Assembly (NCBI RefSeq): GCF_001306145.1
Contig: NZ_LGKO01000005.1
Coordinates: 558,001 to 622,000, forward strand
Origin: Thermanaerothrix daxensis
GTDB lineage: Bacteria; Chloroflexota; Anaerolineae; Anaerolineales; Anaerolineaceae
Direction: 5' to 3'
DNA length: 64,000 nt
The position numbers were made by a program, and so were the translations under genes. The notes beneath the pieces are model-generated. The model was given only the letters and a program-made list of their open reading frames with translations. It made no database searches and had not been told where the DNA came from. Position 1 is the stretch's first letter; each line of letters starts with the position of its first letter. Below, one piece after another: positions 1 through 64,000 of this stretch.

Positions 1-441
1 AACTTGTTGATCGGGGAGCGCATGGCTGAGCAGGTGAAGATTAATATCGGCTCGGCCTATCCCTTACCTACCGAGAAGACCATGGTGGTGCGCGGTCGTA
101 ACCTGATTAATGGCTTGCCAGAGTCGGTGGAGATTTCCTCGGTGGAAGTTCGCGAGGCGATTGCGGGCTCGGTTCAGGTCATTGTGGATACGATCAAGGA
201 TGCTTTGGATGAAGCCCCACCCGAAATTGTGTCCGATTTGATGGAGACCGGTGTGTGCTTGGCCGGAGGTGGAGCGCAACTTCAAGGGCTTGCCGAGCGC
301 TTGAGCGATGAACTCAACCTGCGGGTTTGGGTGGCCGAAGACCCTATGACGTGTGTGGTACGGGGCACGGGAATCATCCTCGAAGATCTGGATCGCTTTG
401 CCGAATTCCTGGTGGATTTAGATCGCAATAGCCGGGGCTGA
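1..441 (+). CDS. mreB: MreB, rod-shape actin homologue (3' part only)
   Basis: This is the C-terminal part (about 146 residues) of MreB, the actin-like ATPase that guides the elongation machinery along the inner membrane. The reading frame is open from the window edge, so the true start lies upstream. Family marks visible are the IGERMAEQVKINIGSAYP stretch (typical MreB contains IGxAxP here), PPEIVSDLMETG, the CLAGGGAQL nucleotide-binding loop and VAEDPMTCVVRGTG near the end. It is followed by mreC, mreD and mrdA in the classical order. A second, more divergent MreB is encoded at 53783-54790. Confidence 0.95.
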   Translation, partial: NLLIGERMAEQVKINIGSAYPLPTEKTMVVRGRNLINGLPESVEISSVEVREAIAGSVQVIVDTIKDALDEAPPEIVSDLMETGVCLAGGGAQLQGLAERLSDELNLRVWVAEDPMTCVVRGTGIILEDLDRFAEFLVDLDRNSRG

Positions 442-463
442 GTCAGTATTCGGAACATTGGAA

Positions 464-492
464 TTGGCAGAAAGGCGATTTGACGTTATCCT
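464..492 (+). promoter_or_regulatory. possible promoter for mreC
   Basis: A TTGGCA (464-469) and a TATCCT (487-492) are separated by 17 bases. The expected transcription start falls at about 499, which is the A of the mreC ATG. If used, the message would be leaderless. No obvious Shine-Dalgarno sequence precedes this ATG, which fits, but mreC may equally be read from an upstream mreB promoter. Confidence 0.4.
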
Positions 493-498
493 AATCCT

Positions 499-1344
499 AT
501 GAAAACGCTGGTTTCGCGGTTTTGGCAAACCGCTCTGGTGCTCATCATTGCCAGTGGGCTCATTCTGCTGGCATTGAGCGGCTACTTGCAACCCCTGTTG
601 CATGGGGTGATGTCCCCGTTGGTGGGAATTCAGCAGTGGGTTTCAAGCCGCTATATTGCGGCCTATCAGTTTCTCACTGCCCCGCGGGATATGGCCACAC
701 TTCAACAGCGTAATTTTGAATTAGAACGGCAGGTGGCCGAGTTGCAGGCGCAAGTAATCGAACTCCAACAGCAACTTCGGGAAGCCCAGGTCATTTATGC
801 TCTCCTCGACTTTGCCCGTGCTCACCCACAGAATCAGTATGTGGCTGCTAATGTCATCGGCCGTGATCCAAGCCCTTTTCTTCATTACGTGATCATTGAC
901 CGAGGCTCCGATGATGGGATTCGTCATGGGATGCCGGTAGTCACCAATCAAGGACTGGTGGGGCGTGTAGATGCGGTAACGGCGGGTGCGGCCCGGGTGC
1001 AATTGATCACAGATGCCAGCGCTATTGTCAACGTGCGCCTTCAAAACAGCAAAGTGGAAGGTCAGACCCATGGCTCGATAACCGGGGAAATCAGCCTGGA
1101 GATGATCCCGCAAGATACGGTTATCCAGTTGGGAGATCTGGTGTTGACCTCAGGCTTGGGTGGTACCTACCCCCCAGACATTTTGGTGGGGCAGGTCAGC
1201 GATATTCGCAAGCAGCCCAATCAATTGTTCCAGACGGCTGTGGTGCAGCCGGTGGTGGATTTCAGCACCCTTCAGGCAGTGCTGGTGATCACAAACTTCC
1301 GTCCGATTCAACTTGCGCCCCTGATCCCAACCCCCATCCCGTGA
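499..1344 (+). CDS. mreC: MreC, rod-shape determining protein
   Basis: MreC is a bitopic membrane protein that links MreB to the penicillin-binding proteins of the elongasome. The 281-residue product has a short cytoplasmic tail, one N-terminal membrane segment (about residues 10-32), a coiled coil rich in Gln/Glu (about 60-95) and a periplasmic/extracytoplasmic beta domain. Family marks in the beta domain are VIGRDPSPF, IDRGSDDGIRHGMPV, GLVGRVDAV and the GDLVLTSGLGGTYPPDILVGQV segment (split here by its Gly turns). Length is normal. It lies 57 bases after mreB and almost touches mreD. Confidence 0.93.
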   Translation: MKTLVSRFWQTALVLIIASGLILLALSGYLQPLLHGVMSPLVGIQQWVSSRYIAAYQFLTAPRDMATLQQRNFELERQVAELQAQVIELQQQLREAQVIYALLDFARAHPQNQYVAANVIGRDPSPFLHYVIIDRGSDDGIRHGMPVVTNQGLVGRVDAVTAGAARVQLITDASAIVNVRLQNSKVEGQTHGSITGEISLEMIPQDTVIQLGDLVLTSGLGGTYPPDILVGQVSDIRKQPNQLFQTAVVQPVVDFSTLQAVLVITNFRPIQLAPLIPTPIP

Positions 1345-1351
1345 GGTGAGT

Positions 1352-1861
1352 ATGCTGGCGGATTGGCTGGCTTTTCCGGTGCTTGGGGGGTTGCTGATGA
1401 TCCAAACTGCCATTATCAGCCGCCTGACCTTGCTGAACGGGAGTGGTGATCTCATTTTGCTGGCGTTGGTTGCCTGGGCACTGCATGAACGCGTTCGATC
1501 TGCTCTGGTGTGGGTGCTGGTGGGGGGGCTCTTGGTGGGGTGGATTTCCGGGGTGCCTCTGTTGGTGCCTATAATTGGATATGGGCTTGCCGTAGCTCTG
1601 GCCAGGATAATCCGTCGCCAGGTTTGGCAGATCCCTCTGCTGGCAATGCTATTTGTGACTTTTTGGGGTACTTTGATGTATCACGCTTTAACAATTGTGA
1701 CATTGCAGTTTAGTGGCACTCCCCTATCTTGGGAAAACGCATTAACCCATGTGACTTTGCCTAGCCTAGTTCTTAATGTGGTGCTGGCTTTTCCGGTGTA
1801 TGCCTTATTAAACGATCTGGCGAACTGGTTGTATCCCGAGGTGGTGGTGAAAAATGCATGA
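1352..1861 (+). CDS. mreD: MreD, rod-shape determining membrane protein
   Basis: A polytopic protein of about 169 residues with five or six hydrophobic segments, in the fixed position between mreC and the PBP2 gene. MreD proteins are poorly conserved, so the call rests on size, topology (for example LLVGWISGVPLLVPIIGYGL as one membrane segment) and gene order. I chose ATG 1352 because GAGGTGA sits just before it; a GTG two codons upstream (1346) is also possible. The 3' end overlaps mrdA by 8 bases, so the two are probably translationally coupled. Confidence 0.85.
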   Translation: MLADWLAFPVLGGLLMIQTAIISRLTLLNGSGDLILLALVAWALHERVRSALVWVLVGGLLVGWISGVPLLVPIIGYGLAVALARIIRRQVWQIPLLAMLFVTFWGTLMYHALTIVTLQFSGTPLSWENALTHVTLPSLVLNVVLAFPVYALLNDLANWLYPEVVVKNA

Positions 1862-3944
1862 ACCGATGGAACACCCGCATCCATTTGAACACTGGCGATT
1901 GACCGTATTTTATGCGGCAATCGCGTTTGTGATCGGCTTTTACCTCCTGCGCCTTTTTAACCTCCAGATTCTTCAGGGGGCGAATTACCGGATTCGTGCC
2001 GAAGACAATCGTACCATGGAGGTCAGCATACCGACTCAGCGTGGTCTGATTTATGACCGCAATGGCTATATTCTGGCCAAAAATGTGCCCTCTTATAACG
2101 TGGTCATCACCCCGGCTGAGTTACCTGCCGATGAGGGAGGCATTCAGGAGGTCTACCGTCAACTCTCCCAGTTGATCGGCGTACCGGTCAATAATGGGGA
2201 GATCAACGAGGAGACCGTGCGAAACTTCACCCCCTGCGCCACCGATCTGGGCATTGCGCAAATTGTGTACATTGGCGACACCAACGCCCCTTATAGTCCT
2301 ATTCGGATTAAGTGCAACATTGATCAACAAACAGCGATGATCATTCGTGAGCGGGCTGCCGATCTACCGGGCGTGGGAATTGAAGTTGAGTCGGTGCGGG
2401 AATATCCCACAGGTTCGCTGACCTCCGCCGTGGTGGGGTTCTTGGGGCCCATTCCGGCCAGTGAAGAGGCGGATTACCGGGCGCGCGGTTTCCTTCCCAA
2501 CCGCGACAAGGTAGGATTTGCGGGGGTGGAGTATTCGCTCAATGATTTGCTAATTGGACAGAATGGCAAGCGGGTTGTCGAAGTTGATGCGGCTGGCCAG
2601 ATTCTGCGGGATTTGGAACCCCCTGAGCAGCCCATGCCAGGCTATTCGATCAAACTTACTATTGACACGCGATTGCAGGCCGCCGCTGAGGCAGCATTGA
2701 TAAATTGGATGGATCGTTGGAATCGGTACTTTGGCGAGCAGCGTTACACCAGTGGTGTGGTGATCGCCATGAATCCCAAAACCGGTGAAATCCTGGCCAT
2801 GGTGTCTTACCCCAGTTATGAAAATAACCGCATGGCACGGTTTATCCCCGCCTATTACTATGAGCAACTTCAACGGGATCCTTATCGCCCCTTGCTTAAT
2901 CACGCTATTTCCGCCGAACATCCACCCGGGTCAGTATTTAAACTGGCGGCGGCTCTGGGTATTTTGAATGAAGGAGTAGTCACGCCGGAACAGAAGATCA
3001 ACGATCCGGGCAAGATTACGGTTGAGGAACGCTATTTTGAGAATGATCCCAATCCGCGCACGCGCGATTATGTCTGTTATATCTATAAGACCACTGGGGG
3101 TGGGCATGGTGATTTGGATTTTATCCACGGCCTGGCCCAATCCTGTGATGTGTATTTCTATAAAGTAGGGGGTGGGTATAAAAATGAGGTGCCCAAGGGC
3201 TTGAATATCTGGCGCCTGGGGGAATACGCCAAAGCCATCGGCTATGGCCGCGTACTGGGGATTGAGTTGCCGGGTGAGCAAGATGGTTTGATTCCAGATC
3301 CCGATTGGAAACGCATCAACGTTGGGGAAAACTGGTCCACCGGAGACACCTACATTGCCACCATTGGGCAAGGATATGTTCTTTCTACGCCCTTGCAGGT
3401 GCTGGTGTCCATGGCAACAATTGCCAATGATGGCAAGTTGATGAAGCCCACCATTGTGCGCGAGGTCCTGGATAGCGAGGGAAATGTGGTGCAGCCCTTT
3501 GAGCCCAAGATGCTGTGGGATATTACCCAGGATCCGGTGATTCATGTGTATGATGAGAACTACCTGCAGACGGGTGAGATGAAAACGGTGGCTCCCTGGG
3601 TGGTCAAAAAAGTGCAGGAGGGCCTGCGTGAGGTGGTTGTCAGCGGTACGGCCTCAACCATTTTTGAGGACTTCCCAATCCCTTCAGCCGGTAAGACGGG
3701 GACGGCAGAATACTGCGATAATGTGGCTCAGGCCAAAAACCTGTGCCAGCCGGGTAACTGGCCAGCGCATGCCTGGTATGTTGGATATGCCCCTTTTGAT
3801 AATCCTGAGATTGCTGTGGTAGCCTTTGTGTATAACGGGGATGAAGGAGCGCGCCTGGCCGCGCCCGTGGTACGCCGCGTCATGGAAGCCTACTTCAATC
3901 TGAAAGAGGTGGATGCGGAAAGCGTTGGAGGTAGCGTCCCTTGA
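1854..3944 (+). CDS. mrdA: Penicillin-binding protein 2 (peptidoglycan transpeptidase)
   Basis: The elongation-specific D,D-transpeptidase that crosslinks side-wall peptidoglycan, partner of RodA. The 696-residue protein has an N-terminal membrane anchor (about residues 15-36), a PBP dimerisation domain containing QRGLIYDRNG and LAKNVPSY, and a C-terminal transpeptidase domain. The active-site SxxK is S360-V-F-K363 within HPPGSVFKLAAAL, an SxD-type motif occurs in SCDVYFYKVG, and the KTG motif is K614-T-G within SAGKTGTAEY. All three catalytic motifs are present, so the enzyme should be functional. It overlaps the end of mreD and precedes the min genes. Confidence 0.95.
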   Translation: MHEPMEHPHPFEHWRLTVFYAAIAFVIGFYLLRLFNLQILQGANYRIRAEDNRTMEVSIPTQRGLIYDRNGYILAKNVPSYNVVITPAELPADEGGIQEVYRQLSQLIGVPVNNGEINEETVRNFTPCATDLGIAQIVYIGDTNAPYSPIRIKCNIDQQTAMIIRERAADLPGVGIEVESVREYPTGSLTSAVVGFLGPIPASEEADYRARGFLPNRDKVGFAGVEYSLNDLLIGQNGKRVVEVDAAGQILRDLEPPEQPMPGYSIKLTIDTRLQAAAEAALINWMDRWNRYFGEQRYTSGVVIAMNPKTGEILAMVSYPSYENNRMARFIPAYYYEQLQRDPYRPLLNHAISAEHPPGSVFKLAAALGILNEGVVTPEQKINDPGKITVEERYFENDPNPRTRDYVCYIYKTTGGGHGDLDFIHGLAQSCDVYFYKVGGGYKNEVPKGLNIWRLGEYAKAIGYGRVLGIELPGEQDGLIPDPDWKRINVGENWSTGDTYIATIGQGYVLSTPLQVLVSMATIANDGKLMKPTIVREVLDSEGNVVQPFEPKMLWDITQDPVIHVYDENYLQTGEMKTVAPWVVKKVQEGLREVVVSGTASTIFEDFPIPSAGKTGTAEYCDNVAQAKNLCQPGNWPAHAWYVGYAPFDNPEIAVVAFVYNGDEGARLAAPVVRRVMEAYFNLKEVDAESVGGSVP

Positions 3945-3985
3945 GCCAATGCCTAAGAAGATTAAATCACTTTGGTCACATCTGC

Positions 3986-3991
3986 TATAAT
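3986..3991 (+). promoter_or_regulatory. -10 element (TATAAT) before minC
   Basis: A perfect TATAAT lies between mrdA and minC; no good -35 hexamer is seen 16-18 bases upstream. Transcription would start near 3998, leaving a leader of about 34 bases to the minC start chosen here. It may give the min genes a promoter of their own inside the long cell-shape operon. Confidence 0.4.
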
Positions 3992-4031
3992 GAAAGGCGA
4001 TATGATGCCAGATGATATGAGGGTCTCCTCT

Positions 4032-4718
4032 ATGCCGACCACAGCAGACAGGCGCGTTCAGATCAAAGGCATTCGGGAAGGCTTGCTGGTAACTTTCGGC
4101 GAAGGTGAGTGGTCGGAACTCCGGACGGCTCTGCTCACTTACATACAAGAGCAGGCTGCTTTCTTCAAAGGGGCGCGCCTGGCCATTGATGTGGGCAACC
4201 ACGTCGTCCATGCAGCGGAAATGGGCAGCCTGCGAGATCGGCTTAGTGACCTGGGTGTCTCGTTGTGGGCTGTGCTGAGCAATTCACCGGTAACCGAGCG
4301 GACGGCTCAAGTGCTGGGGCTGGCAACCCGCCTGCCCTCACCGCGTCCCGAGCGGCCTGTGCGGCGGGGTGATACCGAACTCGAGGGGGAAAACGCAGTT
4401 CTGGTGCAACGGACGTTGCGCTCCGGTTACCGTTTAAGCACCCGAGGGCATGTGGTGGTGATCGGTGAGGTGAACCCCGGTGCAGAGATCTACGCTGGTG
4501 GGAGCGTGGTGGTATGGGGGCGTTTGCGCGGCACAGTGCATGCGGGCATTGAGGGCAATACAGCGGCGGTCATTTGTGCGTTGGAGATGGCGCCGGTACA
4601 ATTGAGGATTGCCGACCAGGTGGCTGTGATTCAAACCGGGAGGCGGCGTAAAACCGAACCCATGATGGCACGTCTGGAGAATGGTCAAATCGTTCTGGAA
4701 CCCTGGAAGGGAAAATAA
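4032..4718 (+). CDS. minC: MinC, septum-site determining protein
   Basis: MinC inhibits FtsZ polymerisation away from midcell and is carried to the membrane by MinD. The product is 228 residues with the start chosen. The N-terminal domain begins VQIKGIREGLLVTFGEGEW, and the C-terminal beta-helix domain is clear from TLRSGYRLSTRGHVVVIGEV, NPGAEIYAGGSVVVWGRLRG and HAGIEGNTAAVICALEMAP, all standard MinC patterns. ATG 4032 follows a GAGGG at normal spacing and lies downstream of the -10 element; in-frame ATGs at 4002 and 4005 are alternatives. minD follows 18 bases later. Confidence 0.9.
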   Translation: MPTTADRRVQIKGIREGLLVTFGEGEWSELRTALLTYIQEQAAFFKGARLAIDVGNHVVHAAEMGSLRDRLSDLGVSLWAVLSNSPVTERTAQVLGLATRLPSPRPERPVRRGDTELEGENAVLVQRTLRSGYRLSTRGHVVVIGEVNPGAEIYAGGSVVVWGRLRGTVHAGIEGNTAAVICALEMAPVQLRIADQVAVIQTGRRRKTEPMMARLENGQIVLEPWKGK

Positions 4719-4736
4719 TGTGGAGAGGAAAATGGG

Positions 4737-5546
4737 ATGGTGGCAAAGGTTGTGACTGTAACCTCAGGTAAGGGCGGAGTAGGTAAAACCACCACAACTG
4801 CCAATCTGGCAGTAGCCCTCGCCACGCTGGGACAAAAAGTGGTTTGCATTGATGCGGATATTGGGTTGCGCAACCTGGACGTGGTGTTGGGACTGGAAAA
4901 CCGCATTGTCTATGATTTAGTGGATGTGGTGGAAGGTCGTTGCCGGTTGCGTCAGGCCATGATTCGCGATAAGCGTTTGCCCGAACTTTATCTCATCCCG
5001 GCCGCCCAGACTCGCGATAAGAACGCAGTTTCTCCCAGTGACATGAGCCGCCTGTGTGAAGAGTTACGTCCAGAGGTGGATTGGATTTTCATTGATTCCC
5101 CAGCCGGGATTGAGCGTGGCTTTCGAAATGCTCTGGCCCCAGCGGATATGGTTTTGGTGGTGACCAATCCGGAAGTTTCGGCTGTGCGTGATGCGGATCG
5201 CATTATCGGGATCGTGGAAGCCGAAGAAAAAGGGCCGGTCCGGCTTATCCTCAATCGGGTCAACCCGAACCTGACCCGTCGGGGGGATATGCTCAATGCA
5301 GAGGACGTGCTGGAATTATTGGCTGTGGAGTTGATTGGGATCGTCCCAGAAGACGAAAACGTAATCATCAGTACGAACAAAGGACAGCCCGTGGCTTTGG
5401 ATGGAAAATCACGGGCAGGGTTGGCTTTTCAGAATATTGCCAGACGGCTGATGGGAGAAAATGTCCCCTTCTTGAATTTGGATAGTGGCGATGGTTTTCT
5501 TAAGCGCCTGACACGGCTATTCCGCTCCGGAGGGACAATGGGATGA
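4737..5546 (+). CDS. minD: MinD, septum-site determining ATPase
   Basis: MinD is a ParA-family membrane ATPase that recruits MinC and is displaced by MinE. The deviant Walker A box is GKGGVGKTTTTANLA near the N-terminus, followed by DADIGLRNLDVVLGLENR, the Walker B FIDSPAGIERGF and VTNPEVSAVRDADRIIGI, all MinD signatures. The 269-residue length is normal, and the basic C-terminus (FLKRLTRLFRSGG) resembles the amphipathic membrane-targeting helix. A GGAGAGGAAA ribosome-binding site precedes the ATG. It overlaps minE by 4 bases (ATGA). Confidence 0.97.
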   Translation: MVAKVVTVTSGKGGVGKTTTTANLAVALATLGQKVVCIDADIGLRNLDVVLGLENRIVYDLVDVVEGRCRLRQAMIRDKRLPELYLIPAAQTRDKNAVSPSDMSRLCEELRPEVDWIFIDSPAGIERGFRNALAPADMVLVVTNPEVSAVRDADRIIGIVEAEEKGPVRLILNRVNPNLTRRGDMLNAEDVLELLAVELIGIVPEDENVIISTNKGQPVALDGKSRAGLAFQNIARRLMGENVPFLNLDSGDGFLKRLTRLFRSGGTMG

Positions 5547-5812
5547 GCAACTGGTTAGAACAGTTGTTGGGAAAGAAGACCAAAAGCGCCGATCAGGCGA
5601 AGGAACGGTTGAAACTTGTCTTGATTCATGATCGTACGGATCTCTCGCCAGCCTTGCTTGACAACTTGAAGAATGAATTGCTGGCAGTTATCTCTAAGCA
5701 TGTGGAGATTGATCCCGGAGCGGTGGTCATTAATTTGACTCAGGATGGACGTGAGCAGCGCCTGGTGGCGGACATTCCTTTGAAATCGGCGCGTCGCTCG
5801 CGGAGTGGATGA
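5543..5812 (+). CDS. minE: MinE, cell division topological specificity factor
   Basis: MinE stimulates MinD ATP hydrolysis and drives Min oscillation. The 89-residue product matches MinE in size and shows AKERLKLVLIHDRTDLSP, the conserved anti-MinCD region, then a C-terminal dimerisation domain. It starts inside the last codons of minD. Its presence indicates an oscillating Min system instead of a DivIVA-anchored one; that is inference from family knowledge. Confidence 0.95.
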   Translation: MSNWLEQLLGKKTKSADQAKERLKLVLIHDRTDLSPALLDNLKNELLAVISKHVEIDPGAVVINLTQDGREQRLVADIPLKSARRSRSG

Positions 5813-5826
5813 GGTAGGACGCGACG

Positions 5827-6930
5827 ATGTTACTGCGACGTGAGACCTGGCGCCGTTTTGATTTCTGGCTCTTCGGCGCAGTTCTAATCCTGTGCATTTT
5901 TGGGATTGTGATGATCCGATCGGCTATTGCCGGGAACGCCCAGCTGGCCGAGTCGGTTACTCGTCAGATTATTTATGTGTCATTCGGGCTGGTGGTCCTG
6001 CTGGGTACCGCTCTGATTGATTATCGTATCTGGGCCTCACTGACGCGCTTGCTGTACGGGATTGCGTTGCTCTCGTTGATCGGGATCTACATTCTGGGGC
6101 AGGCGCTTTTTGGCTCAGCCCGCTGGTTTGATACTGGCATTATCCTGATCCAGCCATCCGAACTGGTCAAAATTATCATGATTCTCGTGCTGGCGGATTA
6201 TTTCACCCGCACAGCAGAGTCTCCCAAGAACCTGGCCTGGATTTTGCGCAGTTTCATTTTAACCGCCGGGGTAGTGGTATGGATTCTACTGCAACCCAAC
6301 CTGAGCACCTCTATTGTCATTATGGTCATCTGGTTTTCCTTGTTGTGGATCAGTGGCTTACCAGTGCATTATCTGGCAATTTTTGTATTTCTGGCGGCGA
6401 TTGGAAGTGTTTTGGCTTTCCCTTACCTGGCTGATTATCAAAAGGAGCGCATTATCAGTTTTCTGTTCCCGGATCCCAATGCCCGGCACGGGAATGTGTA
6501 TAACGTTGAACAGGCGCTGATTGCCATCGGCTCAGGCGGTTTGTTTGGAATGGGGTATGGTAACGGCACCCAAGTGCAGTTGCGTTTTCTCAAGGTGCGC
6601 CATACCGACTTTATTTTCTCTGCAATGGCTGAGGAATTCGGTTTTGTGGGGGTGGTGCTGGTAATTGCATTGCTCGTCTTCGTGATCTTGCGCTGTCTGT
6701 ACATAGCCCGCCATGCCGGTGATCGTTTCGGATCGTTAATCGCCTATGGCGTTGCTACCCTGCTCTTTTTCCAAACCGCTGTCAATATTGGGGTTAATTT
6801 GAATGTCATTCCAGTAACGGGATTGACCCTTCCCTTTGTCAGTTATGGTGGGAGTTCTTTGCTTTCGTTAGTGCTGGCGATTGGATTGGTGGAAAGCGTT
6901 GCTGTCCATCGTACTACACTTGACTTTTAA
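5827..6930 (+). CDS. rodA: RodA, SEDS peptidoglycan glycosyltransferase
   Basis: A 367-residue polytopic SEDS protein, the glycan polymerase that works with PBP2 (mrdA, same operon). About ten hydrophobic segments are visible. Family marks are GSARWFDTG, QPSELVKI, LLQPNLSTS, the EFGFVGVVLVIALL helix and the C-terminal NVIPVTGLTLPFVSYGGSS, which is shared by RodA and FtsW. Its place after mrdA and the min genes favours RodA over FtsW. The start follows GAGGTAGGAC. It ends 9 bases before gltX. Confidence 0.93.
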   Translation: MLLRRETWRRFDFWLFGAVLILCIFGIVMIRSAIAGNAQLAESVTRQIIYVSFGLVVLLGTALIDYRIWASLTRLLYGIALLSLIGIYILGQALFGSARWFDTGIILIQPSELVKIIMILVLADYFTRTAESPKNLAWILRSFILTAGVVVWILLQPNLSTSIVIMVIWFSLLWISGLPVHYLAIFVFLAAIGSVLAFPYLADYQKERIISFLFPDPNARHGNVYNVEQALIAIGSGGLFGMGYGNGTQVQLRFLKVRHTDFIFSAMAEEFGFVGVVLVIALLVFVILRCLYIARHAGDRFGSLIAYGVATLLFFQTAVNIGVNLNVIPVTGLTLPFVSYGGSSLLSLVLAIGLVESVAVHRTTLDF

Positions 6931-6939
6931 TGGAGGCGT

Positions 6940-8481
6940 ATGAACGATTATTCCAAACCGGCTCGTACTCGTTTTGCCCCTTCTCCAACGGGGCATTTGC
7001 ATTTAGGGGGAGCCCGCACTGCACTTTACGCTTATCTTCTGGCCCGTAAAACCGGGGGGCAATTTCTTTTGCGCATTGAGGATACCGACCGCAAGCGGCT
7101 GGTGCCTGGCGCTGAGGAAGAAATTATGGAAGGCTTGCGCTGGCTGGGGATTCAATGGGACGAGGGTCCGGATATTGGCGGCCCGTATGGTCCCTACCGG
7201 CAATCGGAGCGTAAAGAGATTTACCAGCAATATGCCCGTCAGTTGGTGGAGCAGGGGCACGCATATTATTGTTTTTGTTCACCGCAGCGACTGGAAGCCA
7301 TGCGTCAGGAGCAGCAACGGCGCAAAGAGCCGCCGCACTACGATGGGACCTGTCGGCGGCTGGACCCGGCGGAAGCGGAGCGGCGTGTAGCGGCGGGAGA
7401 GCCCCATGTGATTCGCTTCAAAACCCCGAAGGAGGGTACCACCACCGTTCGTGATTTTCTGCGAGGGGAGATTACCGTAGAAAATCGCACCATTGATGAT
7501 TATATTCTGGTCAAATCGGATGGCTATGCTGTTTATCATCTGGCTGTGGTGGTGGATGATCACTTGATGAAAATCACGCATGTGATCCGCGGTTCGGAAT
7601 GGCTACCCACTTTTCCTTTGCATGGGTTGATCTACCGTGCATTGGGTTGGGAAGAGCCGACCTGGGTGCACCTCTCGGTGTTTCTCAAGCCCAGCGGTAA
7701 AGGCAAAATGAGCAAGCGCGAAGCTGCGGATCTGATGAAAGATGGATATTCCATTTTCATCAAAGACCTGAAAGGTCTGGGGTATTTGCCTGAGGCAGTA
7801 GTCAATTGGATTGCCCTGATGGGGTGGTCTTATGACGATCACACCGAATTCTTCACCATGCAGGACTTGATCGAAAAGTTCACGCTGGAGCGTCTCAATC
7901 CGGCTCCGGCGGCGATCAACTTCTCCAAGTTTGATCATTTCAATGGGCTTCACATTCGAGCGCTGCCACCTGAAGAACTGGCTCGTCGAGTTAAGCCCTT
8001 CTTTCTCGAGCGGGGTTACCAGGTGGATGATGAGCGTTTGCTCCGCATTATCCCCTTGATTCAGGAACGCATTGCCGGGCTGGACGAAGCTCCGGATATG
8101 GCCGGGTTCTTTTTCAAAGAAAACGTTGTTCCTGTTCCCGCAGACCTGGTGGTTAAAGGGTTAAGTGTGGCCGAGTCTCTCGATCTGGCGCGGCGGGTCC
8201 TAAAGGCACTGGAGGCCCTTCCCGATATTCGGGCCGAAATTGCCGAACCGTACATGCGTGAATTTGTGGCTCAAAGCGGGTTGACCGCCGGCCAGGTGTT
8301 TGGATTGATGCGGGTAGCGATTACGGGGCAAAAGGTCAGTCCTCCTTTATTTGAAAGCATGGAAGTGATCGGGCGCGAGAAAGTTTTGCAACGCATGGAG
8401 CAAGCCATTTATTTGCTGGAAGAACTGTTGCAAAAGGAAGGACTGTCAGAAAAATCTCTGGACACACCCCTGGAGTCGTGA
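6940..8481 (+). CDS. gltX: Glutamyl-tRNA synthetase
   Basis: Charges tRNA-Glu with glutamate; in many bacteria lacking GlnRS it also mischarges tRNA-Gln for later amidation. The 513-residue class I enzyme has the HIGH-type motif in FAPSPTGHLHLGGARTALY and the KMSKR motif in KGKMSKREAADLM. The middle region YYCFCSPQRLEAMR and the all-helical C-terminal anticodon-binding domain are typical. A GGAGG site precedes the ATG. A tRNA-Gln(CTG) gene follows 22 bases downstream, before any terminator, so the two may be co-transcribed. Whether this enzyme discriminates between the two tRNAs cannot be read here. Confidence 0.97.
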   Translation: MNDYSKPARTRFAPSPTGHLHLGGARTALYAYLLARKTGGQFLLRIEDTDRKRLVPGAEEEIMEGLRWLGIQWDEGPDIGGPYGPYRQSERKEIYQQYARQLVEQGHAYYCFCSPQRLEAMRQEQQRRKEPPHYDGTCRRLDPAEAERRVAAGEPHVIRFKTPKEGTTTVRDFLRGEITVENRTIDDYILVKSDGYAVYHLAVVVDDHLMKITHVIRGSEWLPTFPLHGLIYRALGWEEPTWVHLSVFLKPSGKGKMSKREAADLMKDGYSIFIKDLKGLGYLPEAVVNWIALMGWSYDDHTEFFTMQDLIEKFTLERLNPAPAAINFSKFDHFNGLHIRALPPEELARRVKPFFLERGYQVDDERLLRIIPLIQERIAGLDEAPDMAGFFFKENVVPVPADLVVKGLSVAESLDLARRVLKALEALPDIRAEIAEPYMREFVAQSGLTAGQVFGLMRVAITGQKVSPPLFESMEVIGREKVLQRMEQAIYLLEELLQKEGLSEKSLDTPLES

Positions 8482-8503
8482 TAAAATAAGAATCACCTAA
8501 CGC

Positions 8504-8574
8504 TGGGGGCTCGTCTAATGGCAGGACAGCAGACTCTGGATCTGCGTGTGGTGGTTCGAATCCATCGCCCCCAG
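8504..8574 (+). tRNA. tRNA-Gln (anticodon CTG)
   Basis: A complete cloverleaf of 71 bases can be drawn: acceptor TGGGGGC/GCCCCCA, D arm GTCT/GGAC, anticodon stem GCAGA/TCTGC with loop CTCTGGA (anticodon CTG), four-base variable loop, T arm GGTGG/CCATC with loop TTCGAAT, and discriminator G. The 3' CCA is not encoded. The U1-A72 first pair is the one usual for bacterial tRNA-Gln. Confidence 0.95.
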
Positions 8575-8585
8575 CCTGAGATGAT

Positions 8586-8614
8586 AAAAAGGGCTTCATT
8601 GAGAAGCCCTTTTT
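8586..8614 (+). terminator. intrinsic terminator after tRNA-Gln
   Basis: A stem AAAAAGGGCTTC/GAAGCCCTTTTT with a five-base loop ends in a T run. It lies between the tRNA and the convergent nitroreductase gene and, being A/T-flanked on both sides, could also act in the minus direction. Confidence 0.9.
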
Positions 8615-8638
8615 ATTTCATAAGCGGTGAGAGAGCGG

Positions 8639-9139
8639 TCATTCTCCAAAGGTTTCGTAGTAAACCTTGTTCGCTTCATACCGCGTACGTGGGGGCTTAT
8701 GCTCTGCCGGGTGCCCGATGGCCAGTAAACAGAGCACGCGCCAGAGCGGAGGAATGTTAAGCAGAGCGCGTACTTTCTTTTCATATTCGGTTCGGGGGTA
8801 AATCGCAACCCAAACTCCTCCTAATCCCAGTCCCGCGGCTGCCAGCAGCAGGTTTTCGGCAGCGGCGCTGCAATCTTCAATCCAATGATCCGAGAGGTTA
8901 GGATTGCCCAATACGGCGAAGACCACCGGAGCCTCCGCGCACATGAAGGCCCATTGCTTGATGGCAGCCAGGGCACGTCGGCGTTCGGCCTCGCGCACCA
9001 CAACAAATGCCCACGGGCGTACATCGTTGGCGGAGGGCGCCGCCATGGCGGCTTTGAGCAGAAGATCAATGCTCTCATCACTGACTGGCTCGCCAGTGTA
9101 TTTACGGATACTGCGGCGGCGGAATATAAAGGAAATAAT
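8639..9139 (-). CDS. Nitroreductase family protein
   Basis: A small FMN-dependent oxidoreductase-like protein. The frame encodes RRRSIRKYTGEPVSDESI followed by LLLKAAMAAPSANDVRPW, the standard N-terminal flavin-binding region, then LGLGGVWVAIYPR and the C-terminal domain ending ALLNIPPLWRVLCLLAIGHP. The first ATG in frame (9046) lies inside this conserved region, so it cannot be the true start. Upstream, the frame is open to a TGA but offers no ATG, GTG or TTG; ATT codons at 9139 or 9136 are the best-placed candidates. The start is therefore uncertain: a rare AUU start, or a decayed 5' end. Electron acceptor substrate unknown. Confidence 0.8.
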   Translation of the reverse strand: MISFIFRRRSIRKYTGEPVSDESIDLLLKAAMAAPSANDVRPWAFVVVREAERRRALAAIKQWAFMCAEAPVVFAVLGNPNLSDHWIEDCSAAAENLLLAAAGLGLGGVWVAIYPRTEYEKKVRALLNIPPLWRVLCLLAIGHPAEHKPPRTRYEANKVYYETFGE

Positions 9140-9341
9140 GGGGGGGCTGGGTTTGAGGCCTCAGCCAGATTGTGCGACCGGTAAAATCCACCCCGTCGAG
9201 TTGGGCTGCCAGGAGACGAGTCTCACCATTTTGCAGAAATGCCATCAAGCCGGTAGGGCTGGGTTCCAACCGCACCACCGGCTCGGTGATCTCCTGCTGC
9301 TCATCTGTATCTCGGATAAGAATGCGCCAGTTCTCTGCCAT
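9102..9341 (-). CDS. Small conserved-looking protein of unknown function
   Basis: A 79-residue protein that I do not recognise. It starts MAENWRILIRDTDEQQ, has an alternating hydrophobic/polar pattern suggestive of beta strands, and ends in a proline/tyrosine-rich tail. Its 3' end overlaps the start region of the nitroreductase gene, and it lies 15 bases after the molybdenum hydroxylase subunit, so all three minus-strand genes could form one operon. Codon use looks coding, but there is no family evidence. Confidence 0.55.
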   Translation of the reverse strand: MAENWRILIRDTDEQQEITEPVVRLEPSPTGLMAFLQNGETRLLAAQLDGVDFTGRTIWLRPQTQPPHYFLYIPPPQYP

Positions 9342-9356
9342 ATGGCCCCCTTGGAG

Positions 9357-11567
9357 TTAAGGGTTTCGGGTGGCCTGGAGGGCTTGCCATAGACGCTCTG
9401 GGGTTACCGGGAAAGCATGCATCCACACCCCGGTAGCATCATGAATGGCGGCCAGGACAGCAGGTGTGAGCGGCAGGTAGGGTAATTCTCCCACGCCCCG
9501 CGCCCCCCACGGCCCGCGAGGATCCGGCACTTGCACGATGACCGTCTCGACTTTTTCGGGAGCATCCAGGACGGTGGGGATGAGGTAAGTGCTCAACTGA
9601 TCGGTCAGCACGTAACCATCTTTCATGATGAAGTTTTCCAATAGTGCATAACCTTCTGCCTGTACGATGGCTCCTTCGACCTGTCCTTCAACCAGTTTGG
9701 GGTTGATGGCCTGTCCAACATCATCGGCGGCCACGACCCGCACGATGCGCACCTGACCGGTTTCTGTGTCCACTTCCACCTCAACCGCCTGAGCCGCATA
9801 GGCATAGGCAAAATTGGGCATGGAATAGCCGGTTTCTGGCGTGAAGGGGGTTGTTTTGGGGGCCAGATAGGTGTACTCACCAATGGCCGGGCGCTCTTCG
9901 TCCTTCCACTTGCGGAGAGCCATTTCAGCCGCTCCCCGAATGGCATTGCCAGCCATAAAGGTCATCCGTGAGGCCGAAACGCTGCCGGCATTGCCCATGT
10001 TGTGAGTGTCATGGGTGATCAGAGTCACTTTCTCAACCGGTACGCCTAGGGCTTCAGCCGCCATTTGAACCATGACGGTGTGAGTACCCTGCCCGACTTC
10101 AGCACCGGCGTGATGAAGCACGACACGCTCTATTTCTTCTGCACCATGGAGTTCAATCCGCGCCCAACAGTTTTCCTGGTAGCCAAAACTAAACCCCACG
10201 TTCTTAAAGCCACAGGCAAAGCCGATGCCCCGTCGGAGGGTTGCGTTGGGAGGCTGCTGGGATAGTTCGCGCTTGCGTTGCTCCCAGCCGAAACGTTCAG
10301 CAGCTGCCTGGATGACCTTAGAGATGCTGATGGGATCTGGTGGCGTGGTACCGACGGCCAGGGTATCCCCTTCGCGCAAGGCGTTTTTCAGGCGCAGTTC
10401 CACCGGGTCCATGCCTAATTTCTCGGCCAGTTTGCTCATCTGCATCTCGGCAATAAAAAGGGCCTGTGGGGCACCAAAGCCGCGGAAGGCGCAGGTGGGC
10501 AGGTTGTTCGTGTAAACCCCATACACATCGGCCTTCACATGAGGAATAAAGTACGGGCCAGTGTGGACCACAGTAGCGTTCCCCAGCACTTTGTTGGTGG
10601 TGTAGAGATAGGCGCCTGCATCAGCAATGACCTCGGTTTCGGCGGCGACGAGTTTGCCTTCACGCGTGGCCCCCCAACGAGCGCGCACGTACATGGGGTG
10701 ACGCTTGCCATGACCAATGATGGATTCGCGGCGTGACCAGACAATCTTCACCGGGCGGTTGAGTTTCCAGGCTGCCAGGGCCAGGACAATTTGAACCGAC
10801 ATGTCCTCACGCCCCCCAAATGCACCACCGATGGCCGGATAGATGACGCGCACTTTTTCCAATGGGAGGCCCAGGGCGTGTGCGATTTGCTTCTGATCCG
10901 TATGTGTCCACTGACCGGCCACCTGAACCACAATCCGCCCTTCCTCATCTACATAAGCCAGGCCTGCCTCGGGCTGCAGGTAAGCGTGTTCCTGGAAGGG
11001 TAACTGGTATTCTCCTTCCACAAGGATATCTGCCTGGGCAAATCCCTCACTGATATCCCCTTTGCGGATTTTGTAATGAACGCAAACATTAGTGTCTCCG
11101 CGTTCTGGGTGGATGAGGGGCGCGCCGGGCTTCATGGCCTCGCGCGGGTCGGTCACAACCGGTAAATCTTCATACTCGATATCTATCAGCTTGCAGGCTG
11201 CAGCCGCCGCTTCTTCAGTCTCTGCGACTACCAGCGCCACCTGATCCCCGACAAAACGCACTACATCTGCGCCGGGCTTATCAGAACCCGGACCGCAGAG
11301 TACGGGCTGGTCAGGTTGCTGGAGGCCATACTCGTTGACCGGAACATCTTTTGCGGTAAAGACTGCTACCACACCCGGGTAGGCCTCGGCCCTGGAGGTG
11401 TCAATTTTGAGGATGCGTGCATGAGGACGTTCGGCAAAGCGAATTTTCATGTGCAGCATTCCCGGCATTGAGAGATCGCCAGGGTACCTGGCTGTGCCGG
11501 TGACTTTGGCAATGGCGTCTACCCGTGGAATAGACTTGCCAATGACCTTGTAAGCCGGGTTTTCCAT
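9357..11567 (-). CDS. Xanthine dehydrogenase-family molybdopterin-binding large subunit
   Basis: The catalytic subunit of a molybdenum hydroxylase (xanthine dehydrogenase / aldehyde oxidase / CO dehydrogenase superfamily). The 736-residue protein begins with the aldehyde-oxidase a/b hammerhead domain (about residues 10-125: IPRVDAIAKVTGTARYPGD) and continues with the molybdopterin-binding domain (GGAFGGRED, AFRGFGAPQ, GAEVGQGTHTVMVQ). The catalytic Glu is in GARGVGELPYLPL near the C-terminus. AFRGFG rather than CO dehydrogenase AYRCSFR argues against CODH. The usual FAD and 2Fe-2S subunit genes are not adjacent. Substrate unknown. GGGAGGG precedes the ATG. Confidence 0.88.
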   Translation of the reverse strand: MENPAYKVIGKSIPRVDAIAKVTGTARYPGDLSMPGMLHMKIRFAERPHARILKIDTSRAEAYPGVVAVFTAKDVPVNEYGLQQPDQPVLCGPGSDKPGADVVRFVGDQVALVVAETEEAAAAACKLIDIEYEDLPVVTDPREAMKPGAPLIHPERGDTNVCVHYKIRKGDISEGFAQADILVEGEYQLPFQEHAYLQPEAGLAYVDEEGRIVVQVAGQWTHTDQKQIAHALGLPLEKVRVIYPAIGGAFGGREDMSVQIVLALAAWKLNRPVKIVWSRRESIIGHGKRHPMYVRARWGATREGKLVAAETEVIADAGAYLYTTNKVLGNATVVHTGPYFIPHVKADVYGVYTNNLPTCAFRGFGAPQALFIAEMQMSKLAEKLGMDPVELRLKNALREGDTLAVGTTPPDPISISKVIQAAAERFGWEQRKRELSQQPPNATLRRGIGFACGFKNVGFSFGYQENCWARIELHGAEEIERVVLHHAGAEVGQGTHTVMVQMAAEALGVPVEKVTLITHDTHNMGNAGSVSASRMTFMAGNAIRGAAEMALRKWKDEERPAIGEYTYLAPKTTPFTPETGYSMPNFAYAYAAQAVEVEVDTETGQVRIVRVVAADDVGQAINPKLVEGQVEGAIVQAEGYALLENFIMKDGYVLTDQLSTYLIPTVLDAPEKVETVIVQVPDPRGPWGARGVGELPYLPLTPAVLAAIHDATGVWMHAFPVTPERLWQALQATRNP

Positions 11568-11738
11568 GGTACAACCCTCCCGTGATGCAGGTTTCTGACT
11601 CCCTGGTTTGTTTAAAGATTTTAGCGCTTTCGTGGGGATTGAGGAAAGTTATGTTTGTCTTAAAATACCTGTGATTGCCCTGGTGAGTTCGACTTGAATA
11701 TGGGATAATAAACCAAACCTTGGTAAGGAGCATGCATT

Positions 11739-11936
11739 ATGAACGGGCGAAGCGAACCGAAAACCGAGACGATTGCGGAAACCGAAAATTACATGGCCTG
11801 GCGGGCGGAAGAACCCGATGGCGAGATGACCTATCACCTGGAATTGGGCAACTTTACCGTGCATTTCTTCCAGGAAGAATGGGACGAATTTCTACAACTG
11901 ATGCGGGCGGTAATAGAGAGCGAAGAAAAGGGATAA
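11739..11936 (+). CDS. Small acidic protein of unknown function
   Basis: A 65-residue protein with no family I recognise. It is acidic and has the pattern ETENYMAWRAEEPDGEMTYHLE then LGNFTVHFFQEEW and an amphipathic C-terminal helix (FLQLMRAVIESEEKG); the beta-strand then helix order suggests a small folded domain. TAAGGAG lies at good distance from the ATG. It sits 31 bases before fmt on the same strand and may be its operon partner. Function cannot be inferred. Confidence 0.7.
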   Translation: MNGRSEPKTETIAETENYMAWRAEEPDGEMTYHLELGNFTVHFFQEEWDEFLQLMRAVIESEEKG

Positions 11937-11967
11937 TCCCTTTCGAGCCTTCTTTCAAGATCGTTCT

Positions 11968-12894
11968 ATGGAGGCCCTGCGCATCGTTTTCATGGGCTCA
12001 CCCGAATTTGCGCTGCCAACCTTGCGGGAACTGGCAGCGCATTACTCCGTAGTCGGGGTGGTCACTCAGCCTGATCGCCCGGCCGGACGAGGGCAGAAGC
12101 TCACCCCTCCCCCGGTTAAGGTGCTGGCCCAATCTCTAGGACTGCCAGTCATTCAACCAGAAAGGCTACGCCAGCCAGAGGCTTTGGCGCAACTGCAGGC
12201 CTGGCAGCCGGATCTCATTGTGGTGGCGGCTTTTGGACAGATTCTACGCCAGAACGTTTTGGAGTTACCCCCCTATGGGTGTGTGAATGTTCATGCCTCG
12301 CTGCTGCCGCGCTGGCGAGGGGCTGCTCCTATTCAGGCGGCGTTGCTCCATGGGGATGCTGAGACGGGGGTTACCATCATGAAAATGGATGCAGGGGTGG
12401 ATACCGGCCCCATTCTGAGCCAGCGCCGGGAGCCCATCCGCGAGGATGACAATGCTGAAACCCTGAGTCAACGCCTGGCAGAACTGGGGGCTCAGCTGCT
12501 GATCGAAACTTTACCCGATTACCTTGCGGGACGGCTTGTCCCTCAGCCCCAGGACGAGCGCATGGCGACTTACGCCCCCATGCTTAAGAAAGAGGATGGA
12601 CGCTTGGACTGGCAGCAACCCGCCGAGGTGCTGGTGCGCAAGGTGCGGGCTTTCACGCCCTGGCCCGGGGCTTTCCTGGAATTTCGCGGTGCACCTCTAA
12701 AAGTACTGCGAGCGCACAAGGTAGATACCCTTGCGCTTCAACCCGGTCAGCGGGGGGTTTTGGAAGGTCGGCCGGCCATAGGAACGGTGGCGGGGAGTCT
12801 GGTTTTGGATGAGGTGCAACCAGCCGGGAAACGTTCCATGGCAGGGGCGGATTTTCTGCGCGGTGCACGAGATTGGACGAACGGAGAGACATAA
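11968..12894 (+). CDS. fmt: Methionyl-tRNA formyltransferase
   Basis: Transfers a formyl group from 10-formyl-tetrahydrofolate to initiator Met-tRNA. The 308-residue protein shows RIVFMGSPEFALPTLREL at the N-terminus, the folate-binding and catalytic loop NVHASLLPRWRGAAPIQ (catalytic Asn and His), and GVTIMKMDAGVDTGPIL with the catalytic Asp. The C-terminal domain contains VRAFTPWPGAF. Length is normal. It is followed directly by a ketopantoate-reductase-like gene whose TTG start lies one base after the stop codon. Confidence 0.96.
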   Translation: MEALRIVFMGSPEFALPTLRELAAHYSVVGVVTQPDRPAGRGQKLTPPPVKVLAQSLGLPVIQPERLRQPEALAQLQAWQPDLIVVAAFGQILRQNVLELPPYGCVNVHASLLPRWRGAAPIQAALLHGDAETGVTIMKMDAGVDTGPILSQRREPIREDDNAETLSQRLAELGAQLLIETLPDYLAGRLVPQPQDERMATYAPMLKKEDGRLDWQQPAEVLVRKVRAFTPWPGAFLEFRGAPLKVLRAHKVDTLALQPGQRGVLEGRPAIGTVAGSLVLDEVQPAGKRSMAGADFLRGARDWTNGET

Positions 12895-12895
12895 T

Positions 12896-13984
12896 TTGCG
12901 CTCTGCATCTCTGAAATCCCCTTCTATTCCACGCTGGTCGTTTCTTTGCATAGGGGCGGGTGCGCTGGGGACCTACATTGGGGTAAGCCTGATGCTGGCC
13001 GGTCAGCGGGTTGTTTTCCTGGTGCGACCAACCACTGCTGAGGCACTACGGACCCGTGGCCTGCGCCTGGTGCTGGGGAAAACTGCTCATACGATTTCTG
13101 AGCCGCTCCTGGCCACGTCACTAGATGAAGCGCTTACCCTTGGGCCGTACGATATGGGGCTGGTAACAGTAAAGGCCTATGATGTCGAAGCCCTGGCTCA
13201 GGACTTGCTCCCCTACCATGCAGCGTTGCCCCCGCTGGTGTGTTTGCAGAACGGGGTAGAAAGTGAGGTCATTTTCGCCCGAGTGGTGGGTGAAGCGAAT
13301 GTCATCCCAGCCACGTTGACCAGTGCCATCTCCCGTCCTGCGCCGGGTGAAGCGGTCCTGGAACGCTTAAGGGGGATGGGTGTGGCGGGGGATCACAAGT
13401 TGCTTCCTCCGCTATTGGCTATTTTGAATGCAGCCGGGCTACGCGCTCGGGAATACCCCAATGCCATGGCGATGAAGTGGTCGAAACTGCTGACCAATTT
13501 ATTGGCCAATGCCTCTGCCGCAATCCTGGATATGACGCCAGCTGAGATCTTTGCTCATCCGGGGCTCTATGCCCTGGAAGTGGGACAAATCCGTGAGGCT
13601 TTGGCCGTTATGCGGGCACTTGGGCTGCAGGTGGTCAATCTGCCTGGTGCGCCTCTTCGCCCGTTAATCGCTATGATGAACGTCTTGCCCCTCTCTTTTA
13701 GCCGGCTCGTTTTAGGTCCATTTCTGAGCCGTGGTCGTGGTTCGAAAATGCCCTCTTTACACATTGATCTACGTGGGGGGCGTGGTCAAACCGAGGTGGA
13801 CTTTCTCAATGGTGCTGTGGTGCGTTTTGGTCAGCGCCTGCAAATTCCGACGCCCATCAATCGTGTTCTCAACGAAACCCTGCTGGCGCTGAGCCGGGGG
13901 GATCTTTCTCTGAGAGATTTTCAAAAACATCCTGAAGCCCTGCTCGATCTTGTTCAACATGCCAGGAGGGCATTATATCTATGA
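12896..13984 (+). CDS. Ketopantoate reductase (ApbA/PanE) family protein
   Basis: An NADPH-dependent 2-dehydropantoate 2-reductase-like enzyme; if it is true PanE it makes pantoate for coenzyme A. About 362 residues. The Rossmann motif is CIGAGALGTYIG, followed by LVRP and VTVKAYDVEA, QNGVESE, then the catalytic region KWSKLLTNLLANAS and C-terminal PTPINRVLNE. Somewhat longer than typical PanE (about 300). I chose TTG 12896, directly after the fmt stop and behind GGAGAG; the open frame extends upstream inside fmt but shows no family similarity there. It overlaps the next gene by 4 bases. Family members often act on other 2-keto acids, so the exact substrate is uncertain. Confidence 0.85.
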   Translation: MRSASLKSPSIPRWSFLCIGAGALGTYIGVSLMLAGQRVVFLVRPTTAEALRTRGLRLVLGKTAHTISEPLLATSLDEALTLGPYDMGLVTVKAYDVEALAQDLLPYHAALPPLVCLQNGVESEVIFARVVGEANVIPATLTSAISRPAPGEAVLERLRGMGVAGDHKLLPPLLAILNAAGLRAREYPNAMAMKWSKLLTNLLANASAAILDMTPAEIFAHPGLYALEVGQIREALAVMRALGLQVVNLPGAPLRPLIAMMNVLPLSFSRLVLGPFLSRGRGSKMPSLHIDLRGGRGQTEVDFLNGAVVRFGQRLQIPTPINRVLNETLLALSRGDLSLRDFQKHPEALLDLVQHARRALYL

Positions 13985-15384
13985 AAGTACCCGAATGGGT
14001 TTTTGATGCTGTGTTTTACCAAATCTTTCCGGATCGGTTTGCTAATGGCGACCCAGGTAATGATCCGCCGAATGTGCACCCATGGGGGGCACCGCCTGAC
14101 CTGTATCATTTTCAAGGGGGAGATTTACGAGGCATTCTTCAAAAGTTAGATTATTTGCTTGATCTGGGGATCACTGCCATCTATCTCAACCCAATTTTTC
14201 TTTCTCCCTCCACACACCGTTACAACACCACGGATTATTTTCGAATTGACGAACGCCTGGGGAGCATGCAGGATTTTGAGAACCTTTTGGCGCATGCTCA
14301 TCGGCATGGGGTGCGTATTCTCCTGGACGGGGTTTTTAATCACTGCGGGAGGGGGTTCTTTGCTTTTGTGGATGTGCTTGAGAATCAGCAGCACTCGGCA
14401 TATCGGGATTGGTTTCACATTTATAAGTTCCCGGTTAATGCTTACTCGCGGGGCCCAGCCCGGTACGAAGCCTGGTGGGGGATCAAAAGCCTGCCTAAAT
14501 TTAACACCGATAACCCGCGAGTGCGGGCTTATCTGATGAACGTGGCGCGCTTTTGGACCGAAAAGGGCATTGATGGTTGGCGTCTGGATGTGCCCAATGA
14601 GATTGACGACGATGCCTTCTGGGCGGAGTTTCGGGAAACGGTGAAGCAAATCAATCCGGACGCTTATTTAGTGGGCGAGATTTGGGAGGTTAACCCACGT
14701 TGGGTAAGCGAAGGGCACTTTGACGGTCTGATGAATTACCCCTTGCGTGAGGCCATTCTACGCTTTCTCAATCGGGAGATGACGGCTACTCAGTTTGCGG
14801 GTGATGTTGAGCGCGTGCTCCATGCGTATGCACCTGAAAATCGTCTGGCCATGTACGTACCCCTGGGGTCACATGACACCCCGCGGGTTATGACCGTCCT
14901 GGGAGGGCACCGTGAAGCGGTCAAAATGGCTTTTGCACTTCAATTTGCCTTGCCAGGCGCACCTGCTATTTACTATGGGGATGAAATTGGGCTGCCGGGT
15001 GAGAAAGATCCGGATTGCCGCCGTGCCTTCCCGTGGGATGAATCGTTCTGGGATCTCGACCTGAGGGCTTGGGTCAAGCGTTTAATTCAGTTGCGCAAAG
15101 CCGAGGTGGCGTTACGACGCGGCGATTTTCGGTTTGTCAGCGTGGAAGACTCCAGCCGCTGCTGTGCGTTCGTGCGTCAGCATGCTCGTGAACGGGTGTT
15201 GGTGGTAGCCAATGCAGGTGCACAAGATCGCACGGTGGGAATTCGCTTAGAAGCCCTGGGGCAGGTTGATAGATCTGCCATCCGGCCTCTGTTGGGGGAG
15301 GCATTCAACTGGTGGGTAGACGAGGATTGTCTACGGGTCAGTTTGCCCCCCTATGGGGTGTTTTGGGCGGCTTGCCCGGCGTAA
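13981..15384 (+). CDS. GH13 alpha-amylase family hydrolase (neopullulanase/cyclomaltodextrinase-like)
   Basis: A 467-residue alpha-glucan hydrolase. The four GH13 regions are all present: region I ILLDGVFNHCG, region II GWRLDVPNE with the nucleophile Asp, region III LVGEIWE with the acid/base Glu, and region IV SHDTPR. The start VFYQIFPDRFANGD is typical of the neopullulanase/cyclomaltodextrinase subgroup, but the N-terminal beta domain that those enzymes usually carry is missing. No signal peptide is seen, so it is probably cytoplasmic. It begins within the last codon of the preceding reductase gene (ATGA overlap). Confidence 0.9.
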   Translation: MKVPEWVFDAVFYQIFPDRFANGDPGNDPPNVHPWGAPPDLYHFQGGDLRGILQKLDYLLDLGITAIYLNPIFLSPSTHRYNTTDYFRIDERLGSMQDFENLLAHAHRHGVRILLDGVFNHCGRGFFAFVDVLENQQHSAYRDWFHIYKFPVNAYSRGPARYEAWWGIKSLPKFNTDNPRVRAYLMNVARFWTEKGIDGWRLDVPNEIDDDAFWAEFRETVKQINPDAYLVGEIWEVNPRWVSEGHFDGLMNYPLREAILRFLNREMTATQFAGDVERVLHAYAPENRLAMYVPLGSHDTPRVMTVLGGHREAVKMAFALQFALPGAPAIYYGDEIGLPGEKDPDCRRAFPWDESFWDLDLRAWVKRLIQLRKAEVALRRGDFRFVSVEDSSRCCAFVRQHARERVLVVANAGAQDRTVGIRLEALGQVDRSAIRPLLGEAFNWWVDEDCLRVSLPPYGVFWAACPA

Positions 15385-15741
15385 TTAGCCGCCCGGAGAC
15401 ATCTGGGCATAAATTTGGTTGGTTTTAGCCGCCATGATAAAGTCGTTGCGATGCAGGCCGCCAATGGCATGCGTCCACCATGCAACAGTGACTTTGCCCC
15501 ATTCGGTGATCATCATGGGGTGGTGCCCCTCGGCTTCAGCGATCTGACCAATGCGATTGGTGAATTCCAGGGCGGTTGCAAAATCGCGAAATTTGAAAGT
15601 GCGCTGCAAGCGCTTTTGATTCTCTACTTCCATGACCTCCCAACCCGGCACTTCGGAAAGCATTTGGGCAATCTCGCCCTCGCTCATGGGAGGAACACCC
15701 CCATGGCACAGGACGCACTTTTCTTCGGCCAACCTGTTCAT
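15385..15741 (-). CDS. Pterin-4a-carbinolamine dehydratase-like protein
   Basis: Recycles 4a-hydroxytetrahydropterin, or acts in pterin metabolism generally. The 118-residue protein has the family core TFKFRDFATALEFTNRIG then AEAEGHHPMMITEWGKVTV and WWTHAIGGLHRNDFIMAAK, including the His-His-Pro catalytic motif. Extra N-terminal residues (CVLCHGGVPPMS) form a CxxC pair common in bacterial members. It converges with the GH13 gene: the two stop codons touch. A GGAGAT site precedes the ATG. No aromatic amino-acid hydroxylase gene is nearby. Confidence 0.9.
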   Translation of the reverse strand: MNRLAEEKCVLCHGGVPPMSEGEIAQMLSEVPGWEVMEVENQKRLQRTFKFRDFATALEFTNRIGQIAEAEGHHPMMITEWGKVTVAWWTHAIGGLHRNDFIMAAKTNQIYAQMSPGG

Positions 15742-15837
15742 ACGTTGATCTCCTTCCGTATCTCATTGATCCAGACAAGTTTATTATAGACCCTATTAGT
15801 CTGAATAGCAAAGGTCAGCCGAAGGTGTAGAAGATTG

Positions 15838-18800
15838 TCACTGGCTGAGATGATGGAGCATGGCCTCAAGTTTGAAACCGCTTTTCTCGGCGGCTTCTAG
15901 CAGTGTTTGGCTGAGATGGTGCACTGAAAGCACACGTTCATAGAAGAGGGTGCTCTTCCAGGTTGGTAAACTGGCCAGGGGCAGGAGCGCGGCGGCTTCC
16001 ATTAAGGCAACGAGGGTTTCGAAGCCCTCTTTATGGAACCAGAGAACGCCCTCATGGGTGTGCAGGCCGATCAGGGTTTGAATATCCGGGCTAGCCAGCC
16101 AATACCCTACCATTTCGGCCGGAGTTCGGTGAGCCTCCCGCTCGAACCACTTCTGTTGGGCGATTAACGCCCGGACGGCTGTGGGGAGCGTTTGGGATTG
16201 TGCGGGAGTGAGTCCAAGCGCTAAGGCACTTTCAGAGAGCAACTGGGAGACCTGCCAGGTTTCGAACCAATCCAGGCTAGTCGCTTCCACTCCCGTTTCT
16301 CCTTTGACGCGACCGATTTCCATAAAAAACGTGGCACAGAGCAAAGCGAGCCAGCGTTCGGGGGAGGCAAGAAGCCGTTCCTGCAATTCCTTCAATGCCT
16401 GATTGAGGCGTTGGGTGGTGGGTAGCTCTAGTTTGGAGGCGAGGACTGGCCAATGCAGCACCAGTTTGAGATGCGCCTGGAGATTCCCCAGAATCTCAGC
16501 CCAGGCGTTCTGGTAGCCAGTGAGAGTCTTGATGCCGTTCAGCAGCCCTTCCATCTTGTGTTGGGCTTCGGAAAGCACATGCCAAGGCAGGCTCTGCTGC
16601 GGCTGGGTCAGGCGTTGATGGAGCAGGTAGCCCAGGTAACCGGGGGTGTAAATTTCACGCAGAGGTTGCCAGATGGGTTGCCAGCGGATTTGCTGAAGTG
16701 CATTCCACACACTGGGCACTCCCCGTCCCTGGAGATGTTCCCACAGGTGGCGGTAAGTACCGTTAACGTCATCTGTGACCTCTCGGAAATCCAGGAAAAC
16801 GTGAGCCTGGTAGGCTTTCAACTCGAAGTACAACCCTTTTGCGTGAATCTCAGAGGTAGATTGAATGTATTCCAGACCATCCACCAGATCGCGATAAATG
16901 ACAAAAGTGTCAGGGGCTTGGCTCAGCCCCAGGCCCTCACCCAGGGTATGCTGGGTCAGTCGTCGTTCTCCCCCTTTCTTTTCTAAAAAGCTCACCGAGG
17001 TTTTGATCCAGCCTCGTGTTTCAGCAAAGCGGTTGTGATAAATCACCAGCGCTCTTTCTTCTCCCAAGCGGTTGGAGAAGGCAAGTACATCTTCATTTAC
17101 CACCCCCTCAGGGGTGTAGAAATCGTAGAGCAGGAAGTTCTCCACCCCGGCGAACAGGGCACGGCGATGGAGTAGGGGGAAGATTTGCCGTTCATGCCGG
17201 GCGATGAGATCAGCGTCAGGAGTCTCATCCCAGTAGGCCCGGCGGAATTCCATGCCATACTTCTCGGCAAATCCCTCGATTTGCCCGTGGCCGAACATGG
17301 GCAAGCCCGGAAGTGTGCACATCAAGGTGCAGACACCGAAGTACTTATCTCCCTTGCCAAATTGCTCCACCGCAGTGCGCTCATCGGGATTGTTCATGAA
17401 ATTGACATAACGCTTGAGGATCTCGGGTTCAAATTCCAGAGTGTTCTTGATCAAAGCCCGGTAATTGGCGTTCTCTTCATTGCGGAGCATATTCATGAAG
17501 GCACTGTTGTAGACACGGTGCATGCCCAGAGTACGCACAAAATAGCCTTCCATGAGCCAGAAGGCTTCGGCCAGGAGCAAAGTATCGGGTGCTTCTTGCG
17601 CCACGCGATCCACTACCTCACGCCAGAATTCGTTGGGCATCAGGCGGTCAAATTCCTGGCGAGTAAGCCCGTATTCGGCTCGTGAGGGAATGGCCCCCCC
17701 AGTACCCGGCTCTGGGAACCACAGACGCTGATAGTGACGTTTGGTAAGGGTCATTGCCGCATCGAAACGAATGATCGGGAATTTGCGCGCCACCTCCAAA
17801 ATGGTTTGCATCACTGCCTCACGCACCTCGGGCTTGAGGTAGTTCAACTGGGCGGTATCGTTCCAAGGCATGCTGGTGCCATCATTACCGTGGTAAATGT
17901 AGTGCGTGGCCCCGGTAGCGTAATCCACCCGTTTGAAAACCACGGCTGCATCGGTGCGGTCGTAGTAGTGATCTTCCAGAAATATGCCCACCCGCGGATC
18001 GCTGGACAGGTCGGGCCCGTTGAAGGTATAGGAGGGGAAGGGGCTGTGGTCCAGGCTGATGAACCAATCGGGATGTTCAATTACCCAGTGCGAGTCAATA
18101 CCCATGTGATTGGGCACCATATCACTGGCCAGACGAATGCCGCGCCGCCAAGCACGCTCGCGCAGATTCTGGTAAGCGGCTTCACCGCCCAGATCGTCAG
18201 CGATGCGGTATTCCGCCAGCGAGTAGGCCGAGGCCAGCGCTTCGGGGTTACCACAGAGTTGTTTGATGCGTGCAGAGGCGCGGCTGCGTTCCCACAAGCC
18301 GATCAACCATAATCCGCTAATGCCCCAGTGAGCCAGGGTATCCAGTTCTTCATCTGGGATCTGATCCAGATGGCGAATTGGCCGCCCATATTTCTTACTG
18401 AGCTGGTCCAGCCAGACATACGTGTTCTTGGCAATGAGCACAAGGCGGGGCATCCATTCACGATCGGGACTGAAGGCTTCGGGCTCGCCTTCCAGATGTG
18501 CGTAGGTGGGAATCTCTGTCGGACCCGGTCCTAAAAAAGGCGATTTTTGCTCCTCCTTCAGCAGGTCCAGGCTCTTGAGCAAACGGGTCAGATGCTCCCC
18601 CAGGAGGTATCCCCAGCGTTGGCGGATGTATTCGAGTTGTTCATACAGAGAGTGGGGATGCGCGATCGCTGGGGCGCGCATCATGTCCATGAGGTGCTGA
18701 TTATCCGGGCCAAAGGTGGGCTGAGTAGCCAAAAATTGATAAAGTTCACGAATCAGGGCGGCGTAGGCGGTTTCCTGGCGCAGTTGCCCCTCGTCAAAAA

Positions 18801-19290
18801 GCTCCAGGTAGGGGTCCAGGGCTGGGTTGCGGTTGTTGACCCAGAGCAGAAGCAGTTCTTCCAGCGCTTCTTCGCGATGGGTTAACTCACCACTCTGCCC
18901 TGCGAGGTACTCTTCGGGGCTGATTTGCTGATGGAAAACCGGCAGTGGTGGAAACTCGCGCACAAACTCCAACAGCGTACGATCCAGGCTCGCCTTGCCC
19001 AGACGTTCCTCCAACCACGCCAGAGCCTGTCGCAAAAGCCGGGGGTTCTTTTGCCGCCGATAAAGGGCGGCCACGAGATGCAGTATTTCATCTATCAACC
19101 CCATCGCGTTGATTTCACCAGCGCGGACCACCTTTTCAGGGTGGCGGGCAAGGTCGCGTTGGAGGTTCATTTTTTGGGCGAAACGGCGAGCGGCCTGGAA
19201 GTCTGCCAGAATGACATTTCCGTTGAAGGCAAACAGCGATTCATCAAACTGGTAGCGCTCACGCGCACGCCGGGAGATATGGAATTCCAT
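15838..19290 (-). CDS. Very large GH13-like (alpha-amylase superfamily) protein
   Basis: About 1150 residues. Residues 1-270 are a helical N-terminal part without known similarity to me. Residues about 280-720 form an amylase-type barrel: region I DMVPNH (391-396), region II PIIRFDAAMTL (Asp511), region III LLLAEAFW (Glu576) and region IV NFMNNPDERTA (634-638). Region IV has Asn-Pro-Asp where most GH13 enzymes have Asn-His-Asp, a feature shared with GlgE-like maltosyltransferases. Residues about 840-1150 are a further helical region. It could be a glucan-acting transferase; hydrolysis is not assured. ATG 19290 follows GGAGG; no signal peptide. Transcribed with the downstream-facing minus-strand cluster. 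Confidence 0.82.
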   Translation of the reverse strand: MEFHISRRARERYQFDESLFAFNGNVILADFQAARRFAQKMNLQRDLARHPEKVVRAGEINAMGLIDEILHLVAALYRRQKNPRLLRQALAWLEERLGKASLDRTLLEFVREFPPLPVFHQQISPEEYLAGQSGELTHREEALEELLLLWVNNRNPALDPYLELFDEGQLRQETAYAALIRELYQFLATQPTFGPDNQHLMDMMRAPAIAHPHSLYEQLEYIRQRWGYLLGEHLTRLLKSLDLLKEEQKSPFLGPGPTEIPTYAHLEGEPEAFSPDREWMPRLVLIAKNTYVWLDQLSKKYGRPIRHLDQIPDEELDTLAHWGISGLWLIGLWERSRASARIKQLCGNPEALASAYSLAEYRIADDLGGEAAYQNLRERAWRRGIRLASDMVPNHMGIDSHWVIEHPDWFISLDHSPFPSYTFNGPDLSSDPRVGIFLEDHYYDRTDAAVVFKRVDYATGATHYIYHGNDGTSMPWNDTAQLNYLKPEVREAVMQTILEVARKFPIIRFDAAMTLTKRHYQRLWFPEPGTGGAIPSRAEYGLTRQEFDRLMPNEFWREVVDRVAQEAPDTLLLAEAFWLMEGYFVRTLGMHRVYNSAFMNMLRNEENANYRALIKNTLEFEPEILKRYVNFMNNPDERTAVEQFGKGDKYFGVCTLMCTLPGLPMFGHGQIEGFAEKYGMEFRRAYWDETPDADLIARHERQIFPLLHRRALFAGVENFLLYDFYTPEGVVNEDVLAFSNRLGEERALVIYHNRFAETRGWIKTSVSFLEKKGGERRLTQHTLGEGLGLSQAPDTFVIYRDLVDGLEYIQSTSEIHAKGLYFELKAYQAHVFLDFREVTDDVNGTYRHLWEHLQGRGVPSVWNALQQIRWQPIWQPLREIYTPGYLGYLLHQRLTQPQQSLPWHVLSEAQHKMEGLLNGIKTLTGYQNAWAEILGNLQAHLKLVLHWPVLASKLELPTTQRLNQALKELQERLLASPERWLALLCATFFMEIGRVKGETGVEATSLDWFETWQVSQLLSESALALGLTPAQSQTLPTAVRALIAQQKWFEREAHRTPAEMVGYWLASPDIQTLIGLHTHEGVLWFHKEGFETLVALMEAAALLPLASLPTWKSTLFYERVLSVHHLSQTLLEAAEKSGFKLEAMLHHLSQ

Positions 19291-19305
19291 CAAAATAGGC
19301 CTCCG

Positions 19306-20334
19306 TCATTCGGGGTATGGAAAAGGGCTTCGGGAACGCGATGCCAGTCCGATTTCATTATAGCCTTTATTTTCAATGCGCAGTCCGAAAATCCAGCCCT
19401 CGATTGCGCTTGGGGTTTCGGCAGGTGGATTGGCGGGTAATTCGCCGCGCAGGACCATGAGCATCCCAAGCAACCCAACTAGAGCATCAAAAGCATCCTC
19501 CGCGACGGGGGAGGTACCAAACCCTGCCTGGATCGCCTCCTCGAGTTCGGGGGTGGGGTTTCCGCCTAACTCTCGCATCGCTCTTAGAAGGCGAGGTGCG
19601 TTTGCCTGGCGTGTGTGCAGAGAACGCTTTCCTTTTCGTGAGCCCGAAGGGGCGAGATGAAGATTTAATCCCAGGGGTACATAATACTCGGCCGGGTAGG
19701 TCTCTGCAATCACCGCGGTTGAAGGGCGGAGCAAATCTTGCAGGAGGCCCTGGAAGGGCCAAACCTTGACTTGTGGGAAGGTAAGATGACGAGCCGGGAT
19801 TAGCAATTCACGCCATCCCGAAAGAGCGGCTTTACCAACCTGTTGCGCGCCCAGCGTCCAGAAGAGCGGCGCGGCGGCGCGTCGGTACGGGGTGGCACGA
19901 TCGCATAAGCGCCACAGTGCTTGCGCACGGGAAAACCCAAGCCCTTGAACCAGATGCTTCAAGCGTTTGCCCCCACTACGAGCGGGGTAGAAGGGTCGTT
20001 CTAGGGCTATATCTTCCGGTTGGTCAGCGACCCTGAAGAAATCCGGCCATACTCCATCCTCGAGTTGGGCTAGAAAGTCCAAAAAGTTCTCGCAGTTAAT
20101 TTTTTGCGCATACTCAAGAGGTAGACCAATGGGAAAATCGCAGCCTATCAGTGCACTCTCCTCCTGGGTGAGTAACGCACGGATGAAATCCCAAACCTCT
20201 GCACCGGATGAGACGAGGATGGGAGCATGAATTTGATAGGCTTCCGGGGAGATACGAAGCGCCCATGCCATCCAGCGCTTGGCAGGTTGGCTGCTCCAGT
20301 CCATGTGGAACACAAGGATGGGAAGGTCTGTCAT
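19306..20334 (-). CDS. DUF429-like protein of unknown function
   Basis: About 342 residues. It has the layout of DUF429-type proteins (an RNase H-like fold is predicted for that family): an early acidic strand VFHMDWSS, IGCDFPIGLP, AETYPAEYY and EDAFDALVGLLGML, which carry conserved acidic residues that could bind metal. No function is established for such proteins. ATG 20334 overlaps the stop of the AlkZ-related gene by 4 bases, so the two are translationally coupled and may work together, possibly on nucleic acid. The following gene is the large GH13-like protein. Confidence 0.55.
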   Translation of the reverse strand: MTDLPILVFHMDWSSQPAKRWMAWALRISPEAYQIHAPILVSSGAEVWDFIRALLTQEESALIGCDFPIGLPLEYAQKINCENFLDFLAQLEDGVWPDFFRVADQPEDIALERPFYPARSGGKRLKHLVQGLGFSRAQALWRLCDRATPYRRAAAPLFWTLGAQQVGKAALSGWRELLIPARHLTFPQVKVWPFQGLLQDLLRPSTAVIAETYPAEYYVPLGLNLHLAPSGSRKGKRSLHTRQANAPRLLRAMRELGGNPTPELEEAIQAGFGTSPVAEDAFDALVGLLGMLMVLRGELPANPPAETPSAIEGWIFGLRIENKGYNEIGLASRSRSPFPYPE

Positions 20335-21212
20335 GAAGCAAACAATTCGGGGCAGGCGATCCACTCCTCATTGGAGCGATCGTGCCTTATCCCCCGCAGA
20401 AGGTGACCTTCGCGCTCAAGGTGGCGAAGTGCGCGTTGCATCTCACTCTCACGCCACCCGAAGAGGCTTATCGGGTGGGAAAGGTTGATGGCGCCTACGC
20501 TGAGGAGATAACGTCGGAGAAGGTAAGCCCGGGCTTCGTCTTCCTGGATAGTGGCCGCCTGGGAGATCAGTTCGGGGAAATGACGGTGAGTGACGTCGTA
20601 AACAAAAGCGTAACGCCAGGCTCCAACTTCTGCTGTGCCAACCGGCAGCACACGGAATTGGGTTTGCAAAGTGCTTAGGGCACGTTCGAAGCGCGAAGTG
20701 CTTTCGGGGCTGCTGAGACGAGCCGCGCGTCGCAGTGCCAGCGTATCCAGGGGGCCCTCGTTCAAGAGGGCCTCGTAGACCTGTTTGGCTTCAAGGGTTA
20801 GCAAACCATCACGGTACTGCTCAAGATAATCATGTTCGGGGTCGCCGTAATTGGGCGAGAGGGCATAGAAGTAGGGAAGGGTGTCTAACGCGATAAGGGT
20901 GTTTTTCCCCCGCAACACTCGTGCGTAATACCAGACGCGCTTGCCCAAAAGGCTATCTTTCCAATCCCAGCATATGTGACCGGGGTCGTCGTGTGCATCG
21001 GCCACCGGGCGCTCCCCTGCCGTCGCCACCCAAAGGCTGGGCATGGTAATGCCTTGTGCGGGCCAGAAGAGCACGAAGCCGCGCTGATTGACGAAGCGAA
21101 TGGCCTCATCACGCGAACGCAGCCGCAAGGCGGGATGAGAGCAATAGGTTTGCGCGCGGTAGGTGGCTAGCCGTTCAGCAGAGATGGTGAGCGTCTTGGG
21201 TTGCGAGGTCAT
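20331..21212 (-). CDS. AlkZ/YcaQ-related protein (winged-helix DNA glycosylase relative)
   Basis: About 293 residues. The segments FVNQRGFVLFWPAQGITMPS, AHDDPGHICWDWKDSLLG, KRVWYYARVLRGKNT and EALLNEGPLDTLALRRAARL resemble the group of proteins related to AlkZ/YcaQ, a glycosylase that unhooks DNA interstrand crosslinks. It lacks an obvious QxQ or QxD catalytic motif in the expected place, so glycosylase activity is uncertain. Winged-helix segments are suggested by the Arg/Leu-rich helices in the second half. ATG 21212 (behind GGAAAGAG) fits better than the in-frame upstream start. It is coupled to the DUF429-like gene. Confidence 0.6.
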   Translation of the reverse strand: MTSQPKTLTISAERLATYRAQTYCSHPALRLRSRDEAIRFVNQRGFVLFWPAQGITMPSLWVATAGERPVADAHDDPGHICWDWKDSLLGKRVWYYARVLRGKNTLIALDTLPYFYALSPNYGDPEHDYLEQYRDGLLTLEAKQVYEALLNEGPLDTLALRRAARLSSPESTSRFERALSTLQTQFRVLPVGTAEVGAWRYAFVYDVTHRHFPELISQAATIQEDEARAYLLRRYLLSVGAINLSHPISLFGWRESEMQRALRHLEREGHLLRGIRHDRSNEEWIACPELFAS

Positions 21213-21253
21213 CGGACTCTTTCCAGATCCAACTTTTGGGGTAAGTTTATTAC

Positions 21254-21259
21254 TATAAT
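21254..21259 (+). promoter_or_regulatory. -10 element (TATAAT) in the divergent intergenic region
   Basis: A perfect TATAAT inside an AT-rich stretch, 30 bases before the S51-like gene. No convincing -35 hexamer is visible, so it is a weak call. Confidence 0.4.
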
Positions 21260-21289
21260 AAATTTTAAGACCCGGGAGGCGAGGCGACA

Positions 21290-22129
21290 ATGCAAGTCAC
21301 TGTATTGGCCATGGGTGGAAGAATTACCCCGACCGATGAATGCCTCAAGGTTTTCCTCCATCTGGCAGGTGGGGATGCGGCCCGGATTCTCATTCTTCCG
21401 ACCGCGTGCCACGATGTGTTGGCAGTTCAGGAGTACGCCAGGGGGCTTGAGATGCTGGGGGTTCGCTACCCTCCAACGATACTGCCCGTGTGGGAGCGTG
21501 AGCAGGCTGAAGATCGGTCGTTGGTACGTGTACTGGCGTGTGCCAGTGCTGTGTTGATCCTTGGTGGGGATTTGAACCGTTTGCTCGCGGTGGTGCGGGG
21601 GACGCGATTACATCACGCGTTGTGGCAGGCGGGTGCCGCAGGGGTGGTCATCGGTGGAATTTCAGCCGGGGCGGCGGCGTTGGGCACATGGGTCGGTGGG
21701 TTAGAAGGGGCTTTGCGTCCATCTCGTTGGCAACCTGCCCTGGGGGTGTTGCCCCACACGGTGATTGTTCCGCACTTTCACCGGCAGGGTCGTTTAGAGG
21801 CTCTGCTACGGATTACGTCCCGCTATCCCGGCTGGCTGGGTTTGGGTGTGGATGAGGCTACGGGCGTGATTGTATGTCCCTCTGGGTTGCAAGGGGTTGG
21901 TGCTGGTCAAGTTACCCTGATAACGGTTGTAGAGCGAGATAGTGCATCCGAAGGTGACCCCTGGATCGTGCGCTTGTGCGCGGGGCAATCTCTGGCATGG
22001 AGTGCGCTTCCCTGGCTGAGGCAGAGCCAGATACGCGGTTGGGAAATGATTCGAGACGAATTTTCCGGGAGGCCGTTACCGCCCGTAGCCGGTTCCACTG
22101 ATGTAATGTTCCATCTCTTCCAGAAGTAG
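21290..22129 (+). CDS. Peptidase S51 / cyanophycinase-like protein
   Basis: A 279-residue member of the S51 group (cyanophycinase, dipeptidase E). It starts with a strand-turn VTVLAMGGRI and ILILPTACHD, has LILGGDLNRLL, then the nucleophile elbow IGGISAGAAALG with Ser125, and GLGVDEATGVIV, the order seen in cyanophycinases. Cyanophycinases break cyanophycin into beta-Asp-Arg; no cyanophycin synthetase is in this window, so the substrate is open. GGGAGGCGAGG precedes the ATG. The last 54 bases overlap the convergent CBS-domain gene. Confidence 0.8.
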   Translation: MQVTVLAMGGRITPTDECLKVFLHLAGGDAARILILPTACHDVLAVQEYARGLEMLGVRYPPTILPVWEREQAEDRSLVRVLACASAVLILGGDLNRLLAVVRGTRLHHALWQAGAAGVVIGGISAGAAALGTWVGGLEGALRPSRWQPALGVLPHTVIVPHFHRQGRLEALLRITSRYPGWLGLGVDEATGVIVCPSGLQGVGAGQVTLITVVERDSASEGDPWIVRLCAGQSLAWSALPWLRQSQIRGWEMIRDEFSGRPLPPVAGSTDVMFHLFQK

Positions 22130-22522
22130 CGCCTGGTCTGATATGACCGCCTTGACCACATCACCGATGGTCACAATGCCGATGACCTGCCCTTGCTCGA
22201 CCACCGGCAGATGGCGGATGCGCTTAGCGGTCATCAGAGCCATACATTCCTGGACACTCTGATGAGGGCCCACGCAGTAAACCTCAGAGGTCATTAGTGC
22301 TTTTACTGGGGTGCTTTCTGCTGAATGTCCCAGCAACGGGACTTTGCGGGCGTAATCACGCTCGGAAAAGATGCCCACCAGGCGCTCGCCTTCCATTACC
22401 AGCACAGCCCCAATGTCTTTCTCGGCCATCAACTTGAGGGCTTCCAGAACGGTGGTTTCCGGGCTAACCGACCACACTTCGGGTGGTTTGTTTTGGAGAA
22501 TCTGGCGCACCGTGCTAATCAT
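22076..22522 (-). CDS. CBS-domain pair protein
   Basis: A protein of about 148 residues made of two CBS domains, a fold that binds adenosyl ligands and senses energy state. The first domain is ETTVLEALKLMAEKDIGAVL then VGIFSERDYARKV; the second is QSVQECMALMTAKRIRHLPV then VIGIVTIGDVVKAVI. Stand-alone CBS pairs of this type are common and their targets are usually unknown. ATG 22522 follows GAGGAGGG. The 3' end overlaps the convergent S51-like gene. Confidence 0.92.
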   Translation of the reverse strand: MISTVRQILQNKPPEVWSVSPETTVLEALKLMAEKDIGAVLVMEGERLVGIFSERDYARKVPLLGHSAESTPVKALMTSEVYCVGPHQSVQECMALMTAKRIRHLPVVEQGQVIGIVTIGDVVKAVISDQALLLEEMEHYISGTGYGR

Positions 22523-22628
22523 GGCACCCTCCTCAGAGACAGAAATCTCACCTATTGGGTTCAAAGGCTCTAATTTGAGTATACATCAGAAAGGCCGCCC
22601 GGTATGCAAGCCGGAAGGCTCAGGTTTG

Positions 22629-23492
22629 CTAAAACAAGGGATGCCGCTGAGCAGGTTGAAAGGCGTTGCGCACCATCTCAGGGTCAAAGAATGGCCCTGG
22701 CTCGTGTGTGACCGCATATTGGTAGACTGCGGCCGTGTAAATACCGCTCAGGGTGGATTGGAGGAGGCTCAAAAAAACCAGGAGCAGGATGTAAGCCAGA
22801 ATCAACGGCACAATGAACCAACCGGGTTGGGGCAACTGAAGCCCGAGGAGAATGAGCGGGATCATTGCCAGGGTGACCAGAATCCCGGCCAGGCCGAATA
22901 TTGCGCCTAACCCCACATTCCCTGCAATTTGCTCGCCCCAGGTCTTCTTGAGTAAAGTTGCACTCCGTTTGATGGCTTCGATGGGGCCTACACCCTCGGC
23001 TGCAAGAACCGGCACCACTAGAAACGTTGCCAGATTCCAGGCCATGCCAAGCAGTGAAGTGATCCAGCGACCCAGACCGCGCTGGCGCTGGGAGGCTAGT
23101 TTGAGCAACATCCCTACTGTGGCCGCAATGATGGCATAGCCCACGATGGCTCCAAAGCGTGAAAAGGCGATTCTTAAACCATCCTGGAAAGTGGGATCAC
23201 CTCCACGTAAGCGGATCAGGGCAGCGCCTACCAGCGCCGTGTTCATGAAGAAAATGGCGATATATTGAACGAGGTAGAAGGCGAAGAGCACAATGAACCC
23301 CGTGACTTGGGCATTCCCAAAGATAAGGTTATCCGCAAATCCCGATATGATCAATGGTAAGAAGAAGGTCAGGCTAACCAGCAGGGTTAACAGGGCGGAG
23401 ATGATGGGAAAGATAAGCAGTTCTTTATCCGCATCCAGGACGCGAGCGCTGGCTTTTACCAGTTCCCATGAATTGCGCAGTTTTTCTAACAT
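22629..23492 (-). CDS. Integral membrane protein (DUF6159-like)
   Basis: A 287-residue protein with a short charged N-terminus (SWELVKASARVLDADKELLI) and about six membrane segments, then a soluble tail. The N-terminal phrase followed by FPIISAL and the IEAIKRSATLLKKTWGEQIA loop resemble the DUF6159 family of bacterial membrane proteins, whose function is unknown. GGGGAGG precedes the ATG. It lies 21 bases downstream of proC on the same strand and may share its message. Confidence 0.7.
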   Translation of the reverse strand: MLEKLRNSWELVKASARVLDADKELLIFPIISALLTLLVSLTFFLPLIISGFADNLIFGNAQVTGFIVLFAFYLVQYIAIFFMNTALVGAALIRLRGGDPTFQDGLRIAFSRFGAIVGYAIIAATVGMLLKLASQRQRGLGRWITSLLGMAWNLATFLVVPVLAAEGVGPIEAIKRSATLLKKTWGEQIAGNVGLGAIFGLAGILVTLAMIPLILLGLQLPQPGWFIVPLILAYILLLVFLSLLQSTLSGIYTAAVYQYAVTHEPGPFFDPEMVRNAFQPAQRHPLF

Positions 23493-23513
23493 GAGTGCCT
23501 CCCCAGATCAGGC

Positions 23514-24365
23514 CTATTCTTTCATTTCGCCGTTCTCGGGGGGCTGGCTATTCTTGCCTCGCCCGAGTTGTTGAGAGCGCTCGAAGGCGGCCCAAACTGC
23601 GCGGCTGATTGCCGTACGGAATCCTGCCTTCTCTAAATAGTATAGCGCAGCCGCCGACGTGCCACCGGGTGAGGTCACTTCATTTCGTAGCGAGGCGGGG
23701 TGAGCGCGACGGAGCGCGTAGTATTCCACCGAACCGCGCAGGGTTTGAACGACCAGTTGTTCGGCAATGCGGCGAGGAAAGCCTAAATGAACGCCGGCAT
23801 CAATCAGGGCTTCCATGAAGAGAAATACATAGGCCGGCCCAGTGCCGGAGAGGGCGGTGGCCATGTCCAGATAATTTTCTTCTTCTACAAATACCTCCTG
23901 TCCGAGAGCACCCAGGATCTGTCGGGCCAGTTCATGTTGAGAATCACTCACCGCTGGCGATGCGGTCCATACTGTGATACCCTGCCCAATTTGGGCGGGG
24001 GTGTTGGGCATGGCTCGGACAATAATGGGATGGTTAAGGGCACGAGAAATTTTTTGGATGGGAGCGCCGGCAACAATCGAGAGGACAAGCGCTTCGGGTC
24101 GAATTTGATCGCGCAATCCCACTAGCACGGCTTCGAGGCGTTGGGGTTTGACAGCAAGAATGACGACATCGGCATTGCGAGCAGCCTCGGCGTTGTCCGT
24201 TGTAAAGCGGATGTGATACCGTTCGATTAATTCGTTCCCGCGTTCTGGTCGTGGGCCGGCGGCAATAATCTGGGCTGGTGTGACCACATTCTGGCGAATT
24301 AGGCCTCCAATGATGGCCTCAGCCATTACTCCCGGTCCGATGATGGCGATGTGTTGCTCGTTCAT
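23514..24365 (-). CDS. proC: Pyrroline-5-carboxylate reductase
   Basis: Last step of proline synthesis: NAD(P)H-dependent reduction of pyrroline-5-carboxylate. The 283-residue protein has the Rossmann motif IAIIGPGVMAEAIIGGLI, VILAVKPQRLEAVL, the conserved VRAMPNTPAQIGQGITVW and the dimer/active-site helix SGTGPAYVFLFMEALIDAG. The C-terminal signature EVTSPGGTSAAALYYLEKAG is complete. The start follows AAAGGAGG. proB and proA are not in the window. Confidence 0.96.
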   Translation of the reverse strand: MNEQHIAIIGPGVMAEAIIGGLIRQNVVTPAQIIAAGPRPERGNELIERYHIRFTTDNAEAARNADVVILAVKPQRLEAVLVGLRDQIRPEALVLSIVAGAPIQKISRALNHPIIVRAMPNTPAQIGQGITVWTASPAVSDSQHELARQILGALGQEVFVEEENYLDMATALSGTGPAYVFLFMEALIDAGVHLGFPRRIAEQLVVQTLRGSVEYYALRRAHPASLRNEVTSPGGTSAAALYYLEKAGFRTAISRAVWAAFERSQQLGRGKNSQPPENGEMKE

Positions 24366-24395
24366 GGAATTAAATAAACCTCCTTTGGTAAGAGT

Positions 24396-25337
24396 TCAGG
24401 TGGACCAGCGGGCGAAGATGGCCGTAGGTAGAAGGCGGCCCGCACTGGTCTCAATCAAGGTAACTTCACCGGCTTCGGTGTGGCCTTTCCAGGTACTCAT
24501 CATTTCTGAAATGGCGTAGTAAAGCGTGATAGCCGAGGCCTTGACGGCGTAGGCGGTAAGAATGACAAAAACCGGCTCGGGTGCCAGAACCTCACGGCAG
24601 GCCTGCAGAAGGACCGGGAGAAGTTTGTAAAACTCCCAGACCTCACCTTTGGGTCCCCGCCCAAACTTGGGGGGGTCGAGGATCAGCCCTTCGTAATGAT
24701 GCCCACGGCGCGCTTCACGCTGCACGAATTTTAAGGCATCGTCCACGATCCAGCGAATGGGTGCCTCTTGTAAACCGCTAAGGCTTTGATTCTCCCTGGC
24801 CCAGGTAATGGCTTTGCGTGAAGCATCTACATGGGTGACGCGAGCGCCGGCTTGGGCTGCTGCCAAAGTCGCTAAACCGGTATAGCCAAACAGGTTGAGA
24901 ACATGAATGGGGCGTCCTGCTGCGCGGATGCATTCCTGAATCCAATCCCACTGGCTGGCCTGCTCGGGAAAGAGACCCACGTGGCGTGAGGTGCTTCGTT
25001 GGATCCAGCAACGCAGGTTTTTGTAGCGAACCATCCAGCGCTCGGGTATGGGTTTCGAGAGTTCCCAGGTGCCACCGCTTTCTTCGCTGAGGGGCTGGAA
25101 GCGAGCATGCGCACGGACCCAGGTTTCGGTAGGAAGAGCGGGCTTCCAGATGGCCTCGGCTTCGGGGCGAACCAGGAGATAATCTCCAAACCGTTCCAGT
25201 TTTAAGCCCTGCCCGCTGTCCAGCAGGGCGTAGTCCTCCCACTCGGGTGGGGTAATTATGTGCAGTTGCGGTGGACTCACCCAAGCCGGGGGGCGTTCTT
25301 GTGCTGGGGTAGAAGAAGGACGGGATTTCGTAGGCAT
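24396..25337 (-). CDS. Class I SAM-dependent methyltransferase (RlmI-like)
   Basis: About 313 residues. The SAM-binding core is HVLNLFGYTGLATLAAAQAG then VTHVDASRKAITWARENQ, and the catalytic region is LILDPPKFGRG, as in 23S rRNA m5C methyltransferases of the RlmI/RlmK type. The N-terminal PUA domain of RlmI is absent; instead there is a beta-rich region. The likely target is therefore a large-subunit rRNA cytosine or guanine, but this is inference. ATG 25337 was chosen because the longer open frame upstream has no family similarity and crosses the divergent promoter. Confidence 0.8.
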   Translation of the reverse strand: MPTKSRPSSTPAQERPPAWVSPPQLHIITPPEWEDYALLDSGQGLKLERFGDYLLVRPEAEAIWKPALPTETWVRAHARFQPLSEESGGTWELSKPIPERWMVRYKNLRCWIQRSTSRHVGLFPEQASQWDWIQECIRAAGRPIHVLNLFGYTGLATLAAAQAGARVTHVDASRKAITWARENQSLSGLQEAPIRWIVDDALKFVQREARRGHHYEGLILDPPKFGRGPKGEVWEFYKLLPVLLQACREVLAPEPVFVILTAYAVKASAITLYYAISEMMSTWKGHTEAGEVTLIETSAGRLLPTAIFARWST

Positions 25338-25406
25338 TCGATAATTAGAATTTAGTATACCACTACCCTGAAAGTTGAATTTGAGTGGGAGCAAGCCTGA
25401 TGCGAG

Positions 25407-25412
25407 TATAAT
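25407..25412 (+). promoter_or_regulatory. -10 element (TATAAT) before the C-S lyase gene
   Basis: A perfect TATAAT 25 bases before the chosen start codon. TTGAGT at 25381 is a possible but distant -35 (20-base spacer). Transcription from here excludes the more upstream in-frame starts of the aminotransferase gene. Confidence 0.45.
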
Positions 25413-25437
25413 GCGGGTATTCCACATTTCATCGGGA

Positions 25438-26619
25438 ATGGAAGCCATGCAAAAGCCCTTTAACTTTGAATCTTTTCCGGATCGTCGTGTCACTGAAAGC
25501 CTGAAATGGCGGGTGTATGCTGAAGAGGTCCTGCCAATGTGGGTGGCCGATATGGATTTTCTTTCACCCCCAGAGGTGATTGAGGCCTTACGGGCGCGCG
25601 TTGAGCATGGGATCTATGGGTATGGCATTGAGCCACCCTCGTTGAAACAGGCTATTACCGCATGGTTGGAGAGGCGTTATCAGTGGCGGGTCAGCGAAGA
25701 GGAGATCCTATTTGTGCCCAGTGTGGTCAGCGGCTTTAACTTGGTTGCGTTGGCGCTGAGGGCCCCGGGATCCGGACTTCTGATTCAAACTCCAGTTTAT
25801 CCCCCGTTTCTCAATGTGGCGCGTCAGGCAGGAATGAAAGATCAGCGTCTGCCTCTCTCGCGTGATGCTATGGGACGCTATTATGTGGATGGGGATTGCT
25901 TTCGGGCTGCGTTAACGCCGGAGACGCGGATGTTCTTACTTTGCAATCCTCATAACCCGGTAGGGCGGGTTTTCACCCGCGAGGAACTGTGGACGATGGC
26001 AGAAGCCTGCCTGGAACGGGATGTGGTAATTTGCTCAGATGAAATCCACTGTGATCTGACTTATTCTGGTCACGTTCACATTCCGATTGCCACATTGGAT
26101 GAAGCGATTTCCCGTAAGACGGTAACGCTAATGTCACCTAGCAAGACATTTAATGTGGCCGGGTTGAAGTTTGCTTTTGCGATTGTGCCGGATCCCACCC
26201 TGCGAAAGACGCTTAAGCAACTGGTGCACGACCTGGGAGGCGGGATGAACATCATGGGGATAGTCGCCGCCGAGGCTGCTTATACCCGAGGGGCGGGGTG
26301 GTTGCAGCATCTTTTGAAGGTGCTGGAATCCAATCGTAATTTTGTGTACGATTTTGTTCGAAATGAATTGCCCGGTGTGGAGATGCAGTTGCCCGAAGCC
26401 ACGTACCTGGCCTGGCTGGACTGCCGCCGCCTGGATCTGCAGCCAAGTCCCTATGAATTTTTCCTCACCGAGGCGCGAGTTGCATTGAATAATGGCCGTG
26501 ATTTTGGCACCGAAGGGCGGGGTTTTGTGCGTTTGAATTTCGGTTGCCCACGCTCAACGCTTGAGCAAGGCCTGATGCGAATGAAGCGGGCGTTGGAAGA
26601 ATCAAGGGTCATCTCGTGA
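25438..26619 (+). CDS. PatB/MalY-type aminotransferase, probable cystathionine beta-lyase
   Basis: A PLP enzyme of fold type I, about 393 residues. FNFESFPDRRVTESLKW and LPMWVADMDFLSPPEVIEAL are the hallmark N-terminus of the PatB/MalY group, which splits C-S bonds (cystathionine beta-lyase activity). The PLP-binding segment is SPSKTFNVAGL with the Schiff-base Lys, and LLCNPHNPVGR is the usual Asn-Pro pair. ATG 25438 or ATG 25447 could be the start; GGAAG lies between them. It overlaps the next gene by 4 bases (GTGA). Divergent from the methyltransferase gene. Confidence 0.9.
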   Translation: MEAMQKPFNFESFPDRRVTESLKWRVYAEEVLPMWVADMDFLSPPEVIEALRARVEHGIYGYGIEPPSLKQAITAWLERRYQWRVSEEEILFVPSVVSGFNLVALALRAPGSGLLIQTPVYPPFLNVARQAGMKDQRLPLSRDAMGRYYVDGDCFRAALTPETRMFLLCNPHNPVGRVFTREELWTMAEACLERDVVICSDEIHCDLTYSGHVHIPIATLDEAISRKTVTLMSPSKTFNVAGLKFAFAIVPDPTLRKTLKQLVHDLGGGMNIMGIVAAEAAYTRGAGWLQHLLKVLESNRNFVYDFVRNELPGVEMQLPEATYLAWLDCRRLDLQPSPYEFFLTEARVALNNGRDFGTEGRGFVRLNFGCPRSTLEQGLMRMKRALEESRVIS

Positions 26620-27251
26620 GGAGTTCTTCTTCTCCTGTCCAAGGCTCTCCTTCTCGCTCCCGATCGTGCTTTACAACGGCAGTGGGGCTTGTGCTTGGGC
26701 TGATGACTGCCCTGGTGGTGGGTTATGGTTTGCTGTGGGGGATAGGGGCCATCCTAATCACCTCCGACCCACTGCGTCCGGTGGAGGCTTTAGTCCTTTT
26801 GAGCGGTGGGGATAAGATGCGGGTTGAAGAGGTGGTGCGCACCTACCGGGCAGTTGGGGCTGAGGTCGTGTTGCTAACCAAGGCGGAGGGTTCGCGTGCG
26901 GAAAACTGGAACGCGGATGAACTGGTTTCGAAGGGGATTCCAGGAGAGGCAATCCACTTTACGCGCGGCCGTGCCAGCAGTACCTATGAAGAGGCTCATT
27001 ACACCTGTGAGGTATTGGAACAGTTGGGGGTGAAGTCGGTGCTGGTTATCACCGATCCGTATCACACCCTGCGCACCCGCTGGATTTTCCGTTCTGTGTA
27101 TCGGGGGAGTGGAATTGAGGTGCGTGTGCGGGCAGTACAGGGCCACTGGTATCGCTCGTCAACCTGGATGTTCAGCTGGCGGGGATGGGAAACAACGTTA
27201 AGTGAAGTGATCAAACTGATGGGTTACTGGCTGGGCGTGCGGGGGGATTAA
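26616..27251 (+). CDS. YdcF/SanA-like (DUF218) membrane-anchored protein
   Basis: A 211-residue protein with one N-terminal membrane segment (about residues 20-45) and a DUF218 domain facing outward: VEALVLLSGGDKMRVEEV, RASSTYEEAHYTCEVL and VLVITDPYHTLRTRWIF are the family marks. Members such as SanA and YdcF affect envelope barrier function or bind nucleotides; the reaction is not known. The GTG start overlaps the stop of the C-S lyase gene. A hairpin follows the stop. Confidence 0.85.
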   Translation: MRSSSSPVQGSPSRSRSCFTTAVGLVLGLMTALVVGYGLLWGIGAILITSDPLRPVEALVLLSGGDKMRVEEVVRTYRAVGAEVVLLTKAEGSRAENWNADELVSKGIPGEAIHFTRGRASSTYEEAHYTCEVLEQLGVKSVLVITDPYHTLRTRWIFRSVYRGSGIEVRVRAVQGHWYRSSTWMFSWRGWETTLSEVIKLMGYWLGVRGD

Positions 27252-27282
27252 AAACCGCAGGGCTGCGATGGGGCAGCCCTGC
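27251..27282 (-). terminator. intrinsic terminator of the cold-shock gene
   Basis: A 10-bp stem GCAGGGCTGC/GCAGCCCTGC with a six-base loop. Read on the minus strand it is followed by GGTTTTT, so it terminates the cold-shock gene; it may also stop readthrough from the plus-strand YdcF gene. Confidence 0.85.
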
Positions 27283-27303
27283 GTGCAGTTGGCCAGCGGT
27301 GGT

Positions 27304-27519
27304 TTACTGCGAGAGTGGAACGACCCGTGCTGCCTGCAGGCCTTTAGGTCCTTCTTCAATAGAGAATTCCACTTTCTGGCCCTCTTTGAGCTGGCGATAA
27401 CCCGCCATTTGGATGGCGGTGTAGTGGACAAAGACGTCCTCGCCATTCTCGCGGCCGATGAAGCCGTACCCCTTGGTGGGGTTGAACCACTTGACAGTTC
27501 CTACATAACGTTCAGACAT
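27304..27519 (-). CDS. Cold-shock protein (CspA family)
   Basis: A 71-residue single cold-shock domain that binds single-stranded nucleic acid and acts as RNA chaperone. RNP1 is KGYGFIGRE and RNP2 is DVFVHYTAI; the start [16 protein letters not shown] and the end [11 protein letters not shown] are typical. It has its own terminator. The region upstream (27520-27670) shows no hairpin-rich cold-box that I can identify. Confidence 0.96.
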
Positions 27520-27673
27520 GCCTTAAACTCCGTTTGGTACTTTGAGATTGCTTAGGCCTGCGGCGCGCTACCACGGGCCACGTTGAGGCAAGATTATCAC
27601 GCAACATACCAAATGTCAAGCCAGTTTCGCGGTGATTTTTCCAGCCAGGTAGAAAGGAGGCAGGCAATCATGT

Positions 27674-27679
27674 TATAAT
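27674..27679 (+). promoter_or_regulatory. -10 element (TATAAT) before tRNA
   Basis: A perfect TATAAT 14 bases before the tRNA gene; the -35 region is not well conserved. Confidence 0.55.
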
Positions 27680-27692
27680 TTGAGTGCCGAAC

Positions 27693-27764
27693 GGGCCCGT
27701 AGCTCAGCGGCAGAGCGGGCGGCTCATAACCGCTTGGTCGCAGGTTCGAATCCTGCCGGGCCCA
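27693..27764 (+). tRNA. tRNA with CAT anticodon (elongator Met or Ile2)
   Basis: A 72-base cloverleaf: acceptor GGGCCCG/CGGGCCC, D arm GCTC/GAGC, anticodon stem GGCGG/CCGCT with loop CTCATAA (anticodon CAT), variable TGGTC, T arm GCAGG/CCTGC with loop TTCGAAT, discriminator A. It is not the initiator, because the first acceptor bases pair (G1-C72). Elongator Met and lysidine-modified Ile2 cannot be told apart by eye; the CTCATAA loop followed by CGCTTGGTCG recalls known Ile2 tRNAs. CCA is not encoded. Confidence 0.93.
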
Positions 27765-28064
27765 CTAGTTTATTCAAATACGAACAAATAAAGGCAGGGA
27801 ATTTCGTAAAACATTGATCCTCAGCTCCCATATATAATTACCTAGTATAAGGTTCCATTTCCCTATCCCAAAAATTTTCTTGGGTGTGCCGAAGGAGTAT
27901 TAGTAAGCACATCACCGTCTTAATCCCAAGCTTTGCTTGAACTGGTGTGACATGATAATTTTCTCCAGCGCCTGTGGGTCTTTCATAACCTGTAACCTGC
28001 GTCTATCGTTTTGGGTTAGAAATGGCCTTTCGTGGAATCAGACAGAAACGAAGGAGATTATACG
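27765..28064 (+). other. 300-base intergenic stretch, AT-richer than its surroundings
   Basis: No open frame, tRNA, or clear terminator is seen. There is a small hairpin AAGC-TTT-GCTT near 27938. The last bases contain AAGGAGAT, the ribosome-binding site of the following gene. I see no copy of the tRNA 3' end that would suggest an integration site. Confidence 0.5.
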
Positions 28065-28859
28065 ATGAATCCTTCCCGGTCAGGACCTGAAAGTCGCTTG
28101 GATAGACTCACTCGTCGTTGGTGGTTTTACCTGATCATTGTCTTCATCACTTTCCTGCCCCTTTATTCACAGAAACCCTACGATCCCCGCCAGACGTCAC
28201 AGGTCATCAATGAAGTATTGATGCGACCACTAATTTATTCCATCCCGAGAATTTTTCCGCTTTTTAAGGTCATTCCAATCATCCTGATTGCATGGTTATT
28301 CGTTCAACCCCGCAAAGCCTACCGCTGGTTTGCGCTTTATGCCGGTATCAACCTGATCGGAATTGCTCTTTTACAGAACACGGCTTTCACCCCTCAGTAT
28401 GGATTGGTAATCATCATTGGAAATGTGGTCCTGTTTGGTGCAATTGGGTTAGGGTGGTTTTTAGAAGCCTGGCATCCCACTGCCGACTTTTCAGCCCGTC
28501 CTTTGCCGGCGCGCGCCTTTCTTCTCTTTCCCTTGATGCTGGCAGCTTTCTGGATGCCAGTTCAAAGCGATGGAATGCGGCTAGATTTCAATCCGTGGTT
28601 GTTCTTTACTAACGAAGCCGGCCTGACTGGTTGTATGATGCTAACGGTCTATACTGGAATCCAGGCAATTTTTTACCCTGATGTCAATCTTGGGTTGATG
28701 CGTTTGAGCGGTTTTATTGGTCTCTTGATCGCGATACTAAATCTTTTGACTCATTTCATTCTGATCCCCACAAACTTCTGGATAGGCGTGCTGCACTTGC
28801 CCCTGTTTTTGGTCTCGCTGAGTGCATTTCTTTTGTCGTTGCGTCGCCCGAGAGGTTAG
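28065..28859 (+). CDS. Integral membrane protein of unknown function
   Basis: A 264-residue protein with about seven hydrophobic segments (for example WWFYLIIVFITFLPLY, VIPIILIAWLFVQ, LVIIIGNVVLFGAIGLGWFL, and two near the C-terminus), ending in the basic tail LRRPRG, consistent with a cytoplasmic C-terminus. I do not recognise the family. ATG 28065 follows AAGGAGAT at ideal distance; the frame is open 33 bases further but the site decides. It has no obvious operon partner, and its base composition is lower in GC than its neighbours. Confidence 0.75.
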   Translation: MNPSRSGPESRLDRLTRRWWFYLIIVFITFLPLYSQKPYDPRQTSQVINEVLMRPLIYSIPRIFPLFKVIPIILIAWLFVQPRKAYRWFALYAGINLIGIALLQNTAFTPQYGLVIIIGNVVLFGAIGLGWFLEAWHPTADFSARPLPARAFLLFPLMLAAFWMPVQSDGMRLDFNPWLFFTNEAGLTGCMMLTVYTGIQAIFYPDVNLGLMRLSGFIGLLIAILNLLTHFILIPTNFWIGVLHLPLFLVSLSAFLLSLRRPRG

Positions 28860-29039
28860 GTATTAGATATTGAGATGTATCCCATACCCCTTTCCGCAGG
28901 CGGAAACCGTGATAACAGGGCTTTAGAGAGGGGAAGGGAAAGAGGGGCTGTGCGCTTCGCGGTGCGGTTTCTGGATGTTATGGGCGTTGGTCTCGGACAG
29001 AATGGAAAAGGGTGTTGAATTGGTAAGAGCCTAAGATTA
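28860..29039. other. short convergent intergenic region with a hairpin
   Basis: Contains a perfect 7-bp hairpin TTTCCGC-AG-GCGGAAA (28891-28906) without a following T run on either strand, so not a standard terminator. Nothing else is seen. Confidence 0.4.
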
Positions 29040-29549
29040 TTATGAGGTAAGGTATATTCGCACCAGATTCTGTTTTTGGAGCACCCGCTCGCCCGGTTGG
29101 ACGTAAATTTCAACCACGCGACCGGCATGTGGGGCACGCAGTTCGTTTTGCATCTTCATTGACTCCAGCACTACCAGCACTTCATTGGCCTCCACTTCCT
29201 GACCCGTTGCAACTGGAACGGCCACTACTAACCCCGGCATGGGGGCTTGAAGGAGATATTCTGTGGATTGGGTAGGATTAGCCGGAACACTTCGACGCAA
29301 AGTGTGAGAGGTTTCGTCCTCCACTTCGGCCAGGTACGTGCGTCCTTTAAGGTGAACTTCCCAGGTTTCCCCCTGCGGCGTGGCCAGTACCTCATAAGAT
29401 TTGCCATTCAAGATAAGCGAGAACAGGGGGGAATCAGAAAGGGTAGTGAGATCCACCTCGATAATTTCACCGTTAAGGCGCACGTGGTGGTCATCCAAAA
29501 CTTCAATGTGGTATTCTCGATCCCCGATGCGCACTATATAACCACTCAT
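29040..29549 (-). CDS. Biotin carboxyl carrier protein of an acyl-CoA carboxylase
   Basis: Carries carboxybiotin between the biotin carboxylase and the carboxyltransferase. About 169 residues: an N-terminal region with beta strands (VRLNGEIIEVDLTTL), a linker, and the C-terminal biotinyl domain with APMPGLVVAVPVATGQEV and the biotin-accepting Lys in VVLESMKMQNE. It is the last gene of the three-gene carboxylase operon, 24 bases after the biotin carboxylase gene. ATG 29549 was chosen over GTG 29555 because GAGGTGA sits in front. Confidence 0.93.
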   Translation of the reverse strand: MSGYIVRIGDREYHIEVLDDHHVRLNGEIIEVDLTTLSDSPLFSLILNGKSYEVLATPQGETWEVHLKGRTYLAEVEDETSHTLRRSVPANPTQSTEYLLQAPMPGLVVAVPVATGQEVEANEVLVVLESMKMQNELRAPHAGRVVEIYVQPGERVLQKQNLVRIYLTS

Positions 29550-29573
29550 GCTCACCTCAATACCATAATGAGG

Positions 29574-31085
29574 CTAGCGAAGAGCAAATTCCCATCTGCC
29601 CACCCACTTCCAGGCGCTGGCCGGGCGAACAGGTTGAGACAGGGCGGTTACCTTCTGAGGGCGCTGGCGATGGGCCGCTAGTGCTGCTGTAATGGCTGCC
29701 AGCATGGCCATGGTTTGTTCATCGCCGTTTTGAGTAGCCACCAGATGTTGGTCTACAAATGAGGTGTCGTACTGACCAGCGATGAAGCGGGGGGTATGCA
29801 TCAGGGATAGATGAAAGGGGATATTGGTTTGGACACCCATAATGCGCAGTTCTTCTAAGGCCCGACGCATGCGCTGAATCGCTTCAACGCGAGTCTCTCC
29901 CCAGACAATCAGTTTGGCGATCAGAGGATCATAATAGGGCGTAATTTCATAACCGGCATAAATGCCGCTATCCAGACGCACGCCGGGACCGGCCGGGGTG
30001 AATAAATGGCGGATTTGCCCAATGGTGGGAATGAAATTGTGAGCCGGATCCTCGGCATTGATTCGGCATTCAATCGCAGCCCCATGGAGATGCACATCTT
30101 CTTGAGTGAAGCGTAGAGGGCGCCCCATGGCGATCAGAATTTGCTCCTTGACCAGATCAATGCCGGTGACCATCTCGGTGACCGGATGTTCTACCTGTAA
30201 GCGGGTGTTCATTTCCAGGAAGTAGAAATTGTGTGCTTGATCAACTAAAAATTCAATGGTTCCAGCGTTAACGTATCCAACCGCTCTGGCTGCGCGCACG
30301 GCAACTTCGCCCATTCGGGCACGCAGGTCGGGGTTCTCTGCCAGCAAAGGAGAAGGAGATTCTTCAACCAGTTTTTGGTGCCGACGTTGGATAGAGCACT
30401 CGCGTTCACCAAGGTGAACAATGTTGCCATAATGGTCGGCGAGGATTTGAAACTCAATATGACGTGCGCCGGGAATCAGTTTCTCCAGGTAGATGTTGCC
30501 ATCTCCGAAGGCGGCCTCGGCTTCGCGCCGTGCTGCTCGGAGCAGGGCGGACATTTCCTCCAATGAACGTACCTCGCGCATCCCTTTCCCGCCGCCACCG
30601 GCTGTGGCCTTAATGAGCAAGGGGAAGCCAATTTGGGGGGCAATGGTCAATAACTGATCGTCGCTAAGATCGCCCTCACCCTCGGTGCCGGGAACGACGG
30701 GCACCCCCGCTGCTGCCACTGTGGCCCGGGCTACCGCTTTATCCCCCATGGCCGCAATGGCCGAAGGCTTGGGGCCGATGAACGTGATGCCGGCATCCAG
30801 GCACGCCTGGGCAAAGTCGGCGCGTTCCGCCAGGAATCCGTAGCCGGGGTGAATGGCATCTGCGCCACACTTACGGGCAATGGCCAGGATCTTATCAGCA
30901 CATAAATAGGATTCGCGCGCGGGTGAGGGCCCCAGGTAGTAGGCCTCATCGGCATAGCGCACATGGAGGGCCTGACGATCGGCATCTGAGTAAATGGCCA
31001 CACTTTGGATGCCCAGTTCCCGGCAGGCGCGGGCAATGCGAACGGCAATTTCACCGCGATTGGCGATCAAAATCTTCTTAAACAT
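29574..31085 (-). CDS. Biotin carboxylase subunit of an acyl-CoA carboxylase
   Basis: ATP-dependent carboxylation of biotin. The 503-residue protein has the N-terminal domain KKILIANRGEIAVRIARACR, the ATP-grasp glycine loop LLIKATAGGGGKGMREV, GERECSIQRRHQKLVEE, the metal- and biotin-site segment FYFLEMNTRLQVEHPVTE and the C-terminal biotin-carboxylase domain AIECRINAEDP. It resembles AccC/PccA-type subunits and is slightly longer than E. coli AccC. A strong AAGGAGG site precedes the ATG. Confidence 0.95.
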   Translation of the reverse strand: MFKKILIANRGEIAVRIARACRELGIQSVAIYSDADRQALHVRYADEAYYLGPSPARESYLCADKILAIARKCGADAIHPGYGFLAERADFAQACLDAGITFIGPKPSAIAAMGDKAVARATVAAAGVPVVPGTEGEGDLSDDQLLTIAPQIGFPLLIKATAGGGGKGMREVRSLEEMSALLRAARREAEAAFGDGNIYLEKLIPGARHIEFQILADHYGNIVHLGERECSIQRRHQKLVEESPSPLLAENPDLRARMGEVAVRAARAVGYVNAGTIEFLVDQAHNFYFLEMNTRLQVEHPVTEMVTGIDLVKEQILIAMGRPLRFTQEDVHLHGAAIECRINAEDPAHNFIPTIGQIRHLFTPAGPGVRLDSGIYAGYEITPYYDPLIAKLIVWGETRVEAIQRMRRALEELRIMGVQTNIPFHLSLMHTPRFIAGQYDTSFVDQHLVATQNGDEQTMAMLAAITAALAAHRQRPQKVTALSQPVRPASAWKWVGRWEFALR

Positions 31086-31116
31086 TGTGCCTCCTTTGTG
31101 TGTCTCCTCTTGCTGT

Positions 31117-32667
31117 TTACAAAGGGATGTTCCCGTGTTTCTTGGGCGGGTTTATATCGCGTTTGTTTATCAGCATTTGCAAACCCTCAATCAAGCGTGG
31201 GCGAGTCTCGCGAGGCTCGATGACATCGTCGATATAGCCGCGAGCGGCTGCAACATATGGATTGGCAAATTTTTCGCGGTATTCTTGTACCAGTTCTGCT
31301 TTGCGCCGTGTGGGGTCTGTAGAGGCTTCTAATTCTTTGCGAAAGATGATGCTCATGGCGCCTTCGGGTCCCATCACGGCAATTTCGGCAGTGGGCCAGG
31401 CCAGATTAAGGTCCGAGCGCAGGTGCTTGCTGCTCATTACAATGTAAGCACCCCCGTAGGCTTTGCGGGTGATTACCGTCAGTTTGGGCACGGTGGCTTC
31501 ACAATACGCGTGCAGAAGTTTGGCCCCGGCGCGTATCACTCCTCCATGCTCCTGGGCAGTACCGGGCATGAAACCCGGCACATCCACAAAGGTAATAATG
31601 GGGATGTTAAAAGCATCACAAAAACGCACGAAGCGGGCTGCTTTTTCAGCGGCGTGAATATCCAGAACGCCCGCCAGAACCGCAGGCTGGTTGGCGACAA
31701 TGCCCACGCTGTGGCCCCCCAGACGCGCAAACCCAATAACCACGTTGGGGGCGTAGGACTCCTGGATTTCAAAAAAATGGCCCTCGTCCACAATCCAGGA
31801 CAGCGCGGTTTTGATATCGTATGCGCGAGACGGGTCGTCGGGTACCAGGTCATCCAGGGCGGCTTCCATCCGTGAGGGATCATCCGAGGTTGCCACGTAG
31901 GGTGGATCGCTCATGTTGTTGGAAGGCAGGTAACTCAATAACTGGCGAGTGAGCGCCAATACCTCGGCTTCGTTCTCCGCGACCCGATGGGCGACTCCTG
32001 AGAGCTGGGCATGAATGTCAGCACCCCCTAATTGTTCAAAGGTGACTTCTTCATGGGTCACTGCTTTGACCACTTCGGGTCCGGTGACAAACATATGAGA
32101 CGAGCCACGCACCATGAGGATGAAGTCGGTAAGGGCGGGGGAATACACCGCACCTCCGGCGCAAGGCCCCATGATCAGTGAAATTTGGGGGATGACACCT
32201 GAGGCAAGGGTGTTGCGCAGGAAGACCTCGCCGTAGCCAGCCAGGGCATCCACACCCTCTTGAATGCGGGCGCCCCCCGAGTCGTTAATCCCAATAAGGG
32301 GAGCCCCGTTTTTCATTGCTAAGTCCATGACTTTGCAAATTTTCTGGGCGTGGATTTCTCCCAGGCTCCCCCCCAGCACGGTGAAATCCTGGGAGAAGAG
32401 ATAAACCGGGCGTCCCTCGATGGTGCCCCAGCCGGTTACCACACCATCACCCAAAAAGCGCTGTTGATCAAGGCCGAAATCGTGGCAACGATGAAAGGCC
32501 AGGGCATCTAACTCACGAAAGGAACCCGGGTCAAGTAGGAGATCTATTCGCTCTCGAGCCGTCAGGCGACCCTTTTTGTGTTGGGCCTCAATGCGCTCAA
32601 TGCCGCCCCCTAAACGGGCTTGAGCCTTGAGCGTGCGGAGATGGTGTAGTTTTGAATTTTCACTCAT
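31117..32667 (-). CDS. Acyl-CoA carboxylase carboxyltransferase subunit (PccB/AccB-like)
   Basis: Transfers CO2 from carboxybiotin to an acyl-CoA. About 516 residues with the two crotonase-like halves: [20 protein letters not shown], the acyl-CoA oxyanion segments [20 protein letters not shown] and [17 protein letters not shown], then [20 protein letters not shown]. The position that sets acyl-CoA preference in actinobacterial homologues (Asp in PccB, Ile in AccB) is Ile here, in [14 protein letters not shown] (codon 31441-31443), which suggests that acetyl-CoA is accepted as well as propionyl-CoA. First gene of the operon. ATG 32667 chosen; ATG 32697 possible. Confidence 0.92.
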
Positions 32668-33009
32668 GGCTGCTTCTCTGTTCAGGTGCCGGGTCATGGA
32701 CCAGCAAGTTTCCGACTAAGATTGAGTGGTCAGGTGTCTTCAACCTAAACAAATTAACCCCGTCAATGCGTTTCGTTACGAGGAGGTACTCCGGAGGTCG
32801 AATTTGAAAGGTGGATGTTCCTCATTGTTGTCGCCTGGTTAGATGGATTCTGAAAGATGGCTTGAGTTATCCTATTTCTGAACAACCCTCAAAACCTATC
32901 AAATTTGAGAGGTTGAGAAAACCGATTTGATATACTTGGGCTGTGAACGCAAGAGGAAGCCTCAAGCAGTGCAGGTAGAAATCCAAATAAGGGCGTCGGA
33001 GGTGATTAG
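32668..33009. other. divergent intergenic region between carboxylase operon and MscS gene
   Basis: A 340-base region serving two divergent units. On the plus strand a TATACT at 32931-32936 could be a -10 element, with TTGAGA at 32905 as an imperfect -35 (20-base spacer); GGAGGTGA lies just before the MscS start. The minus-strand promoter was not located. No structured RNA was recognised. Confidence 0.4.
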
Positions 33010-33561
33010 ATGCGTGAGTTATCCTGGCTCCAAGTAATCGCCTTGTTGGTTAAACCGGTTTTCATCGTAATTCTGGCAATCTTAGGACAGCGGTTAAGTG
33101 TGGCGGGATTTCGATCTCTGGAAACCCGATTATTACAACGTTGGGCGGCGGTGCCGGAACGCAAAGGTCGCATTCATACCCTGGTTCAGTTAGGCCAACA
33201 TACTGTTAATGTGGTCATTGTGACCATTGCCCTGCTGATGGTACTACACACGCTGGGCATTAATATCTTGCCTTTGCTAACTGGCGCCGGCGTGCTGGGG
33301 TTAGCCCTTTCACTGGGAACCCAAACGTTAGTGCGCGATCTCATCAACGGGGTATTTATTCTTTTGGAAGGCCAGTTTGAACTAGGGGATACCATTCAAG
33401 TAGGAGATCACGTAGGAGTGGTAGAGCAAATGACCTTGCGTGTGACTCATCTGCGTGATGAGAAGGGGAATCTTCACATTCTACCCAATGGCGATATTCG
33501 GATGGTGATTAACCTCACCAAGCCTCGACAAACGGGTGTTTCAATCCAGGAACCTGAATAA
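33010..33561 (+). CDS. Short MscS-family mechanosensitive channel-like protein
   Basis: A 183-residue protein with two or three membrane segments (about residues 8-25, 65-85 and the pore helix), the pore-lining region LLTGAGVLGLALSLGTQTLV with the Gly/Ala pattern of MscS TM3, and the beta domain GQFELGDTIQVGDHVGVVEQM and HILPNGDIRMVIN. The C-terminal alpha/beta cage domain of E. coli MscS (about 100 residues) is absent; the protein ends soon after the beta domain. It could still form a channel, as other short homologues are known. GGAGGTGA precedes the ATG. Confidence 0.87.
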   Translation: MRELSWLQVIALLVKPVFIVILAILGQRLSVAGFRSLETRLLQRWAAVPERKGRIHTLVQLGQHTVNVVIVTIALLMVLHTLGINILPLLTGAGVLGLALSLGTQTLVRDLINGVFILLEGQFELGDTIQVGDHVGVVEQMTLRVTHLRDEKGNLHILPNGDIRMVINLTKPRQTGVSIQEPE

Positions 33562-33620
33562 CAGCGAGTGAAGTCGCCAAAGTGTGTTAAAATCTGAATC
33601 CTGACAGAGGAGGTCAAGAT

Positions 33621-33821
33621 ATGTCGGTGGTATTAATCTTGCGTAAGCAGGAATTTAAGATCGAAGGGACTATTACAGTTAAGGAAGCCTTGAAGCGTTT
33701 GAATCTCTCTCCCGAATCACATTTAGTGGTGCGGAATGGCGAATTGCTCAATGAAAACGATGTTTTGCGCGATGGCGATGTGGTCAAAATTGTCCCCTCG
33801 ATTTCTGGAGGTGGACGGTGA
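33621..33821 (+). CDS. Ubiquitin-like sulfur carrier protein (TtuB/MoaD/ThiS type)
   Basis: A 66-residue beta-grasp protein: VLILRKQEFKIEGTITVKEA, NLSPESHLVVRNGELL and [18 protein letters not shown]. Such proteins are activated by adenylation and thiocarboxylated at a C-terminal Gly-Gly. Here the predicted tail is Gly-Gly-Gly-Arg, one residue beyond the glycines. It overlaps the TtuA-like gene by 4 bases (GTGA), which supports a role as sulfur donor for tRNA 2-thiolation, as TtuB is for TtuA in Thermus. GGAGG precedes the ATG. Confidence 0.85.
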   Translation: MSVVLILRKQEFKIEGTITVKEALKRLNLSPESHLVVRNGELLNENDVLRDGDVVKIVPSISGGGR

Positions 33822-34795
33822 CATCTAATGTTTCCATGAAGTGCATGAAGTGCAATGAGCGGGCTGTGATTCGAATGCGCCAGCACCGCCTGGCACTTTG
33901 TAAGGATCATTACATTGAATGGTTTGTCCAGCAAACCCAGCGCTTTATTGAAAAGTACCACATGTTTACCCGTGATGAGAAGGTGCTGGTGGCCGTTTCG
34001 GGGGGTAAGGATTCACTGGCGCTTTGGGACGTTTTGTGGCAGTTAGGTTATCACGCCGAAGGCTTATATATCAACCTGGGCATTGATGAGGGATTGCACT
34101 ACTCGAACGAGTCGGAGCGCCTGGCGCGTGAATTTGCAGAGCAACGCGGTCTTGTGTTACATGTAATCAACGTGGAGCAAGCGCATGGGGAAACCGTGCC
34201 TGAAATTGCCCGACGTACGCGGCGGGGGCGCGATAAGCCTTGTGCTGTGTGTGGATTGATCAAGCGGCATGATATGAACCAGGCGGCTCTGGAGTTGGGG
34301 TTTAATGTGCTGGCCACGGCCCACAATCTGGACGACGAAGTGGCGTTTCTCTTCGGGAACGTGTTTCATTGGAACCTGGAACAGATGCGTCGTCAGGCGC
34401 CGATCTTGCCCGAGTCGCCTGGCTTTGCGCGCAAGGTCAAGCCGTTTTGTCGCTTCAGCGAGCGTGAAACGGCAGCCTATTCCCTGGTGCGGGGTATTGC
34501 TTATATTGAGGATGAATGTCCTTTTGCGGAGGGAAGCAAACAACTCCTCTATAAGGATTTGCTCAATCGCCTGGAAGAGGTTGAGCCAGGGGCTAAACTG
34601 CGTTTCTATCTGGGCTTTATTGAGGCTCGTGACTCAGGGCAATTGGTCCTGCCGCGTGAAGAAGAAGTCCCCCTTGAATTACATCCCTGCCCCAGGTGCG
34701 GGCAACCAACAACCTCGCCCGGGTTATGTGCCTACTGCCGTTTGTTTGAGCGCGAGTCGTTAGAGGCTTCGGAAACCCAGAGGCCATCCGGATAA
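33818..34795 (+). CDS. tRNA 2-thiouridine synthase TtuA-like
   Basis: An adenylating PP-loop thiolase of the TtuA/TtcA/NcsA group, 325 residues. It has an N-terminal zinc finger (C9, C12, C28, H31 region: MKCMKC ... LCKDH), the PP-loop [12 protein letters not shown] at about residues 59-70, a Cys pair CAVCG plus a later Cys in EDECPFAEG that would hold a 4Fe-4S cluster, and a C-terminal zinc finger CPRCGQPT ... CAYC. This full set is diagnostic of TtuA. It would thiolate U54 of tRNA, a modification that stabilises tRNA at high temperature. The GTG start at 33818 is favoured by GGAGG at six-base spacing. Confidence 0.9.
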
Positions 34796-34803
34796 AAGTC
34801 TAT

Positions 34804-34832
34804 TTGACAGGCACAAAGCGCCTGGGTATACT
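34804..34832 (+). promoter_or_regulatory. consensus sigma-70 type promoter for the GDP-mannose dehydratase gene
   Basis: TTGACA (34804-34809), a 17-base spacer and TATACT (34827-34832). Only 9 bases after the TtuA stop. Transcription would start near 34839, giving a leader of about 46 bases to the TTG start. Confidence 0.85.
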
Positions 34833-34884
34833 TGGGCGCAGGGCGAGTTTGCCCCAATGGTTATTTTCTGGGGAGGTACGACTC

Positions 34885-35964
34885 TTGAAAAAAGCATTGA
34901 TTACAGGCATTACCGGCCAGGACGGTTCTTATCTGGCGGAATTTTTGCTTGCTAAGGGTTATGAAGTTCACGGTCTGATTCGCCGCGCCAGCACCTTCAA
35001 CACCCGGCGCATTGATCATATCTACCGAGATCCGCATCCAAATGGGGGGGAATTGCCTTTTTACCTCCACTATGGGGATATCTCGGTCCCCGAAAGCCTG
35101 ATGGATTTGATCTACAATATTCAACCGGACGAGATTTATCATCTGGCAGCGCAGTCACATGTGCGGGTGAGTTTTGACATGCCCGAATATACTGGCAACA
35201 TCACCGGTCTGGGCACGATTCGGGTGTTAGAGGCGATTCGCAAAAGCGGGTGCAAGGCTCGTTTTTATCAGGCTTCCTCGAGCGAGATGTTTGGCGGGGC
35301 AAAACCCCCTCAGAACGAACAAACGCCTTTTGAACCGCGCAGCCCTTATGCGGCGGCAAAAGTGTATGCTTACTGGGTGACGCGCAACTACCGCGAAGGA
35401 TATGGCTTGTTCGCCTGCAACGGTATTTTGTTCAATCATGAATCGCCGCGTCGAGGTGAAACATTTGTGACCCGTAAGATCACCCGTGCCGTGGCAGCAA
35501 TCATGGCGGGAAAGCAGCGCTACCTTTATCTGGGTAACCTGGATGCTAAACGGGACTGGGGGTATGCTCCCGAATACGTTGAGGCTATGTGGTTAATGCT
35601 TCAGCAAGACCAGCCCGGGGATTATGTCATCGGTACTGGTGAGGCCCATTCCGTGCGTGAGTTCTTAGATGAAGCATTTGGTTATGTAGGGCTGGATTGG
35701 CACGATTATGTACGAATTGACCCTCGTTATTTCCGCCCCACAGAAGTGGACTACTTACTGGCGGATGCCAGTAAGGCGCGGCGTGAATTGGGATGGGAAC
35801 CTAAGGTTCGCTTTCGCGAGTTGGTGCGCATCATGGTGGATGCCGACCTGGAATTGATGGGGCTTCCTTCACCAGGTGAGGGCAAACGCATCCTGTCGGA
35901 GCGCTTTTCCTCTGGCTGGCATCGGTGGGAACACCAGGTCGTCAGTATGGAGCGTTTACCCTGA
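34885..35964 (+). CDS. gmd: GDP-mannose 4,6-dehydratase
   Basis: Converts GDP-mannose to GDP-4-keto-6-deoxymannose, the first step to GDP-fucose, GDP-rhamnose and other deoxysugars for cell-surface glycans. The 360-residue SDR protein starts with [20 protein letters not shown] (NADP-binding), has [27 protein letters not shown], the catalytic SSSEMFG and YAAAK (Tyr-x3-Lys), and [17 protein letters not shown]. The TTG start at 34885 is supported by GGGGAGGT eight bases upstream and by the promoter, which lies inside the longer open frame. The C-terminal end continues past the usual Arg-rich region. LMW phosphatase gene follows. Confidence 0.95.
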
Positions 35965-35984
35965 GAGGTCAGGAAAGGGGGACC

Positions 35985-36488
35985 ATGCCCGTCGTGCTCT
36001 TTGTTTGTACCGCCAATCGGGTGCGTTCGCCCATGGCAGCTGAGATGTTCCGCGCTTTGCTCAAACAGAAACGCAACGATTGGCGTCATTGGCAGGTGGA
36101 ATCAGCAGGTACCTGGGCGATGCCGGGGCAGCCGGTGGTTGGTGAGGTGCAAAGTGTCCTTGCTCGCTATGGCCTGGATGTTTCAAGCCACCGTTCACGC
36201 GAGGTGAATGGCGACATTCTGGCACGGGCCGACTTAATCCTGGTCATGGAAAAAAATCAGCGTGAGGCTTTGTGCGTAGAGTACCCTGAACATTGTTCTC
36301 GAATCTACTTGTTGACCGAAATGACAGGACAAGCGCACAATGTGCCGGACCCGATTGGGGGAAGCCTGGCGGATTATGAGCAGGCGGCTGTGCTGATCCA
36401 ATCTCTACTGGAAGAGGGGTTTGAGCGTATCGTCGCCCTCACGTTGCAGCATGCCCGTGAGCGAAACATCGCCTCGGGTAAAGAATAG
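35985..36488 (+). CDS. Low-molecular-weight protein tyrosine phosphatase family protein
   Basis: A 167-residue phosphatase of the LMW-PTP/arsenate reductase fold. The P-loop CTANRVR fits the CX5R motif near the N-terminus (VVLFVCTANRVRSPMAAE), and the general acid Asp is in VPDPIGGSLADYE. It could dephosphorylate tyrosine kinases that control polysaccharide export, which fits its position right after the sugar-nucleotide gene, though arginine-phosphatase or arsenate activities are known in the same fold. ATG 35985 follows GGAAAGGGG. Confidence 0.88.
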   Translation: MPVVLFVCTANRVRSPMAAEMFRALLKQKRNDWRHWQVESAGTWAMPGQPVVGEVQSVLARYGLDVSSHRSREVNGDILARADLILVMEKNQREALCVEYPEHCSRIYLLTEMTGQAHNVPDPIGGSLADYEQAAVLIQSLLEEGFERIVALTLQHARERNIASGKE

Positions 36489-36518
36489 ATAATGAGGGTG
36501 ATTCCTGCGAATTGGGGA

Positions 36519-36548
36519 TTGAAATAATTAGAACTAATGTGCTATAAT
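36519..36548 (+). promoter_or_regulatory. promoter for the lytic transglycosylase gene
   Basis: TTGAAA (36519-36524) and TATAAT (36543-36548) with an 18-base spacer. Start of transcription expected near 36555. Confidence 0.7.
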
Positions 36549-36551
36549 GTC

Positions 36552-36574
36552 AGCACCTAAGAAACCGAGGTGCT
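36552..36574 (+). promoter_or_regulatory. 7-bp inverted repeat at the start of the transglycosylase message
   Basis: AGCACCT (36552-36558) and AGGTGCT (36568-36574), nine bases apart, overlap the expected transcription start and include the GAGGTG ribosome-binding site. It could be an operator or, if transcription begins a few bases earlier, a hairpin that hides the ribosome-binding site. Confidence 0.45.
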
Positions 36575-36578
36575 GAAG

Positions 36579-37181
36579 ATGAACCGCGTAACCCTTGCCA
36601 TTTTACCCGGGTTGATCGTTGGGTGCTTGTTCCTGGTTGTGTTCACCCGTTGGATTGCTAGCCCTAATTTAACCGTTCAGGCGGCAGGTGAAGAGGTGGC
36701 GATAGTAACCCCAACCCCCGCCCCCGACCTCGAGGCCGAAACGGCAAGCGAGTCTGGTGATGGGGAGTGTTCAATCAGTTCGCGTTTTCCTGAAAAGGTC
36801 CGCCGTTGGTGTGATTTGATTGAGCGCTATGCGACGGAGTACGGATTGGACCCGAATTTGATTGCGGCAGTAATCTTACAGGAAAGTGGTGGTAACCCTG
36901 AGGCCTATTCAAAGAGTGGGGCAGTTGGGTTGATGCAGGTGATGCCACGGGATGGCATTGCGGCCAACTTCATGTGCAAAAATGGGCCGTGTTTTGCTTC
37001 GCGTCCCAGCATGGAGGAGTTATTTGACCCAGAATTCAACATTGCTTATGGGACGCGTATGCTCGCAGGTTTAATTCAACGCACCGGAGATATCAGGGAG
37101 GCTCTGCGCGCTTATGGCCCGATCAACGTTGGATATTACTACGCAGATATTGTCCTGCGGATATATGAAGCATACCGGTGA
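36579..37181 (+). CDS. Lytic transglycosylase (SLT domain), membrane-anchored
   Basis: A peptidoglycan-cleaving enzyme of about 200 residues. It has an N-terminal membrane/signal segment (ILPGLIVGCLFLVVFTRWIA), a Pro/Thr/Glu-rich linker (residues 40-65), and an SLT goose-lysozyme-like domain: LDPNLIAAVILQESGGNPEA with the catalytic Glu in QESGG, SKSGAVGLMQVMP and the C-terminal INVGYYYADIVLRIY (usually GxxNYxxxV). A Cys pair (CSISS ... RRWCD, FMCKNGPCF) may form disulfides outside the membrane. ATG 36579 follows GAGGTG. Confidence 0.9.
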   Translation: MNRVTLAILPGLIVGCLFLVVFTRWIASPNLTVQAAGEEVAIVTPTPAPDLEAETASESGDGECSISSRFPEKVRRWCDLIERYATEYGLDPNLIAAVILQESGGNPEAYSKSGAVGLMQVMPRDGIAANFMCKNGPCFASRPSMEELFDPEFNIAYGTRMLAGLIQRTGDIREALRAYGPINVGYYYADIVLRIYEAYR

Positions 37182-37245
37182 TCTCATTCCCTTTTTACCT
37201 GAGGTGAGGCTGTTGTAGGAGGTGATATTTGGAGTGCCAAAAGCG

Positions 37246-37274
37246 TTGACATTCCGAACACCTCTGGCTATAAT
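37246..37274 (+). promoter_or_regulatory. consensus promoter for tRNA-Gly
   Basis: TTGACA (37246-37251), 17-base spacer, TATAAT (37269-37274): a perfect match to the bacterial consensus, 12 bases before the tRNA. Confidence 0.92.
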
Positions 37275-37286
37275 CTTGAGTGCAAT

Positions 37287-37358
37287 GCGGGTGTGGCCAA
37301 GTGGTAAGGCAGTAGCTTCCCAAGCTACGATTCGCGGGTTCGAATCCCGTCACCCGCT
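37287..37358 (+). tRNA. tRNA-Gly (anticodon CCC)
   Basis: A 72-base cloverleaf: acceptor GCGGGTG/CACCCGC, D arm GCC/GGC, anticodon stem GTAGC/GCTAC with loop TTCCCAA (anticodon CCC), variable GATTC, T arm GCGGG/CCCGT with loop TTCGAAT, discriminator T. CCA is not encoded. Gly discriminator U is usual. Confidence 0.95.
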
Positions 37359-37383
37359 CTGCAAAATGGATAACAGGATTAGC

Positions 37384-37418
37384 ACCGCCACACTACCTTA
37401 AAGATGTGGCGGTATTTT
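37384..37418 (+). terminator. intrinsic terminator after tRNA-Gly
   Basis: A 9-bp stem ACCGCCACA/TGTGGCGGT with a 12-base loop followed by ATTTTAT. Confidence 0.8.
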
Positions 37419-37557
37419 ATGTGCTCACAACCCCTTGGGAGGGAAAACCTCAAAATTCTGTTTTGTCCTTGATGGTTCAATATCTCCCGACATGGCGGGT
37501 GTTTTATCATCAAATGGGGGCATTTTGAGTTGATTTTTCCAGACGTATAATAGGGAC

Positions 37558-38883
37558 ATGACCGAAGACCAGGTTGATCTCAGTGAGCGAGAACGCGAGA
37601 TTTTGCGTTTGGTGGCGACAGGGGCTTCGAATAAAGAAATTGCCCAGAAGTTGTTTATCAGCCCCAATACCGTCAAGGTGCATTTGCGCAACATTTTTAG
37701 CAAAATTGGCGTTGTCTCGCGCACTGAGGCCACCCTCTATGCCCTGCGGCACGGCATCATTGAGGCACCTTTCCCGGAACGTAAGGCGGGGGGAGGAGAC
37801 GAATCCGCGACACAGAGCGGTATGGAACATTTGGAAGGCCGTTCTGATACACGGTCCCGTCTTTCCATTCGATGGGAAGTGGCTGCGCTGGTCATGGTAG
37901 TGGTGGCTATGCTGTTGGGGGTGATCATCCGCACTCTGGCTTCCTCGCGTTCGACGCCTTCAAGCAGTGAGAAACTCACCAACGTGCAGCGTTTCTATGC
38001 CTTAGCAGCCCTGCCAGGCGGGCGAAGTGGGATGGCAGGAGGGCGTTATGAGAACTGGTTGTTGGTAGTCGGGGGTCGCACCGCTCAGGGTGTGGATGGC
38101 GAGGTAATGGCTTATGACCTGGAGCGAAACACCTGGGAGTCGCGTCGCTCTAAACCAACACCAGTAGAAGGAGCGCAGGGAGCCGTGCTGGGTGAACGTT
38201 TATATGTCCCCGGTGGATGTGGGATAACTGGACAACCCAACGATGGTCTCGAGATTTACGACCCACGCCAGGATGTCTGGGAATCTGGACCAACTCTACC
38301 TCACCCTGTGTGCCAATATGCTCTGACGGCTCTTGAAGGGCGCCTTTTTCTACTGGGCGGCTGGGACGGTCATGATTTCGGACGCCAGGTTTGGTCTTAT
38401 GATCCTGCTCTTCGACAATGGAAGATCTTGGGCGAACTACCGTTCCCGTTTGAACATCTCTTTGCTGTGGCTCTAAATGGCAAGATTCTTTTGGTAGGCT
38501 ATCAGAACGATGATACCCCTCAACTTTGGGCTTATTACCCCAATCGGGGGCCCGGTCAAGACGAAGCCTGGGAGTCTCGGGGCGAATTGCCTGATTCGTT
38601 TATCCCGCTGGCAGTGACCTCCCTGGTAGGAAACCTTTATGTGATAGGAAATTCACCTGCTGTGAAGGGGGAGGCCTCACATGTTTTATGGGCTTACGTT
38701 GAAAGCAATGACGAATGGCAGCCGGTGACCACTGTTCCAAATCCATTGGGGGAGGGCGGTTTGTTCCTTTCCACAGATACCCGCTTGCATTTTCTGGGAG
38801 GGCGCCTTGGGGATACCGAGCAGACGCTCCATCTGGCATACCAGGCAATTTACACTGTCAATCTGCCAGTGATTAATCGTTGA
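37558..38883 (+). CDS. LuxR-type HTH / transmembrane / Kelch-repeat protein
   Basis: A 441-residue fusion. Residues about 7-65 are a LuxR/FixJ-type helix-turn-helix (LSEREREILRLVATGASNKE, IAQKLFISPNTVKVHLRNIF, SKIGVVSRTEA). A single membrane segment follows (about 103-126, VAALVMVVVAMLLGVIIRTLA). The rest is a Kelch beta-propeller: repeats marked by GG then Tyr/Trp pairs, for example WLLVVGG ... YDLERNTW, LYVPGG ... YDPRQDVW, LFLLGGWDG ... YDPALRQW, LHFLGG. The topology puts DNA-binding inside and the propeller outside, so it may be a one-component membrane-bound regulator. No receiver domain. The ATG is preceded by a TATAAT at 37545 (about 7 bases before the start), hinting at a near-leaderless message. 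Confidence 0.87.
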   Translation: MTEDQVDLSEREREILRLVATGASNKEIAQKLFISPNTVKVHLRNIFSKIGVVSRTEATLYALRHGIIEAPFPERKAGGGDESATQSGMEHLEGRSDTRSRLSIRWEVAALVMVVVAMLLGVIIRTLASSRSTPSSSEKLTNVQRFYALAALPGGRSGMAGGRYENWLLVVGGRTAQGVDGEVMAYDLERNTWESRRSKPTPVEGAQGAVLGERLYVPGGCGITGQPNDGLEIYDPRQDVWESGPTLPHPVCQYALTALEGRLFLLGGWDGHDFGRQVWSYDPALRQWKILGELPFPFEHLFAVALNGKILLVGYQNDDTPQLWAYYPNRGPGQDEAWESRGELPDSFIPLAVTSLVGNLYVIGNSPAVKGEASHVLWAYVESNDEWQPVTTVPNPLGEGGLFLSTDTRLHFLGGRLGDTEQTLHLAYQAIYTVNLPVINR

Positions 38884-38887
38884 ACCT

Positions 38888-38932
38888 GAAAATCAACATC
38901 TCGGGCTTTTTTACCCGAGATGTTGATTTTTT
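38888..38932. terminator. bidirectional intrinsic terminator between convergent genes
   Basis: A long stem of about 17 bp, GAAAATCAACATCTCGGG / CCCGAGATGTTGATTTTTTC, with an eight-base T-rich loop. The T run follows on the plus strand and the matching A run gives a T run on the minus strand, so it serves both the HTH/Kelch gene and ndk. Confidence 0.92.
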
Positions 38933-38953
38933 CTGTGGAGTGTTGGGTGGGTT

Positions 38954-39409
38954 TTAATTCTGCCCCATGATCCAGGCATCGGTGGCACGATCCCAAGGGT
39001 AAAGTTCCTCGGGTTTGAACCACAATGCTATTTCCTGGGCGGCCGTTTCAGGGGAGTCGGAGGCGTGAGTCAGGTTACGTCCCACTTCCAGGGCAAAATC
39101 ATGGCGAATGGTTCCCGGTGCTGCCTCGGTAGGGCGGGTAGCCCCCATCGTTTGGCGCACTGCGGCGATGGCATTGGGGCCCTCCCAGACCATAGCCATC
39201 ACAGGTGAGGAGGTGATGTAGCGCACCAGTCCCTCGTAAAAGGGTTTTCCTTTGTGCACGGCGTAGTGGGTTTCGGCCAGTTCCTGGTTAACCTGTAAAA
39301 ATTTTGCCGCAATGAGTTTCAAGCCGCGACGTTCTAGCCGGAGAATGATCTCGCCAATCAAGCCACGTTGCACCGCATCCGGTTTGATTAAGACCAAGGT
39401 ACGTTCCAC
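38954..39409 (-). CDS. ndk: Nucleoside diphosphate kinase
   Basis: Balances nucleoside triphosphate pools by phosphotransfer through a histidine. The 151-residue protein matches the family: [54 protein letters not shown] and the active-site region [12 protein letters not shown] with the phospho-accepting His. Note that the usual HGSDS is HASDS here. The start lies behind GGAGG. It is downstream of the TPR gene on the same strand, 26 bases apart. Confidence 0.96.
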
Positions 39410-39435
39410 GATGAGCCTCCGTGAAGGGAATGGTT

Positions 39436-42162
39436 TTATCGAAGCAACTCCTCGGCTTTTGTGTAGGCTTCGAGGGCGTCTTGCAGGCGGTTGCTACGCA
39501 CATAAGCATCACCAAGAGCCTGCCAAAGGCCCACATCAATTGGAAAGCGGTAGAGTGCTTCGTGTAAATCGTGAATAACATCTTCGAGATGATAAGCACC
39601 CTGAATGAGACGCTGATAGAACTGGAGGGCGCGTTCCAGGTTGCCGGCCTGTAAAGCGCTTTGCGCCTCATGGAGCCACAAGAGAGTGTCCTCCAAACCT
39701 GATTCAGGACCTGGGGGGGTAAGTGGCTGAGGGGATGTGGCCTCCGGGGTGGCAATCTCCTCTGGTACCCAGATGCTCTCACGTTCCTCTTCCTCGATAG
39801 CGGGCGAGGGTTCTACCAGTTCTGCCAGCCATTCAGGCACAGGGGCCTCACTTTCTGCTGGGGGTGCGGTGATGGTCGGCTCGGGGGTTGCCAGACGAAC
39901 CGGCTGCGTATCTTCAATGGTTTCAAAGGGCTCAGGTGCCGCCGTGGAAACGGTGGTTTCCATCTCTTCGGGGGGTACAACAGGAGGTTCCAGCACCTCT
40001 TGAAGCCATTCGGGTATGGTTTCGGTAGCCGCTTGGGGGGGCTCAGTGGGGGTAGATACCTCTGGTAATGGTTCTTCAATGGGGGGTTCAGAAGTTGTCG
40101 GTGTTTCCTCCGTGATCGCGCTGCTTGCGATCGGGCTTTCTTCAACCTGGGCACTCACCCAAGCCGGGGGAATTTCAGCGCGCTGCTCGGGGGGCGTTAT
40201 CAACGTTTCTTCATCGGCGCCTTGGCGGGCCGCCAGGCTCTCCAACCAGGCAAAGGCTGCTTCTTCATCTAGCGGAACTTCCTCGCCCGAAGCCATAGAA
40301 ATCTCCGGGGACGGTACCTCTTCAGCGGCAGGTTCTTCGGGGACGCCCATTTCAGGAGCAAGTGGGCTTTCAAAGGCGGGCAGTGTATCCTCGGGCTGGG
40401 TGGCGGGGGCAGTTTCAAGCACGCCTGCCTGAGCCTCGCGTACCCACGCGGGCGGTTCCTCGGGACGTTCAGAGGGGGAGGTGATAAGGGTGCCTTCTTC
40501 CGCACCCTGACGGGCTGCTAGGCTTTCCAGCCAGGCCAATGCGGCTTCAATATCCTCACCTTCTGGTGGAGTGATTTCGGAAATTGTTCCGCTTGGGGGA
40601 ACTTCTGGGGAAGGCGCGATCATTTCAACTTCGGGGAAGATTGCTTCGGCTGTGGGAGCTTCGTATTCTTCTGGGGAGATCTTCTCGGGGGTTTGAGTCA
40701 CCGCCTCGGTGGGCGAATAAACTTCCGGCTGAGAAGGAACTTCTTCCGGGGTTTCGCTCAGCCACTCGGGTACCCCCCACCCCTCTGCCAGCCCCATTTC
40801 CTCGTGCTGAGAGGGGGTTTCTGAGGATGCCAAGTCGGCCAACCATGAGGGGGGTGGCTCTTCTTCCGCAGGGGGTGTTGTGAGAGCGTCTTCGGGCCCC
40901 ATGAGTGGTTCAATTGTGGATTCCTCTTCGATGGAGGTTGGCTGGGAGGCACCGCTTTGGAGTAGATTCTCAAACCACGCTTCTGCCTGAGTGGGGAGTT
41001 CTTCTTCTGCTGCTCCTAAGTCGGGGGGAGCGATTTCTTGCAGCCATTCGGGCACCTCGCCGGGTTCTAGGAAAGGCTCTGAAATTTCTTCAGAGGGCAA
41101 GGGGGTTTCCTGGGCCTCTGCACCGCCAGCGCGGATTTCCCACCCGGCTTCACGCATCCAGTCGGGGATCAGGTCTTCTGCTTCGGAAGAAGAGGTCTCA
41201 ACCTGTTCAGTGAGGAGCGGTTCACTCTCCTCGAGCGGGAGGGTGGCTTCTGGAGAAGAGGGCGGCATTTCAGGTGTAGGTTGTTCGTGGAGGGCAGAGT
41301 ACCAGTCGGGCAGGGCCTCTTCGTCCTCTACCAGCCAGCTCACTCCCACAGTGCGCGTCCACTCGGGCTGTGCCGGTGCTTCCAGTTCTGGGCTCCACTC
41401 TAGGTGATCAAGGGTTACGGCATTGTCGGGCACCTCGAGAGGCGAAAGCATCCCTGGGGTCAAATGCGCCAGGTAAGGATCCATGGCGATCACACGCTGG
41501 CGGTAAATGGCGGCATCTTGCGCCCGAGAGGTGGTGGGAAGAATTTCAGCCAGGATTCGATTGGCCTCAAAACAGTAGGGTAATTTGCTAACCAGTTGGG
41601 TGCAGACCTCAGTGGCAGCGACCTTCTGCCCGGAGAGGTAGTACATTCGGGCCAGGATGACTACCAGGTCAATGCGGTTGGGGTCCTCAGCGAGAGCAGC
41701 GCGCGCCTCCGCGATGGCCTGGGGATAGAGTTCACCGCGAGCATACATGCGGATTAGGGCTCCGCGCGAGAGACGAATGCGGGGTGGTTCAACGCCGTCG
41801 CGGCGACCGTATAAGCGCCGCAGTTCATCCTGAATGGCTGTATTAGAGGGTTGAGTCTCGAAGGCGCGTTCCATGTGCCAGATGGCAGCATCAAGATTGC
41901 CCTCATCTTCGCGGATAATGCTCATTCCAATTTGGGAAATAAAATCATCTGGCACGGAAGAAAGGACACGGTGAAAGATGTCCGCGGCCTCGGCGTAGCG
42001 CTGAGCCTCCAAGAAGGCCTTACCCAATAACCGGTAAGTATCAATGTGTTTGGGATAAAACTTCAGAATGTGCCGGCAGTGGGCAATTGCCTCATCGGTT
42101 TGACCTTTTTCAATAAGGTTTTCAATTTCGCGGTTATAGGCGCGCAGCGAAATTTTGGGCAT
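39436..42162 (-). CDS. TPR protein with long acidic, Trp-motif-rich linker
   Basis: A 908-residue protein. The N-terminus (about 1-110) and a further stretch to about 200 are TPR-like ([40 protein letters not shown]), and the last 70 residues are TPRs again ([36 protein letters not shown]). Between them about 550 residues are rich in Glu and Pro and contain a dozen short Trp-centred motifs such as [32 protein letters not shown] and VPEWLAEL. Two near-identical units contain [11 protein letters not shown]. Likely a scaffold; partner unknown. ATG 42162 follows GGGAGG. No signal peptide, so cytoplasmic. Confidence 0.8.
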
Positions 42163-42222
42163 AAGCCACCTCCCTTTTCTAGTATGCCCCAACTTTGCTG
42201 ATCCAGCAAGAGCGGGCATTTC

Positions 42223-42271
42223 TAAAAAAGACATCCGTGCAAGACCATGGAGGGTTTGGCTTGCACGGATG
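42223..42271 (-). terminator. intrinsic terminator of the sigma factor gene
   Basis: On the minus strand a perfect 12-bp stem CATCCGTGCAAG/CTTGCACGGATG with a 16-base loop is followed by TCTTTTTT. It separates the sigma gene from the downstream TPR gene. Confidence 0.9.
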
Positions 42272-42293
42272 GGGTGTGAACAGGAAACGAGGG

Positions 42294-43517
42294 TTATTCA
42301 CCAAGGTAATCCCTGAGTTTGCGGCGAATGCTGGGATGACGCAGGCGACTGAGAGCCTGGGCTTCAATCTGCCGCACTCGCTCGCGGGTGACCCCCATCT
42401 TACGCCCAACCTCTTCCAGGGTGTAGGCCTGACCGTCAAGCAGGCCGTAGCGCAACTGCAAGATGCGTACCTCACGTGGTGGTAGTGTGTTGAGCACTTC
42501 TTCGAGGTGTTCGCGCAGCAAGTTGTAGGTGGCGGTGTCGTCGGGAGGGGGTGCCTCCTCATCCTCGATGAAGTCGCCCAGCACCGAGTCCTCCTCGTCA
42601 TCGGTGGGGGTTTCTAGCGAAAGTGGCCGACGAGCGACCTGGATCATGTTCTCCACCTTCTTAGGAGGCACATCCAGTTCCTCGGCCAGTTCTTCCACGG
42701 TTGGCTCACGCCCCAGGCGCTGGGTCAACTGATGTTGGACGCGCAGTAATTTGTTGATCTGATCGCCCATATGAACGGGGACGCGGATGGTGCGTCCCTG
42801 ATCCGCAATTGCCCGCGTCACTGCCTGGCGGATCCACCACGTAGCGTAGGTGCTGAACTTGTGCCCGCGGCGGTAATCAAACTTCTTGGTAGCGCGGATT
42901 AGGCCAATGTTCCCTTCCTGAATAAGATCGAGGAAAGGAACACCGCGCCCCATGTACTTCTTAGCCACGCTGATGACCAGACGCGAATTTGCGGTGATCA
43001 AGTGCTCACGCGCTGCCCACCCATCTTCGATGAGTTTGCGCAGTTCCAGGCGGCGCTTGGGGCTTACATTGCCGCGCGCCAATTCTTCGCGGGCCATACG
43101 GCCACGCTCAATACGCTGAGCCAGCTCGACTTCTTCCTCAGCGGTGAGCAGGGGGACGCGACTTACCTCTTTGAGGTACAGGCCAATGGTGTCATCGGTG
43201 TCAATATCTCGCAGGTCGTCAAGGTTGAGGTCGTGTTCAATCGCCTCGAGTTCAGGCTCTTCTTCCAGTAACTCCTCTTCCTCTTCCTCCTCCCCCAGTT
43301 CGCCACTGAGGGGTTCATCTTCGAGGTAAGGAATACCTGCGCTCATCAGGGCCGAAAAGGCTTCTTCCAATTGATCTACATCTTGCTCCGCTTCTGGGAA
43401 GAAGTGCAGGATGTCGTCAATGGTGACATAGCCCTTCTGGCGCCCCAGTTCAATCAGGCGGGCGATTGCAGGATATTCTTCGTCCTCATCTACAACGTTA
43501 AGCAGCGGATTTTCCAT
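42294..43517 (-). CDS. rpoD: Primary RNA polymerase sigma factor (RpoD/SigA)
   Basis: The housekeeping sigma factor, about 407 residues. A region 1.1-like N-terminus ([19 protein letters not shown]) is followed by an acidic linker (runs of Glu, about residues 70-95), region 1.2 [20 protein letters not shown], region 2 with [20 protein letters not shown] and [20 protein letters not shown], region 3 and region 4 with [20 protein letters not shown]. Region 2.4 and 4.2 residues fit recognition of the TATAAT/TTGACA promoters found in this window. ATG 43517 follows GGAAGG. Confidence 0.96.
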
Positions 43518-43640
43518 AGGCCTTCCAATCATCCTCGATAATCGAGAGTAGGGTTTCAAAAATATAAGGTTCGCTTATCAGCATACACTTTTTTTCATTA
43601 AAATTCAATACGTGTACACATTTATTTTTTACTTACAATA

Positions 43641-43660
43641 ACCCGATCTTAAGATCGGGT
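43641..43660. repeat. perfect 20-bp palindrome upstream of the sigma factor gene
   Basis: ACCCGATCTT followed directly by its reverse complement AAGATCGGGT, 123 bases before the sigma start codon. There is no loop and no following T run on either strand, so it is not a standard terminator; it may be an operator, or pair as a cruciform. Confidence 0.6.
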
Positions 43661-43770
43661 GCTCACGGCGAGACACGAAAATAGACAGCGGTTTGGCTTC
43701 TTTCTGCCCGCTGCCTTCATGGGGTGATAAAAATATACATCAATTTGAACAAGAATTCAATAGGTTGGCA

Positions 43771-43792
43771 AAATTCTAATCAAATTCTAATC
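43771..43792 (+). repeat. tandem 11-bp direct repeat, possible response-regulator binding site
   Basis: AAATTCTAATC occurs twice in immediate succession (43771-43781 and 43782-43792). The 11-bp period is that expected for tandem binding of an OmpR/PhoB-type response regulator. It lies 34 bases before the -35 element of the promoter for such a gene. A weaker related stretch, AAGAATTCAAT, lies just upstream at 43751. Confidence 0.55.
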
Positions 43793-43825
43793 TTGCTATG
43801 GGCGAAATGACTTTTCGGACCTTGA

Positions 43826-43854
43826 TTGACAAAAGAGGTTTACCTCACTATAAT
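43826..43854 (+). promoter_or_regulatory. consensus promoter of the response regulator gene
   Basis: TTGACA (43826-43831), 17-base spacer, TATAAT (43849-43854). Transcription start expected near 43861, leaving a 173-base leader before the start codon. Confidence 0.92.
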
Positions 43855-43860
43855 GGATTT

Positions 43861-44008
43861 ATAACCGAACGGAACTTTTGTAACATTGTAAGTAAATAGT
43901 AATGTGTGGCGGCGAGGATCCGAATGTCTGAGATGGTCGCTTGCCTGAGTTATGTCAGGCGGACATTCGGGGAGCCAAGTAGCGAAACCGGCCTTAGGCC
44001 GGTTTTGT
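43861..44008 (+). ncRNA. candidate structured leader RNA (attenuator or riboswitch-like)
   Basis: The leader of the response regulator message folds by eye into nested stems: an outer TGGC/GCCA (43907-43910 / 43973-43976), a 9-bp CCGAATGTC/GACATTCGG (43920-43928 / 43962-43970), an inner 6-bp GCCTGA/TCAGGC (43943-43948 / 43955-43960) with a six-base loop, and finally a terminator hairpin. Two internal loops, GGCGAGGAT/GGA and TGAGATGGTCGCT, contain purine-rich bases that could form a binding site. I compared it by memory with common classes (TPP, SAM, c-di-GMP, c-di-AMP, guanidine, ZTP) and it does not match. The alternative is a free small RNA. Confidence 0.6.
43986..44008 (+). terminator. 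intrinsic terminator inside the leader, 25 bases before the start codon
   Basis: AACCGGCC (43986-43993), loop TTA, GGCCGGTT (43997-44004) and a T run ending in GTAT. It lies between promoter and gene, so readthrough must be controlled or partial. Confidence 0.85.
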
Positions 44009-44033
44009 ATATTCCTGATCAGGAGGTGTAATC

Positions 44034-44777
44034 ATGGTTCTAAGCCAACCGTTAGGAGCCGACCTGGATGAATTCTACGCCGGTCAGCGCTCACGCATCA
44101 TGATTGTAGAAGACGATCCCGAAACCACCATGCTCTTGAAGCAGATATTGCGTACGGCAGGTTTTGATGTCCTTAGCGCTGTGAATGGGGTGGAGGCAAT
44201 TAAGAAATATCATACCGTGACCCCAGATTTGGTGCTTTTGGACTTGATGATGCCCGAAATGGATGGTTGGGAGACATTGCGTCAGTTGCGCCAGGTTAGT
44301 TCGACCCCTGTAATGGTGCTCACCGCGGTCGATAGTAAAGATTCCCTGATGGATTGTTTCCAGTCAGGCGCAGATGACTATCTGGTCAAGCCTTTTCATC
44401 GGGGAGAGATTTTGGCGCGAATTAATGCTGTTTTACGGCGTTCGCGACATGCTCAACCCTCGCACCGCTATGTGTTCCCCAAAGTGGGGCTGATCATTGA
44501 AAGTCAGTCGCGTGAAGTCCGCTACAAAAATGAACGCATCCCGCTCACGGTAAAGGAGTTTGAGGTGCTCTCCACTCTGGCAAAATACGCCCCTGAGGTG
44601 GTGGATTACTTGACTCTCTCCGAGGCAGTATGGGGCCGTGATCTTCCCCAGGCGCGGCAGCGCATCAAATTCCTGGTCTACCTCCTGCGACGAAAACTGG
44701 GCAAAGTGGATGAAGCGGGCGCCGATCTAATCGTTAATGTGGATCGGTTAGGCTACAAATTGGAAACGGGCGAATAA
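44034..44777 (+). CDS. Response regulator, OmpR/PhoB family
   Basis: A 247-residue two-component regulator. The receiver domain (about residues 22-135) has the acidic pair VEDD, the phospho-accepting Asp in LVLLDLMMPEMDGWE, the Thr/Ser switch in VMVLTAVD and the Lys in DYLVKPF. The C-terminal winged-helix DNA-binding domain runs from about 150 (PLTVKEFEVLSTLAKYAPEV, RIKFLVYLLRRKLG, VDRLGYKLE). The N-terminus has an extra 20 residues before the receiver. No histidine kinase gene is adjacent; a sortase gene follows 33 bases later. AGGAGG precedes the ATG. Confidence 0.94.
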   Translation: MVLSQPLGADLDEFYAGQRSRIMIVEDDPETTMLLKQILRTAGFDVLSAVNGVEAIKKYHTVTPDLVLLDLMMPEMDGWETLRQLRQVSSTPVMVLTAVDSKDSLMDCFQSGADDYLVKPFHRGEILARINAVLRRSRHAQPSHRYVFPKVGLIIESQSREVRYKNERIPLTVKEFEVLSTLAKYAPEVVDYLTLSEAVWGRDLPQARQRIKFLVYLLRRKLGKVDEAGADLIVNVDRLGYKLETGE

Positions 44778-44810
44778 TCTCTAGCAACAGAACACTCAGA
44801 GCCGAAAACA

Positions 44811-45599
44811 ATGACAATGCACTCTTTATGGGATTGGCGTCGCCTGGGCGGTATTTTGTTGCTGCTCGGAGGTTTGCTCGGTCTGGGGTTTAGCATATAT
44901 CAATGGTGGACAGCGCAAGCCTCTGAGCTGGAGGTGGTCATTGATGAGCCTCTTTCAGATAGCGGGTTTGTGCCCCTAACGTTATCTGAAGCCCAGGAAG
45001 GTCCTCCCACGCTAGCAGCCCCGCAACCCCAGGGGGTAACAGCCCTGCCAGGAACACCTGCGGTGCCATTAAATGCTGTATCCCCAAGGGTGAGGCCGAC
45101 CCCTTCGCCCATACCCGCCATTCCTGAGCGCTTGCTTATCTCCAAAATTGATCTGGATGCTCCGGTCGTCCCTGTTAAGGCGCGTAAAGTCAAGCTTGGG
45201 GATGGGGTATTTGAACAGTGGCTTGCTCCAGATGAGTTTGCTGCGGGTTGGCCCACTGGAACGGCCATGTTGGGTCAGGTGGGAAACACGGTACTCATAG
45301 GGCACCACAATGTGCATGGCAAAGTGTTCGAGCGGTTGCATGAATTGGAACCAGGCGACTTGATCGTTGTTGAAGGGGGTGGTCGTCGGTTCAGTTACGT
45401 GGTGGTCAATGTGATGATCTTGCCTGAACGGGATGCCGATTTCAAGACCCGGCTGGAGAACGCACGCTGGATTCAGCGCTCACAAGATGAACGTCTCACA
45501 CTGGTCACGTGTTGGCCAGCCTATTCGAACACACATCGGTTGATCGTAGTGGCTCAACCACTAGGTCAAACTCCGTTATTGGAGGCTGAGCCCGAGTAA
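44811..45599 (+). CDS. Sortase (class E/D-like transpeptidase)
   Basis: A cysteine transpeptidase that attaches proteins to the envelope or to each other. The 262-residue protein has an N-terminal membrane anchor (about residues 11-33), a Pro-rich linker (55-103) and the sortase beta barrel (105-255). The catalytic triad is visible: His165/166 in VLIGHHNVHG, Cys234 in LTLVTCWPAYSN and Arg243 in THRLIVVA. The first part of the barrel (RLLISKIDLDAPVVPV) is also standard. It probably shares a message with the response regulator and converges on another sortase-like gene. Confidence 0.9.
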   Translation: MTMHSLWDWRRLGGILLLLGGLLGLGFSIYQWWTAQASELEVVIDEPLSDSGFVPLTLSEAQEGPPTLAAPQPQGVTALPGTPAVPLNAVSPRVRPTPSPIPAIPERLLISKIDLDAPVVPVKARKVKLGDGVFEQWLAPDEFAAGWPTGTAMLGQVGNTVLIGHHNVHGKVFERLHELEPGDLIVVEGGGRRFSYVVVNVMILPERDADFKTRLENARWIQRSQDERLTLVTCWPAYSNTHRLIVVAQPLGQTPLLEAEPE

Positions 45600-45606
45600 A
45601 GGCTGT

Positions 45607-46311
45607 TTATTGCAGAGGGATGGGAGGAACAGTCGCCTCTTCAGGCAAAGCAATGATGAAAAGGCGCCCCCATGAATTTTCTCCGTTTCTGGCGATACAG
45701 GTTTGCAGGATCAGCGCCCCGGGGCGATCGTAGATGTGCAAAAATAATTCGGAAGCGCTCAGGGTGGCCCGTGTCGGATCATCAAGATCTACGAAGGAGG
45801 AATAGGGAGAAGTGGGTTGAAGGGCCTGATAGCGTTCTATCGCTATAATGCGGTAGCGCCTCAGGTTGCCCTCTCCGAAGATAACCCACAGATCTTGACC
45901 AGGTTGGAGGGCAAAGAAGGACTGACCAGCCCGATCGTTGTGTGCCAGTAAACCCAGGCTTCCGTAGCGCCTAGCCAGGGCAAATTCGGTGAGAGTATCG
46001 GGTTGTGGGGAGACATAGGCTGGGTTTGAGCGGGGTTGCTGGATAATCGGATAGGCCATGATCCCCTCCACATAAAGGCCCATGGGTTGTTCGGGATCGC
46101 TAGTGAGTTCAAGGCGATTTCGGAATTCCTGAAGAGCCTTCAGGTCAAGGGGGGCTAATGCCGCCATCGCATAATTGCGTCCAGCGGCGAGACCTGGATC
46201 ACGTGTTGGGTTGGGAATGGAAATATGCGCGGTGGTGGCGAACCACACCCCTACCAAAAGGGCAATTTTGGCAACGGCGTACCACAGGCAAATTCGGGGT
46301 TTTGGGGTCAT
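45607..46311 (-). CDS. Sortase-like membrane protein
   Basis: A 234-residue protein with an N-terminal anchor (about residues 10-30) and a sortase-type barrel: His124 in LGLLAHNDRAGQSFF, Cys205 in LILQTCIARNG and Arg216 in SWGRLFIIA, spaced as in sortases but with the Cys-to-Arg loop two residues longer than in its neighbour. The start of the barrel is not conserved. It may act on different substrates from the convergent sortase; the two stop codons are only 7 bases apart. ATG 46311 was chosen; an earlier in-frame ATG (46344) is less likely. Confidence 0.7.
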   Translation of the reverse strand: MTPKPRICLWYAVAKIALLVGVWFATTAHISIPNPTRDPGLAAGRNYAMAALAPLDLKALQEFRNRLELTSDPEQPMGLYVEGIMAYPIIQQPRSNPAYVSPQPDTLTEFALARRYGSLGLLAHNDRAGQSFFALQPGQDLWVIFGEGNLRRYRIIAIERYQALQPTSPYSSFVDLDDPTRATLSASELFLHIYDRPGALILQTCIARNGENSWGRLFIIALPEEATVPPIPLQ

Positions 46312-46400
46312 GGCGCGCCCATTATCCGTGAACCCTGCAGTCAAAGCAAGTGCTTTCAGGCGTTTGTAAGGTGGGCTTACAGAAATGTAAGGTCGCGTTG

Positions 46401-46409
46401 TGGTATAAT
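46401..46409 (+). promoter_or_regulatory. extended -10 promoter element before yebC
   Basis: TGGTATAAT, an extended -10 (TGN before TATAAT), 57 bases before the yebC start. The -35 region is poor, as is usual for extended -10 promoters. Confidence 0.6.
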
Positions 46410-46465
46410 CAGAGCGAGTGGGTGTGGGAGCGCAATGAATTTCATGCGATTAAGGAGTCGGTAGT

Positions 46466-47221
46466 ATGTCTGGACATTCAAAATGGGCAACGATTAAGCG
46501 CAAAAAAGGCGCTATGGATGCCAAGCGGGGGCAGCTCTTCACCCGCCTGGCGCGTGAGATTGTGCTTGCTGCCCGTGAGGGAGGCGGAGATCCAGAAGCC
46601 AATGTGCGCTTGCGGCTGGCTATTGAAAAGGCGCGTGCTAACAACATGCCTAAAGAAAATATTGAACGTGCCATTAAGCGCGGTACCGGTGAAAGTAAGG
46701 AAGGGGGCGTCCTGGAGCAGATTTTCTACGAAGGGTATGCTCCAAATGGGGTGGCTTTGATGATCGAATGTGTCACCGAAAACCGCAATCGTACGGTAGC
46801 GGAGATCCGCCATGTGTTAACGCGAGCGGGTGGTAGCCTGGGTGAAGCCGGCTCGGTAGCCTGGCAGTTCAAGCGTGCAGCCTACTTTGCCCTCCAGGGC
46901 TCCGAAAAAGATTTTGAGAAGATTTTTGAGGTGGCGGTAGAAGCCGGTGCTGATGATGTCACAATAGATGGGAACATTATTGAGGTCATCGGGCCGGTCG
47001 AGGCGTTCAAGAACCTGCTGGATAGCCTGCGTGCGGCGGGTTATCAACCAGAAGAAGCCGGCTTGCGCATGATCCCAACCCAAGAGATCGAACTTGGCAC
47101 TGAGGAATCGCTCCAAGTGCTGCGTGCCATTGAAGCCCTGGAAGACCTGGATGATGTGCAGAACGTTTACCACAACCTGCGCATCACCGATGAAGCCCTG
47201 ATGGCCATTGGCGAAGGTTAA
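46466..47221 (+). CDS. YebC/PmpR family transcription/translation factor
   Basis: A 251-residue protein with the full YebC layout: SGHSKWATIKRKKGAMDAKR at the N-terminus, RLAIEKARANNMPKENIERA, then YEGYAPNGVALMIECVTENR and the C-terminal domain. YebC proteins act as regulators of gene expression and, as shown for some members, help ribosomes through polyproline stretches. It is linked to ruvC, as in many bacteria, six bases apart. The start follows AAGGAG. Confidence 0.94.
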   Translation: MSGHSKWATIKRKKGAMDAKRGQLFTRLAREIVLAAREGGGDPEANVRLRLAIEKARANNMPKENIERAIKRGTGESKEGGVLEQIFYEGYAPNGVALMIECVTENRNRTVAEIRHVLTRAGGSLGEAGSVAWQFKRAAYFALQGSEKDFEKIFEVAVEAGADDVTIDGNIIEVIGPVEAFKNLLDSLRAAGYQPEEAGLRMIPTQEIELGTEESLQVLRAIEALEDLDDVQNVYHNLRITDEALMAIGEG

Positions 47222-47226
47222 ACCGC

Positions 47227-47718
47227 ATGAGGGTCGTGGGCATTGATCCCGGCACCGCCACGACCGGTTACGGAGTTGTACAAGATAGAGGGCATGGCCT
47301 GGAGGCTGTAGCATATGGCGTGGTGACTACCGCGCCTTTTTTGCCGCTTGAGCAGCGCCTGGCCCAACTTTTTGATGAATTAAGCGCGCTGATCCAGCGT
47401 TTTAGGCCGGAAAGCGCGGCGGTTGAGCAATTGTTCTTTCAGCGCAACGTGCGCACGGCTATGGCAGTGGGGCAAGCGCGTGGCGTGACTCTGCTGGCGC
47501 TGGCTAAGGCGGGATTGAGCGTTGGCGAATATTCGCCGCTGGAGGTCAAGCAGGCAGTCACTGGTTATGGGGGCGCAGATAAGAACCAGGTCCAGCAGAT
47601 GGTGCGCTTGCTTCTTAATCTATCTGAGATACCCCGGCCGGATGATGCCGCGGATGCACTGGCTGTTGCGATTTGTCATCTTCATCATCTGCGTACTGCC
47701 CAGCAATGGACCCCCTGA
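47227..47718 (+). CDS. ruvC: Crossover junction endodeoxyribonuclease RuvC
   Basis: Cuts Holliday junctions in complex with RuvAB. The 163-residue RNase H-like protein has the first Asp in VVGIDPGTATTGYGVV, the catalytic Glu in ESAAVEQLFFQRNVRTA, and the C-terminal Asp pair in RPDDAADALAVAICH. KQAVTGYGGADKNQVQQMV is a family segment. It is followed by an overlapping methyltransferase gene and then ruvA; ruvB is not in the window. Confidence 0.96.
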   Translation: MRVVGIDPGTATTGYGVVQDRGHGLEAVAYGVVTTAPFLPLEQRLAQLFDELSALIQRFRPESAAVEQLFFQRNVRTAMAVGQARGVTLLALAKAGLSVGEYSPLEVKQAVTGYGGADKNQVQQMVRLLLNLSEIPRPDDAADALAVAICHLHHLRTAQQWTP

Positions 47719-48551
47719 TCACCAGTCCTGCCAACCCATCACTTAAGCTGGCCCGACGACTGCGCGAACGTAAGGTGCGTGAACAGAGCGGGCTATTTTA
47801 CGTGGAGGGTATTCGTCTGGTGGCGGAGGCATTGGCGCAAGGCTGGTCAATTGAGATGCTCATCATTGCCCCTGATCGTCTTAGTAGCGAGTTCGCTTAT
47901 CAAAAGGTGGAAGCAGCACGGGCCAGAGGTATTCGGGTGGTGGAGGTCAGCCCGCGTGCTTTTGAGAGTCTGTCTCTCAAGGAAAACCCTCAGGGCATTG
48001 CAGCGGTAATTCATCAGCGCTGGGGATCATTATCGGCGGTGAGGCCCGACAAGGGCGAACTGTGGATTGGCCTTGAGGCGATTCAAGACCCTGGCAATTT
48101 GGGCACTATTCTGCGCACCGCGGAAGCAGTCGGGGCACAGGGAGTTGTGCTCCTAGAGCACACCACGGATCCTTATGACCCAGCGGCGGTGCGGGCCAGT
48201 ATGGGAGCGATTTTCACGCAGCAGTTAGTGCGTACCTCGCGAGAGGTTTTCCTGCGCTGGGTGGCCGAGCACCATCCTCCCCTGATCGGTACCTCAGATA
48301 AGGCTGCCCAGGATTATCATGATTTTATCTATCCCGAAGGGTTGATGCTTCTGATGGGAAGCGAGCGGGAGGGGCTTTCACCAGTTTATGCTTCATTGTG
48401 CCAGGCAATGGTGGCCATCCCCATGGTTGGGCGGGTGGATTCGCTCAATGTGGCTGTAGCAACGGCCATTGTCCTCTATGAGATTTTCAACCAGCGCCGC
48501 CGTAAAGGCAAATTAACTTCCGCATGCAAGGGTGAGGAGCGAATACCATGA
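47706..48551 (+). CDS. SpoU-type RNA 2'-O-methyltransferase (TrmH/RlmB family)
   Basis: A 281-residue knot-fold methyltransferase that probably 2'-O-methylates rRNA or tRNA. It has an N-terminal L30e-like substrate domain (VREQSGLFYVEGIRLVAEAL), then GLEAIQDPGNLGTILRTAEA, LLMGSEREGLSP and IPMVGRVDSLNVAVATAIVL, the three SpoU motifs. The Arg in ILRTAEA and the Asn in LNVAVA are the catalytic/knot residues. The start overlaps ruvC by 13 bases and its end overlaps ruvA by 4 bases, so ruvC, this gene and ruvA are tightly coupled. Confidence 0.9.
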   Translation: MDPLITSPANPSLKLARRLRERKVREQSGLFYVEGIRLVAEALAQGWSIEMLIIAPDRLSSEFAYQKVEAARARGIRVVEVSPRAFESLSLKENPQGIAAVIHQRWGSLSAVRPDKGELWIGLEAIQDPGNLGTILRTAEAVGAQGVVLLEHTTDPYDPAAVRASMGAIFTQQLVRTSREVFLRWVAEHHPPLIGTSDKAAQDYHDFIYPEGLMLLMGSEREGLSPVYASLCQAMVAIPMVGRVDSLNVAVATAIVLYEIFNQRRRKGKLTSACKGEERIP

Positions 48552-49126
48552 TTGCATTTATTGAGGGCGAGGTCGTGCAGGCGGGCGAGGACTACGTGAT
48601 TCTGCGGCTGGGTGGAATGGGCATATTGATCTATGTACCGGTGACATTGGCCCGTCAAGCCCATATTGGCGCTCCTTTGTTTCTTTACACGCATTTGGTG
48701 GTTCGCGAGGATGGTTGGGCGCTTTATGGCTTTGAGAGTGAAGTGGAGCGCCGTTACTTCACTTTTCTGCTAGGGGTGAATGGAGTGGGGCCGCGCCTAG
48801 CGCTGGCTATTTTAGGAGTTTTGTCGGTTGGCATGATCCAACAAGCCGTACGTGAGGAACAACCAGAAATCTTCACTCGGGTGCCTGGTGTGGGGCGCAA
48901 GACAGCCCAAAAAATTGTCCTCTACCTGCAGGATAAAATTGGACGCGAGGAGCCCATGGCCGGCCTGGCTGCTTTTAGCGAGATAGATCATCAGGTATTA
49001 GAGGCCTTGACCAGCCTGGGATACAGTGTCATTGAGGCTCAGGCTGCCCTTCAATCCATTCCCAGAGATGCGCCTGCGGATGCTGAAGAGCGCCTTAGGT
49101 TGGCGTTACGTTATTTTGCCTCTTGA
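48548..49126 (+). CDS. ruvA: Holliday junction DNA helicase subunit RuvA
   Basis: Binds Holliday junctions and loads RuvB. The 192-residue protein shows the OB-fold start AFIEGEVVQAGEDYVILRLG, the first HhH in LGVNGVGPRLALAIL and the second in FTRVPGVGRKTAQKIVLYL, then a linker and domain III (EALTSLGYSVIEAQAALQSI). Length is normal. It begins within the stop codon of the preceding methyltransferase gene. Confidence 0.96.
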   Translation: MIAFIEGEVVQAGEDYVILRLGGMGILIYVPVTLARQAHIGAPLFLYTHLVVREDGWALYGFESEVERRYFTFLLGVNGVGPRLALAILGVLSVGMIQQAVREEQPEIFTRVPGVGRKTAQKIVLYLQDKIGREEPMAGLAAFSEIDHQVLEALTSLGYSVIEAQAALQSIPRDAPADAEERLRLALRYFAS

Positions 49127-49147
49127 GATTACTGAGGGGGGTTTTGC

Positions 49148-49176
49148 TGGACAAAGGTTTGTGTTTCAGGTATGAT
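49148..49176 (+). promoter_or_regulatory. promoter of the F1-ATPase gene cluster
   Basis: TGGACA (49148-49153), 17-base spacer, TATGAT (49171-49176). The start of transcription would be near 49183, giving a leader of about 89 bases before atpA. Confidence 0.65.
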
Positions 49177-49271
49177 TGTTTCGTGTTTTTACCAGGAAGA
49201 ACAAGCCTGAAGATTGGAGCAAGAAAGATTTTGCAAGGGTAAGCAATTACTGCATCTGCTGAGGAGGGCTG

Positions 49272-50933
49272 ATGACCGATCTTATCAAGCAACTGACCAC
49301 CGAACTGCAGCAACGGATTGAGGCTTACCAGCCGCGTTTAGAAGTGCGCGATGTTGGAACCGTGATTGAAGCGGGCGATGGTATTGCTCAGGTGGAAGGA
49401 CTAACCACGGTTAGATCCCAGGAACTGGTGGAATTTGAGAATGGGATCATGGGAATTGCCTTCAACCTGGAGAAGGATAAGGTCGGTATCATCATCCTGG
49501 GCGATTTTTCCACCGTGACCGAGGGGATGCAGGTGCGCACCACGGGGCGCATTGCCTCGGTTCCGGTGGGAGATGGCTTGCTTGGGCGGGTGGTCAATGC
49601 CCTGGGTGAGCCCATAGACGGCAAGGGGCCCATCTCCTTTACCCGTTATCGCCCTATTGAACGAATTGCGCCGGGGGTGGTCGAGCGACAGGATGTGGAC
49701 ACTCCCGTTCAGACCGGCATTAAGGCAATTGATGCCATGATCCCAATCGGACGCGGACAGCGTGAACTGATCATTGGGGATCGCCAAACCGGTAAAACTG
49801 CCATTGCGATTGACACCATCATCAATCAAAAAGGGAAGGATCTGATCTGTATCTACGTTGCTATTGGGCAGAAGAAAGCCGCCATTGCGCGTACTATTGC
49901 GCTTTTGGAGCAGTACGGCGCCATGAACCACACGGTGGTGGTTGTGGCTTCGGCCGATGATCCGGCGGCCATGCAGTATATTGCGCCTTATGCTGGTTGT
50001 GCCATCGGCGAAGAATTTATGGAAAGCGGACGCGATGCCCTGGTGGTCTATGATGATCTGTCCAAGCACGCCTGGGCCTACCGCCAGATTTCGTTGCTGT
50101 TGCGCCGTCCGCCGGGGCGCGAAGCCTACCCCGGGGATGTATTCTATTTGCACTCACGTCTGCTTGAGCGGGCAGCTCGTCTGGCAACCCATTATGTGAT
50201 TGTGCCCAAAGATTACCCGCATCTAAAAGCCAGGGCTGAGGATGGGGTGGATGGTCGGGTTTATAAGGGCCCGCGTTCGCGGTTTGAGGCTGAGGAAGCG
50301 CTCAAAGCCATGCCCGATTCGGATCGGTATAAGATTTTACCGGTTGAGGGAACTGGAGGATCGCTGACTGCATTACCGATCATTGAAACGCTGCTGGGTG
50401 ATGTTTCGGCTTATATTCCAACGAACGTGATTTCAATCACCGATGGGCAGATCTACCTTGAAACCAGCCTTTTCAATGCAGGTATACGTCCCGCTATTAA
50501 CGTGGGTATTTCCGTCTCACGCGTTGGCGGTGCAGCGCAGACCAAAGCCATGAAGCAGGTGGCGGGCCGCTTGCGCCTGGATATGGCGGCCTTCCGCGAA
50601 CTGGCTGCTTTTGCCCAGTTCGGCTCGGATCTGGACAAGGCCACTCAGGCCCAACTTAATCGAGGATTGCGCTTGCAGGAGATCCTCAAACAGCCTCAAT
50701 ATGAGCCGATGCCGCTGGAAAACCAGGTGATTGTGCTGTTTGCCGGGGTAAACGGTTTTGCCGATCAGGTACCGGTTGAACGGATCAAAGCCTGGGAGAC
50801 GGCGCTCTTGCGTTACATGGAGTCCTCGCACCCTGAAATTGGGCGAGATATTGCGGAGAAGAAGATGATCACTCCCGAGACGGAAACTCGCCTGCGCGAA
50901 GCCCTGCAGGCATTCAGTAATACCTGGATGTAA
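49272..50933 (+). CDS. atpA: ATP synthase F1 subunit alpha (with internal insertion)
   Basis: The non-catalytic nucleotide-binding subunit of the F1 hexamer. The 553-residue protein contains [17 protein letters not shown], the P-loop [13 protein letters not shown], and the C-terminal [19 protein letters not shown]. Most alpha subunits have about 505 residues; here about 50 extra residues (about 305-361, nt 50184-50357) interrupt the usual short loop between LLERAARL and [12 protein letters not shown]. The insert contains [19 protein letters not shown] and [18 protein letters not shown] and keeps codon use like the rest, so it is not a frameshift. GAGGAGGG precedes the ATG. Confidence 0.96.
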
Positions 50934-50955
50934 AAGCCAGCCGCGAGGAACAGAG

Positions 50956-51864
50956 ATGGCCTCCATTCGTGAGATGCGCAACCGCATTCGCTCGATTAAA
51001 AACCTGGCGCAGGTAACCAAGGCATTAGAGACGGTGAGCGCCAGTAAGGTGCGACGGGCGATTGCGACGTACTCCCAAACCCGTCCTTATGCAGAAAAGG
51101 CTTGGAAACTTCTCCTTCACCTGGCGCGCCAGCCGGGAGCCGAAAGCCTACACCCCTTGCTGACCCATCGTGAGGGAAATGGTCCTGTGCTTGTGATTCT
51201 GGTGAGCTCAGATCGTGGCCTGGCCGGAGCCTATAATGTCAACATTGTGCGTCACACGCTACAGGCATTCCGCGATTTTGAGTCTCAGGTGAGTTATGTG
51301 ACCGTGGGGAAAAAGGGGGAGGCAATGCTATTGCGCCGCCGCCGTACGGTCATGGCGGGGTTTGCGGATCTTCCGCCCATACCGCGCTTTGTGGATTGCG
51401 CTCCAATTGGTCAGTTAGTAATTAGCGAATTCCTTTCCGGTCATTTTGACCGGGTGTTTATTGCTTATACCGAGTTTATCAGCATGCTGCGCCAGGAGCC
51501 CCGGGTACGTAAATTGTTGCCGCTTGAGCCGGAGATTGTGCCTATGGGTGTCCATTCGCCGGAGGCCACTCATCCGACTCACGCGGTCTTTACCTACGAG
51601 CCTGGGCACACGGAACTGTTAAATGAGATCCTACCGCGTTTTACCTCGCTCCAAATCTATCGTTCGATCTTGTCGGCCATCGCCAGTGAACACGCCGCGC
51701 GCATGGTAGCCATGCGCAATGCTACCGATAATGCGCGCGAGTTGATCTTGGCGCTCCAACTCGACTATAACAAGGCACGTCAGCAATCCATTACCAGTGA
51801 CATGCTGGATATTTCTGCAGGGGCCGAAGCGCTTGCGAAAAGCATGGCTGAGGCGGCACGGTAA
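50956..51864 (+). CDS. atpG: ATP synthase F1 subunit gamma
   Basis: The rotor shaft of ATP synthase, 302 residues. N-terminal helix SIREMRNRIRSIKNLAQVTK ALETVSASKVRR (read as two adjoining segments), the central VILVSSDRGLAGAYNVNIVR, and the C-terminal helix SEHAARMVAMRNATDNAREL then YNKARQQSITSDMLDI are all family signatures. Slightly longer than E. coli gamma (287). It lies 22 bases after atpA and just before atpD. Confidence 0.95.
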   Translation: MASIREMRNRIRSIKNLAQVTKALETVSASKVRRAIATYSQTRPYAEKAWKLLLHLARQPGAESLHPLLTHREGNGPVLVILVSSDRGLAGAYNVNIVRHTLQAFRDFESQVSYVTVGKKGEAMLLRRRRTVMAGFADLPPIPRFVDCAPIGQLVISEFLSGHFDRVFIAYTEFISMLRQEPRVRKLLPLEPEIVPMGVHSPEATHPTHAVFTYEPGHTELLNEILPRFTSLQIYRSILSAIASEHAARMVAMRNATDNARELILALQLDYNKARQQSITSDMLDISAGAEALAKSMAEAAR

Positions 51865-53289
<1,425 letters not shown>

Positions 53290-53306
53290 GTTTAAGGTAG
53301 GTACGC

Positions 53307-53741
53307 ATGCCCATTCGGTGTGAGATTGTCTCCCAGGATCGCGTTGTGTTTTCGGGGGATGCCGACATTGTCATCCTGCCGGGGGTTGAAGGCGAGATGG
53401 GCATTTTGCCCAATCATGCCCCCCTTCTCACTGCACTTCGTTACGGAATTATTGTGGTGCGTAAGCAAGGTGAAGAGCAGTTTTTTACCGTTGCCGGGGG
53501 GATCGCTGAAGTGCAGCCCGACCAGGTCACTGTGCTCGCGGATGCCGCCGAAAATGTCTTGGAGATTAATGTTCAACGCGCCGAGGCCGCCAAGCGTCGT
53601 GCCGAGGAGATGCTTCAAAGGGGGATCCCTAAGGAATCAGATGAATATTTTGAACTTCAGGCGGCACTGCGACGCTCGAACTTGCGCCTGGAAGCCGTTC
53701 AGCGCTATCGGCAGCGAGTACAGCGTGAACGCCGCGAGTGA
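53307..53741 (+). CDS. atpC: ATP synthase F1 subunit epsilon
   Basis: Couples and inhibits the F1 rotor, 144 residues. Beta domain IRCEIVSQDRVVFSGDADIV, the conserved LPGVEGEMGILPNHAPLLTAL, and a C-terminal helical hairpin (INVQRAEAAKRRAEEMLQRG). Last of the four F1 genes here; the delta subunit and all F0 genes are absent from this operon. The second mreB gene follows 41 bases later. Confidence 0.94.
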   Translation: MPIRCEIVSQDRVVFSGDADIVILPGVEGEMGILPNHAPLLTALRYGIIVVRKQGEEQFFTVAGGIAEVQPDQVTVLADAAENVLEINVQRAEAAKRRAEEMLQRGIPKESDEYFELQAALRRSNLRLEAVQRYRQRVQRERRE

Positions 53742-53782
53742 GCGCTGGTGCTAATGCTTTGGAATGAAAGGATTGGACGGTT

Positions 53783-54790
53783 ATGCCCCTTCTGACGCGT
53801 GAATTAGGCATTGACCTGGGGACATTCTACACCGTTATCGCTGAGGGCAATCAGGTTCTGTTACAGGAACCCACGGTTGCCGCTATTGTGGTTGAAGAGC
53901 AGAAACTGGTTGAGTGGGGGCAAGCGGCCAAAGACATGATTGGCCGTGTTCCGGAGCGTATTCAGGTCGTGCGTCCATTGCAACATGGGGTCATCGCCGA
54001 GTACGAAGTCACCGAAATTTTGCTTCAATACCTGATCAAAAAAATCTGTGGCCCCATGCTTTTCTTCCGCCCACGCCTGATGATCACCATCCCTTATGGG
54101 ATTACCAGCGTGGAAACTCGAGCCGTACACGAGGCCGGCTTGGAAGCCGGAAGCCGTGAGGTTTATCTGATCCAGCAGCCGTTAGCAGCCGCGCTGGGTT
54201 TGGATTTGCCGGTCAATACGCCCACCGGCAACATGGTCATCTCATTGGGCGGGGGAACAAACCAGGTTGCGGTGCTGGCGCTCAATGACATTGTGGCTGC
54301 TGAAACCGCACGCACGGGTGGCTTGGCGATGGACGAGGCCATCATCACCTATGTGCGCAAGAAATATGGGGTGATCATTGGCCAGCCCACTGCAGAGCAA
54401 CTTAAGATCCGAATTGGGGCAGCGACGCCACAGGAAGAACAGCAGAGCCTCGAAGTTCAGGGGCAGGATCAAGTGACCGGATTGCCTCGCCCGGTCACCT
54501 TAACCACGGCAGATGTTGTGGATGCACTGGAAGAGCCTCTGGAAGCCATTGTGACGCTGGTGCGGCGCGTGCTAGAAAAGACTCCCCCTGAGTTGATTGC
54601 CGATATTATTGACCGTGGAGCGGCGCTTTGTGGTGGTGGAGCACTCCTGCGGGGAATTGACACTTACCTGACGAAGTCACTAGGCATTCCGGTTTACCTG
54701 GTAGATAACCCAACTACCTGCACGGCGCTAGGAGCGGCCAAGGCGCTTGCCATGCGGGATCTTTTGCGCCGTAGCCTGGTTTATGTATAA
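53783..54790 (+). CDS. Divergent MreB-family protein
   Basis: A 335-residue actin-like protein of the MreB family (ELGIDLGTFYTVIAEGNQVL, VCIP-type TIPYGITSVETRAV, DEAIITYVRKKYGVIIGQPTA split by Gly, CGGGALLRGIDTYL). Two places differ from canonical MreB: the conserved Glu-Glu-Pro (EEPMAAAIG) is Gln131-Gln132-Pro, and the phosphate-2 Asp-Ile-Gly-Gly-Gly is Ser154-Leu-Gly-Gly-Gly. These are the residues used for ATP hydrolysis, so it may bind nucleotide but hydrolyse slowly or not at all. It could be a regulatory or co-polymerising partner of the MreB at the window start. Confidence 0.9.
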   Translation: MPLLTRELGIDLGTFYTVIAEGNQVLLQEPTVAAIVVEEQKLVEWGQAAKDMIGRVPERIQVVRPLQHGVIAEYEVTEILLQYLIKKICGPMLFFRPRLMITIPYGITSVETRAVHEAGLEAGSREVYLIQQPLAAALGLDLPVNTPTGNMVISLGGGTNQVAVLALNDIVAAETARTGGLAMDEAIITYVRKKYGVIIGQPTAEQLKIRIGAATPQEEQQSLEVQGQDQVTGLPRPVTLTTADVVDALEEPLEAIVTLVRRVLEKTPPELIADIIDRGAALCGGGALLRGIDTYLTKSLGIPVYLVDNPTTCTALGAAKALAMRDLLRRSLVYV

Positions 54791-54808
54791 CAACTGTTCC
54801 CGCCTGGA

Positions 54809-55429
54809 TTAATCCAGGTAGTAGGTCATGTGTTGCAGTTTAAGGATGGGGTCAATCGTTTCAACAATGATTCCAGGCGGTACCACAAGGTGGATCGGTG
54901 CGTAATTGAGAATGGCCCGAATTCCGGCCTCGACCAGACAATCGGTCACCTGTTGTGCCACCGAGGCGGGTACGGTTAGCATGGCAATTTTCACCCCGGT
55001 CTGACGGATACGCTCTGGCATGGTGGCACTATCTTCAACCACCAGACTCCCAATGCGTTTGCCAATTTTCTTGGGGTCATTGTCGAACGCCAGGACAATG
55101 CGGAACCCGCGGTTGGTAAAGCCCTGGTAGCGAGCCAGCGCACTTCCCAGGTCACCCACACCAACCAGCGCCAGATCCCACAACCGGTTGAGGTGGAGGA
55201 TGGCACGTAACTGTTCGATCAGGAACTCCACGGAGTAGCCAGTGCCCTGTTTGCCAAATTCCCCAAAATGAGATAAGTCCTTGCGGATTTGAGCTGCCGA
55301 GATACCCAAACGTTGCCCCAATTCCAGGGATGAAGTGGTTTGGAGCCCTTCAAGCCGCATTCGCTCCAGGGCTTGCAGATACCGCGGCAACCTACCAATG
55401 ACAATGTCGGGTACAACCTGTTCGGCCAT
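54809..55429 (-). CDS. rex: Redox-sensing transcriptional repressor Rex
   Basis: Represses fermentation and respiration genes until NADH/NAD+ rises. The 206-residue protein has an N-terminal winged helix (IGRLPRYLQALERMRLEGLQ, ISAAQIRKDLSHFGEFGKQG) and a Rossmann domain that binds NAD(H) (LALVGVGDLGSALARY). The C-terminal domain-swap helix contains ILNYAPIHLVVP. The start is behind GAGGGC, 12 bases after an imperfect Rex-type box. It converges with the mreB-like gene. Confidence 0.95.
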   Translation of the reverse strand: MAEQVVPDIVIGRLPRYLQALERMRLEGLQTTSSLELGQRLGISAAQIRKDLSHFGEFGKQGTGYSVEFLIEQLRAILHLNRLWDLALVGVGDLGSALARYQGFTNRGFRIVLAFDNDPKKIGKRIGSLVVEDSATMPERIRQTGVKIAMLTVPASVAQQVTDCLVEAGIRAILNYAPIHLVVPPGIIVETIDPILKLQHMTYYLD

Positions 55430-55440
55430 TCTGCCCTCTG

Positions 55441-55458
55441 TTGTGAAAGATTCTACAG
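55441..55458. promoter_or_regulatory. possible Rex operator overlapping the rex promoter
   Basis: The left half TTGTGAAA matches the Rex box and the right half TTCTACAG is a poor match to TTTCACAA. A TATAAT on the minus strand (55461-55466) lies next to it, so a bound Rex would block transcription of rex. Confidence 0.4.
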
Positions 55459-55486
55459 ATATTATACCGGTTTTAGTACAAGGCCA

Positions 55487-57799
55487 TCAGTTCAAAGTGA
55501 TTTCCAATAGTAGAGATGTTGGGTCTGGAAAGGTGAGTAAGGTCATAGGAAAGGGTATGTAATGCCCTGCAGGATAGTCGCGATTGGGATCCTCGGGCTG
55601 TCCTAGGAGGGGAAGGGATTCGGTAAATGAGGTGATCTCAAACTCCTGATTGGCGCGGATATCCACAAAGCCTCGACCGAAGACAGCCCAAACGGCATGC
55701 GTTTTTGAAATGGGGCTGAGGAAATAACGCTGAGCCCAGCCAGGCCTGAAACACTCTGGTGTTACCAGCACAAGGGGGAGCAAGAGGGGTGGCGTGGGTG
55801 AGTTTCCTCGCACAGCAACGGTGAGGCCGTTGGGGTGCAGGCAATAGCGCTTTTCCAGTCCGGTCGTGGGGCTGTGGAGCGTGATACAGGTGCTCTCCAG
55901 GCTCATCACCTGATAAACGGCAGTATCCTGGGGGTGCACCACCCCTCCTGGAACCACGGTGGGGTCAGCCCAGATCCCGTTCTCTTGTTTCCATGTGGCA
56001 GGGTCGCTCAATCCAATTGTCAGCTGAGCACTGGGGGCGATGATTTGCAGGGGGCCTTCGGGCTGCATCAGGCTGAGGTGCACCAAGCGACCGCCCTGAA
56101 GATTCAGGATGGCCAGGGCCGTGGTACTGATCAGGATGCACTCAGGCATACCGTCTTCATCTAAGTCTACTTCGCAGGTGTGTGTGGAGACGGGGTGAGA
56201 TGCCCATTTCAAGGCCTGCTGAAGGTAGCCCAATTCACCACGATACTCTGCGCGTAGTTTCTGAAGGGCCAGGTCTGGGGTAGGATGGCTGAGCATTGCC
56301 GCTGTTTGTGTAAGTTGGATGCGGAACGCAGATGTCTGAAGGGTTGTGGGGATTTCACGAAGGGTGGTTGTGGTGGTGTTGAATAAAGATATCCCGAGCG
56401 CCTCGGTAGGCATCAGAGAAACCCAATCGGCCTGAGTGCACCATACATCTTTGCAGGTATGCAAGGCTTTTGAATCAAGAGGACGTGCGGGGTGCATCCA
56501 AAGATCGGCCTCGTCCAGCACATGGATCCAGGGGTGGTTGGCCAGGTATTTCATGACTGCAAAGGCAAAACGGCGATCCGCCCAGGGGCTAGTGGGTAGG
56601 CTCTCTCCCAAAACCACCAGGTCGGTTGGGTCCGGGGAGAGGGCAGTACGGATCAAAGTGCGTTTGACAGGTAGAGAAAGCCTCCCGGAGGATTCGATTT
56701 GGGGAAGGAAGGAGTCGCCTTGCAGAAAACCGTTGGGGAGGGGCAGGAGACGCGCCCCGTTGAATTGAAGAATGTGGGACGAGTCGGCAAGGCGAGAAAA
56801 GTAGGCGCGGCCGGGGCTGAGCGCTTCCGTTGGGAAGGCCCCAAAGCGTACCGAGGAATCAAAGAAACCGAAATTGGCACGCGTGGTTTGGGAGAAGGCC
56901 TGGGACCAGGCGGTGATATCGGGCATTCCCATGGCGGGGGTAGGTAGAATGAGCCATCCCTGCCGCTGGGCCTGTTGCACGATTTTCAAGCCCCCAACTG
57001 CGTCCAGTCCGGCGAGGGAAGACGGGGCCATCAGATCGGCCAGAACAATTGGAACGCGGTATTGGCTTGCAGCCTCGATAAGGTGGCGCAAGCCATGCCG
57101 CTGACCATATGGGCCAGTGTGAGCCCCATCCCAACGCCTTAGCACCTGAGCGGGGGAGGCTGCGGGTAGTGTGTCCCAGAATACCAGCAGGAGGGATGCG
57201 GGCGGCGGAGGAACTGCAGAGAACTCAAACGGACCGATTGTATCCGCAATGTCCTTATGATCGGGCAGCGTACTCCAGGCCTGGAACGTGACCTGATGGC
57301 GGGGGCCGGGGAGCAAGTAGCGATTGAGACGGATGATCCAGGTATCTTGTTGGGGGTCACGAAAGATCTGAGGGATGAGGGGGGCAGTGGCTCCCGATGC
57401 CTCTTGCACGAGAGGCGTTTGATGAGCGCGAGCAATAAGCAGGTAATCCCATGCCAATGGGCTTACAGCACGCACGGGCAAAGTGCGGTTACCTCCGTTT
57501 TGCAGATCAAAGGCCAGATAAAGGTCACAATCGGCCGGGCCCTGGCTGGTCAGGGTGTCCAGACGGATTTCCAGGTCAGCCCGCTCGGTGCGTACATAAG
57601 CCGCGATGAAATCGCATTGGGGCGGAGCACCTTCGTCAGCGCTATCCAATTGTCGCAGGTCATCGTAGCGCCAGGTGAAAGGCTGTGCTGACACGGGTTT
57701 ACCAGCAAGGTAATCCACTCCCACTGCCAGGGGAAACCAGATAAGCGCGAGAAGCGCGCTTAGAATACGACGTACAGTGATTGACCGTGTGACTTTCAT
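55487..57799 (-). CDS. Large exported protein of unknown function
   Basis: About 770 residues, with a signal-like N-terminus (VRRILSALLALIWFPLAVGV then AQPF as a possible cleavage site). The N-terminal third looks beta-rich (VTFQAWSTLPDHKD); the middle (about 200-480) has LLLVFWDTLPAASPAQVLRR, WDGAHTGPYGQRHGLRHLIE and similar pieces that recall alpha/beta barrel or polysaccharide-active enzymes; the C-terminal part contains DLDEDGMPECILIS, a Asp-rich turn like those that bind calcium in GH57-associated beta domains. I do not recognise a catalytic centre. ATG 57799 was chosen over 57856, which would precede the signal peptide with a poor N-terminus. Confidence 0.65.
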   Translation of the reverse strand: MKVTRSITVRRILSALLALIWFPLAVGVDYLAGKPVSAQPFTWRYDDLRQLDSADEGAPPQCDFIAAYVRTERADLEIRLDTLTSQGPADCDLYLAFDLQNGGNRTLPVRAVSPLAWDYLLIARAHQTPLVQEASGATAPLIPQIFRDPQQDTWIIRLNRYLLPGPRHQVTFQAWSTLPDHKDIADTIGPFEFSAVPPPPASLLLVFWDTLPAASPAQVLRRWDGAHTGPYGQRHGLRHLIEAASQYRVPIVLADLMAPSSLAGLDAVGGLKIVQQAQRQGWLILPTPAMGMPDITAWSQAFSQTTRANFGFFDSSVRFGAFPTEALSPGRAYFSRLADSSHILQFNGARLLPLPNGFLQGDSFLPQIESSGRLSLPVKRTLIRTALSPDPTDLVVLGESLPTSPWADRRFAFAVMKYLANHPWIHVLDEADLWMHPARPLDSKALHTCKDVWCTQADWVSLMPTEALGISLFNTTTTTLREIPTTLQTSAFRIQLTQTAAMLSHPTPDLALQKLRAEYRGELGYLQQALKWASHPVSTHTCEVDLDEDGMPECILISTTALAILNLQGGRLVHLSLMQPEGPLQIIAPSAQLTIGLSDPATWKQENGIWADPTVVPGGVVHPQDTAVYQVMSLESTCITLHSPTTGLEKRYCLHPNGLTVAVRGNSPTPPLLLPLVLVTPECFRPGWAQRYFLSPISKTHAVWAVFGRGFVDIRANQEFEITSFTESLPLLGQPEDPNRDYPAGHYIPFPMTLLTFPDPTSLLLEITLN

Positions 57800-57821
57800 C
57801 CCGCACAAATTATACAGGACG

Positions 57822-57846
57822 AAAAACGGAGCCCCTTGGGGCTCCG
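57822..57846 (-). terminator. intrinsic terminator between the YugP-like protease and the exported protein
   Basis: On the minus strand CGGAGCCCC-AA-GGGGCTCCG, a 9-bp stem with a very short loop, followed by TTTTT. Confidence 0.88.
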
Positions 57847-57872
57847 CGTGATCCACTATTCAGGCCGGTTCA

Positions 57873-58577
57873 TTAATCCCGGCGACGTCCCATCAGCAGG
57901 AAAACATAGTACAGCACTGTCGTGATGGCCTGGATCGCAGCAGCCACGTAGGTGAGAGCAGCGGCATCAAGAACGCTGCGCACTCCTTCCATTTCCTGAT
58001 TGTAGACCACTCCTGAAGTCGCCAGCCACTGCTTGGCTCGATTGGAGGCATCAATCTCTACTGGAAGGGTGATCAGAGCAAAGAGGGCAGTCAGCCCAAA
58101 TAACCCAACGCCCAGCCAGGCTATGGGATCGGCCTGGAAGAAGAAACCAAGGATGAAGATGATCGGGCCCAGCCATGAGCCAATCTGAACCGTGGGCACG
58201 ATGGCAGTGCGTAACTGCAGCATGGCATAGGCTTGGCTATCCTGAATGGCGTGCCCTGCTTCATGAGCGGCCACACCTGCAGCAGCAATGCTCGGGCTGG
58301 AGTAGATTTCCGGACTCAGACGCAGTACTTTGGCGCGCGGGTCGTAGTGATCGCTGAGAAAACCGTTTACTCGTTCAATGCGCACATCATGCAAGCCGTT
58401 CATATCCAGCATACGTCGTGCAATCTGAGCACCGGTCAAACCGCTCAAGGTGCGAATCCGCGAGTATTTACTGAAAGCGGTTTGTACCTTGAGCTGTGCC
58501 CACAGCCCCAAGATGAGGGCGGGCAAACTGAAGAGCAGATACAAGCCGTAACCACCCAATAAAAAGGGGTAATACAT
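57873..58577 (-). CDS. Zinc metallopeptidase, YugP family
   Basis: A 234-residue membrane metallopeptidase (YugP-like). The zinc motif HEAGH (HExxH type) is in AAAGVAAHEAGHAIQDSQAY, and hydrophobic segments lie at the N-terminus (YLLFSLPALILGLWA), after the motif and near the C-terminus. The family marks LTGAQIARRMLDMNGLHDV and DHYDPRAKVLRLSPE are present. Its role is unknown in general. ATG 58577 chosen for GGAGG at seven-base spacing. Confidence 0.9.
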   Translation of the reverse strand: MYYPFLLGGYGLYLLFSLPALILGLWAQLKVQTAFSKYSRIRTLSGLTGAQIARRMLDMNGLHDVRIERVNGFLSDHYDPRAKVLRLSPEIYSSPSIAAAGVAAHEAGHAIQDSQAYAMLQLRTAIVPTVQIGSWLGPIIFILGFFFQADPIAWLGVGLFGLTALFALITLPVEIDASNRAKQWLATSGVVYNQEMEGVRSVLDAAALTYVAAAIQAITTVLYYVFLLMGRRRD

Positions 58578-58717
58578 GGTCATCCTCCTTGCCAGTCACA
58601 CTTTACTTACTTTGCATTGTAATTGAGTTGTTTGAATTTATACCAGGAAAATATAAGCAACGCATTAACAACCTATGCAAAGGAAGTTAAGAAATGGCTT
58701 AAAAATAAAAACTCAAG

Positions 58718-58789
58718 TGCGCCCGCCGAGACTCGAACTCGGGATTTTACCTCCGGAGGGTAACGTGATATCCACTTCACCACGGGCGC
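58718..58789 (-). tRNA. tRNA-Arg (anticodon CCG)
   Basis: On the minus strand a 72-base cloverleaf: acceptor GCGCCCG/CGGGCGC, D arm GTGA/TCAC, anticodon stem TTACC/GGTAA with loop CTCCGGA (anticodon CCG), variable AATC, T arm CCGAG/CTCGG with loop TTCGAGT, discriminator A. CCA is not encoded. Confidence 0.94.
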
Positions 58790-58848
58790 CCTTGATTTTA
58801 CAAAATTTTACCACAAATTCCAAGCCTTCTTGGAGATCCAGGAGGCCT

Positions 58849-59877
58849 TTATTCAAGGGCTTGTTGCTCGTAAAAGCGTGCAATCTCATCTCGTGCGAAG
58901 TGGGGCAAAATGTTCTCGCGGCCTTGGCTGAGAAGGACAACTTCGGGCATCCCGGCTTCAACTGTTCCGATCACAGCAGCCGGAATCCGGGCCTCAGTAA
59001 GCGCGGCCAAAATGCGAGGGGCTTCCTGACTTGGTGTGGTTAGCAGCAGTGCGCCAGAAGCCAGAGTGCCCAGAGGGTCCAGGCCGAAATGAGCGCAAAT
59101 TTTCCGGGCTAAGGGGGGAATTGGGATGCGGTCGCCTTCCACGCGCAAGCGAACACTGGCGGCCTCTGCCAATTCCCAAAGGGCTGTTGCCAACCCACCT
59201 TCTGTGGGATCGTGCATGGCCGTAACGCGCCCGGCCCCAACAGCAACTTGGGCATCGCGAAGGACACTAATGCCCGGCTCGTAGATGAGGCGCTGGGCAG
59301 ATTTGATCTCCTCGGGTGTGAGCACGCCTTCTAACCGATGGGCGAATTCGCGGGCCAGGATGGCACTGCCTTCAATGGGAATTCCTTTGGTGAGGATGAG
59401 CACATCACCGGGTTGGGCCCCGCGGGGAGTGATGACCCGTGATTTTTCAATTTCGCCAATCAATGTGGTCACGACTATTGGACGATGGAGATCATATGTG
59501 ATTTCAGTATGTCCCCCCAGGAGGATGATGTTCATCTGGCGACAGGTCTGAAAAATTTGCTCCCCAATTTCTGCGGCAAATTCCGGGGTGGTCTTGCCTT
59601 CGGGTAAAAGCAGGGTAACCAGCATCCAGCGCGGCACGGCACCGGTGGTGGCAATGTCATTGCTGGCAATTTGTACAGCATACCAGCCAATATCCTGGGT
59701 AGCAAACGTGATAGGTTCACTTTTGAGCACCAGCGCGGTTTCGCCCATATCCAGGATGGCGCAATCCAGACCTATACCCGGTCCCAGGAGCACACGCTCG
59801 TGTTGGCTGGGGGCATGTTTCAGCAAGTCGGCTAGAAGATGATGGGGGAGCTTTCCTACAGGGAGAACGGCGGTCAT
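58849..59877 (-). CDS. AIR synthase-related protein (HypE/PurM-like)
   Basis: An ATP-dependent enzyme of the PurM/HypE/SelD/ThiL fold, about 342 residues. LLGPGIGLDCAILDMG holds the nucleotide-binding Asp, followed by QIASNDIATTGAVPRWMLV, LLGGHTEITYD and PTEGGLATALWELAEA. It resembles the AIR synthase-related group near HypE. HypE dehydrates a carboxamide for hydrogenase nickel-iron centres, but no hydrogenase genes are here, so the substrate is unknown. The ATG overlaps the stop of the Mut7-C gene (ATGA). Confidence 0.8.
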   Translation of the reverse strand: MTAVLPVGKLPHHLLADLLKHAPSQHERVLLGPGIGLDCAILDMGETALVLKSEPITFATQDIGWYAVQIASNDIATTGAVPRWMLVTLLLPEGKTTPEFAAEIGEQIFQTCRQMNIILLGGHTEITYDLHRPIVVTTLIGEIEKSRVITPRGAQPGDVLILTKGIPIEGSAILAREFAHRLEGVLTPEEIKSAQRLIYEPGISVLRDAQVAVGAGRVTAMHDPTEGGLATALWELAEAASVRLRVEGDRIPIPPLARKICAHFGLDPLGTLASGALLLTTPSQEAPRILAALTEARIPAAVIGTVEAGMPEVVLLSQGRENILPHFARDEIARFYEQQALE

Positions 59878-60608
59878 GGGGCTTTTCCGTTGCAGAAGTT
59901 GAGGATTTTTTCGATAAAGGGCAGCATGCGTTCGTAGTGAGAACCCTTCCAGTAAATCTGTCCGCATTGGGTACAGCGGTCGAATTCATCATAGTATAAC
60001 CGGGTTAAGGGTTCCAGGCGGTCGAGAATCTCGGTCTTGTTGACCGATTCCAGCAGGCCGTTGCAGCGCGGGCACCGCTGAAAGGGTTTGACCAGGGTTT
60101 TGAGGTTGAAGCGGTTGATCACTTCGAGGACCTGCTCGCGGGGTTGGTGCGTGCGTATGCAATAGCCCCGACGCACCAGGTTGCGCTTCAGGAGGCCGCG
60201 GTCGCGGGTGAGTAAGATGCGGTCTTCACGATTCGCAATCAGGGCTAGATCGCGGTCCTGCCAGAAGGGGTCGTAAAGCGCATCAAACCCCAACAAGCGC
60301 AGGTAGTGAGTTAACTTCCCCAGATGATTGTCTAGGACAAAGCGTGGGTCAATAGCAGAGGCTTCCAGGTGCTCCAGGTCGAACGGGTATACGTGGATGT
60401 CGTCGCCGTTCTGAACATGGTAGGTAAACGGCACCGGCTGTCCATCCACCTCAACCCTGCCCACCTCTGGGTGGGGCACCCCGAGTGTCTCGATGATATG
60501 CTTGATGGCAGTCTTCTCCCTGACGGTGTACAAAATCGAGCGCTCACGCTGAGCGGCCGGCAGAAAGTCGTTCAGGCAGCCGTGAAAGCGGATGTAAACC
60601 GATCCCAT
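59874..60608 (-). CDS. Mut7-C protein (ubiquitin-like domain plus PIN-type RNase domain)
   Basis: About 244 residues in two domains. The N-terminal ubiquitin-like domain (Mut7-C_Ub; about residues 1-85) has VYIRFHGCLNDFLPAAQRE and VEVDGQPVPFTYHVQNGD; the Mut7-C RNase domain follows with FVLDNHLGKLTHYLRLLGFD, ILLTRDRGLLKRNLVRRG and two Cys pairs (CPRCNGLL, CTQCGQIYWKGSHYE) that form a zinc ribbon. The Asp residues in LDNHL and TRDRG fit a PIN-like metal centre. The target RNA is unknown. It is the middle gene of a three-gene operon. Confidence 0.87.
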   Translation of the reverse strand: MGSVYIRFHGCLNDFLPAAQRERSILYTVREKTAIKHIIETLGVPHPEVGRVEVDGQPVPFTYHVQNGDDIHVYPFDLEHLEASAIDPRFVLDNHLGKLTHYLRLLGFDALYDPFWQDRDLALIANREDRILLTRDRGLLKRNLVRRGYCIRTHQPREQVLEVINRFNLKTLVKPFQRCPRCNGLLESVNKTEILDRLEPLTRLYYDEFDRCTQCGQIYWKGSHYERMLPFIEKILNFCNGKAP

Positions 60609-60619
60609 AGTTCCCGCTC

Positions 60620-61837
60620 TCAATATACAAATTCGCGGATGTCATAGCGGCTAATGTGAGGGGTGCCCCGCTCGTCACTGAAAATTAGCCTGGCTTCAAT
60701 TTCCTGCCCCTGTTGGAGGCGCTCCTCTGGCGAGAGAGGGCGTAAGCCCGCTTCAAAGGCCTGCTGCACGTAGGGGAGCCCTTCGCTTTCGATCAATTCG
60801 GAGAAGTAGATCAAATCCTCCAGGTCAAGTGGCATGCTATTCAGGGCTGCAACGGTATCATCCACGTGCCGGCGTGCAAAAGCGTGCCCTCCAGCGCCCA
60901 GCAAAATGATAATACCCACGGCCACGCTGGCCTGTTTGAGCGCCTCAACCGTCCGGATGACGTCTGTGGGATCACCAGGCTTCCTCAGGAAGCGCAAGAG
61001 ATCTGCATTTCCCGACTCCATGCCGATATAAACTCGCTTCAAGCCTAGCGCGGCCAGTTCTTCATAATCAGCAGGGTGCTTCTTTTCGCCGCTGAATCCA
61101 TCCAGAAACGCATAAATGCCGCCTAACGCCTCGACGTCGAAATGTTTGTGAACGCCCTGAAACAAGGGGAGCAGACGTGGCATGGGGACCACCAAGGCGT
61201 TGGCATCTCCCAGGAAGATGGTGCGGCGCAGGCTCAGTCCCTCGCCCAGGAAGGCTTTGACCGCCTGTGCGTGCTGGTCAAATGCTTCGGGAGTTTTGAT
61301 ACGAAACGGGTGATCCCGATAGAAATTGCAGAACGTACAGGTATTGAATGAGCAGCCCTCCGTTGCCTGGAGCACAACAGCCATGTACTGATCCGGGGGA
61401 AGAATACCAATGGGTTTGTACACACGGGCAAATTGAGCTGCGTCTGCGGCAGCGCGTTGAGCATCAAAGGCTGCGGCTACGCTCAATAAATGGATCCCTT
61501 CTGCGGGGAGGGGTTGTTCAAATAAGACCTTTTGGTGCTCTATTGAAACAAGGAGCGCTTTCATTCGGCGATGAGCGTGGTTCACCCAAGCATTTGCCTC
61601 CGTAGGGGAGAGCCAGCGACGGGAAGGCAAATTCCCATCTGAGCGCCACTTAGCAATGACCTTGCCATCCAAACCACGGCGATAAGAGACGTTGTTTTCC
61701 ATGGCTGTCCAAAGTCGTCCAGCACGATCATAGCCGTATACGGTGGTTTGTCCGGTATGCTCAAAACTTACCGTCAATCCACTGGTTTTGAGGCTAATGG
61801 TCAATCGGTTGCCGTTCCAGGAACCTAGGATCACCAT
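60620..61837 (-). CDS. Radical SAM protein with CX4CX2C cluster motif
   Basis: A 405-residue radical SAM enzyme. The cluster motif is CSFNTCTFC in ATEGCSFNTCTFCNFYRDHP (three Cys spaced 4 and 2, a known variant of CX3CX2C), followed by IFLGDANAL, KRVYIGMESGNADLLRFLRK and GIIILLGAGGHAFARRH, the usual radical SAM barrel features. The N-terminal 150 residues (RWLSPTEANAWVNHAHRRMK) may bind substrate. It is the first gene of an operon with Mut7-C and AIR-synthase-like genes, separated from the former by 11 bases. ATG 61837 chosen. Substrate unknown. Confidence 0.88.
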   Translation of the reverse strand: MVILGSWNGNRLTISLKTSGLTVSFEHTGQTTVYGYDRAGRLWTAMENNVSYRRGLDGKVIAKWRSDGNLPSRRWLSPTEANAWVNHAHRRMKALLVSIEHQKVLFEQPLPAEGIHLLSVAAAFDAQRAAADAAQFARVYKPIGILPPDQYMAVVLQATEGCSFNTCTFCNFYRDHPFRIKTPEAFDQHAQAVKAFLGEGLSLRRTIFLGDANALVVPMPRLLPLFQGVHKHFDVEALGGIYAFLDGFSGEKKHPADYEELAALGLKRVYIGMESGNADLLRFLRKPGDPTDVIRTVEALKQASVAVGIIILLGAGGHAFARRHVDDTVAALNSMPLDLEDLIYFSELIESEGLPYVQQAFEAGLRPLSPEERLQQGQEIEARLIFSDERGTPHISRYDIREFVY

Positions 61838-61950
61838 TGTACTTGAGTCCCAATTCGACTGGTTTGAACCTGTGGCTTTACTATTCAAGTATATCAAACA
61901 CCGGAGCGGGACAATAATGGCCTTTTGTGAACCGGGCAAAATAAAGGTGG

Positions 61951-61979
61951 TTGTATGATCGGAAAATATGTTCTATAAT
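61951..61979 (+). promoter_or_regulatory. promoter of the radical SAM-HhH gene
   Basis: TTGTAT (61951-61956), 17-base spacer, TATAAT (61974-61979). The expected start near 61986 is only about 3 bases before the ATG, which suggests a leaderless message. Confidence 0.8.
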
Positions 61980-61988
61980 CGAAGTGTG

Positions 61989-63155
61989 ATGGATTGGCTG
62001 GAGAAACTCACCCTTCTCTCTCAAGATCACGACCTGGAAGTGGATGAAGAGCCAAATGTCGGGCGTGAGACATTACCGGCTTGCCATACCTCACGTGCTT
62101 CTGGTGCTGCTTCGCGCCTATTAGACCACATCAGCCATGTAATACTTAGTGGGGGGCAAAAGGTTCCGGTACTCAAGGTGCTGTTGACCTCCGTATGTGA
62201 GTACAACTGTGCCTATTGTCCATTCCGTGCTGGGCGTGATTTTCGGCGTGCCACGTTTGCACCTGAAGAACTGGCACAAGCCTTTCTCCAAATTTATCGG
62301 GCTGGTCTGGTCAAGGGGTTGTTCCTGTCCTCTGGGGTTGTAGGAGGTGGGGTACGCACCCAGGATCGCCTGATCGCCACGGCAGAAATTCTACGCAACA
62401 GGTTAGGGTTTGATGGTTACTTGCATCTCAAACTCATGCCCGGCGCCGAGGCCGCACAGGTGGAGCATGCCGTGGCTTTGGCGTCGCGCGTTTCGATCAA
62501 CCTGGAAATGCCGGGAGCCACCTACTTAAAGCAACTGGCTCCTCGTAAAGCACCGGGTAGCGCGTTGCTGGAACCCTTGCAGCAGGCCCACCGGGCGGCC
62601 CAAAACTTGCAGTTCGGCCCAAAGCGCCGGAGGGTTTCATTGAGCACCCAGTTTGTGGTGGGGATCGGCGAAACGGATGCGGAACTCTTGAGGACAACCG
62701 CCTATCTTTATCGGCAACTGGGGCTGAGTCGGGTTTACTACTCGGCCTTTCATCCCATTGCCCAAACCCCGCTGGAAGATCATCCCCCGGAGAATCCGGT
62801 GCGTGCTCTGCGCCTTTACCAGGCTTCATTCCTGCTGCGCGATTACGGCTTTTCCTTTGAGGAACTACCTTTGACCGCAGGGGGAAGGTTGGACCTGAAC
62901 GTTGACCCCAAAACGGCCTGGGCACGCCAATATCTCACCCACCCCCTGGAGGTTAACCGCGCCTCGCGTGAGGAATTGTTACGCGTTCCTGGAATTGGGC
63001 CGAAATCGGCACAAGCAATCGTTCGTGCTCGTCGTTTCACCCGCTTGCGCGACTTGCAACAATTGCGTCAATTAGGGGTGAACGTCAATCGGGCTGTCCC
63101 CTATCTTCTATTGGATGGACACCACCCCGAACAACAACTAACCTTAGGCTTTTAG
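61989..63155 (+). CDS. Radical SAM protein with C-terminal helix-hairpin-helix
   Basis: A 388-residue radical SAM enzyme. The cluster motif CEYNCAYCPF (CX3CX2C) is in VLLTSVCEYNCAYCPFRAGR, followed by GLFLSSGVVGGGVRTQDRLI and the rest of the barrel. The C-terminus carries a helix-hairpin-helix DNA-binding element, VNRASREELLRVPGIGPKSA, then QAIVRARRFTRLRDLQQLRQ. Proteins of this kind are annotated as putative DNA modification or repair enzymes and often sit next to a uracil-DNA glycosylase-like gene, which is absent here. ATG 61989 fits the promoter. The YbaK-type gene follows 18 bases later. Confidence 0.9.
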   Translation: MDWLEKLTLLSQDHDLEVDEEPNVGRETLPACHTSRASGAASRLLDHISHVILSGGQKVPVLKVLLTSVCEYNCAYCPFRAGRDFRRATFAPEELAQAFLQIYRAGLVKGLFLSSGVVGGGVRTQDRLIATAEILRNRLGFDGYLHLKLMPGAEAAQVEHAVALASRVSINLEMPGATYLKQLAPRKAPGSALLEPLQQAHRAAQNLQFGPKRRRVSLSTQFVVGIGETDAELLRTTAYLYRQLGLSRVYYSAFHPIAQTPLEDHPPENPVRALRLYQASFLLRDYGFSFEELPLTAGGRLDLNVDPKTAWARQYLTHPLEVNRASREELLRVPGIGPKSAQAIVRARRFTRLRDLQQLRQLGVNVNRAVPYLLLDGHHPEQQLTLGF

Positions 63156-63173
63156 TTGCGGAATGAGGGAATC

Positions 63174-63662
63174 GTGCCAACTGCAGCCGAAGTCTTTCTG
63201 GCAGAACGTGGCATCCCATACCGTCGGTTTGTTCACCAACGGCCACCAGAGAATCTGGAACAAGCGGCTGCTGAGCGCGGTCAGCGTCTGGATCAGGTGG
63301 TGCGCACACTGCTCTTTCGCACGGCTGAAGGAGAGTTTGTGATGGCCCTCATTCCTGGTGGATTTCATGTTCATTGGCCTGCCCTGCGGCAGTACTTGAG
63401 GCAGCGCCGTTTGACGCTTGCCTCTGATGAGGAGGTGGTCAGGGTCACCGGTTATGTGCCGGGTAGCGTTTCACCTTTTGGCCTGCCGACCCCGCTTCGT
63501 ATTCTGGTTGACCCAAGTGTCTTTGCGTTCGAAGAGATCTCATTGGGGTCGGGGCAACCGGGGGTGGCCATTATATTACGGCGAGAAGATCTGATCAACG
63601 CATTGGAAAGATTTGAACTGGTCAACCTGAAGGGGGAGAAGCAAACCCAGGAGGGTGACTGA
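63174..63662 (+). CDS. YbaK/EbsC-family aminoacyl-tRNA deacylase
   Basis: A 162-residue protein of the YbaK/ProX/EbsC fold, whose members remove wrong amino acids (Cys, Ala, Pro analogues) from tRNA. Family features are RFVHQRPPENLEQAAAERGQ, VVRTLLFRTAEGEFVMALIP, the segment RLTLASDEEVVRVTGYVPGS and SPFGLPTPLRILVD. The Lys in the usual FK motif is not in the standard place, so the substrate cannot be assigned. GTG 63174 with GAGGGA upstream was chosen; an in-frame TTG at 63156 is possible. Confidence 0.85.
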   Translation: MPTAAEVFLAERGIPYRRFVHQRPPENLEQAAAERGQRLDQVVRTLLFRTAEGEFVMALIPGGFHVHWPALRQYLRQRRLTLASDEEVVRVTGYVPGSVSPFGLPTPLRILVDPSVFAFEEISLGSGQPGVAIILRREDLINALERFELVNLKGEKQTQEGD

Positions 63663-63691
63663 GCAAAACAATATAATATGGTGTAATTTGT

Positions 63692-63697
63692 TATAAT
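63692..63697 (+). promoter_or_regulatory. -10 element (TATAAT) before the rhodanese gene
   Basis: TATAAT with an expected start near 63704, one base before the GTG start, so the message may be leaderless. A second TATAAT lies 20 bases upstream. No clear -35. Confidence 0.55.
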
Positions 63698-63704
63698 TAG
63701 AGTT

Positions 63705-64000
63705 GTGAAAACATCATCTACTCGTTCTCCCATTAAAGCGAATAAAACAAAAGATCGCCCTTCACGTCGTATAGCCCCATGGATTTTTATCCTAGTGGGC
63801 CTGGTGTTGATGGCTTATGGTGCATGGGGCTTTTGGACCCAGAACCAGTCATCTGGGGTAGGTGGAACACTACCCGCGACCCAGGTGGCGAATATCCCCT
63901 ACCCAGAAGTTAAGCGCATTCCTCTAGAGGAAGCCAAACGCGCTTATGATGAGGGCAGTGCCGTGTTTCTGGATGTGCGACCGGCCAGTGCCTACTCAGC
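63705..64000 (+). CDS. Membrane-anchored rhodanese-domain protein (5' part)
   Basis: The frame from GTG 63705 is open to the window end (98 residues). It has a basic start (SPIKANKTKDRPSRR), one membrane segment (PWIFILVGLVLMAYGAWGFW), a Ser/Gly linker and the start of a rhodanese domain: YPEVKRIPLEEAKRAYDEGS then AVFLDVRPASAYS, matching the usual DVR motif. The catalytic Cys would be beyond the window. Translation starts almost at the predicted transcription start. Confidence 0.8.
   Translation, partial: MKTSSTRSPIKANKTKDRPSRRIAPWIFILVGLVLMAYGAWGFWTQNQSSGVGGTLPATQVANIPYPEVKRIPLEEAKRAYDEGSAVFLDVRPASAYS

Follow-up and report, generated by a model that had tools for sequence, protein, structure and literature searches.

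The leader RNA upstream of the OmpR/PhoB-family response regulator gene in the window (the whole 64,000-nucleotide stretch of the Thermanaerothrix daxensis genome analyzed here) is a real, conserved riboswitch-type element and, judged by its sequence, a divergent form of a known class, the c-di-GMP-II aptamer. We put the probability that it is a divergent c-di-GMP-II-type riboswitch acting as a transcriptional ON switch at roughly 80%. The leader is homologous to this class, its structure covaries down to the pseudoknot, its aptamer overlaps its terminator, and elements of its kind recur before one clade of regulator homologs. The first-pass annotation had recognized the layout of a riboswitch or attenuator, which the promoter, the folding leader, and the terminator before the start codon bear out; its remark that none of the common classes matches gives way to the matches with Rfam family RF01786 and with a covariance model of our own (R2). 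What had been a leader without a class becomes a testable switch.

Table 1. Features of the leader and its surroundings, with positions counted from the first letter of the window.
Feature	Position	Strand	Remarks
Tandem direct repeat AAATTCTAATC x2, period 11	43771..43792	+	candidate OmpR-type regulator binding site
Sigma-70-type promoter TTGACA-17-TATAAT	43826..43854	+	12/12 consensus matches
Leader RNA	43861..44033	+	start inferred from promoter position
c-di-GMP-II-like aptamer, whole match	43899..44002	+	RF01786, RF03169, and R2 matches
P2 5' strand GGC	43911..43913	+	pairs with 43974-43976
P3 5' strand, 9 bp	43920..43928	+	pairs with 43962-43970
U37-G38-G39 ligand-side bases and pseudoknot 5' strand U40-C41-G42-C43-U44	43934..43941	+	
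P4 hairpin GCCTGA/TCAGGC, 6 bp	43943..43960	+	
P3 3' strand	43962..43970	+	pairs with 43920-43928
P2 3' strand GCC	43974..43976	+	pairs with 43911-43913
Pseudoknot 3' strand A64-A68 and ligand strand A68-A69-A70-C71-C72-G73-G74	43981..43991	+	
Terminator hairpin	43982..44008	+	5' arm 43982-43993 = G65 through G74 and two P1 C
Shine-Dalgarno sequence AGGAGG	44021..44026	+	from sequence
OmpR/PhoB-family response regulator, controlled gene	44034..44777	+	Response_reg and Trans_reg_C
Sortase, next gene	44811..45599	+	33 bases downstream of regulator

The consensus promoter described earlier was recovered in full, with TTGACA starting at 43826, TATAAT ending at 43854, and a 17-base spacer between them, and the same TTGACA-17-TATAAT is present in the same-genus ortholog. 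Since three promoter-like sites with at least 9 of 12 matches were observed between 43000 and 45500 against 2.3 expected, the perfect score is the only distinctive feature of this promoter. The leader folds at -57.8 kcal/mol, compared with -45.8 +/- 3.95 kcal/mol for shuffles (z = -3.04), and 0 of 200 shuffles folded as well. Among the nested stems of 4, 9, and 6 bp that had been proposed, the 9-bp P3 (CCGAATGTC/GACATTCGG) and the 6-bp P4 were retained, whereas P2 is reduced to 3 bp when the leader is read as an aptamer. The terminator, likewise placed correctly by the first-pass annotation, ends 25 bases upstream of the ATG at 44034 and consists of GCGAAACCGGCC-TTA-GGCCGGTTTTGT, with 12 pairs, two of them G-U, an energy of -20.0 kcal/mol (computed with one to two flanking bases on each side), and a short, interrupted T tract (TTTTGTATATT). 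It was missed by an automatic terminator scan, probably because part of the T run lies within the stem. Two features are new relative to the earlier description: the pseudoknot between 43937-43941 and 43981-43985, and the use of aptamer sequence as an arm of the terminator.

With the curated Rfam cutoffs, a search of the 64-kb window reported four tRNAs and no other family. With permissive filters, the best of 4227 Rfam families on positions 43780-44060 was c-di-GMP-II (RF01786), with 32.7 bits and an E value of 1.8e-5 (4.6e-5 when the whole genome was searched), below the gathering cutoff of 53.5. The window element also lies under the cutoffs of the two variant families tested, with 34.2 bits against a cutoff of 40 for RF03169 (c-di-GMP-II-GAG) and no report at E values up to 1 for RF03170 (c-di-GMP-II-GCG; cutoff, 47.9 bits). 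Model R2, a covariance model made from an alignment (A2) of 31 relatives, none of them from the window's genus, returned the leader as its sole match in the 64 kb up to an E value of 10 (79.3 bits; E = 7.6e-25, a rough value) and as the best of five clear copies in the 3.0-Mb genome, a sixth copy having an E value of 0.055. Matches of the leader to AgrB, P9, hammerhead II, ROSE_3, and similar families were rejected, with E values of 0.034 or higher and scores far below the cutoffs; they fall in or around the terminator hairpin.

Conservation and covariation upstream of homologs, which the first-pass annotation had proposed as a check, were both found, in alignments of 34 and 119 sequences and in a same-genus ortholog. 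In alignment A1 (34 sequences, with the pseudoknot), 79.4% of the cells are paired compared to 61.6% in shuffles, the covariation score is 0.525 compared to 0.191, and neither value was reached by any of 500 shuffles. In alignment A3 (119 sequences, without the pseudoknot), which was fitted to the structure of the model and thus leans towards that structure, the covariation score is 0.666 against 0.203 in shuffles, and again 0 of 500 shuffles came as high in either score or percentage paired. The number of pairs changed on both sides was reached by 2 of 500 shuffles for A1 and by 23 of 500 for A3, and sliding the structure along the alignment gave scores of 0.06 to 0.16 in both. As the shuffles ignore relatedness, these covariation figures are not to be read as probabilities. 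Covariation is strong in P3, with both-side changes at all eight modeled pairs in both A1 and A3, and in P4; P2 shows little variation and contributes little to the case, and P1 is paired in 62 to 66% of the cells. In the window itself P1 is weak (standard pairing at 6 of 11 positions, at three of them as G-U or U-G), and among the relatives in the 119-element alignment its innermost two or three pairs alone are well kept.

The pseudoknot is 100% paired in A1 and barely varies within the order. Across the phylum we aligned 32 of 40 phylum elements with the window and three elements from the order (A5); because P3 is one column off in this alignment, a slide by +1 pairing better, and because the whole-structure controls are weak for two measures (reached by 55 and 230 of 500 shuffles), the pseudoknot rows alone were used from it. 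In these 36 sequences, 93.3% of the pseudoknot cells are paired, and all five pairs show both-side changes, as exemplified by pairs 40:68 (19 UA, 9 GC, 4 AU, and 4 unpaired) and 42:66 (23 GC, 11 AU, and 2 unpaired). Pseudoknot, ligand strand, and terminator have all been retained in the same-genus ortholog, in which 16% of the aligned bases differ; one change, at position 62, adjoins these retained parts.

Ligand-site positions are numbered here as in structure 3Q3Z, by a tentative assignment to the Rfam columns based on the crystallized RNA and consistent with the list of its contacts. That list (PMC7288161) comprises A13, A14, U37, G39, U60, A61, C68, A69, A70, C71, C72, G73, and A74. Among 119 aligned elements from 100 of 120 loci, A69, C71, C72, and G73 are each present in all 119, U37 and G39 in 118 each, and A61 and A70 in 117 each. 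The window keeps the contact bases U37, A69, A70, C71, C72, and G73. Its differences from 3Q3Z that could matter affect two of the 13 contacts, A13, replaced by C, and C68, replaced by A; at positions that vary among its relatives, it has G-C in place of A14-U60 and G in place of A74, and it carries one extra base before A61. Position 13 is A in 76 of the 119 elements, C in 30 (including the window), G in 8, U in 3, and a gap in 2, while at position 68, 114 elements have A, 4 have U, and 1 has C; the 40:68 pair reads UA in 112, AU in 4, GC in 1, and a CA mismatch in 2.

Positions 67 to 69 distinguish the GAG and GCG variants, reportedly described by Weinberg et al. in 2017, with GAG kept as a separate class because its ligand may have changed. 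The Rfam GAG consensus has G at position 69 and C at position 37. In the window, positions 67 to 69 read G-A-A, which is neither GAG nor GCG, and none of the 138 parsed elements of our collection has either triplet (133 GAA, 4 GUA, and 1 GCA; the one element of 139 left unparsed, G041:C503, has letters that read GAA). A further 40 Chloroflexota elements comprise 25 GAA, 7 GCA, 2 GUA, and one each of GAG, GAU, and AAA, with 3 unparsed. One element with a true GAG (C37 and G69), found in a Chloroflexota genome (L337), could serve as a contrast. Membership in the GAG family, which we considered as its model passes many of the relatives, is ruled out by positions 37 and 69: by sequence, the group shares the pseudoknot pair of GAG but has canonical bases at the two positions that define this variant. 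Because U37 and A69 are canonical, we favor c-di-GMP as the probable ligand of the window element and regard the name GAG as misleading in this case. The genome encodes nine GGDEF domains.

The 5' arm of the terminator comprises the ligand strand in full and four of the five pseudoknot bases. Bound aptamer and terminator would therefore be mutually exclusive, which predicts an ON switch. This kind of overlap recurs in the group: a hairpin with a T-rich tail overlapping the core accompanies 104 of the 139 elements, compared with 79 of 2780 shuffled stretches (2.8%; mononucleotide shuffles of the downstream DNA with the core kept), and the other 35 elements have no such overlapping terminator by the same test. 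We predict the following mechanism with good confidence. RNA polymerase would start at about 43861 and transcribe the aptamer. In the presence of c-di-GMP, the loop UCGCU (43937-43941) would pair with AGCGA (43981-43985), and the strand AAACCGG would close around the ligand and could then no longer serve as the 5' arm of the terminator at 43982-44008. With the terminator blocked, transcription would read through into the response regulator gene and probably the adjoining sortase gene, and ligand binding would thus turn expression on. Without ligand, the 12-bp hairpin would form and transcription would stop about 25 bases upstream of the start codon.

In total, 139 elements were collected from 52 of 101 genomes, including the window's own. 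The RF01786 model matches 53 of the 101 genomes at E values up to 0.01, 4 of them over its cutoff, and the GAG model matches 54 at E values up to 0.1, 38 of them over its cutoff. Eleven rows had been left out before the elements were collected, five of them RF01786 matches of at most 27.3 bits (G077:C122, G082:C62, G078:C21, G065:C17, and G005:C115), of which G082:C62 scored 41.4 bits and thus above the cutoff with the GAG model, and six of them matches of at most 29 bits to the GAG model only (G010:C1, G081:C89, G085:C22, G082:C64:17131, G023:C16, and G026:C7). Across the phylum, R2 matches 80 of 400 genomes at E values up to 0.001 (same-order genomes included). A pattern scan of a collection of species genomes yielded at least 119 stretches, 80 of which were searched with R2; 54 of these hold a confirmed element, all of them in records whose titles name Chloroflexota or genera belonging to this phylum. 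Among the 80, R2 confirmed no pattern match in other phyla, nor did it confirm those in L154 (SAR202), L208 (Herpetosiphonaceae), and L209 (Anaerolineae). At six loci (L089, L077, L139, L079, L083, and L135), two or three c-di-GMP-II-like elements stand in a row; L077 and L089 have three, with a fourth 1.3 kb off in L089, and L135, in the window's own genome, has two. Tandem c-di-GMP-II riboswitches are already known, with 59 doublets and 9 triplets, mostly from Paraclostridium and close relatives (PMC9481103). The 53 of 101 genomes matched by the RF01786 model suggest that the Anaerolineales, an order with many filamentous, aggregate-forming members, use c-di-GMP-II-type riboswitches widely.

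Next to this broad distribution stands a recurrent placement before the regulator, which among the controlled genes is the most useful marker. The element precedes 19 of the 32 closest regulator homologs but 1 of the next 67 (the best 99 of a longer list, from 61 genomes, with the border after the 32nd rank set at the gap in E values from 3.9e-55 to 1.0e-47), and in those 19 it lies on the same strand, 28 to 199 bases before the aligned start. The other 13 of the 32 have no element, and R2, run on 30 regulator loci, found no further clear copy, three extra matches having 12 to 13 bits. The sortase gene of the window is likely cotranscribed with the regulator, and we infer that the two share the transcript of the leader. 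A relative of this sortase is present in 8 of the 30 loci searched, window included (most with a 1.5-kb flank), and lies upstream of the regulator in L280. The genome has two Pfam sortases, including that of the window. A second sortase-like gene (45607-46344, minus strand), convergent with the first, matches NCBIfam NF053836, sortase_YLP (284 bits; E = 5.4e-85), and had no match in Pfam or among PDB sequences; its relatives occur in 5 of the 30 regulator loci searched, window included.

To what extent does the function of other genes following the elements fit this picture? Among 105 of 129 unique downstream open reading frames (ORFs) scanned against Pfam, which were chosen mechanically and may include some nongenes or uncontrolled genes, we found 30 Response_reg and 30 Trans_reg_C domains, 4 exopolysaccharide-type sugar transferases, a few each of RTX, PKD, DUF11, beta-helix, and subtilase domains, and single matches to housekeeping enzymes, including a glutamate-type dehydrogenase and an amino acid kinase. 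An IPVTG-type sorting-like motif, followed as a rule by a hydrophobic stretch and basic residues, occurs in the last 70 residues of 15 of the 82 complete unique downstream ORFs and away from the C-terminal region in 1 of the 82. At the DNA level, the genome of the window yielded 4 matches to the motif, no more than expected by chance (5 in the reversed control); the match at C5:43217 is in frame and C-terminal, and an IPVTG protein lies downstream of the tandem elements C5:44151 and C5:44297. The IPVTG proteins may well be the cargo of the window's sortase, and the combination of regulator, sortase, and shared IPVTG tail suggests that a single signal controls an anchoring enzyme and its likely cargo. 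At two loci (L060 and L136), elements lie more than 400 bases upstream of small proteins (220 and 207 amino acids), which appear to resemble exported proteins of the SipW/TasA type, hinting at matrix fibers.

The regulator might also control its own gene. The direct repeat in Table 1, 33 bases upstream of the -35 box, has 11 of 11 matches, whereas none of 200 shuffled versions of the 220 bases upstream attained this value; its spacing is that used by OmpR/PhoB-type regulators, and the same-genus ortholog keeps 9 of its 11 positions. It is possible that the regulator binds here and is autoregulated; such a repeat (reached by at most 5 of 200 shuffles) occurs in just 5 of 22 regulator leaders examined and is thus not a general feature. 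An extended -35 box, TTGACAAACC, is common to 7 of the 22 leaders, some with TGGTTA or AGTTA upstream, and is possibly the regulator's own site. A perfect 20-bp palindrome (ACCCGATCTTAAGATCGGGT; 43641-43660) lies between the divergent gene for a sigma-70 factor (42294-43559, minus strand) and the leader, and may be an operator or a terminator.

One alternative concerns the ligand. A changed ligand is suspected for the GAG and GCG variants of Rfam, and the elements described here might likewise be orphan-specificity variants, in which the c-di-GMP-II fold binds another signaling molecule: the GAG model gives the window element slightly more bits than the canonical one, far more genomes pass the GAG cutoff than the canonical cutoff (38 and 4 of 101), and the ligand-touching pair G40:C68 is replaced by U:A in 112 of 119 elements. 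Nevertheless, we consider a changed ligand unlikely. GAG and GCG are absent from all parsed elements of the collection, A69 and U37 are retained where the GAG consensus has other bases, and the 40:68 pair occurs as UA, AU, and GC while A69 is constant, which suggests that the identity of this pair does not set specificity. Moreover, many of the downstream genes are regulators or of a surface or exopolysaccharide type, as c-di-GMP predicts. In the most far-reaching version of this idea, the Chloroflexota U40:A68 "GAA" elements would be a riboswitch class of their own, its swapped pair tuned to a different cyclic dinucleotide or to a mixed signal; improbable as we hold this to be, such a "GAA" class would run a surface-anchoring regulon of regulator, sortase, and sorting-signal proteins across the Anaerolineales.

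Two further readings dispense with switching altogether, and we regard both as very improbable. The leader could be a constitutive attenuator or small RNA, a short terminated transcript from which the regulator is expressed by leakage without any ligand, as the first-pass annotation had entertained. The perfect promoter and the stable terminator hairpin do make a transcript of about 148 nucleotides likely, and this part of the proposal stands insofar as the same terminated RNA is expected in the ligand-free state. As the main reading, however, it is disfavored by the recurrence of the element before many genes, by the overlap of arm and core in 104 of 139 copies, in which the terminator arm falls on the ligand strand, and by its placement before 19 of the 32 regulator homologs; the bases conserved before many unrelated genes are those of the aptamer, beyond the hairpin, and some loci have two or three copies in a row. 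Alternatively, the leader may be a decayed riboswitch that has lost switching, which its weak P1, the A13C change, the inserted base, and the subthreshold Rfam score could reflect. Decay is hard to reconcile with the ortholog, which keeps pseudoknot, ligand strand, and terminator despite its divergence, with C at position 13 in 30 of 119 elements, and with the 79.3 bits reached with R2, a score that ranks 16th among 119 elements that include the training sequences of the model.

No report of c-di-GMP-II riboswitches in Chloroflexota or Anaerolineae was found in the open-access literature searched, and such an absence is weak evidence of novelty. All six c-di-GMP models have been run on many genomes in one survey (PMC9943018). 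The Rfam models would label many of the present copies GAG even though these lack both of its marker bases, and the natural swaps of the 40:68 pair at constant A69 could directly reveal which bases choose the ligand.

Compared with the known families, the window element shares with RF01786 the P1-P2-P3 plan, the pseudoknot, the UGG loop motif, the GGAG...AACCGG strand, and the position in a 5' untranslated region, but differs from it in pair 40:68 (U:A instead of G:C), in C at A13, in the pseudoknot (CGC/GCG instead of CAC/GUG), in an extra P4 hairpin within the P3 loop that the Rfam consensus does not have, and in a score 20.8 bits below the family cutoff. With the GAG family (RF03169), it has the U:A pair at 40:68 in common, and 38 of 101 genomes have an element above the GAG cutoff, whereas the window element itself is below that cutoff and has A69 rather than G and U37 rather than C. 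The GCG family (RF03170) has the same fold, and an element of the same genome (C5:44151) passes the GCG cutoff though reading GAA; unlike GCG, the window has A69 and not G. In Clostridioides difficile, class II c-di-GMP riboswitches act as ON switches (PMC6200980), and three of the four precede adhesin or pilus genes, two of these encoding sortase-dependent proteins. The window element would resemble them in its predicted ON direction; whereas those of C. difficile control adhesin or pilus genes, the window element is followed by an OmpR-type regulator and then the sortase.
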